Shown in pieces: positions 1-34,722 of a stretch of DNA of 34,722 nucleotides; position 1 is the first letter of the stretch, and the number at the start of each line of letters is the position of its first letter. The position numbers and the translations under genes are program-made. The notes beneath the pieces were generated by a model that did no database searches, had not been told where the DNA came from, and saw only the letters and a program-made list of their open reading frames with translations. The stretch is from Candidatus Parcubacteria bacterium (lineage in GTDB: Bacteria > Patescibacteriota > Minisyncoccia > UBA9983). The stretch is from assembly GCA_003599625.1 (NCBI GenBank), contig QZIU01000010.1, positions 1-34,722 of the forward strand. The letters run 5' to 3'.

Positions 1-1
1 T

Positions 2-121
2 ATCCGCAGCCTTAGGGAAGAGATCGACCTTGAGGCTCATTTCCCTGAGACGGGGGAGTCATTTGGGGCTCATTATGTATGGGAGGAGACTCGGCCTTGC
101 ATATTTTTTCCGTTATGCTAA
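2..121 (+). CDS. 3' end of a truncated CDS (…IRSLREEIDLEAHFPETGESFGAHYVWEETRPCIFFPLC*)
   Basis: Open frame from the window edge to TAA at 119-121, followed by a terminator-like hairpin at 293-320. Product not recognised. Confidence 0.35.
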   Translation: MRSLREEIDLEAHFPETGESFGAHYVWEETRPCIFFPLC

Positions 122-292
122 TCTATATTCAGAACAGTTCTTTTTAAAACCAAGAGAGAAAAAGGGACTTTTTGCCCCCGGGAGACTGTTTTCTATCTTA
201 TTTTATTTTCCTAAGCAACACTCCAGCTCCCGGAGGCCCTCGATCCTTTTTCAACAAATTTTTAACCCCCTTTTTTCTCTCATATTATAATA

Positions 293-320
293 GCCACCCA
301 ACGAGGTGGCTTTCTTTTTG
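293..320 (+). terminator. Rho-independent terminator
   Basis: agccaccCAACGAggtggct stem followed by ttcttttt. Confidence 0.75.
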
Positions 321-335
321 GCCGATTGGCTAATT

Positions 336-352
336 CCAACCCGGCGGGTTGG
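336..352. repeat. Palindrome CCAACCCGGCGGGTTGG, second copy at 17518-17534
   Basis: 8-bp inverted arms; both copies continue with gttgg(c/a)tgagtta. Confidence 0.7.
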
Positions 353-392
353 CTGAGTTATTCACAGTTTATATACATGAAGACTTTACCGA

Positions 393-2645
393 CTACTTAT
401 CCGCCGCGTATTGGCGGGCGTCGTCGAACTTTATGGAAAGGAGTCTTGAGATGCCGTCGCTTCCCATCGTTACGCCGAAGAGCGCGTCCGCTTGCCGCAT
501 CGTTTCCCTGTTGTGGGTGATAACGATAAGCTGGGTTCGCTCACCCAGGCTTTTGAGCATCAGGGCGTATTTTTGAGAATTCGATTCATCCAGCGCGGCA
601 TCCGTTTCATCCAAGATCAAAAATGGGGGCGGGTTGACTTGCGATATGGCAAAAAGCAGCGATATCGCCACCAGAGATCGCTCTCCTCCGGAAAGCATTT
701 CAAGGGAGGAAATTCTTTTCTTCGGGTGACTGACCTTGATTTCGACACCTGTCGGCTCCTCTACCTCCTCCGATACCTCCGACACATCGGCAAGGCCGTC
801 ATCGTCATCCTCCTTTTTGGCTTTAATTTTTGCGATCAACAGTTCCGCCTTTCCTCCGCCAAAAATAGATACGAAAAACTTTACAAATTCGCTGTTTATT
901 TTTTCCACCCCGGAAACAAAATCATTTTCTATCCTTTCGGCCAACTGTTCCATGACTTCGCGCAAACTTTTTTCCGCCTCGGCGAGATCGTTCAACTCTT
1001 TCTGATAACCGCCGTCCCGTTCCATCGCGGAATTATATTCTTTAACTGTTTCGTCGCTCACGATGCCGCAATCTTCCAGCTTTATCTTAAGCCTTTCAGC
1101 TTGACGCAAGAACTTTTCACGCTCTTGATAATCGAACTGGTCATTACCGGACGCGTCTTTTGGAAGGCCGTCAACAAACTCTCTGCCAAGCAAAGCCGCC
1201 GCTTCTAATTCCTCTCTCGCCAACTCATCAGATCTGATCTTTATCTTTTCCCCCTCCGAAACTATCCGAGAATGTATGGCAAACAACTCCTTCGATCTTG
1301 CCTCCGCCTGATAATTTTCTCTTTCCAGTTCCAAAATCTTTTTCCTCGATTCTTCGATGGAAGACTTTATCAAAGCCGCTTCTCCAAGCAATTGTTTCTC
1401 TTTTTCCTCCAGCTGATCGATCAACGACCGGATTTGAAGATGCTTGGTTTCGAGCTCCCGGATATCTTTCTGGCCGGAAAGATTTTTAACCGGCTTTTCT
1501 CCGGAGAACTTGGAGATAAAATCTTCCGACAGCCGAATTATTTCCGCGAATATCTTTCTGGTTTGGCCGACATCGGTTTCCATCATGCCCGCCTTGGCCG
1601 TTTTTCCCAAAGAATCTATGACGGAAAAAACTTCCTTAAAAGGAATTGGCGGTTTCTCTTCTTTTTTATCTTTGCTTTCCTCTCCGCCAAGAGACTTTCT
1701 GTATTCAATGATACCTTCCAGTTTGCCCAGTTCCCTCTCCATGGCGTTGCGATTGAATCTGACTTTGCTGAGCTCTGATTCGCGGAAAGATAATTCTGCC
1801 TCCTTGTTTTTTATCCCCTTTTTTTCTTCTTCGCCGGGAGAATTCGCGAGAAATGCCGCCTTCTCCTCCCGCAATCTTGCGATTTCTTTTTCCAGTTCTT
1901 CTTTTTGGGCCTCTATCTGGCCCTTTTCCCCGATTAGAAACCCGTTTTCTTTAGGAAAGTACCGGGAGTAAATTGTCTTCAATTCCGTTTTGAGTTTTTC
2001 AATCTCTTCTATCTTGTCCACTTCTCTTTTTAAAAATTTAAGCTGGTGGTGGATCTCTCTTCGCAATTCTTCCACCTGTCTGATGTTTTCCGTTGTTTTT
2101 TCCAGCCGCTTCTCGGCATCGGCCTTTTTGACTCTATAGATCTTTAGCCCTAAAGCCTCTTCTATCATATCTTTTCTCTCCTTAACCGAAGCGTTAAGCA
2201 ATCGGTCCGCTTCCCCCTGGCTTATGATATGATGACTGGAAACACCCAAACCCATTCTGCTCAGCAGTTCGATGATGTCCTTCAAACGCGCGGGCGAATC
2301 GTTTATGAGATACTCGTTTTCCCCCGTCCTGTGCACCACCCTGGAGATTCGCGCTTCATCGTAATCTATCGGCAAGACCTTGTCTTTATTGTCAAAAACC
2401 AAAGTCACGGAAGCCCTTCCCATCTTGGGCGCGCTTTGCGAACCGTTAAAAATCAGATCTTCTCCCCTCTTCCCCCTCAGACTCTTCATCGATTGCTCTC
2501 CCAAGACCCACTTTAAAGCCTCGGCCACATTGGATTTGCCCGATCCGTTTGGTCCGACGATGGCGGAAACGGCGCAAGGAAATTCCAGCATTGTGGTCTT
2601 AGCAAACGATTTGAAACCGGATATTTCGATCTTCTTCAACAGCAT
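393..2645 (-). CDS. smc: SMC-family chromosome segregation ATPase, short form (~750 aa)
   Basis: N-term MLLKKIEISGFKSFAKTT…VGPNGSGKSNV (Walker A); C-term LSGGERSLVAISLLFAI signature and LILDETDAALDE (Walker B); coiled coils between. Start set at MLLKK rather than at the longest ORF start. Confidence 0.92.
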   Translation of the reverse strand: MLLKKIEISGFKSFAKTTMLEFPCAVSAIVGPNGSGKSNVAEALKWVLGEQSMKSLRGKRGEDLIFNGSQSAPKMGRASVTLVFDNKDKVLPIDYDEARISRVVHRTGENEYLINDSPARLKDIIELLSRMGLGVSSHHIISQGEADRLLNASVKERKDMIEEALGLKIYRVKKADAEKRLEKTTENIRQVEELRREIHHQLKFLKREVDKIEEIEKLKTELKTIYSRYFPKENGFLIGEKGQIEAQKEELEKEIARLREEKAAFLANSPGEEEKKGIKNKEAELSFRESELSKVRFNRNAMERELGKLEGIIEYRKSLGGEESKDKKEEKPPIPFKEVFSVIDSLGKTAKAGMMETDVGQTRKIFAEIIRLSEDFISKFSGEKPVKNLSGQKDIRELETKHLQIRSLIDQLEEKEKQLLGEAALIKSSIEESRKKILELERENYQAEARSKELFAIHSRIVSEGEKIKIRSDELAREELEAAALLGREFVDGLPKDASGNDQFDYQEREKFLRQAERLKIKLEDCGIVSDETVKEYNSAMERDGGYQKELNDLAEAEKSLREVMEQLAERIENDFVSGVEKINSEFVKFFVSIFGGGKAELLIAKIKAKKEDDDDGLADVSEVSEEVEEPTGVEIKVSHPKKRISSLEMLSGGERSLVAISLLFAISQVNPPPFLILDETDAALDESNSQKYALMLKSLGERTQLIVITHNRETMRQADALFGVTMGSDGISRLLSIKFDDARQYAADK

Positions 2646-2710
2646 TGCTTTATTATAGACCAAAAACCCCCGATATTCGACATCTTTGATAGGTCCCAGT
2701 TGGGAAAAAG

Positions 2711-2739
2711 AAAAGGACCCGTTACGAACGAGTCCTTTT
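2711..2739 (-). terminator. Hairpin terminator downstream of ORF 2789-3154
   Basis: aaaaggacccgttacgaacgagtcctttt: aaaaggac/gtcctttt stem extended by cgtt/aacg. Confidence 0.6.
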
Positions 2740-2761
2740 GGGAGGGCGATTGTATTTAATC

Positions 2762-2789
2762 TCAAAAATCAAAACTCAAATTTCAAAAC
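2762..2789. repeat. Degenerate 7-bp tandem array (tcaaaaN)x4
   Basis: tcaaaaa tcaaaac tcaaatt tcaaaac. Confidence 0.7.
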
Positions 2790-3154
2790 TATACTGCTGC
2801 CACTGACGGCGCTGACGGGGACAAAACTTTTTTTAGAACTTCTTTTTGCTTTTCTTGTCTTTCCATTTTTTCGATTCTTTCCAAAATCTTTTCAATCGCG
2901 CAAGTCAACTCGTAAGTCGCCACGATGAGCTGACTTTTTTCATTCATGTTATCAAATCCGGAAAGAACCTTCCTGGCCATGGCTTTTGCAAAATTGATAT
3001 ACTCATGAAGTCTTTCATCTTTGTTTGTTTTATAAGCCGGAAAGACAAGATTCACCTTGCCAAGTTTCTCTTGAACCAAGATCGTTAAGTCCGTCATTTT
3101 TTCTTTGATCATCTTTAAAAATTGATCAAAATTTTCTTCTGCCTTTTTTATCAT
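2789..3154 (-). CDS. Hypothetical helical protein, 121 aa
   Basis: Complete ORF with purine-rich upstream region and a terminator-like hairpin downstream. Confidence 0.65.
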   Translation of the reverse strand: MIKKAEENFDQFLKMIKEKMTDLTILVQEKLGKVNLVFPAYKTNKDERLHEYINFAKAMARKVLSGFDNMNEKSQLIVATYELTCAIEKILERIEKMERQEKQKEVLKKVLSPSAPSVAAV

Positions 3155-3347
3155 GTCTCTTCACCCCCTCTCACTCTAAAAACTTTATCTTCGACACCCT
3201 CCTTATCCTTATATAAACAAAATTCTTTTTGAATATTTTACGCGCGAAACGCGATATCAACACGGAATTGAACTGTTGAATCTCTCATTTTGCCGCTCAA
3301 ATTCAAAAAATCAAGAATTTTGGTTGTTTTAAAAGACCGTTCTATTT

Positions 3348-3563
3348 TTAGCCTAGTCCTTTAACGGTCTTTGTCAAGCTGGCTTTTATGTCCTCGAAAC
3401 TTGAGGAACTGGAACTCGAACCTTCCTCTCCATAAGAGGACGAACTTGAGGATGAATTAAATCCGTCTCCATTAAGATCGTCTTGATTTCCCATCCCCGC
3501 GATCAGGAAGTAAATTAAAAAGCCGAATAAAATTACGAGCAAAACGATTATTAGGGTTCTCAT
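3348..3563 (-). CDS. Small single-TM protein with poly-serine tail (71 aa)
   Basis: N-terminal hydrophobic segment MRTLIIVLLVILFGFLIYFLIAG, then NSSSSSSSYGEEGSSSSSSSF. Confidence 0.6.
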   Translation of the reverse strand: MRTLIIVLLVILFGFLIYFLIAGMGNQDDLNGDGFNSSSSSSSYGEEGSSSSSSSFEDIKASLTKTVKGLG

Positions 3564-3667
3564 TTAATTGTTACATGAATCCCGCTCCTGGCGGGGCAAG
3601 CCATTAAAAAACGCGAGTTGTATCGCGTCATTAAACTATAACAAAGCGAGCCCTGAAAACGGCCTTT

Positions 3668-4384
3668 TTATTTTGTCTGCCAGTTTTTTATTCTTAAAGC
3701 GTTCCTGGCAGCATCCTGTTCCGCTTCCTGCTTTGACGCTCCTTTCCCTTCGGCGATTAGATCATCCTTCAAAAGGACCCCGACGGAGAAAGTTTTCTCG
3801 TGATCCGGACCGAACTCGGCAAGCACTTTATATGACGGCGTGATCGCCTCGATCTCCTGGGCTTTTTCTTGGAAAAGACTTTTGGCGTCGATCCAGAGTT
3901 TTTTTGTGATGACATCTTCGATCTTATAAAAAAGAAACTTCTCAAGAAATTGGAATGATTTGGCATATCCCTGATCCAGATAGACCGCTCCAATAAGGGC
4001 CTCGATGGCATTGGCTAAAATATATTGGCCCGCTTTGGTTCCGGGGCGACCATCCAGGGGCAAGCTCTTGGCTTCTCCTTTAGATAAAAGCATAAAAGCC
4101 GCCATTTCGATGGCAAGGGCGACTTCCGACAAAGTGACGGCATTAACAAGGGATGCCCGCAAAGCCGTCATCTCCCCTTCCGTTTTTTTAGGATAAGTTT
4201 TGTATAGATGTTCGGTGATGGCCAGCTCAAGCACCGCGTCGCCGAGAAATTCCAACCGTTCATTATGCTCGATTGCCAAACTTGGATTCTCGTTCAAATA
4301 AGAACGATGAGTAAAAGCCTGCTTCAAAAGGCTTTTGTCTTTAAAATCTATTCCGATCTTTTGTTCGAATTTAGAAAAATCCAT
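3668..4384 (-). CDS. rnc: Ribonuclease III
   Basis: HNERLEFLGDAVLEL catalytic signature; C-terminal dsRNA-binding domain (GKGASKQEAEQDAARNAL). Confidence 0.95.
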   Translation of the reverse strand: MDFSKFEQKIGIDFKDKSLLKQAFTHRSYLNENPSLAIEHNERLEFLGDAVLELAITEHLYKTYPKKTEGEMTALRASLVNAVTLSEVALAIEMAAFMLLSKGEAKSLPLDGRPGTKAGQYILANAIEALIGAVYLDQGYAKSFQFLEKFLFYKIEDVITKKLWIDAKSLFQEKAQEIEAITPSYKVLAEFGPDHEKTFSVGVLLKDDLIAEGKGASKQEAEQDAARNALRIKNWQTK

Positions 4385-4385
4385 T

Positions 4386-5264
4386 CTACTTCTTCTTCAG
4401 TGTTTTTATCGCCTCGGCCAGGATCCCCCGTATATCGTCATATATCTTGAGATCGACGAGATCCTGCATCTGAAACCATTTAGCCTCATCAAGGCCGCCT
4501 GTTTTCTTCAGTTTAATATCGCCATTTTCCGCGGAGGCCAAGAAATACGTAACGCTCTTTTTTACTTTCCCTTTCTCGGGATCAGAGGCGATGTATTCGT
4601 TTTTTCCTATTTCTTGCCCGATTGACACATCCAGACCTATTTCTTCTTTGATCTCCCTTTTGGCGCCCTCCGCTTCGCTTTCCCCTCCCTCGATCCTGCC
4701 CTTGGACAGCGTCCAGTAACCAAATACATCATGAACAAGCGCGAACTCAAGTCCTTTGTCTCCTTTTCTGTAAACAACCGCCCCGCTTAACTTTTCTTCA
4801 ATGGGAGGCTTGTCCTTTTTTTCTTCGCCAATATCTTCCTCTTCCACTCCCAATTCCCTGTAGACCGTTCCGAGAACGCCATTGACGAATTTACCGGAAG
4901 AGTCGCCGCCAAAACTTTTAGCCAATTCTATTGCCTCGTTAATTGCCACTTTATATGGCACCTCTTTTTTATTGCCGAAAAGCAGCTCAAAAAGGCCGAT
5001 TCTCAGGACATTTCGATCCACGGCGGCTATCTGATCAATAGGCCATTCGGGAGCGGCCTTCTCGATAATGCTGTCTATCTTTTTTTGTTTTCCTATGACG
5101 CCCCTTACGAGATCTTGGACAAAAGAAACATCATCAAGCCCCGGAGCGAATTGCTCGATATTTCTTTGGATTATAGAGTCGATTTTAGAATCCGCTTCCT
5201 GAACGAAATCCCGCTCAAAAAGAGTTTGCATTGCCACGCTTCTGGATAAATGCCTGTTTGCCAT
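4386..5264 (-). CDS. nusB: NusB-NUDIX hydrolase fusion protein
   Basis: N-term NusB fold (RSVAMQTLFERDF…AVDRNVLRIGLFELLF…VAINEAIELAKSFGGDSSGKFVNGVLG); C-term exact Nudix box GRIEGGESEAEGAKREIKEEIGL, in one uninterrupted frame. Confidence 0.9.
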   Translation of the reverse strand: MANRHLSRSVAMQTLFERDFVQEADSKIDSIIQRNIEQFAPGLDDVSFVQDLVRGVIGKQKKIDSIIEKAAPEWPIDQIAAVDRNVLRIGLFELLFGNKKEVPYKVAINEAIELAKSFGGDSSGKFVNGVLGTVYRELGVEEEDIGEEKKDKPPIEEKLSGAVVYRKGDKGLEFALVHDVFGYWTLSKGRIEGGESEAEGAKREIKEEIGLDVSIGQEIGKNEYIASDPEKGKVKKSVTYFLASAENGDIKLKKTGGLDEAKWFQMQDLVDLKIYDDIRGILAEAIKTLKKK

Positions 5265-5310
5265 GTTTCAAAAATTTAAAAGAAAAATTGGAAGAAAAAT
5301 TCTACTTGTA

Positions 5311-5544
5311 TTACTTCTTGCCTTCCTCAAGTTCCTGTTCTTTTAATTTCCTTTCTTTTTTGGTGAGTTTGGCAAGGACATCAATGACGGTCTTTTCTTT
5401 ATATGTCCCGCAATTAAGACAAAGCGCGTGCGGAATCTTTTTGGATCCGCATTTCTTGCAATCGACAAACTGCGCCGACTTGAGCGCGTGATGAGACCTT
5501 CTGTTCCGCGTATGAGAACGCGTGCTTCGCATTCGAACTACCAT
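5311..5544 (-). CDS. rpmF: 50S ribosomal protein L32
   Basis: [18 protein letters not shown]…[20 protein letters not shown]; start set at MVVRMRST. Confidence 0.9.
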
Positions 5545-5593
5545 ATTGACTATATAATACACTATTTTAATTTTTGTGCAACTGATGGAAATC

Positions 5594-7810
5594 TTAACCC
5601 AAAGAGCGCCTTCTGAGTAAAACGGCATTGATGGCAACGATAACAGTTGAAAGGGACATAAAAACGGCGGCCACTGCCGGATTCAAAACAATTCCCTGGG
5701 CGTAAAGCGCCCCGGCGGCAATCGGCATGGCTACAATATTATATCCCGCGGCCCAGAAAATATTTTGGATCATTTTGACGTACGTCAGCCTGGAGAGTTT
5801 GATGATCTTGGGGATATCTCCGGGATCGCTTTTCACCAGCACTATGCCCGCCGATTCTATCGCCACGTTCGTCCCCGCTCCAATGGCCACGCCAAGGTCT
5901 GATTGAGTGAGAGCGGGAGCATCGTTGATACCGTCTCCCACCATGGCAACCTTCATCCCTTGTTCCTGAAGCAATTTCACCTTATCGGATTTTTCCTCCG
6001 GCAAAACTCTGGCGAAGTATTGATCAAGACCAAGTTCTCCGGCCACCCACTTAGCCACATCTTCGGAGTCGCCCGTGATCATCGCGGATCTTATTCCCAT
6101 TTCTTTCAGTTTCTTTATCGCGTCTTTCGATTCCGGACGGATCATGTCGGCAAGAGCGATGCTTCCGATCAGTTCTCTTCCTTTTGCAACATGGACAACG
6201 GTCTTGCCCTGCTTTTCAAGTCCGGAAACTTTCCCCGCAAAATAATCATCCGCTCGAACTTCGAAATCCGCCATAAGATCCCTGTTTCCCACCGCGGCTA
6301 AAGAATCCCCGACCTGAGCTTTAGCGCCCTTTCCGGCCACTCGCTCAAAATCGCTTATGGACGCAAGGCTGATATTTTTTTCTTCCGCCTTTGCAAGTAT
6401 CGCTTTGGCCAACGGATGTTCGGAGCGAGAATTGATCGAAGCGGCCAACCGTAAAACTTCTTCTTCGGAATGATTTTCGCTTGGCAAAATCGAATAAACT
6501 CCGAATTCCCCTTTGGTCAGCGTTCCCGTTTTGTCGAATAGAACGATATTAATATTTCTGGCCTCTTCCAAAGCCAGGCGGCGTCGGACAAGGAGGCCGT
6601 TTTTGGCTCCCATCGTGGTGGAGATGGAGGCCACCAACGGGATGGCCAGACCCAACGCGTGCGGGCAGGCAATAACAAGCACGGCCACGACTCTCTCGAC
6701 GGCAAAGAAAGCGTCTTTGCCCAGAAACAGCCAAACCAGCAATGTCATAAGTCCTCCGACTACCGCTATGATCGCCAAATAGAAGGCGGCCCGATCCGAA
6801 AGCATTTGCAGTCGCGATTTGGAGGCTTCCGCCTCGGCCACCAATCTCATTATTCCTGCCAAAAAGGTATTCTCTCCGATCTTGGTAACTTGAACGATCA
6901 AACTGCCGTCTCCATTGATAGAACCGGCAATGACTTCATCTCCCGCTTTTTTTACTGCCGGCTTTGATTCCCCGGTGATTATGGATTCGTTAAGTTCCGA
7001 TTGACCTTCGATTATTTTTCCGTCAGCCGGGACTTTAGCGCCAGGACGAACAAGAACCATATCTCCCTCTTTTAATTCAGAAATTGGGACAATTTCTGAA
7101 TTAGTTTTTAGTTTTGAATTGTAGCTTTGCGTTTTGTCTGCCGCCGCGGCGGATGAGTTTTGAGTTAATTTTTCCGCCATATCCGGCAACAGCCTGGCCA
7201 GCTCCCTTAATGCCCCTTTCGCCCCCTGCACCGCTCTCATTTCTATATAATGACCGATAAGCATTACGGCTATCAAAGTGGCCAGCTCCCAGAAGAGAGT
7301 GTGAGCCCCTCCCGCAAAAGTAACATAAGCGCTGAAGCCGTAAGCCGCCGTGATGGCGATGGCGATAAGCGTCATCATCCCCGGAAGCCTGGCTCTCAAC
7401 TCCCTGTAAGCGCTGGTCAGAAAAACACCGCCTCCGTAGAAAAAGACCACTGAGCCCAACACAAACATCAGATAATCAACGCCGGGAAAGCGCGGGGCGT
7501 TCCAGCCGAAAGCCATCATAATGACGTCCGAATAAAGCAATATCGGAATGGTAAGCGCCAAAGTAACATAAAATTTCACAAGAAAGTCGGTCTTTTTGTG
7601 TCCTTTGTGTTTGTCATGTTCGGTTGGAATTTTTTTAGGAGGCTTGGCGGGAACCAGAGCCATGCCGCAGATCGGACACATGCCAGGCCTCTCTTGGATT
7701 ACTTCCGGATGCATCGGACATGTATGCCAATCGCCCGGCTTGACCTCATCTGGTTTATTGTTGGCATGATTATGGTTGTGATGACTGTGATGACAATGAT
7801 TATTATTCAT
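5594..7810 (-). CDS. Heavy-metal (copper) P1B-type ATPase, CPH (CopB-like) subclass
   Basis: His-rich N-terminus and CPMHPEV…CPICGMAL domain; CPH ion motif (IACPHALG), [21 protein letters not shown]. Confidence 0.93.
7076..7167. repeat. Palindrome plus 7-bp-repeat insertion inside the P-ATPase gene
   Basis: Perfect 11-bp hairpin ttcagaaattg-gga-caatttctgaa (7076-7100); ttagttt x2 (7101-7114); ccgccgcggcgg (7141-7152); tgagttt tgagtta (7154-7167). Confidence 0.7.
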
Positions 7811-7921
7811 AGTTGTTTTGTTTACCTCAGTTCTAAGAAAATAATTTAAAATTTTATCGAAAGAGACAAAATCAGAATATTGGGCTTTACAGAATTGAAC
7901 GCCATCTTGCCAGCCATAATA

Positions 7922-8563
7922 CTATAGAAAAACATTCCTGCAAAAAGACTTTCTGTGAACTTCACAAAAGCCGAAGGTTCTTATTTTCTCTATATGCGCC
8001 TCCGTGCCGTAGCCCTTATTCTTATTAAAACCATATCGGGGATAATCTTCGTGCAATGAGATCATAAATTCGTCGCGAGCAGTCTTCGCGATAACCGAAG
8101 CCGCGGAGATAAGAGGAACTTTTTCATCACCTTTTATGATCGTTTCCTGGCAATATTCACCGGGAGCTTTCAAAGCTCCGTCCATCAAGACCAAATCCGG
8201 TTTTATGCTGAACTTGGCCAGAACCTGCTCGATGCCCAAAAGCAACGCCCTGCCAATCCCTATCTTATCTATCATCTCGTGCCCGATCAAGACACAGTGC
8301 GACTCGAAATTAGCCGATATTATCTTCCGCCACGCCTCTCTCTGCCTAACCGTCAATTTCTTTGAATCCCTGATGCCTTTCAAAACTTTTGAATTTTGGA
8401 AGTTTAATTTTTGGTTTTCTTTAGAAATTGGAAATTGAACCTCCCTGCCGAGGAGGCAGGAATTGGAAATTCCCGTTGCCGCGACAGCGCCAATTGCCAC
8501 CGGTCCCGCCAACGGCCCCCTTCCCGCTTCATCTATGCCGATTATGGTTTGCTTATGATTCAT
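7922..8563 (-). CDS. rnhB: Ribonuclease HII with a ~30-aa internal insertion
   Basis: IIGIDEAGRGPLAGPV…IRDSKKLT…HKSFCRNVFL; start set at MNHKQTIIGIDE. Confidence 0.93.
   Translation of the reverse strand: MNHKQTIIGIDEAGRGPLAGPVAIGAVAATGISNSCLLGREVQFPISKENQKLNFQNSKVLKGIRDSKKLTVRQREAWRKIISANFESHCVLIGHEMIDKIGIGRALLLGIEQVLAKFSIKPDLVLMDGALKAPGEYCQETIIKGDEKVPLISAASVIAKTARDEFMISLHEDYPRYGFNKNKGYGTEAHIEKIRTFGFCEVHRKSFCRNVFL
8424..8471. repeat. 7-bp repeat plus palindrome insertion inside rnhB
   Basis: gaaattg gaaattg (8424-8437), cctgcc-gagga-ggcagg (8444-8460), aattggaaatt. Confidence 0.65.
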
Positions 8564-8728
8564 AATAACTTGGTCTAATGATAGCACAGCCTGCCACCGG
8601 CGAAAAAAGCATTGACAAGAGGACAAGTTTATGCTTGAATAGCATTGCAATTTTTCGAAATTAAGCTTAATCTCTAGTCAATTAAGCTAATCCTTAACAA
8701 CGCGTGACTAGCGCAAAAACAAAGGAGG

Positions 8729-9604
8729 TTGACGATGACGACACGATCGATCACGTCCATCACAGAAGGACAGAAGAAGCAGTACAAGCGGTTCGTCGAA
8801 GATGCCGCCGAGCGCGCGCTCAGGGACACGGGTCTCGACAAGGACGGCATCCAGAAGCTCATCGAGAACGGTGACGAGTTCCAAGCTCGCATCATCACCG
8901 GCATCAAGGAGCTCTCGGTGTCCAACCAGTTCGCCGACGAGGAAGTCGAGTCGAGCTACGCGTATCCCAAGGGCTACAAGGTCAAGGGGATCACGGAGCA
9001 GACCAACATCCTGCGCCAGCTCTTCCCGGGCATCGGCTTCGCCGATGAGAAGCTGGCCGAACAGCCGCTTCCGCCGAACGCCGAAGGATGGTTCGCCATC
9101 CCGAAGTGGCAGACGCTCGCGCCGACGTATGGCGAAGCGGTCGAGAAGGTTCTCGCGATGATCGCGTCGAAGCGGAAGTTCTACAACTACCGTGACGGCC
9201 AGCTCGGAGCGGAGTACCTGCGACAGCACGCCAAGACGGTGAAGATGTTCCAGAAGCTCGGCGACGAGCAGAAGGATCACGACATCCTCGTCGTTCCGGC
9301 CCAGTTCGGTCTCAGGCACCGCGGTCGTTCGGTTCGCCGGGCACGTGAGGTCTTCACGGCCAACGAGTTCGGCCTCGGTGCCTTCGCAATCGGCATCATG
9401 TTGCTGACCCACCCCGAACGCGAGGTTCAGTGGGAACAGCTTCACGTCGACTGCGCTGGTGACGAGTTCTCTCCGGGCGCCGATGGCGACTTCTCGGGCG
9501 CGCCGATCTTCGACTTCCGCGTCGGCAGGGTCGAGTTCGACGCCGGCTGGGGCGACCGCGCCAACGAGTACTACGGTTCCGCTTCGGCCTTCGTCTCGCA
9601 GTAA
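8729..9604 (+). CDS. Hypothetical protein, GC-rich codon usage (291 aa)
   Basis: RBS aaaggagg just upstream; GC-rich third positions unlike neighbours; no family recognised. Confidence 0.8.
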   Translation: MTMTTRSITSITEGQKKQYKRFVEDAAERALRDTGLDKDGIQKLIENGDEFQARIITGIKELSVSNQFADEEVESSYAYPKGYKVKGITEQTNILRQLFPGIGFADEKLAEQPLPPNAEGWFAIPKWQTLAPTYGEAVEKVLAMIASKRKFYNYRDGQLGAEYLRQHAKTVKMFQKLGDEQKDHDILVVPAQFGLRHRGRSVRRAREVFTANEFGLGAFAIGIMLLTHPEREVQWEQLHVDCAGDEFSPGADGDFSGAPIFDFRVGRVEFDAGWGDRANEYYGSASAFVSQ

Positions 9605-9737
9605 CCTGCCTGCCGGCAGGCAGGTCGATCCTTAATCCGCCACCGGCGGATTGAATTATTGGGTCTTTTGATCCCTTGAATTCCGCGCCCGTCGCCAAAG
9701 CTATAGCGGCGTGCGACCGAAGTCGGTCGAAAAAATG

Positions 9738-9795
9738 GGGTTATCCATGGCACATTCCCAAAAAAGGAATGACATGGGTAACCTTTTCTTTTTAA
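9738..9795 (+). terminator. Nested hairpin terminator
   Basis: ggttatccatg…cattcc-caaaaaa-ggaatg…catgggtaacc followed by ttttcttttt. Confidence 0.6.
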
Positions 9796-9877
9796 GGATT
9801 GCAAGATTTTGACTTGTAAGATCTTAAGATTGCAGACTTTTGAACCTTTTTAAGGTTCCATTCCCAAAAATGATTTT

Positions 9878-9922
9878 AAAATCTTACCACATAATTGCGA
9901 TCGCAACCAAGTGGTAACATTT
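9878..9922. repeat. 45-bp structured repeat, copy 1
   Basis: aaaatcttaccacataattgcgatcgcaaccaagtggtaacattt, identical to 10525-10569; outer stem aaatSttaccac/gtggtaacattt, inner ttgcgatcgcaa. Confidence 0.95.
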
Positions 9923-9945
9923 TAAATTGGTGAAGTATAAAACTT

Positions 9946-10497
9946 TCAATAAAATCCAAACTTCAATTCGAATTGTTCCTGATTTGTAAAATAATCAACG
10001 GTTAAAAATTTTACATATCTTCTTATCTTAAAAACCTCGATAATAAAATTGATCTCATCTTCGCAAGGATAAGGAAATATAAAAAGGCTTTTCTGAAACT
10101 CTCTAAAACCAAGCTTTTTTAATTTTATTCTTAAGGCTTCTCTCGCCAGTTTTTTCTTTTCCGGAATATCAAAAGTCACCATTCTCCACTTTCCATCCCA
10201 TTTTTCCGGAATATTGACATGCATATCATTTAATTTATAAAGGAGGGCTTTCTCTTCCCCCTCTTTAGTAAGAACTATTTCAATTGTTCCATCCTCCCTT
10301 TCTTTGTAAGTTACCAGTCTTTTTGTGTAAAATTCTTTAACAATTCTTAAGAGGCGCTCTTTTTTGATGTTTTTCCAATCGTCTATTGTCGCTTCCAAGA
10401 CTTTGAAATATCCCCTCGGAGAACGAGACATTCCCAAACAAAATCCGGCAAGCAAACCTAAAAGAATTTTTTGCTTTAATTCACTCTTTATAACCAT
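9946..10497 (-). CDS. PaaX C-terminal/Cas2-like domain protein with N-terminal winged-helix-like region
   Basis: KWDGKWRMVTFDIPEKKKLAREALRIKLKKLGFREFQKSLFIFPYPCEDEINFI resembles PaaX-C/Cas2-like proteins; N-terminal half looks like a transcriptional-regulator HTH. Confidence 0.7.
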   Translation of the reverse strand: MVIKSELKQKILLGLLAGFCLGMSRSPRGYFKVLEATIDDWKNIKKERLLRIVKEFYTKRLVTYKEREDGTIEIVLTKEGEEKALLYKLNDMHVNIPEKWDGKWRMVTFDIPEKKKLAREALRIKLKKLGFREFQKSLFIFPYPCEDEINFIIEVFKIRRYVKFLTVDYFTNQEQFELKFGFY

Positions 10498-10524
10498 GGA
10501 AATATTGGTGATGAACCCACCACC

Positions 10525-10569
10525 AAAATCTTACCACATAATTGCGATCGCAACCAAGTGGTAACATTT
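10525..10569. repeat. 45-bp structured repeat, copy 2
   Basis: Identical to 9878-9922, same orientation. Confidence 0.95.
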
Positions 10570-10639
10570 ATTGATCCCATTTTTTCAAGTTTTTTTGCTG
10601 TTTTTTGTATATTTTTTTGTTATAATGCTTTTCAGTTAT

Positions 10640-13600
10640 ATGTCTTCGAAATTCGTTCATCTTCATACGCATTCGCACTATTCCCTTTTGGACGGACTGA
10701 TCAAAATCGATGATCTGGTTGATGAAGCGGTCAGACTGGGCATGCCTGCTTTGGCGTTGACGGAGCACGGCAATATGTACGGCGCGATCGAATTCTACAA
10801 GAAGTGCAACAAGGCCGGCATTAAGCCGATCTTGGGCGTTGAGACTTATGTCGCCATCGAGTCGATGCATCAGAAGCGGGCGGGTATCGATGATAAGCGT
10901 TACCACCTTGTCCTTCTGGCCAAAAACGAGACGGGTTACAAAAACCTCATCAAGCTCGTCACCGGCTCTTATCTCGAAGGCTATTATTACAAACCGCGGG
11001 TGGACAAAGAATTTCTTAAGAAACATTCGGAAGGATTGATCGCTCTTTCCGCCTGCATGGCGGGAGAAGTTCCCCGCATGATAGAAAGAAAGGATCTTGG
11101 CCGAGCCGAAAAAGCGATCATGGATTACGAGGAAATTTTCGGCAAAGGGAATTTTTTCCTGGAAATAGGACATCATCCCACTATCGAGAAACACCCCGAG
11201 ATCATGAAAGGCATGGTCGAATTGGCCAGAAAGCTAAAAACGCCTCTTGTCGCCACGCAAGACATTCATTATCTGAAACAGGAAGACGCGGAAGCGCAGG
11301 ACATACTCGTGGCCATCCAAACCAACGCGCAGCTTGCCGATGCCAACCGCTTGACGATGAAGCATGAAAATTTCTCCATGCTTTCGGGAGAGGAAATGGC
11401 AAAACTTTTCAAAGAAACGCCGGACGCGATCGAGAACACTTTCAGAATAGCGGAGATGTGCGACATCAAGCTTGACCTTGGCAAATGGGTATTTCCCAAA
11501 TTGGAAATTGAGAACAATCAGAAGCCTGAGGAATACATCACAAAAACAGCCATAAAGAATTGCGAAAAGATATTTGGCGAAGAAGGGCTCGCAGGGAGCG
11601 AAGTGAGAAAAAGACTGGACTATGAATTGGAGGTCATAAATTCAAAAGGCTACGCCCCGTACTTCCTCATAGTTTCCGACCTCATAAATTTCGCAAAACA
11701 GCAAAGAATAATGACAAACACCAGAGGTTCCGCCGCCGGCTCTCTCGCTTCCTATGTTCTCGGCATCACAAACGTCGATCCGATAAAATACGGCCTGCCC
11801 TTCGAAAGATTCTTGAATCCTTACCGGCCATCTCCGCCCGACATCGACATGGACTTTGCCGACGACCGAAGAGAAGAAATTCTGGAATACGCCAAAGGGA
11901 AATACGGCAAGAACCATGTGGCGCAAATCGGCACCTTCGGCACCATGATGGCCAGAGGTTCGGTAAGAGACGTAACAAGAGCTTTAGGCAAACCGTATGA
12001 ATTGGGCGACAGAATATCAAAACTTATCCCAATGGGTTCTCAAGGCTTCCCCATGACGATCGACCAAGCCATCAATATCACTCCGGAACTGGCGGAAATA
12101 TACAAGAAAGAAAAGGAGGTCAAAGAAATAATCGACATCGCCAAGAAAATAGAAGGCTCCGCCAGGCATGTTTCCGTCCATGCCGCGGGAGTGGTCATCT
12201 CTCCCACCGAACTTACCGATTTCGTGCCTCTGCAATACGAACCCAACGGCGACAAGATCATCACCCAATACGATATGTATTCCGTGGAAGAAGCCGGCCT
12301 TCTTAAAATGGACTTTTTGGGAATCAAAAACCTGTCCACTCTCGGCAACTCCGTCGAACTCGTGAAGGAAAGAAGGGGTATTGAAATAGACATAGAGAAT
12401 ATCCCCCTGGACGACAAAAATACCTTCGAACATCTCGCCAAAGGAGAAACCATAGGCTTATTCCAACTTGGCGGAAGCGGCATGACGAGATACTTGAAAG
12501 AGCTTCGCCCCACAACCCTCACCGACATCATGGCTATGATCGCTCTTTTTCGCCCGGGACCCATGGCCAACATTCCCACCTACATAAACAGAAAGCATGG
12601 CAAAGAACCGGTGAGTTATCCCGATCCTAGACTGGAAAAAGTTTTGGACAAAACCTTCGGCGTAGTTACCTACCAGGACGACGTGCTTCTTATCGCCATC
12701 GAGCTGGCCGGATACAACTGGGACACCGTCGATAAATTCAGAAAAGCCATCGGAAAAAAGATCCCGGAGGAAATGGCCAAGCAGGAAAAGATTTTTATCG
12801 AAGGGTGCCAAAAATTCGGCGGGGTCAGTCAAAAAAAGGCGGAGGAACTTTGGCAACTTTTCGATCCGTTCAAAGGTTACGGCTTCAACAAGGCGCACGC
12901 CGCTTCCTACGGAATGGTGGCTTACCAGACCGCTTACATGAAAGCGAATTACCCCGCGGAATTCATGGCGGCGGTGCTTACGGCGGACGCGGGCGAGGTG
13001 GAAAAGATCGCCGAAACGATCGGCGAATGCTTAAGGATGAAGCTGCCCGTTCTGCCTCCCGACATCAACGAGAGCTTGGGGGATTTTTCCGTTGTGGAAC
13101 TGGATGATTCCGGAACGGATTTTGGAAAATCCCTTAGCCCCAAGCTCGAAGACTCGCTTGGCCGCCCCCACCTAGGATTTTCAAAATCCGTTCCGGAATC
13201 ATCCTCAAGATTAACAAAAGAAGGAATCCGCTTCGGGCTATATACGATCAAAAATCTGGGCGAGGAGATCGCCAATGCCATCATCGAGGAAAGAAAAGCG
13301 GGAGGCAAATTCAAATCTTTTTCCGATTTCCTGGATCGCGTCCAACACAAAAATCTGAATAAAAAATCCCTTGAAGCCCTTATCAAGTCCGGCGCCATGG
13401 ACGCCATGGGCGAAAGGAACCAGCTTCTTTCCAACATGGAAGACGCTCTGGCTTACAACAAAGACAGCGGCAAGCAAAAGAAAAATCAGCCCTCGCTTTT
13501 CGCTCTTATGGACGACCATTCCAGTATCCCCGATTTGCGACTTAAGCCGTCTGAACCTGCTTCACAACACGACCGTCTGCTTTGGGAAAAAGAATTGCTC

Positions 13601-13942
13601 GGTTTGTATGTTTCCGGACATCCTTTGGACAGATTCAGAGATAAACTGGAAAAAATAAGCACCAAGATCGGAGCAGTAAAAAAATTGCCAAACAATATGC
13701 CGATGGTTACGGCGGGAATGGTGGAAGAGGCCAAGAAGATAACGACCAAAAAAGGGGACCCGATGCTTTTCATGAAACTTTCCGACTACACGGATAGCAT
13801 AGAGAATGTGATTTTCCCCAAAGCCTTTGAAAAATACGGCTCCATGATCCGCGAAGGAAACTGCATAGCCGTCAAGGGCAGGGTTTCAATAAGGAATGGG
13901 GAATATTCGATACTGGTGGAAGAAATCAAAGAGATGAAGTAG
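10640..13942 (+). CDS. dnaE: DNA polymerase III alpha subunit
   Basis: FVHLHTHSHYSLLDG PHP domain; PDIDMDFADDRREE; GFNKAHAASYGMVAYQTAYMKANYPAEFMAA; start set at MSSKFVHLH, with tataat about 14 nt upstream. Confidence 0.96.
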   Translation: MSSKFVHLHTHSHYSLLDGLIKIDDLVDEAVRLGMPALALTEHGNMYGAIEFYKKCNKAGIKPILGVETYVAIESMHQKRAGIDDKRYHLVLLAKNETGYKNLIKLVTGSYLEGYYYKPRVDKEFLKKHSEGLIALSACMAGEVPRMIERKDLGRAEKAIMDYEEIFGKGNFFLEIGHHPTIEKHPEIMKGMVELARKLKTPLVATQDIHYLKQEDAEAQDILVAIQTNAQLADANRLTMKHENFSMLSGEEMAKLFKETPDAIENTFRIAEMCDIKLDLGKWVFPKLEIENNQKPEEYITKTAIKNCEKIFGEEGLAGSEVRKRLDYELEVINSKGYAPYFLIVSDLINFAKQQRIMTNTRGSAAGSLASYVLGITNVDPIKYGLPFERFLNPYRPSPPDIDMDFADDRREEILEYAKGKYGKNHVAQIGTFGTMMARGSVRDVTRALGKPYELGDRISKLIPMGSQGFPMTIDQAINITPELAEIYKKEKEVKEIIDIAKKIEGSARHVSVHAAGVVISPTELTDFVPLQYEPNGDKIITQYDMYSVEEAGLLKMDFLGIKNLSTLGNSVELVKERRGIEIDIENIPLDDKNTFEHLAKGETIGLFQLGGSGMTRYLKELRPTTLTDIMAMIALFRPGPMANIPTYINRKHGKEPVSYPDPRLEKVLDKTFGVVTYQDDVLLIAIELAGYNWDTVDKFRKAIGKKIPEEMAKQEKIFIEGCQKFGGVSQKKAEELWQLFDPFKGYGFNKAHAASYGMVAYQTAYMKANYPAEFMAAVLTADAGEVEKIAETIGECLRMKLPVLPPDINESLGDFSVVELDDSGTDFGKSLSPKLEDSLGRPHLGFSKSVPESSSRLTKEGIRFGLYTIKNLGEEIANAIIEERKAGGKFKSFSDFLDRVQHKNLNKKSLEALIKSGAMDAMGERNQLLSNMEDALAYNKDSGKQKKNQPSLFALMDDHSSIPDLRLKPSEPASQHDRLLWEKELLGLYVSGHPLDRFRDKLEKISTKIGAVKKLPNNMPMVTAGMVEEAKKITTKKGDPMLFMKLSDYTDSIENVIFPKAFEKYGSMIREGNCIAVKGRVSIRNGEYSILVEEIKEMK
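13102..13204. repeat. Palindromic insertion inside dnaE with ~30-bp arms
   Basis: Left arm ggatgattccggaacggattttggaaaatcc (13102-13132); right arm ggattttcaaaatccgttccggaatcatcc (13175-13204), complementary except for a one-base bulge; inner ccaagc/gcttgg stem. Confidence 0.9.
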
Positions 13943-13959
13943 CAAAAACCGTGGATAAG

Positions 13960-14166
13960 TTACTTACACTTCCCTATCTTTATATTTAATTTGATCTCCG
14001 AGAATAACCACTTTAGAAACACTCCCGTGCCCATGGCAATAAGAATATAGGAGACAATAACCACGAAACCGCCCTCCCAAAGCCAATGAGAAAATGGCAC
14101 ATACTCAACGGACCGTTGAGAGGACGAAGTTGGAATAAGAGAATGGGCCAACAATTTTTTTTGCAT
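13960..14166 (-). CDS. Small putative membrane protein
   Basis: 68-aa ORF with one hydrophobic segment (GGFVVIVSYILIAMGTGVFLKWLF). Confidence 0.4.
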   Translation of the reverse strand: MQKKLLAHSLIPTSSSQRSVEYVPFSHWLWEGGFVVIVSYILIAMGTGVFLKWLFSEIKLNIKIGKCK

Positions 14167-14190
14167 AATTCAGTTATTAGGCGCTTATAG

Positions 14191-14910
14191 CTATTTTTCT
14201 TTCAAGGCTTGATCTAAGATCGCCTTGACGTTTTCGTAAGGCTGGGCTCCGTTGATAACGAACTTTTTACCGCTTTTTGTCAGGACAACACTGTAAGGAG
14301 TCCCCCTCGCGCCCGCGGAAATGCCGTCCTGCAAATCATCCTCCACGTTTTTAGCATGTCTTCCGCTATCAAGACAATTGGTGAACGAATTTTTATCCAG
14401 GCCGATCTTTTGAGCGATTTTAGGCAATTCTGCCAGATCGAGTCCGTCGTTCGAAGGAGTAACCGCGAAGATTTCGTCCAAATAGGCCCAAAACTTTGCG
14501 TTGCCCCCAAGTTCGCCGGCGCATTCCAGCGCCTCGGCTTCTTTTCTTGCCTTGGAATGGATCGAATCCAGAGGGAAATGCCTGTAAACCCATGCCACTT
14601 TTCCGCTTTTGCCGTACTCGTCAAGTATCTGATTCATGGTGTAATGGAATTTTTTACAGTAAGGACATTCCGTGTCCGAAAACTCTATGACGGCCACGCT
14701 GGCGTTTGGATTGCCTCTTACATAATCCGAGCTTGAAAGCGCCTTGACGGAAATTTCTTGCTTGACATCATCTTCAACGACGGCTTCTATTTTCCCGCCT
14801 TTACTCCCGCCAAAGAACATGGCCGCCGCCACAAGACCGCCGGCGATTATGATAGCTAGGGGGATGAGATAGCCGCTTTTCTCTTGATTATTCGAATTAA
14901 TTTGTTCCAT
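14191..14910 (-). CDS. Membrane-anchored DsbA/thioredoxin-like protein
   Basis: TM segment, EFSDTECPYCKKFHYTM (CPYC active site), GARGTPYSVV cis-Pro region. Confidence 0.9.
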   Translation of the reverse strand: MEQINSNNQEKSGYLIPLAIIIAGGLVAAAMFFGGSKGGKIEAVVEDDVKQEISVKALSSSDYVRGNPNASVAVIEFSDTECPYCKKFHYTMNQILDEYGKSGKVAWVYRHFPLDSIHSKARKEAEALECAGELGGNAKFWAYLDEIFAVTPSNDGLDLAELPKIAQKIGLDKNSFTNCLDSGRHAKNVEDDLQDGISAGARGTPYSVVLTKSGKKFVINGAQPYENVKAILDQALKEK

Positions 14911-14993
14911 AGACTTGTTCCTAATTAAAATACTAAAAACCAAAATGAAAAATGGAATTACGATTTACATTTTTAATTTTTATCTGTCATTTT

Positions 14994-15028
14994 GATTTTT
15001 GATTTTTGATATTTGATTTTTGATATTT
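14994..15028. repeat. 7-bp tandem array (gattttt/gatattt)x5
   Basis: gattttt gattttt gatattt gattttt gatattt. Confidence 0.85.
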
Positions 15029-15044
15029 TAATTATACCACCCTC

Positions 15045-16058
15045 TTACCTTTTCGCAATTATGCTCTTCTTATAAGTATCCAGGTGTTCCAGCGCGGCGC
15101 CGGCTCCCTTGGCAACGCAAAGCAAAGACTCATCGGCCACTTTTGCTTTTACGCCGGTGGAACGGAAAACAAGCTCGTCCAAATTCCTCAACTGAGAGGA
15201 ACCGCCCGTCATGGTGATTCCGTTGTCTATAATATCGGAAGCCAGCTCAGGCGGCGTTTCCTGCAAAACATTTTTGATGACCTTCATCATGTCTTTAAGT
15301 TCGGATTCTATCGCCTTCACTACTTCATTGGTCGTTATCTCCGCGGTTCTGGGCAAGCCGGTGATAAAATCCCTTCCCTTTATCCTGTAAACCAGTTCAT
15401 CGTCCACGAGGACAGCCGAGCCGATCTTGATCTTTATCTCCTCCGCGGTCCTGTCGCCCACAAAAAGGCTGAAATTTTTCTTGATATAATCCGTAATAGC
15501 TTGGTCGATCTTATCTCCGGCGCATTTCAAAGAAGCGCAGGCGACAATGCCTCCAAGCGAGATGACAGCCACATCCGTCGTGCCTCCTCCGATATCGACT
15601 ATCATATGCCCCATTGCTTCCTGAATGGGAATGCCGGCTCCTATGGCCGCAAGTATCGGCTCCTTCATCACGTAAGCCGATCTTGCTCCGGCTTTAATGG
15701 CAGCTTCCACCACCGCGCGCCTTTCCGTTGAAGAAACTCCCGCCGGAACGGAAACCAAGACCTCCGGCTTGATAAAACTCCATTTGCCAAGAGCTTTGGA
15801 GATAAAATATCTAAGCATCGCCTCCGTGACCCTGTAATCCGCTATGACCCCGTCTTTCATCGGGCGATAAGCGATGATCGTATCCGGCGTTCTGCCTATC
15901 ATGACCTTCGCTTCATCTCCCACAGCCATGACTTTATTGTCGGGAATGGAAATGGCCACAACGGACGGTTCGTTCAAAACAACTCCTTTTCCGGGCGCAA
16001 AGACAAGAGTGTTGGCCGTACCTAAGTCAATTCCAAGTTTTTTAGAAAATAGTCCCAT
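15045..16058 (-). CDS. mreB: Rod shape-determining protein MreB
   Basis: KKLGIDLGTANTLVF…VDIGGGTTDVAVISLGG…GGSSQLRNLDEL. Confidence 0.96.
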   Translation of the reverse strand: MGLFSKKLGIDLGTANTLVFAPGKGVVLNEPSVVAISIPDNKVMAVGDEAKVMIGRTPDTIIAYRPMKDGVIADYRVTEAMLRYFISKALGKWSFIKPEVLVSVPAGVSSTERRAVVEAAIKAGARSAYVMKEPILAAIGAGIPIQEAMGHMIVDIGGGTTDVAVISLGGIVACASLKCAGDKIDQAITDYIKKNFSLFVGDRTAEEIKIKIGSAVLVDDELVYRIKGRDFITGLPRTAEITTNEVVKAIESELKDMMKVIKNVLQETPPELASDIIDNGITMTGGSSQLRNLDELVFRSTGVKAKVADESLLCVAKGAGAALEHLDTYKKSIIAKR

Positions 16059-16166
16059 CTTAAAAATTTAAAGTTAAAAAATCAAAAATCAAAATTTTGG
16101 AGTCGCCGGGCGAGATTTATATAAATCATGAGCGAAGCGAATACTATAATTTTACACTTTGATTTT

Positions 16167-17471
16167 TTAGTTTTTAATTCTTTCTATGTCTGCCCCAATA
16201 CTTCGAAGTCTTCCGCAAATATCCTCATATCCTCGCTCGATCGTGTAAGTATTCTTTAGTTCGGAGCGTCCTTTGGCGGCCAACATCGATAACAATATTA
16301 TTGCAGAGGGACGTAAAGCGGGCAAACAAGTAATATCGGCGGCCTTAAACTCAGTCGGCCCCTTTACGAAGACCCTGTGCGCGTCGGCCAGGTCCACTTT
16401 GGCTCCCAATCGATTTAACTCCGTATAATAAATAGCCCTGTTCTCATAAACCCAATCATGGATAAGAGTTTCTCCCCCCGCTTTGGCCGCTATGGGCACG
16501 AAAAAGGGCAAGTTGTCTATATTGAGGCCGGGATACGGACGGCCGTAAAGTTTTTCTTCGGGGGCCGTTAAATTCGACGACATTGTCTTTATGTCAGCCA
16601 GCCGGGCAAAACCGTTTTCTGAAACATATTCATTGATGACCTTGTATTTGAAGCCCATTTTTTCCAGTTTGTACAATTCAAGCTCAAGAAAATCCAACGG
16701 GCATCTTTTTATCAAAATGGATGAACCCGTGATAATGGCGGCGGTCAGGAAGAACATGGCCTCGATCGGATCTTCGCTGATCTGGAAAGAATAATCCTGA
16801 ACGATCTTTTCCACTCCATGGATCGCGAGAGTGGTCGAGCCGACTCCTTCCATTTTCACCCCCAAACCGATAAGAAAATGACAAAGGTCTTGAACCTGAT
16901 AATTGGCGGAAGCGAATTTTATTACCGTCTTGCCGGGAATGAGAGAAGCCGCCAAGATCGTGTTCTCCGTAGCCGTATCGCCTGATTCGTACAAAACGAT
17001 ATTTTTAGCCGGAGTCAGCTTTTCCCGGCTGATCTGATATTCCCCTTCTTTGACTTTTATTTTTATGCCGAAATTTTCCAAAGCGTAGAGATGCGGAGCG
17101 ACCGTCCTTCTGCCCAGTTTGCAGCCGCCGGAAAATGGCAATGAAAACTTTTTGAATTTGTGCGCAAGAATGCCGATCAGCAGGATCATGATTCTTGTCT
17201 TAAGAGCAGCTTCGATGTCCAATTTTTCCAGTTTAAGTTTTTCGGGCGGAATGATCTCGAAGGATTTTCCTTTCCAGGAAGTTTTTACTCCGATGCTTTC
17301 CAATATCTCGATAATTCTAAAAACTTCTTCTATTTTTGGAATGTTGATCAGTGTCGTTTTACCTTCGTTGAGAAGAGCCCCTAAAAGCAAAGCGACGGCC
17401 GAATTTTTGGAAGCGTTGACCGTTATTTCCCCCTTTAGCTTTTTCCCGCCGTTTATGATGTAATTCGTCAC
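16167..17471 (-). CDS. murA: UDP-N-acetylglucosamine 1-carboxyvinyltransferase
   Basis: INGGKKLKGEITVNASKNSAVALL; SGGCKLGRRTVAPHL (active-site Cys region); EPSP synthase-like layout. Confidence 0.9.
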   Translation of the reverse strand: MTNYIINGGKKLKGEITVNASKNSAVALLLGALLNEGKTTLINIPKIEEVFRIIEILESIGVKTSWKGKSFEIIPPEKLKLEKLDIEAALKTRIMILLIGILAHKFKKFSLPFSGGCKLGRRTVAPHLYALENFGIKIKVKEGEYQISREKLTPAKNIVLYESGDTATENTILAASLIPGKTVIKFASANYQVQDLCHFLIGLGVKMEGVGSTTLAIHGVEKIVQDYSFQISEDPIEAMFFLTAAIITGSSILIKRCPLDFLELELYKLEKMGFKYKVINEYVSENGFARLADIKTMSSNLTAPEEKLYGRPYPGLNIDNLPFFVPIAAKAGGETLIHDWVYENRAIYYTELNRLGAKVDLADAHRVFVKGPTEFKAADITCLPALRPSAIILLSMLAAKGRSELKNTYTIERGYEDICGRLRSIGADIERIKN

Positions 17472-17517
17472 AGTGTAATGATAATGGTTTTAAAAAATTG
17501 CGCAATTCTGCCCTTTT

Positions 17518-17534
17518 CCAACCCGGCGGGTTGG
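17518..17534. repeat. Second copy of palindrome CCAACCCGGCGGGTTGG
   Basis: Same as 336-352; followed by a duplicated 16-mer gggttggatgagtta(c/t). Confidence 0.7.
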
Positions 17535-17589
17535 ATGAGTTACGGGTTGGATGAGTTATCCACAGATTTTCCACAGACAAAAATAAAAG

Positions 17590-17621
17590 CAGGCGGCTGG
17601 TCTTTGCCAGAACGCCTGCTT
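17590..17621 (-). terminator. Terminator downstream of ORF 17640-17828
   Basis: Minus strand: gcaggcg…cgcctgc stem followed by tttattttt. Confidence 0.65.
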
Positions 17622-17639
17622 AACTACAAAGGGAATTTT

Positions 17640-17828
17640 TTATTTTTTGACCAGACGACTTAGCGCCTGGTCAGGATTCTGCTGGAGTTCTTTCTCATAC
17701 CTAGCAAGCTCAATTTTGAGCTTGCTGTTATATTTGCCGCAGGCCCTGCAAAAAAATATGGAGGCAGCAACTGTAAACAAAATTACAAAGATAATCTCCC
17801 CAATTTTCAAGGATTTTTTAAAATTCAT
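17640..17828 (-). CDS. Small membrane protein (62 aa)
   Basis: Upstream RBS gaaaggag; one TM segment; terminator downstream. Confidence 0.6.
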   Translation of the reverse strand: MNFKKSLKIGEIIFVILFTVAASIFFCRACGKYNSKLKIELARYEKELQQNPDQALSRLVKK

Positions 17829-17988
17829 TAAAAAACTCCTTTCTAATTTTTTAGACTTCTAAAATTTCCCGGATACGTCCGGAAAATTACTTCCCTTACA
17901 AAGTTCTGTTTAGTCAAATCATATCATGAATTTCATATTTTTGTCAAGAGATTGGACTTTTTCTCTTTTTTTTGCAAGAATAGATGAT

Positions 17989-18849
17989 ATGTCAATCAAG
18001 AAAAGGAGAATAACTCTTTTAATTTGCGTTATTATTTTTCTGATCGCCGCGCCCGTTGCCGCGATGTACAGTTCGGGTTACAGATTCAGTCCGATTTCGG
18101 GTTTCTACAAAACCGGCGGAATTTATGTGTCTTCCCCTCTTTCCGGCTCGAGGATCTTCGTAAACAACAAGGAGGAGGCTAAGACGGGGCTGCTTGAAGA
18201 AGGCGTTCTTTTGCAAAATCTTAAACCCGGCAAATACAGTGTCCTGGCGGCCAAGGAAGGTTATTGGCCATGGCAAAAAAAGCTATTTGTCAGAGAGCAA
18301 GCTGTCACTGAAGCCCGGGCATTGTTGGTTACAAAGGAACCTGTTGGCAAACTTCTTTTCTCCGCCGAGGAAATAACTCAAGGAAAAATTTGGCAGAATC
18401 AGCAATATTCCAAAATATACAAAGACCTTCTGACTTTGGAAAAGATCAGCATGGAGAAATCCACAACGACGGAGAAAATTTCATCAAATGGAAAACAAAC
18501 CCTGTCAATAAACGAAGAAAGAACAACCTTGTCCGCAAGGTGGAACGACTACTCGCAAAATTCTCCATACTTCTTCTGTTCGGATGATGACGAAAAAGAT
18601 TGCCCGAAGGAGACCATCGTCCTGCAATCCAAATTTCCTGTCAAAGGAGCCGATTTCTACCCCGGCCGGGATGACGCCATGATAATTTCCGTTGAATCCG
18701 GAGTTTACGCCATCGAGATAGACGGCAGGGGCGGAAGGATGCTGCAGCCTGTTTATAAAGGAAGAAATCCGGTTTCCATAATGTACTCCGGCGATCCGCT
18801 TATTTATATTCTGGACGAAAACTCTCTCTTTCAATTAAGTTTGGACTAA
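17989..18849 (+). CDS. PEGA-domain membrane-anchored protein
   Basis: N-terminal TM; GGIYVSSPLSGSRIFVNNKEEAKTG…LKPGKYSVLAAKEGYWPWQKKLFV resembles a PEGA repeat. Confidence 0.75.
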   Translation: MSIKKRRITLLICVIIFLIAAPVAAMYSSGYRFSPISGFYKTGGIYVSSPLSGSRIFVNNKEEAKTGLLEEGVLLQNLKPGKYSVLAAKEGYWPWQKKLFVREQAVTEARALLVTKEPVGKLLFSAEEITQGKIWQNQQYSKIYKDLLTLEKISMEKSTTTEKISSNGKQTLSINEERTTLSARWNDYSQNSPYFFCSDDDEKDCPKETIVLQSKFPVKGADFYPGRDDAMIISVESGVYAIEIDGRGGRMLQPVYKGRNPVSIMYSGDPLIYILDENSLFQLSLD

Positions 18850-18855
18850 TACAAA

Positions 18856-20814
18856 ATGAAGATTCTCGACGTGATCCCCATTGCCAAAGGCATTCCTCAT
18901 CAGAAGCTTTCTTATTTCACTTCCAAAGAGGTCAAGCCCGGAGCCTTGGTCGCCGCGCCGCTGAATAAAAAAGAGATCCCCGCCATAGTAAGCGCCGTTT
19001 TTGACGCGAAAGAATCCAAAATAAGCCTTAAGGACACGAGTTTCTCGATCAAGCCGATAAAGTCGGTTTTATCATCCAATTTTCTGACGCCGGAATTTAT
19101 AGAAGCCTGCAAAGAAATCGCTCATTATTATATGTCCACCCAGGGAGCGATCATCAAGGACTTTGTTCCTCAGGCCGTTCTTGAAACCAAGATCGAATTA
19201 AAAACGGGATATCCGGACAAAGAATCAGCTTCCCGCTCGAGACGTTCCGAGATCCTCCTTATACAAGCTCCGAAAGAAGAAAGGCTCCAGCGATACAGAA
19301 GCATTGTCAGAGAAGAATTCGCCAAAAATAATTCCGTCTTCTTCTGCCTGCCGACCCTTTCAGATATGGCCGTCTGCGCCGAAGAGCTTCAGCGCGGCAT
19401 TGAGAAATATGTCTTCATGCTCAACGGCAAAATGCCGAAAAAGAAGATGATCGAAACATGGATAAGAGCCTCCGAAGAGAAGCACCCTGTCTTGATCGTA
19501 GCCACGCCTTCGTTCCTATCCATTCCAAGAAAAGACATCAACGCCATAATAATGGACGGAGAAAATTCTCCGGCATACAAAAATCAAAAGCAGCCTTACG
19601 CCGATGCCAGGAAAGCCGCGGAGATAATTTGCAAGAAATTAAAAGCAAGGCTCGTTTTGGGCGACGAACTACTTAGAAGCGAAACCGCGCGCAAACAAGA
19701 AACAGGTGAAGCGATGTCTTCTCCCGCTATCCTAAGAGTCGCGTCAACCGCGGAACAACTATTGATAGACGCTAAAGATAATTTTGAAAACATTAAAAAA
19801 ACCGGGGCCAAAAAACTTATTTCCGCCCCCGCGCTGGTCGAATTGGCGGACCGAGCTTTGCGAGTAAACGGCGGCGAGAAAATCGTTATTTTTGCCAATC
19901 GCCGAGGCCATACCCCTACGACCATCTGCCAGGACTGCAACCGGACCATACTTTGCCCCCGATGCGCCGTCCCGCTCGTCTTGCGCAAGGAACTTTCAAA
20001 GGGAGCCGCGCAAGTATGCCATAAATGTTTGAATCAAGTTCCGGCCCCCGATCAATGCCCTTATTGTAAAAGCTGGCGGCTGGAAGGGTACGGGATAGGA
20101 ACGCAAATGGTGGCGGAAGAAATGACCGGCTTTTTCCCGGAGACAAAAATTTACGAGCTGGATTCAGACACTGCTCCAACCGATAAAACCGGGAAGAGAA
20201 TTGCGGAATCATTTTATGCTTCCGGCGGCATTCTTGTCGGCACCGAAGCGATCTTTTCCTATTTGAAGAAACCGGTTGATCGCGTGATCGCCATCTCGGT
20301 AGACGGACTTTTTTCCGTGCCGGAATTCAGGATAAATGAGCGGGTTTTCCGGCTGTTAATGAAGCTCAAAGGTCTGGCCAGGAAAACTTTTGCCATACAG
20401 ACAAGATTCCCGGAATTAGCCATCTTCGATGATGTTCTGCGGGGGAATGTCTCCGGCTTCTGCAAAAAAGAGATCGAAGCGAGAAAAATTTTCCAATATC
20501 CCCCGTTCAAGTTTTTGATAAAACTAACAAAAGAAGGCAAGAACGAAAACCAGCTGATCAAAGAAGTCGAGAACATCCAAAACACCGTGAAAGATTGGCA
20601 GCCTGTCTCATACCCCGCCTTCATCCCGAAGGTCAGAGATTTATACCGGAGGCATATTCTTATAAAACTCGACCCCGGTTCTTGGCCGCCCAAACACCCC
20701 GCCCAAACCCAGACAGAAAACGCCGCGACATCGAACCCGGAAAAATTATATCAACTTCTCTCCTCCTTGCCCCACGGCTGGAAAGTGGATATCGAACCGG
20801 ATAATTTGCTGTAG
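18856..20814 (+). CDS. priA: PriA-like primosomal protein N', helicase motifs degenerate
   Basis: PriA-like N-terminal domain; zinc cysteines CQDCNRTILCPRC…CHKC…CPYC; FANRRGHTPTTICQDC; no Walker A and no DEEH. Confidence 0.85.
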   Translation: MKILDVIPIAKGIPHQKLSYFTSKEVKPGALVAAPLNKKEIPAIVSAVFDAKESKISLKDTSFSIKPIKSVLSSNFLTPEFIEACKEIAHYYMSTQGAIIKDFVPQAVLETKIELKTGYPDKESASRSRRSEILLIQAPKEERLQRYRSIVREEFAKNNSVFFCLPTLSDMAVCAEELQRGIEKYVFMLNGKMPKKKMIETWIRASEEKHPVLIVATPSFLSIPRKDINAIIMDGENSPAYKNQKQPYADARKAAEIICKKLKARLVLGDELLRSETARKQETGEAMSSPAILRVASTAEQLLIDAKDNFENIKKTGAKKLISAPALVELADRALRVNGGEKIVIFANRRGHTPTTICQDCNRTILCPRCAVPLVLRKELSKGAAQVCHKCLNQVPAPDQCPYCKSWRLEGYGIGTQMVAEEMTGFFPETKIYELDSDTAPTDKTGKRIAESFYASGGILVGTEAIFSYLKKPVDRVIAISVDGLFSVPEFRINERVFRLLMKLKGLARKTFAIQTRFPELAIFDDVLRGNVSGFCKKEIEARKIFQYPPFKFLIKLTKEGKNENQLIKEVENIQNTVKDWQPVSYPAFIPKVRDLYRRHILIKLDPGSWPPKHPAQTQTENAATSNPEKLYQLLSSLPHGWKVDIEPDNLL

Positions 20815-20885
20815 CCTGTGGAAAACTTGGCAGTCCCGCCAGGTTAGGTTTCGAACCTGGCGCGGTCGGACAAGTTTTCCACAGG
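20815..20885. repeat. Nested hairpin element A
   Basis: Outer arms cctgtggaaaacttg/caagttttccacagg; inner ccgccaggtt…aacctggcgcgg. Confidence 0.85.
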
Positions 20886-20893
20886 ATGGTTGA

Positions 20894-20961
20894 GTTGTGA
20901 AAAATTTTGCTCTCCTGCCAGGTTGAAGACAACCAGGCAGGAGAGCAAAATTTTTCACAAC
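20894..20961. repeat. Nested hairpin element B, perfect 26-bp stem
   Basis: gttgtgaaaaattttgctctcctgcc…ggcaggagagcaaaatttttcacaac; inner ggtt-gaagac-aacc. Confidence 0.9.
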
Positions 20962-20993
20962 CTTACCAAACCGCAGGCTTCGCAAATAAAAAA

Positions 20994-21022
20994 GACCCGT
21001 CCGGATTTCTCCAAGACGGGTC
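20994..21022 (-). terminator. Terminator downstream of the NUDIX gene
   Basis: gacccgtc/gacgggtc stem followed on the minus strand by ttttttattt. Confidence 0.75.
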
Positions 21023-21036
21023 GAAGTGAGGATTGA

Positions 21037-21489
21037 TCAGATGACGAATGCATCGATCAACTCCTCAATGCTCTTGCGCTTGCCGATGTATGAACTCAAA
21101 GCATCGGCATGATTCTTCAAAATTTTCCCCTCTTCGATCATTTTTTCGACATCCGGAAGAGAAAAAATTTTTACGGCTTTGATTTCTTCCCCGGCCTTCA
21201 ACTCGCCGGAGTAATAACGGACGGCGTAGACAAGAAAGTCGTGCTTGCCCATGTTCCGCCTAAAAACTTCTTTTGCCGAGTCTTCCATCACAATCCCAAT
21301 TTCTTCGCCAATCTCCCTCATGAGAGTATAGGCGGGGCTGATTTCACTCTCATCCCTGCTTCCTCCAGGCAACTTCCATTTTTCCCACTGTCTGGAATGA
21401 AAGCCTTCCTTCTTGTCAATGACAAGGGGAATCCCCCCAAAGACACCTTCAATTATTCCAAAAACCGCGTAATCTTTTTTCGGCATCAT
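21037..21489 (-). CDS. NUDIX hydrolase
   Basis: LPGGSRDESEISPAYTLMREIGEEIGI (Nudix-like box with one extra residue). Confidence 0.85.
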   Translation of the reverse strand: MMPKKDYAVFGIIEGVFGGIPLVIDKKEGFHSRQWEKWKLPGGSRDESEISPAYTLMREIGEEIGIVMEDSAKEVFRRNMGKHDFLVYAVRYYSGELKAGEEIKAVKIFSLPDVEKMIEEGKILKNHADALSSYIGKRKSIEELIDAFVI

Positions 21490-21616
21490 TCGATGCCTCC
21501 TTTCTCAAAAAAAGTTTAAAAGATAAAAATCAAATAAAAAGTTCTTGAATCTAGTTCAGAATCTATCATAAATAATATACTTTGTCAATATAAAACAAAT
21601 ATTTTAAAGTGCTAGG

Positions 21617-22189
21617 ATGGAATTAATGAGCGATATAGTGCAAACCGGAAACAACGTCTTAAGGGAAATAGCCAAAGAAATTCCCGTTAAAGACATAAAA
21701 TCGGCAAAAACAAAAGAACTGATAGGGAAAATGCTCGAGAGCCTCGCCCAAACCAAAGACGGGGTCGCTTTGGCCGCGCCGCAGATCGGAGTTCCTTTAA
21801 GTGTTTTTATAGTTTTAAAAGAATACATCGATTATAAGCCGGGAAAAGAAACGCCGGACGAAAGCGACTCTCGATCGGGGCAGATAAACGCGAAGAAAGG
21901 AGAAAAACCTGCCAAAGGAAAACCGGAAATCGCCGTCTTCATCAATCCCAAAATTTTGAAAATTTCCAAGAAGAAGCAGCGAGTAAAGGAAGGCTGCCTA
22001 AGCGTGAGCGGCATTTTCGGCCTCACGGAACGAGCCGACAAAGTAACACTCGAAGCCTACGATGAAAATGGAGAAAAATTCACCCGCGGCGCCTCCGGCC
22101 TCCTCGCCCAAATCTTCCAGCACGAAATGGATCATCTCAACGGCATCCTTTTTACCGACTCCGCCACCAACTTGGAGAAGATAAAATAG
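21617..22189 (+). CDS. def: Peptide deformylase
   Basis: GVALAAPQIGVP, EGCLSVSG, HEMDHLNG; insertion ETPDESDSRSGQINAKKGEKPAKGKPE before INPKI. Confidence 0.94.
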   Translation: MELMSDIVQTGNNVLREIAKEIPVKDIKSAKTKELIGKMLESLAQTKDGVALAAPQIGVPLSVFIVLKEYIDYKPGKETPDESDSRSGQINAKKGEKPAKGKPEIAVFINPKILKISKKKQRVKEGCLSVSGIFGLTERADKVTLEAYDENGEKFTRGASGLLAQIFQHEMDHLNGILFTDSATNLEKIK

Positions 22190-22246
22190 CTTAGAAAAAA
22201 TAGCCGCCAAACCTCAAAAATCATTAAATTATAAATCCTAAGTAAT

Positions 22247-22290
22247 AAATCTGACCAGATAATTGCTATCGCAATCCAATGGTCAGATTT
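22247..22290. repeat. Diverged third copy of the 45-bp structured repeat
   Basis: aaatctgaccagataattgctatcgcaatccaatggtcagattt; 36/44 ungapped identity to copies 1 and 2, with a perfect 11-bp outer stem. Confidence 0.85.
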
Positions 22291-22299
22291 TTCAAAAAT

Positions 22300-22345
22300 A
22301 AAATGTTACCGAAAATATGCTCCAGCTTAAAAACGGTAACATTTT
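22300..22345. repeat. Hairpin, perfect 12-bp stem aaaatgttaccg/cggtaacatttt
   Basis: Stem resembles the outer stem of the 45-bp repeat (…gtaacattt); could act as a terminator. Confidence 0.7.
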
Positions 22346-22362
22346 TATTTTTGGCAAAACAA

Positions 22363-22394
22363 AACCCCTGAATAAATTTAATTATTCAGGGGTT
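22363..22394 (-). terminator. Terminator downstream of ORF 22412-22624
   Basis: aacccctgaataa/ttattcaggggtt followed on the minus strand by ttgtttt. Confidence 0.75.
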
Positions 22395-22411
22395 AATTGG
22401 GAATGAGTAAA

Positions 22412-22624
22412 TTACTTAAACTCGATTCCCATTTTTTCAAAATCTTTTAATATCCTCTTTCCTCCTTTCTTGGCAAGGATCCTGTCCTTGGACTGGGACA
22501 ACTCTTCAAGATTCGAAATCTTGAATTCCTCAATGAAATTGGCAGACCTCACGGTCGCCTCTCCCATTATGCCCTTGAAAATCACCGTACTCCCAAAAAT
22601 CAAATTCTCCAGTTCTTTCTTCAT
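22412..22624 (-). CDS. Hypothetical protein, 70 aa
   Basis: RBS gaaggagga before MKKELENLIFG; terminator downstream. Confidence 0.6.
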   Translation of the reverse strand: MKKELENLIFGSTVIFKGIMGEATVRSANFIEEFKISNLEELSQSKDRILAKKGGKRILKDFEKMGIEFK

Positions 22625-22744
22625 TTTCCGCTCCTCCTTCAAAAATTTACTTTTAAAGTTACAATACGAATATACCGATATTGGCATAATTTTTAGCTCA
22701 TGTCAATAGAATTTAGAGAAATGAGGTGCTAGAATAATTCCGTT

Positions 22745-23719
22745 ATGGAAAAGAAAAATCTTAATTTCGCCTTCTTCGGCACTTCGGAGTTTGCAGTCAA
22801 AATATTGGATAAGTTGGTCAATAACGGCTATATACCCAGTCTTGTTGTTACCGCGCCAGACAAACCAAAAGGCAGAAAACTTATCCTCACTCCCCCGCCG
22901 GTGAAGGAGAGAATTATGTCCGCCGGGGCGGATGAATCAGGAATCAAGAATAAGATAAAGATAATTCAACCCGAAAGATTATCTCCGGACTTAGTTATAA
23001 GTTACAAGTTACAAGTTACAAGTTACGACCTTTTCGTCGTTGTCGCTTACGGCAAAATTATCCCAAAAAGCATACTTGAAATTCCAAAGCATGGGACCCT
23101 CAATGTCCACCCTTCCTTATTGCCTAAATTCCGGGGTCCTTCGCCTATCCAATCTTTCATATTAAGCGGGGAACAAAAAACGGGGGTAACGATTATGCTG
23201 ATGGATGAGCAAGTAGATCATGGACCAATTCTTGCTTCGCAAGAATTGGAAGCACGAAGCACGAAGCACGAAATCCTAGACAAATCCGAAATTAAAAATC
23301 AGAAAAAAACCAAACTAAATTCAACACAACTCGAAGAAAAATTAGCCGAGCTTGGCGGAGAGATGCTGGTTGAAATGATTCCCAAATGGATTAGCGGAGA
23401 AATAAAGCCCCAAGAGCAGGATCATTCCCAAGCCACTTTCACCAAAAAGATTACTAAAGAAGATGGCTTGGTAGATTTGGAAAATGACCCGCCCGAAATT
23501 ATTTATAGAAAATTCTTGGCCTTCCAGCCCTGGCCGGGAATTTATTATTTTACGGAAAAGAAAGGAAAGCCGATTCCGTCAGAGGCTTCAGCGAACCAAG
23601 GAATCCGCGTCATAATCACAGAATTAGATCTTGAAGACAACCATCTCATTATCAAAAAAGTAAAACCGGAAGGAAGAAACGAGATGAGTTATGAGGAACT
23701 TACCAAAGCTCTTAGCTAA
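22745..23719 (+). CDS. fmt: Methionyl-tRNA formyltransferase with internal insertions
   Basis: FFGTSEFAVKILDKL…HGTLNVHPSLLPKFRGPSPIQ…GVTIMLMDEQVDHGPIL. Confidence 0.94.
   Translation: MEKKNLNFAFFGTSEFAVKILDKLVNNGYIPSLVVTAPDKPKGRKLILTPPPVKERIMSAGADESGIKNKIKIIQPERLSPDLVISYKLQVTSYDLFVVVAYGKIIPKSILEIPKHGTLNVHPSLLPKFRGPSPIQSFILSGEQKTGVTIMLMDEQVDHGPILASQELEARSTKHEILDKSEIKNQKKTKLNSTQLEEKLAELGGEMLVEMIPKWISGEIKPQEQDHSQATFTKKITKEDGLVDLENDPPEIIYRKFLAFQPWPGIYYFTEKKGKPIPSEASANQGIRVIITELDLEDNHLIIKKVKPEGRNEMSYEELTKALS
22993..23027. repeat. 7-bp tandem array agttaca x5 inside fmt
   Basis: agttata agttaca agttaca agttaca agttacg. Confidence 0.95.
23225..23276. repeat. Hairpin plus 7-bp array gaagcac x3 inside fmt
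   Basis: Perfect 11-bp hairpin ccaattcttgc-ttc-gcaagaattgg (23225-23249), then gaagcac x3 and a partial unit. Confidence 0.9.
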
Positions 23720-24330
23720 CTCACCAACGGCACGAAAGCGAAGCCGGGATGGATTTGTTCCTCGAAATCTGTCTCGGTTTTTTTGATGAATAAATGGATC
23801 GCGTCTTTAATGGGAGCGACGATGCGTCCGTCGGTTTTGAGCTGTTCTTTCCAGGCCATAGGCAGTTCCGAACCCGCGGCGGCAGAGATTATTCTGTCGA
23901 AAGGGGCTTTCTCCGGAAAACCTTTGATAGCATTGAAGGAATGAAATTCCGCTATTCCTTTCTTTATAAAATCATATTTAGCAACATTCTTACGGCCAAA
24001 GGCCATGAGTTCGGGAATAAGTTCTATGGCAAAGACCGCGCCAGAATCCCCAACCACGCTGCAAAGCAAAGCTGTTTGCCAACCGGAACCAGAACCGACA
24101 TCCAGGATTTTGTTTCCCTTTTCAGGTTGCAAAAGTTCCAACATAAAAGCCACGGTAAATGGCTGGGAAATGGTTTGCCCAAAGCCTATGGGCAGAGGCG
24201 CGTTTAAGTAGGCTTTATTCTTGATCTCCTCGGGAACGAAGTCCTTGCGATCTATTTTCTCAAAAGCCTCGATGATGGAGGGGGTTTTAAGAATCCCCTC
24301 GCCGATCAATTCTTGAGTGAGGAGCTTCAT
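23716..24330 (-). CDS. pcm: Protein-L-isoaspartate O-methyltransferase
   Basis: RKDFVPEEIKNKAYLNAPLPIGFGQTISQPFTVAFMLELL; ILDVGSGSGWQTALL. Confidence 0.92.
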   Translation of the reverse strand: MKLLTQELIGEGILKTPSIIEAFEKIDRKDFVPEEIKNKAYLNAPLPIGFGQTISQPFTVAFMLELLQPEKGNKILDVGSGSGWQTALLCSVVGDSGAVFAIELIPELMAFGRKNVAKYDFIKKGIAEFHSFNAIKGFPEKAPFDRIISAAAGSELPMAWKEQLKTDGRIVAPIKDAIHLFIKKTETDFEEQIHPGFAFVPLVS

Positions 24331-24361
24331 GGTGTTTGCCTGACTTCATCTTTCCCCCGCT

Positions 24362-25012
24362 CTAATCCAAAATTTCGATAGATTCTATGGTGATGTTTTC
24401 GATGGGATGATCTCCGCGGGATTTATCCGTGGCAGTATTTTCTATAGCGTCCACCGTTTCCATTCCCGATACCACCCTGCCGAAAGCGGTGTGTCTGCCG
24501 TCCAGCCATGGGGCGCTGATGGCAGTAACGATAAAAAACTGGCTGCCATTGGTGTTCGGCCCGGCATTGGCCATAGCCAAAATGCCGCGAACAAGTTTAT
24601 TTGGATTTATCTCGTCTTTAAAAGAATAACCCGGCCCGCCCATACCGTCGTTTGACCAATCATCATCCTTACTGTTAGGATCGCCACTCTGGATCATGAA
24701 ATCTTTTATCACGCGATGAAACCTGACCCCGTCATAGAATCCCTCTTTGGATAACTTCAAGAAATTATTCACCGTTTCTGGCGCGTCCTTCAAAAACAAT
24801 TCTAATTTGATCTCTCCTTTGTTTGTTTTCATCGCCACTATCGGATTGTTTGTGTACCCTGTTTGTTTTACCATGGAATCGTTTGATATTTTTTTCTCCG
24901 CTTTCATTGCGGCCTTATAACCGAATACAGCTCCCGCCACGCCCAGAACTATAACTACGAAAATCAACCAGTGGGCCCGACCTTGATTAAGTATCGTTTT
25001 GCGCATTGCCAT
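24362..25012 (-). CDS. Cyclophilin-type peptidyl-prolyl isomerase, membrane-anchored
   Basis: N-terminal [17 protein letters not shown]…[19 protein letters not shown]. Confidence 0.94.
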
Positions 25013-25023
25013 TTTTATTAATT

Positions 25024-25392
25024 TTATTTTAAAAACGGGATAAATTTTTTGAACAGCCGCGCTCCCCTCCTGGCCAAAGAAATTTTCTTATCTTTGATTT
25101 TTTCCAGTTCGATCTTCATCTCATCATGAGCGTCGTCTATCGCCTCGTTCAAGCTCTCATGAGTCGCCTCGGCGCGCGCTCCTCGGTTGTAATGCGGAAT
25201 TCGTATCTGAATCTCCGCCCGATATATATCGCCTTTTTGGTGATGGTTCGTCGTCTTCTCCAGCTCTACCCAAGCTTGCACGCTCTCGTCCATTCCTAAA
25301 ATGAACTTCTCCAGGCTGTTAACTTTTCTCTCCGCGTAATCCCGGGTCTGCGGGGTAATTTGGATATTAGTGGTCTTTAAGTTTATTTGCAT
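25024..25392 (-). CDS. hpf: Ribosome hibernation/sigma-54 modulation protein (HPF/RaiA-like)
   Basis: [30 protein letters not shown]…[27 protein letters not shown]. Confidence 0.85.
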
Positions 25393-25435
25393 GATTCCAT
25401 TATATACAACTTGCCGATAAAGGCAAAAAAGCAAG

Positions 25436-26347
25436 CTACACCGAACAGCCGCCTCCGCCGCTGCGCCTGTCGGTCCCGCCGGTATTCTTCATTCTTTCAA
25501 CCAGTTGCGCATACCCGGAACCGCTGGAATAATTCAACCCAAGAACTTCTCTCGCGTTGACATTCTTCCAATCAATTCCTTTTGACTTCATGTGTTTCGC
25601 GATGGTCAGGTAGGTATCGGGAAACCAAAAAGAATTTACCGCCAGAGCGGCTTTGTACATTTCTTCTTCCGAAACGCCCTGCGAGGCCATCAATTCCAGC
25701 AAGCCAAGCATCGCCATACCATGATTGCAATCCGGAAAGTAAGTGGAATTATTGCAGCAAGGCCGATAGATATTTTTGGCCGCTCTTTCCACCATCGCCT
25801 GCTGTTCTTCGGTAAGAACAATGAAGCGATGTCGCGAATAATGATCCATGGAATCGCTGGCGCTCAGTGTCCAACCGCCGGTCGAAGCGAATCCGCCAGC
25901 TCCGCCATATTTCGAGTCCGTCATCGGGCCGTTTTCCAAAATGATATTTTTATTTCCCAACCCGAGCGCCCAGAGAAGGTTGAGCAGCAAGCCGGAATTT
26001 TCCGAATTGATAACCAAATTGCCGTTATCGCTACCTTCGATGAGCCGTCTTTCCACCTCGCTCAGACCACCGCGGGAAGAATAAATTTCTTCAAACTTAG
26101 CTTTATCGATCACGCCAACACTTGTCACTCTAAGGCCTAGATCTCCCCAAACAGCGGGCAAAACAACACCATTCTCCGGAAGAATTTCTTCCGCGTCAAT
26201 ATCGTCGACTTTTTGATTTTTTGAAGAAAGTATCGTCTTATCAACCCGCCGATCATCCGGTTTCTTGTAAGCCGCGTATCCTATGGAACCGGCAATGATA
26301 AAAGATGCCATAAGAATGGTTGCCTGAAAACTTAAACTTTGTTTCAT
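25436..26347 (-). CDS. Exported/anchored hypothetical protein with CCNNSTYFPDCNHGMAMLG motif and C-terminal GGGGCSV
   Basis: N-terminal hydrophobic segment; start set at MKQSLSF because the upstream Met lies inside a hairpin. Confidence 0.75.
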   Translation of the reverse strand: MKQSLSFQATILMASFIIAGSIGYAAYKKPDDRRVDKTILSSKNQKVDDIDAEEILPENGVVLPAVWGDLGLRVTSVGVIDKAKFEEIYSSRGGLSEVERRLIEGSDNGNLVINSENSGLLLNLLWALGLGNKNIILENGPMTDSKYGGAGGFASTGGWTLSASDSMDHYSRHRFIVLTEEQQAMVERAAKNIYRPCCNNSTYFPDCNHGMAMLGLLELMASQGVSEEEMYKAALAVNSFWFPDTYLTIAKHMKSKGIDWKNVNAREVLGLNYSSGSGYAQLVERMKNTGGTDRRSGGGGCSV

Positions 26348-26356
26348 AAAAGTTAT

Positions 26357-26394
26357 AAGAGGCTCTTCCGTCAAACTTCCCGGAAGAGCCTCTT
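26357..26394 (-). terminator. Perfect 14-bp hairpin between two minus-strand genes
   Basis: aagaggctcttccg/cggaagagcctctt; T-tract weak. Confidence 0.55.
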
Positions 26395-26400
26395 TGAAAA

Positions 26401-27960
26401 CTACCTGATCACATTAATGTCCATTAAAAGCATCATCGGCTGATCCGAAGAATCGGTCTCGATGTAGACCGCTTTTTTGGCGGGACCCGTTCCTTGCGGG
26501 CCATGCGCGGCAGGATCCACTTCGACTTCTATTGTTACTCTTTCGCCGGGGTTGACTGTTTGATTCGTCCAATTCATACCGCCATGTCCGGGCATGCCGT
26601 AAGGGCCTTTTTTGGAACCGCCAATCGTCATCATCGCTTCCGTGCACATGCAGGAAGTATAAATCCTGTTTATCTTGACTTGCCCGGAACCCTGGTTTTG
26701 CAGAGTGAATGAATGTTTCACCTTCCCGTTCATCATCGGGACCATCCCAAAGTCATAGATATAATGATCCGCCACAAAATTTCCCGATGACCCTTCAACC
26801 GCTTCCGCAGTATCCGCGTAAAAAACACTTATTCCGTTCGGCATCTTGCCCACTTTTATCTTTTTTATCTCCTTGCCTGTCTTTGTCTCTATCACCGAGA
26901 TATTTTCATCCAGCAGATTGGTCACATACGCGTATCGTCCGTCTTTGGAAACAACAACTCCGTGCGGAGCTTGCCCTCCTTGAATCGTCTGATCAACTGT
27001 CATCGTCTCCAGACTGATACGATAGATCTTATCGCTTATCGGTTGCTCGAAGTAATATCCCTGATCGGCAAGATAGACATATTTAGAATCCGGAGAAGCG
27101 TATATCTGCACGGGGCCTTTGGCCTCTTTCGGCAAATCCACGTAACTTAATTTCTTGGACGCGATCTCATAGACGGCCAAACTTTTAGCGTCATATATGG
27201 AAGCCAAGGCATATTTCCCGTCTTTAGTCACAGCTGTTTGCACGGCGGCTCCCTTCAAAGGAACGTTTGTGAAAGTGAAACTTTCCATATCAAGAACACC
27301 GAGCGCCCCTTTCATCGTCGCGATATAAGCCCGCTTGCCGTCAACGGAAACTCTGAGTCCGTGAGGCTGGGAATCTTGCCCCGTAGCAACCTGCTTTTCT
27401 ATCTCATAAGTCTTGACATTTACCTTAAATAGTACTCCTTTTGTCTGCGAAGCGGCAATGGCAAACGATGAGTCCGGACTTATATCCACATGAGACAAAT
27501 GCATGTCTTCCCCTACCTCTATTCGGCGAATGATCTTGTCGGTAATGGGATCAATCACAATGAGTTCGTCTTTTATTCCCGTCATATGACCGCCACCGTC
27601 GCCATGTCCGGCGTCAGCCTTGGCAACGGGGATGCCGAGAAAAGATGTCTGAGGCATGGCCATTACGTTGGCTGTGACCCAAACGCTCTTATTGTCCGGC
27701 GCGACTTGGATGTTGTGAGGCATATAACCCATCATCATCCCATCCACTTCGTTGTTAAGACTGATATTTTTAATCAGTTCGTTGCTTTCCTTATCTATTA
27801 CTGCGATCTCTCCCGCTTCTTCAACCGCGACATAGATCTTATCGCCGAGAATGGCGCCTTCTTTTTCGTTTTTATCTGTTTTTTTAAAACCGCCCCAGAT
27901 GAGGCCGGCCGTTCCCAAAAAAATCAAAAGAACGGCCAGAATGATAGTTTTTGTTTTCAT
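26401..27960 (-). CDS. YVTN-type beta-propeller protein with C-terminal DUF1573-like domain, exported
   Basis: Repeated blades (PHGVVVSKDGRYAYVTNLLDENISVIETKTG; PDSKYVYLADQG); C-term YDFGMVPMMNGKVKHSFTLQNQGSGQVKINRIYTSCMCTEAMM…PGERVTIEVEVDP. Confidence 0.85.
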   Translation of the reverse strand: MKTKTIILAVLLIFLGTAGLIWGGFKKTDKNEKEGAILGDKIYVAVEEAGEIAVIDKESNELIKNISLNNEVDGMMMGYMPHNIQVAPDNKSVWVTANVMAMPQTSFLGIPVAKADAGHGDGGGHMTGIKDELIVIDPITDKIIRRIEVGEDMHLSHVDISPDSSFAIAASQTKGVLFKVNVKTYEIEKQVATGQDSQPHGLRVSVDGKRAYIATMKGALGVLDMESFTFTNVPLKGAAVQTAVTKDGKYALASIYDAKSLAVYEIASKKLSYVDLPKEAKGPVQIYASPDSKYVYLADQGYYFEQPISDKIYRISLETMTVDQTIQGGQAPHGVVVSKDGRYAYVTNLLDENISVIETKTGKEIKKIKVGKMPNGISVFYADTAEAVEGSSGNFVADHYIYDFGMVPMMNGKVKHSFTLQNQGSGQVKINRIYTSCMCTEAMMTIGGSKKGPYGMPGHGGMNWTNQTVNPGERVTIEVEVDPAAHGPQGTGPAKKAVYIETDSSDQPMMLLMDINVIR

Positions 27961-28005
27961 AGTTTTTAAATTAGAGTAAGTCTCAGAAACATTCGACACA
28001 CTGCG

Positions 28006-28076
28006 AGCTGTGGGAAATTTTGCCGACCCGCCAGGTTCAAAGCAACCATGGCGGGACTTCAAAATTTTCCACAGCT
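28006..28076. repeat. Nested hairpin element C
   Basis: agctgtgggaaattttg/caaaattttccacagct (one mismatch); inner cccgccaggtt…aaccatggcggg. Confidence 0.85.
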
Positions 28077-28083
28077 GCCGTCT

Positions 28084-28425
28084 TTAGTAATTCGGGCTGT
28101 TTTGAAAAAGGGCCAGCCATCGAGTCGCAAATATTTTTTGAAGAAAAAAGCCCGGATCGAAATTATTTTTCCTATTTATGAAGAAAAGCGTTAAGGATGG
28201 ATTAATGATCAAGTACGTGATTATCGCGAAGAATAACGGAAATGACGATGGAACCAAGGGAAGCAAATCCAGACTCTCTTCTTTGCATGGCAAAAAAGTT
28301 GAAACTATGGAAAAACAATCGCCAGCCGCAAGAGCATGCGATGCGGGTTCGCTAAGATGAATGGCGCTCAGGGAAAGAACAGCCGCAGCCAGAAATAACG
28401 TTAAAATTAAAAATATTTTCTTCAT
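28084..28425 (-). CDS. Small membrane protein, two hydrophobic segments
   Basis: MKKIFLILTLFLAAAVLSLSAIH signal/TM and SSFPLFFAIITYLIINPSLTLFFI. Confidence 0.55.
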   Translation of the reverse strand: MKKIFLILTLFLAAAVLSLSAIHLSEPASHALAAGDCFSIVSTFLPCKEESLDLLPLVPSSFPLFFAIITYLIINPSLTLFFINRKNNFDPGFFLQKIFATRWLALFQNSPNY

Positions 28426-28497
28426 CTCTGTCCAGTATATATAACAATCAAACATAATTCCAGTGTCAAAAAATAAATTTTATGCTAGTATTGGATT

Positions 28498-30264
28498 ATG
28501 AAAAATGAAGAATCTAGTTCGGCCAGGATGGAAAAAATCCGTCACTCTTTGGCGCATTTGATGGCTGCCGTCATCAAGGATAAACACCCGAAAGTGAAGC
28601 TTGGCATAGGGCCCGTTATCGAGAACGGCTTTTATTACGATTTTGATTTTTCGGCGCTTGATCATTCACCCACCGAAGAAAAATTGCCGAAGTTGGAAAA
28701 TTTCATACGCGAACTGATAAAACAAGATCTCAAATTCGAACGACAGGAGATTCCAGCAGAAAAAGCCAGAGAAATTTTTAAAGACGAACCTTTCAAATTG
28801 GAATTGGTAGAAGAATTGGCCGCTGCCGGAGAAAAAATCTCCGTTTATAAGTCCGGCGGCTTCATTGACCTTTGCGCCGGACCGCATGTCGAATCAGCCA
28901 AAGAAATAAATCCGGACGCCTTCAAACTCACCAAGGTGGCCGGAGCCTACTGGAAAGGCAGCGAGAAAAACAAAATGCTCACTCGTATTTACGGCGTGGC
29001 GTTTGAGACCAAAGAAGAGCTGGGGGCTTATCTCAGAATGCTTGAGGAGGCGGAAAAAAGAGACCACAGAAAATTGGGCAAGGAGCTTGAGTTGTTTGTA
29101 TTTTCGGATCTTGTTGGACCAGGACTCCCTTTGTATACCCCCAAAGGAGCAATAATAAGGAGGGAAATACAAAATTACTCAAATGAATTAAGAAAAAAAA
29201 TCGGCTATCAGGAAGTACACACCCCCCAAATTAACAAGGCCGAGCTTTTTAAAATATCTGGGCATTACGACAAATATAAAGAAAATTTGTTTAAGGTAAG
29301 CTCCAATTATACAGAAGAGGAATATTACCTAAAGCCTATGAACTGCCCCCAGCATACGCAAATATTCTCTTCACAAATGAGGAGCTATAAAGAGTTGCCG
29401 ATTCGCATCGCTGATTTCGCTAACCTTTACAGAGACGAAAAACCCGGAGAACTGAGCGGACTCACTCGCTTAAGGGCATTTTCACAAGATGATGGACATT
29501 GTTTTTGCAGAGAAGATCAAATTGAAGAGGAATTCTCGGCAATTTTAAATTTAATCAATGAAGCCATGCGGGTTTACAATATGAGCTATTCCATAAGACT
29601 TTCTTTAAGAGATGAGCAGAATAAGCAAAATTATCTTGGGAGCGAGGAAGTGTGGCAAAAATCCCAAAATATGATGGAAAAACTGCTCAAAGAAAAAAAC
29701 ATCGATTATATTCGCGGAGAAGGAGAAGCCGCTTTTTACGGACCCAAAATGGATCTTATCGCCAAAGATTGCTTGGGCAGAAATTGGCAATTATCCACCA
29801 TACAACTGGACTTCAACATGCCTGTCCGGTTCGGACTTGAATATATCGGAGAAGACGGAAAAAAGCACACACCCGTGATGATTCATAGCGCCCTTGTGGG
29901 ATCTGCTGAAAGATTTATGGCAACATTGATTGAACATACCGCTGGAAATTTCCCCGTCTGGATCTCGCCCATTCAAGCGCTGATAATTCCCGTAGGAGAA
30001 AAATACAACGACTACGGCGAAAAAATGTTGAGCGAATTAAAATCCGCCGGTATCAGAGTTGAAATAGACAAAACAAGCGAAACTTTGGGCAAGCGAATCC
30101 GATCAGGCAAGACTCAAAAAATTCCTTATCTTCTTGTCGTCGGCGAAAAAGAAAAAGAAGCCGGAACGGTAGCCGTCAACTTCCGCGACAAAAAAGAACA
30201 AGAAACAATGGCGATCGCCCAATTCGTCGAACTCATCCAAAAAGAGATTAGGGAGAAAAAATAA
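28498..30264 (+). CDS. thrS: Threonyl-tRNA synthetase lacking the N-terminal TGS domain
   Basis: Starts directly at HSLAHLMAAVI; CAGPHV; MNCPQHTQIF; RLRAFSQDDGHCFCR; PVMIHSALVGSAERFMATLIEH. Confidence 0.95.
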   Translation: MKNEESSSARMEKIRHSLAHLMAAVIKDKHPKVKLGIGPVIENGFYYDFDFSALDHSPTEEKLPKLENFIRELIKQDLKFERQEIPAEKAREIFKDEPFKLELVEELAAAGEKISVYKSGGFIDLCAGPHVESAKEINPDAFKLTKVAGAYWKGSEKNKMLTRIYGVAFETKEELGAYLRMLEEAEKRDHRKLGKELELFVFSDLVGPGLPLYTPKGAIIRREIQNYSNELRKKIGYQEVHTPQINKAELFKISGHYDKYKENLFKVSSNYTEEEYYLKPMNCPQHTQIFSSQMRSYKELPIRIADFANLYRDEKPGELSGLTRLRAFSQDDGHCFCREDQIEEEFSAILNLINEAMRVYNMSYSIRLSLRDEQNKQNYLGSEEVWQKSQNMMEKLLKEKNIDYIRGEGEAAFYGPKMDLIAKDCLGRNWQLSTIQLDFNMPVRFGLEYIGEDGKKHTPVMIHSALVGSAERFMATLIEHTAGNFPVWISPIQALIIPVGEKYNDYGEKMLSELKSAGIRVEIDKTSETLGKRIRSGKTQKIPYLLVVGEKEKEAGTVAVNFRDKKEQETMAIAQFVELIQKEIREKK

Positions 30265-30294
30265 AAGGAGAAAGTTTCTGCCTTTCTCCTTTTT
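30263..30294 (+). terminator. thrS terminator
   Basis: aaaaggagaaag-tttctgc-ctttctccttttt. Confidence 0.8.
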
Positions 30295-30301
30295 GTGAAT
30301 C

Positions 30302-30363
30302 TTTAGTCTTTAGTCTCGCTCGCATCTGTGTACAAGCTTTGCGGATGTAAAAATTACACCCGC
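30302..30363. repeat. 7-bp repeat tttagtc x2 followed by hairpin gcggatgtaa-aaa-ttacacccgc
   Basis: Intergenic; heptads 30302-30315, hairpin 30341-30363. Confidence 0.55.
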
Positions 30364-30400
30364 ATTGCCTCTAATTTTAAAAAATTAGGAAGTAATAACT

Positions 30401-31186
30401 TCAAACCCCCGCTTTTCTTGCTTCGTCGTGCAAAGCAGCCAAACCGGCAAGAAGAGTGAGCTGTTGTATCGGATGATCAATGTTATGAGAACAAAAGTTG
30501 TACCCATGATTCAAGTCCTCCCCATAACACAAATCGGGACCAATCTCGGCAGCGTTTCCCGGACAACCCATTATCAGTCTTCCATCCCTTAGCGTCAGAT
30601 TGAAATCACTATCAAAAGTCCTTCTTTTTCCGTCCATGCAAGAATACGCCTTGGTTGTGACTTTTTTAATGGAGTAAATAAATCCTTCCACATCTTTAAT
30701 CTTTTTAAGCCAACCAACTAATTGCGGACTGAATTGCCCGCAAAGACCGCAACCGTGCATTTCGCGCTCCGTGGCAGTTTCCACGGTCATCAACTGAAAC
30801 CGAGAAAAAGTTGCTCCAATATCCTTTCTTCCTCCAAAAAGGTAAGTAAAAATCAAGGTAAAGGTGGCAGACAAAGCGTAAGCGTTTTTATAATTGAAAT
30901 TAGGTTTTTGTCTGACCATCGGCAAAACAGCTTTTAGCTCAATGACGCTACCGCTTTTTACCCCATTATTTATAAACACCCCCTCAAAACCGAAATTTTT
31001 CGCGCGAAAATCGCCGAAAAATTCTTTGAATCCAAACCGTTCTTTCATGCCCTTAACAATTGTCGTGCTTTCCAATCTAACAGGTTTCTTTTTCAAATAT
31101 TCTTCAGATATTTTTAAAGAAATAGTGCCTTTATTCCATGACAGCTCATACCAACATGGGAATTTTTCATTGATTATAAAGTCCAT
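30401..31186 (-). CDS. Hypothetical Cys-rich protein
   Basis: RBS aaaggagg before MDFIINEKF; HGCGLCGQ, GCPGN, NFCSHNIDHP motifs. Confidence 0.75.
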   Translation of the reverse strand: MDFIINEKFPCWYELSWNKGTISLKISEEYLKKKPVRLESTTIVKGMKERFGFKEFFGDFRAKNFGFEGVFINNGVKSGSVIELKAVLPMVRQKPNFNYKNAYALSATFTLIFTYLFGGRKDIGATFSRFQLMTVETATEREMHGCGLCGQFSPQLVGWLKKIKDVEGFIYSIKKVTTKAYSCMDGKRRTFDSDFNLTLRDGRLIMGCPGNAAEIGPDLCYGEDLNHGYNFCSHNIDHPIQQLTLLAGLAALHDEARKAGV

Positions 31187-31265
31187 AAATCCTCCTTTAA
31201 AGTTAAGGTTCAAATGTAAAATATTACTCCGCATTAATTCCTACCTTAAATGAGCGATTTTTGCA

Positions 31266-31316
31266 ATAAAAAAGCTTCCTTAACTTTGCGGTCGCAAAAT
31301 GAAGGAAGCTTTTTTT
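31266..31316. terminator. Bidirectional terminator-like hairpin at the gyrB 3' side
   Basis: aaaaaagcttcctt…tttgcggtcgcaaa…aaggaagcttttttt. Confidence 0.75.
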
Positions 31317-31357
31317 ATTTGCAGTTTGCGCGGCAGCCTGATTTTTGTCGAGATCTT

Positions 31358-33352
<1,995 letters not shown>

Positions 33353-33394
33353 TTAATTATATCACAAAAAAAATCCACTCGCAAAAGAACGAAC

Positions 33395-34509
33395 CCTAAG
33401 TTCAACAAATAATTGCAACTCCTCAAGTAAAATTGAGGCATATGGCAAAATCATCAAAAAAAGCCGCGAGGCGAAGAAGTTTTAACAGAATAAGTTACAA
33501 AGAGAGGGTAATCATTGAAAACAGGTATTGCATAGACAGGAAAAGGATATCTGAGATAGCCAAAGAGCTTGGTCGTCCTCTTTCGTCTATCATCAGGGAA
33601 ATAAGGGGAAAACCTCGCATTGGCAGAGGCAGATATTCCGCGGATGTCGCTCAGGCCAAAGCGGAAAAGAACAGGGACAACCAAGGAAGAAAAACAAAAT
33701 TCGATCATGAACCGCTTTGTTTGTATGTTTTGAAAAAATTGAAGCTCGGATGGTCTCCGGAGCAAATAGCCATCAGATTGCCCATTGAATATCCGGAAGA
33801 TGAAAGGATGAGAATATCGCATGAAGCTGTTTATCAATATGTTTACGATCAGATATATCGGGAAGGAAACGGGCAGGTCAAACCGGGACGGGAAGATTTG
33901 AGAAAATATCTGGCCAGAAGACATAAAAGAAGACAAAAGAAAGGCTTCAGGAAAGCTCAAAAAGCCGAAAGGGATCTTTCTCTCCCTTCGATCGAATCCA
34001 GGCCAAGGGAAGCCGATGAGAGGGTCGTTGTCGGGCATTGGGAAGGCGATACCGTGGTCTCCAAACAATCCGATCACAGAATCAAAAGCGTCAATGAAAG
34101 AGTCTCGGGTGTCGTTTTTTTCGGGAAGACACCGGACGGTTCCGCCAAGGAATGCGACAAAGTGACCATTGCCCGCCTTATAAAGACGTACCGCCTGAAT
34201 ACAGAAAGACTTTGACTCAGGACAGAGGAACGGAAAACGTCGGCTACAAGATATTGGAAAAAGAATTGGGAATCTCTTGTTTCTTCGCTCATCCTTACTG
34301 TTCCCACGAGAGAGGCTCAAATGAAAATACCAACGGATTGTTCCGTCGGTATTTCCCCAAGGGGACTGACTTTGGCAAAATCACCGACCGCCAGATAGCC
34401 CGGGTCGAGTATTTGTTAAATACCCGACCAAGGAAACGCCATTGCGGTCTTACCCCTTATGAGGTATTTTATCAGATAACAGGTGTTGCGTTAGATTCTT
34501 GAATGTAGC
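33395..34509 (+). mobile_element. IS30-family insertion sequence
   Basis: Encloses an IS30-type transposase; ends cctaagttcaacaaataattgcaac (33395-33419) and gttgcgttagattcttgaatgtagc (34485-34509) are imperfect inverted repeats (16/25 by eye). Confidence 0.75.
33433..34502 (+). pseudogene. IS30-family transposase split by a -1 frameshift
   Basis: ORF1 33433-34215 (HTH, GHWEGDTVV) and ORF2 34152-34502 (LTQDRGTEN, HERGSNENTNGLFRRYFPKGTDF, LNTRPRKRHCGLTPYEVF) are consecutive parts of one transposase; break near 34180-34187. Confidence 0.88.
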
Positions 34510-34722
34510 AACCGAGATCGTGACAGATGGGAAATAGAAACCTATTTTTGCTTTTCCAAAAAATTTAAGATATATTCGGAATACTTGGAGTATTGTTCTA
34601 TCGCCTCGCCAACAGTTCTGTAAGGCTTTGTTGAATAATTCCTGAACGCAAACAGACTTATGGCATTTGTGTTCAGGATCTAGGCAACAACGTACGAATC
34701 GGGCATTCCAAGCGTTGTCATA

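Follow-up and report, generated by a model that had tools for sequence, protein, structure and literature searches.

The Cas2-like gene and its flanking repeats

The window, by which we mean the whole stretch of DNA analysed, comprises 34,722 nt of contig QZIU01000010.1 from Candidatus Parcubacteria bacterium (GCA_003599625.1). It contains a gene that lies between two palindromic repeats next to dnaE, as well as three further palindromes of the same design that the original prediction had missed.

9878..9922 (44-bp unit 9879-9922), no strand: palindromic repeat, gene-downstream copy; 100% identical to the other copy, matched by model R1 at 48.4 bits
9946..10497, minus strand: gene for a 183-aa winged-helix and Cas2/PaaX_M protein (ORF, Pfam, structure model, residue conservation)
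10525..10569 (44-bp unit 10526-10569), no strand: palindromic repeat, gene-upstream copy, between the gene and dnaE (identity and palindrome model)
22247..22290, no strand: solo palindrome of the window gene's family (AAATCTGACCAGATAATTGCTATCGCAATCCAATGGTCAGATTT), intergenic (palindrome scan)
22301..22344, no strand: solo palindrome of the family that flanks a paralogous gene on contig C21 (core GCTCCAGC), adjoining the 22247-22290 unit (palindrome scan)
31270..31313, no strand: solo palindrome of the common layout with different arms (AAAAGCTTCCTTAACTTTGCGGTCGCAAAATGAAGGAAGCTTTT), no matching gene identified (palindrome model)

The original prediction of identical 45-bp repeats on both sides of the 183-aa gene is confirmed, and the two copies have the same (direct) orientation. 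A 34-bp pattern derived from them (≤ 3 mismatches) has two matches in the window and none in shuffled sequences. The copies are also self-complementary, as had been proposed, each being an imperfect palindrome with outer arms AAAT[C/G]TTACCAC/GTGGTAACATTT and the core TTGCGATCGCAA. The GC content of the element is 33% versus 45% for the whole window, which places it in the lowest 1% of windows. Between rnhB and this low-GC element lies an ORF of 62% GC (8729-9601), which has no Pfam match and no counterpart at the rnhB-dnaE junction of relatives.

The protein is composed of an N-terminal winged helix-turn-helix (residues about 1-92) and a C-terminal Cas2/PaaX_M domain (about 97-175). Pfam PaaX_M (PF20803) matches it with 82.8 bits (gathering threshold 24, E = 1.8e-23) and matches 91 of 91 aligned homologs at E ≤ 0.001. 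Scores for Pfam Cas2 (PF09827; 17.7 versus a cut-off of 23.8) and for TIGR02277, which represents full-length PaaX (30.8 versus 264.55 bits), are below threshold, and a sequence search of the PDB with the single protein gave chance matches only. The best full-length match of an AlphaFold2 model (91 homologs, pLDDT 87) is Escherichia coli PaaX, followed by CRISPR Cas2. The protein shares the winged helix and the Cas2-like (PaaX_M) domain with PaaX regulators but is much shorter (183 versus about 300 residues) and lacks the PaaX C-terminal region.

Trp100, Asp101, Trp104, Arg105, Phe109, Asp110, Arg119, Gln135, Ser137 and Pro142 are 96-100% conserved in 128 Patescibacterial proteins, across which the winged helix is variable. 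Asp110, Arg119 and Gln135-x-Ser137 (97-100%) are the counterparts of the Cas2 signature: as in CRISPR Cas2 and VapD, the fold is ferredoxin-like, with an Asp ending strand 1, an Arg in helix 1 and Q-x-S in the turn between strands 2 and 3. Bacillaceae PaaX differs in having Thr, Asn or Ser in place of Asp110 and no Gln135, and the eight Bacillaceae PaaX genes found in the homolog search have no such flanking repeats. Mutational work on Cas2 and VapD proteins reportedly shows that the equivalent Asp is important for catalysis, and a slight impairment was seen when Gln-Tyr-Ser of a Cas2 was mutated (PMC10491678). Since the signature is retained and this Asp matters in Cas2 and VapD, nuclease activity of the Patescibacterial protein is plausible. 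Cas2-type aspartates can, however, persist without in vivo nuclease function, which counts against a catalytic reading.

In CRISPR adaptation, Cas2 is one of the core proteins. Unlike CRISPR Cas2, the window family is fused to a winged helix and is not linked to cas1, a gene that is above cut-off in four of 55 relatives; the idea of a CRISPR remnant was rejected because cas1 is rare in relatives and not linked. The earlier statement that the window contains no cas1 holds. The one cas1 match of the genome is partial and lies at the end of another contig (G000:C17:20442-20786); the genome may carry a CRISPR-Cas locus.

Linkage and symmetry of the palindromes in relatives

Homologs of the window gene were found in 33 of 55 related genomes, with up to 13 in one 0.5-Mb genome, and phylum-wide in 90 of 287 genomes. 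The original prediction had proposed checking whether homologs carry flanking repeats. Most do, with palindromes of their own: in 75% of the 126 homologous loci for which both flanks are available, the upstream flank matches the downstream one (score ≥ 36). Flanks mispaired between loci matched in 0.5% of cases, and windows displaced by 900 bp in 0 of 250. Of 27 later loci, unused in any tuning, 20 matched, versus 0 of 702 mispairings; the protein profile for these loci was built on the earlier ones, of which one or two of the 27 may be near-copies. The pairing of palindrome and gene is general among homologs. Local duplication or chance is rejected by the mispaired, shifted-window and later-locus controls. 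Classical terminal inverted repeats were likewise rejected, since the flanking copies are direct in 59, inverted in 24 and undecidable in 43 of the 126 loci. A phage origin (no phage matches; one IMG/VR locus, which lacks the repeats) and a plasmid origin (the plasmid matches are PaaX-type proteins of Streptomyces and Glutamicibacter) were rejected as well. Beyond the methyltransferase-like gene that neighbours locus L003 there is a third copy of the L003 palindrome (L003:3123-3159), as if a second gene were bracketed.

When the units are aligned on their centres, a common layout emerges: an 8-bp core, a variable spacer and outer arms located 12-18 bp from the centre. The core is mostly RCKATMGY and commonly contains CGATCG (GCGATCGC, ACGATCGT, GCTATAGC), and the outer arms vary from gene to gene, in register and covarying. 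Arm positions pair at 79% at shift 0 and at about 24-33% when slid by 1-5 bases, the absolute value of 79% being inflated because units were picked partly for arm pairing. In 30 sequences, both sides change in 14 of 15 pairs, and each of the 11 outer-arm pairs shows compensatory changes; the covariation score is 0.79, whereas shuffled sequences give 0.19 and slid versions 0.10-0.17. Agreement between the two copies of a locus is 81% in the arms, 95% in the core and 76% in the spacer. In comparisons across loci, arms are similar only where the winged helices are closely related; correlation of the arms with overall protein distance is weak except among close homologs, whereas the similarity of the cores follows that of the proteins (Mantel rho 0.23-0.26, 0 of 500 permutations).

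These data make it exceedingly improbable that the palindromes are ordinary terminators or operators near a PaaX-family gene, paired by a local duplication. Hairpins are numerous in AT-rich genomes and chance duplication can yield two-copy repeats, but the family-wide controls, the covariation and the dispersed identical copies (see below) exclude this explanation. The symmetry also bears on an RNA-level system, in which a ribonuclease resembling Cas2/VapD would cut or bind the palindromes as transcribed hairpins, be they terminators, processing sites or an RNA antitoxin. All units can be folded as hairpins, the four central bases could form the loop, many solo copies follow genes, and on the gene strand there is a slight excess of G-T pairs (23) over A-C pairs (12; p = 0.09). 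However, the arm symmetry is exact and free of register slips, as a DNA dyad would show, and the two flanking copies may face the same way or opposite ways. Some copies are moreover located between divergent genes or upstream of the gene, and Rfam has no known RNA family matching the palindromes. We regard an RNA-level system as improbable.

Solo copies of the palindromes

The palindrome scan of the window's own genome covered ∼ 820 kb of 906 kb. Two paralogs of the window gene (56% and 35% identical) likewise lie between palindromes, and the sequence of each pair is different. Solo copies of these gene-linked families were found near gltX and rpiB, inside miaB, inside truB, beside obg and at 22247-22344 of the window; the names of the neighbouring genes are our reading of translated frames, not database matches. 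A fourth family (AAGTTTACAC...GCTATAGC; L210:10182, L176:5832 and L207:2128), one copy of which lies inside comEC, is an orphan, as no cognate gene was found in the genome.

Among the relatives, covariance-model matches occur in 23 of 33 gene-bearing versus four of 22 gene-free genomes (Fisher p = 2e-4), an association that is partly built in because the model was partly trained on gene-flanking copies. Gene number and number of palindrome matches per genome show a rank correlation of 0.70, where the counts include both strands. Four genomes (G005, G011, G030 and G041) have palindrome-model matches without a detected gene, which may be orphans left after gene loss or may reflect assembly gaps. 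In genome G020, an identical 44-bp sequence is present at five unrelated sites (L247-L251), and a sixth copy (L252) deviates from it by a single difference. The inner part of these copies equals the palindromes that flank the gene of G020 (L019), and the solo copies of G032 match the flanks of that genome's own genes. By eye, no target-site duplication was recognised at the G020 copies, and the dnaE locus is too diverged for a clean empty-site comparison.

Several solo sites are orthologous between sister genomes (miaB, 5' of rpiB, truB and another site in G008, G010 and G004). Five of the six comparisons between them give arm identities of 0.35-0.6, with G008 and G010 reaching 0.9, and most of these solos resemble gene flanks of their own genome at 0.75-1.0. 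Over 34 solos, similarity to own-genome gene flanks exceeds that to flanks of other genomes (Wilcoxon p = 4e-5, the solos not being independent); the G020 solos scored low in this comparison because the L019 flanks are cut by a contig end and absent from the set. Some solos, e.g. of G004 and G001c, match no flank among those compared. A clean insertion in truB was rejected, the net difference being about +5 residues. With respect to neighbouring genes, 14 solos are convergent, 21 tandem, four divergent, seven intragenic and six unresolved.

The behaviour of the solo sites has to be weighed against a DNA-binding regulator or chromosome-organising protein, that is, a PaaX-like repressor that autoregulates via its flanking palindromes, with the solos as regulon or architectural sites that track changes in DNA specificity. 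The winged helix, PaaX as the closest full-length structural match and an upstream copy that is often near the promoter are consistent with this, as are solo sites that persist at orthologous positions with arms changing toward the gene of their own genome; persistence across genera would suit functional binding sites. Nevertheless, we consider such a regulator rather unlikely. In most loci a second copy lies downstream of the gene; solos separate convergent genes more often than divergent ones, and several are within coding regions, unlike a regulon; five identical 44-bp copies including the spacers exceed the needs of an operator; and the Cas2 motif residues are kept, although they are missing from Bacillaceae PaaX. 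The same placement weakens the paired operators of an autoregulated gene that had originally been offered as one interpretation.

The other interpretation, a mobile or REP-like cassette, is partly supported. Its REP-like side fits well, as homologs have flanking palindromes and related solo copies occur, but the whole gene unit is at most putatively mobile. No two paralogs of a genome exceed 75% identity, and the unit beside dnaE seems to have been inherited vertically, so there is no sign that the unit as a whole has moved recently. Upstream of dnaE in genome G004, locus L158 (G004:C5) consists of the decayed start of a Cas2-like gene and one remaining palindrome.

A possible counterpart of REP/RAYT systems

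REPtrons are characterized by a gene between palindromes, further copies dispersed in the genome and co-evolution of protein and repeat (PMC8266576, PMC2817692). The system described here resembles REP/RAYT (TnpA-REP, 'REPtron') in the bracketed gene, the dispersed copies and the joint evolution of protein and repeat. It differs in the protein, which is a winged-helix and Cas2-fold protein without a conserved HUH (Y1) motif (H-hydrophobic-H occurs in three of 136 proteins, and the alignment has no conserved His column). The repeats are 44 bp long with a conserved core, and inspection of the flanks, without a formal count, revealed no GTAG/CGTC tag beside the stems. There are roughly 5-16 sites in the best palindrome-bearing genomes versus > 100 for REP/RAYT, and a genome has several paralogs that each have a palindrome of their own.

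At the level of sequence, the linkage, the symmetric covarying design, the dispersal (five identical copies) and the matching of arms to the own genome at several orthologous sites are established. Our preferred explanation, to which we give about an even chance, is a two-part system similar to REP/RAYT: a dimeric protein with a Cas2 fold would recognise its cognate 44-bp palindromes, spread them and make them uniform. The homodimer would most likely bind the palindrome as duplex DNA, because the design is symmetric and in register and the orientation is not fixed. A two-part code is suggested by the coincidence of variable arms with a variable winged helix and of a conserved core with a conserved Cas2 domain: the winged helices would recognise the outer arms, which lie 12-18 bp from the dyad, while the Cas2-like domains would sit over the core, where the retained Asp/Arg/Gln-Ser site would nick or cut. 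By analogy to REP/RAYT, which employs a different enzyme, we speculate that other copies would then serve as repair templates, or a copy would be captured at a new site, so that the palindromes spread and become uniform; spread and conversion are suggested by the identical dispersed copies and the within-genome matching of arms, as in REP/RAYT. Stable functional binding sites would also explain the solo sites shared with the sister genome (miaB, truB and near rpiB).

More tentatively, and with somewhat less confidence than in the system itself, we suggest that these proteins may form a CRISPR-independent class of Cas2-fold enzymes that read long symmetric DNA palindromes through a bipartite code of variable arms and conserved core and copy or convert these genome-wide, the specificity diversifying after each duplication. 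To our knowledge, the activity of Cas2 outside CRISPR is poorly understood. If true, the class would be the equivalent of REP/RAYT with a Cas2 fold and might serve as a model for the way in which the handling of palindromic repeats by Cas2 arose. Confirmation would mean that Patescibacteria, tiny and mostly uncultured bacteria whose genomes are very small, have a system for repeat spreading or homing that is built on a Cas2 fold. The Cas2-fold proteins here have natural, countable and covarying DNA partners, roughly a hundred of which are aligned, so that the target code is readable and testable. No description of such a protein-repeat system or of the palindromes was found in the searchable open-access literature (subscription journals and preprints being outside its scope), and the Cas2-like gene with its dispersed palindromes looks like an undescribed protein-plus-DNA-repeat system.

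The system would also account for a class of palindromes some of which lie within housekeeping genes. Rickettsia palindromic elements are short palindromes in frame within protein genes; the palindromes described here are likewise found in frame inside protein genes but, unlike those elements, have a cognate gene that is bracketed by its palindrome. The palindrome in the linker of miaB is in frame in both L178:12021-12064 (G000:C6) and L143:1854-1897 (G001:C7), with different arms, and palindromic sequence is present in this linker in more distant relatives too.
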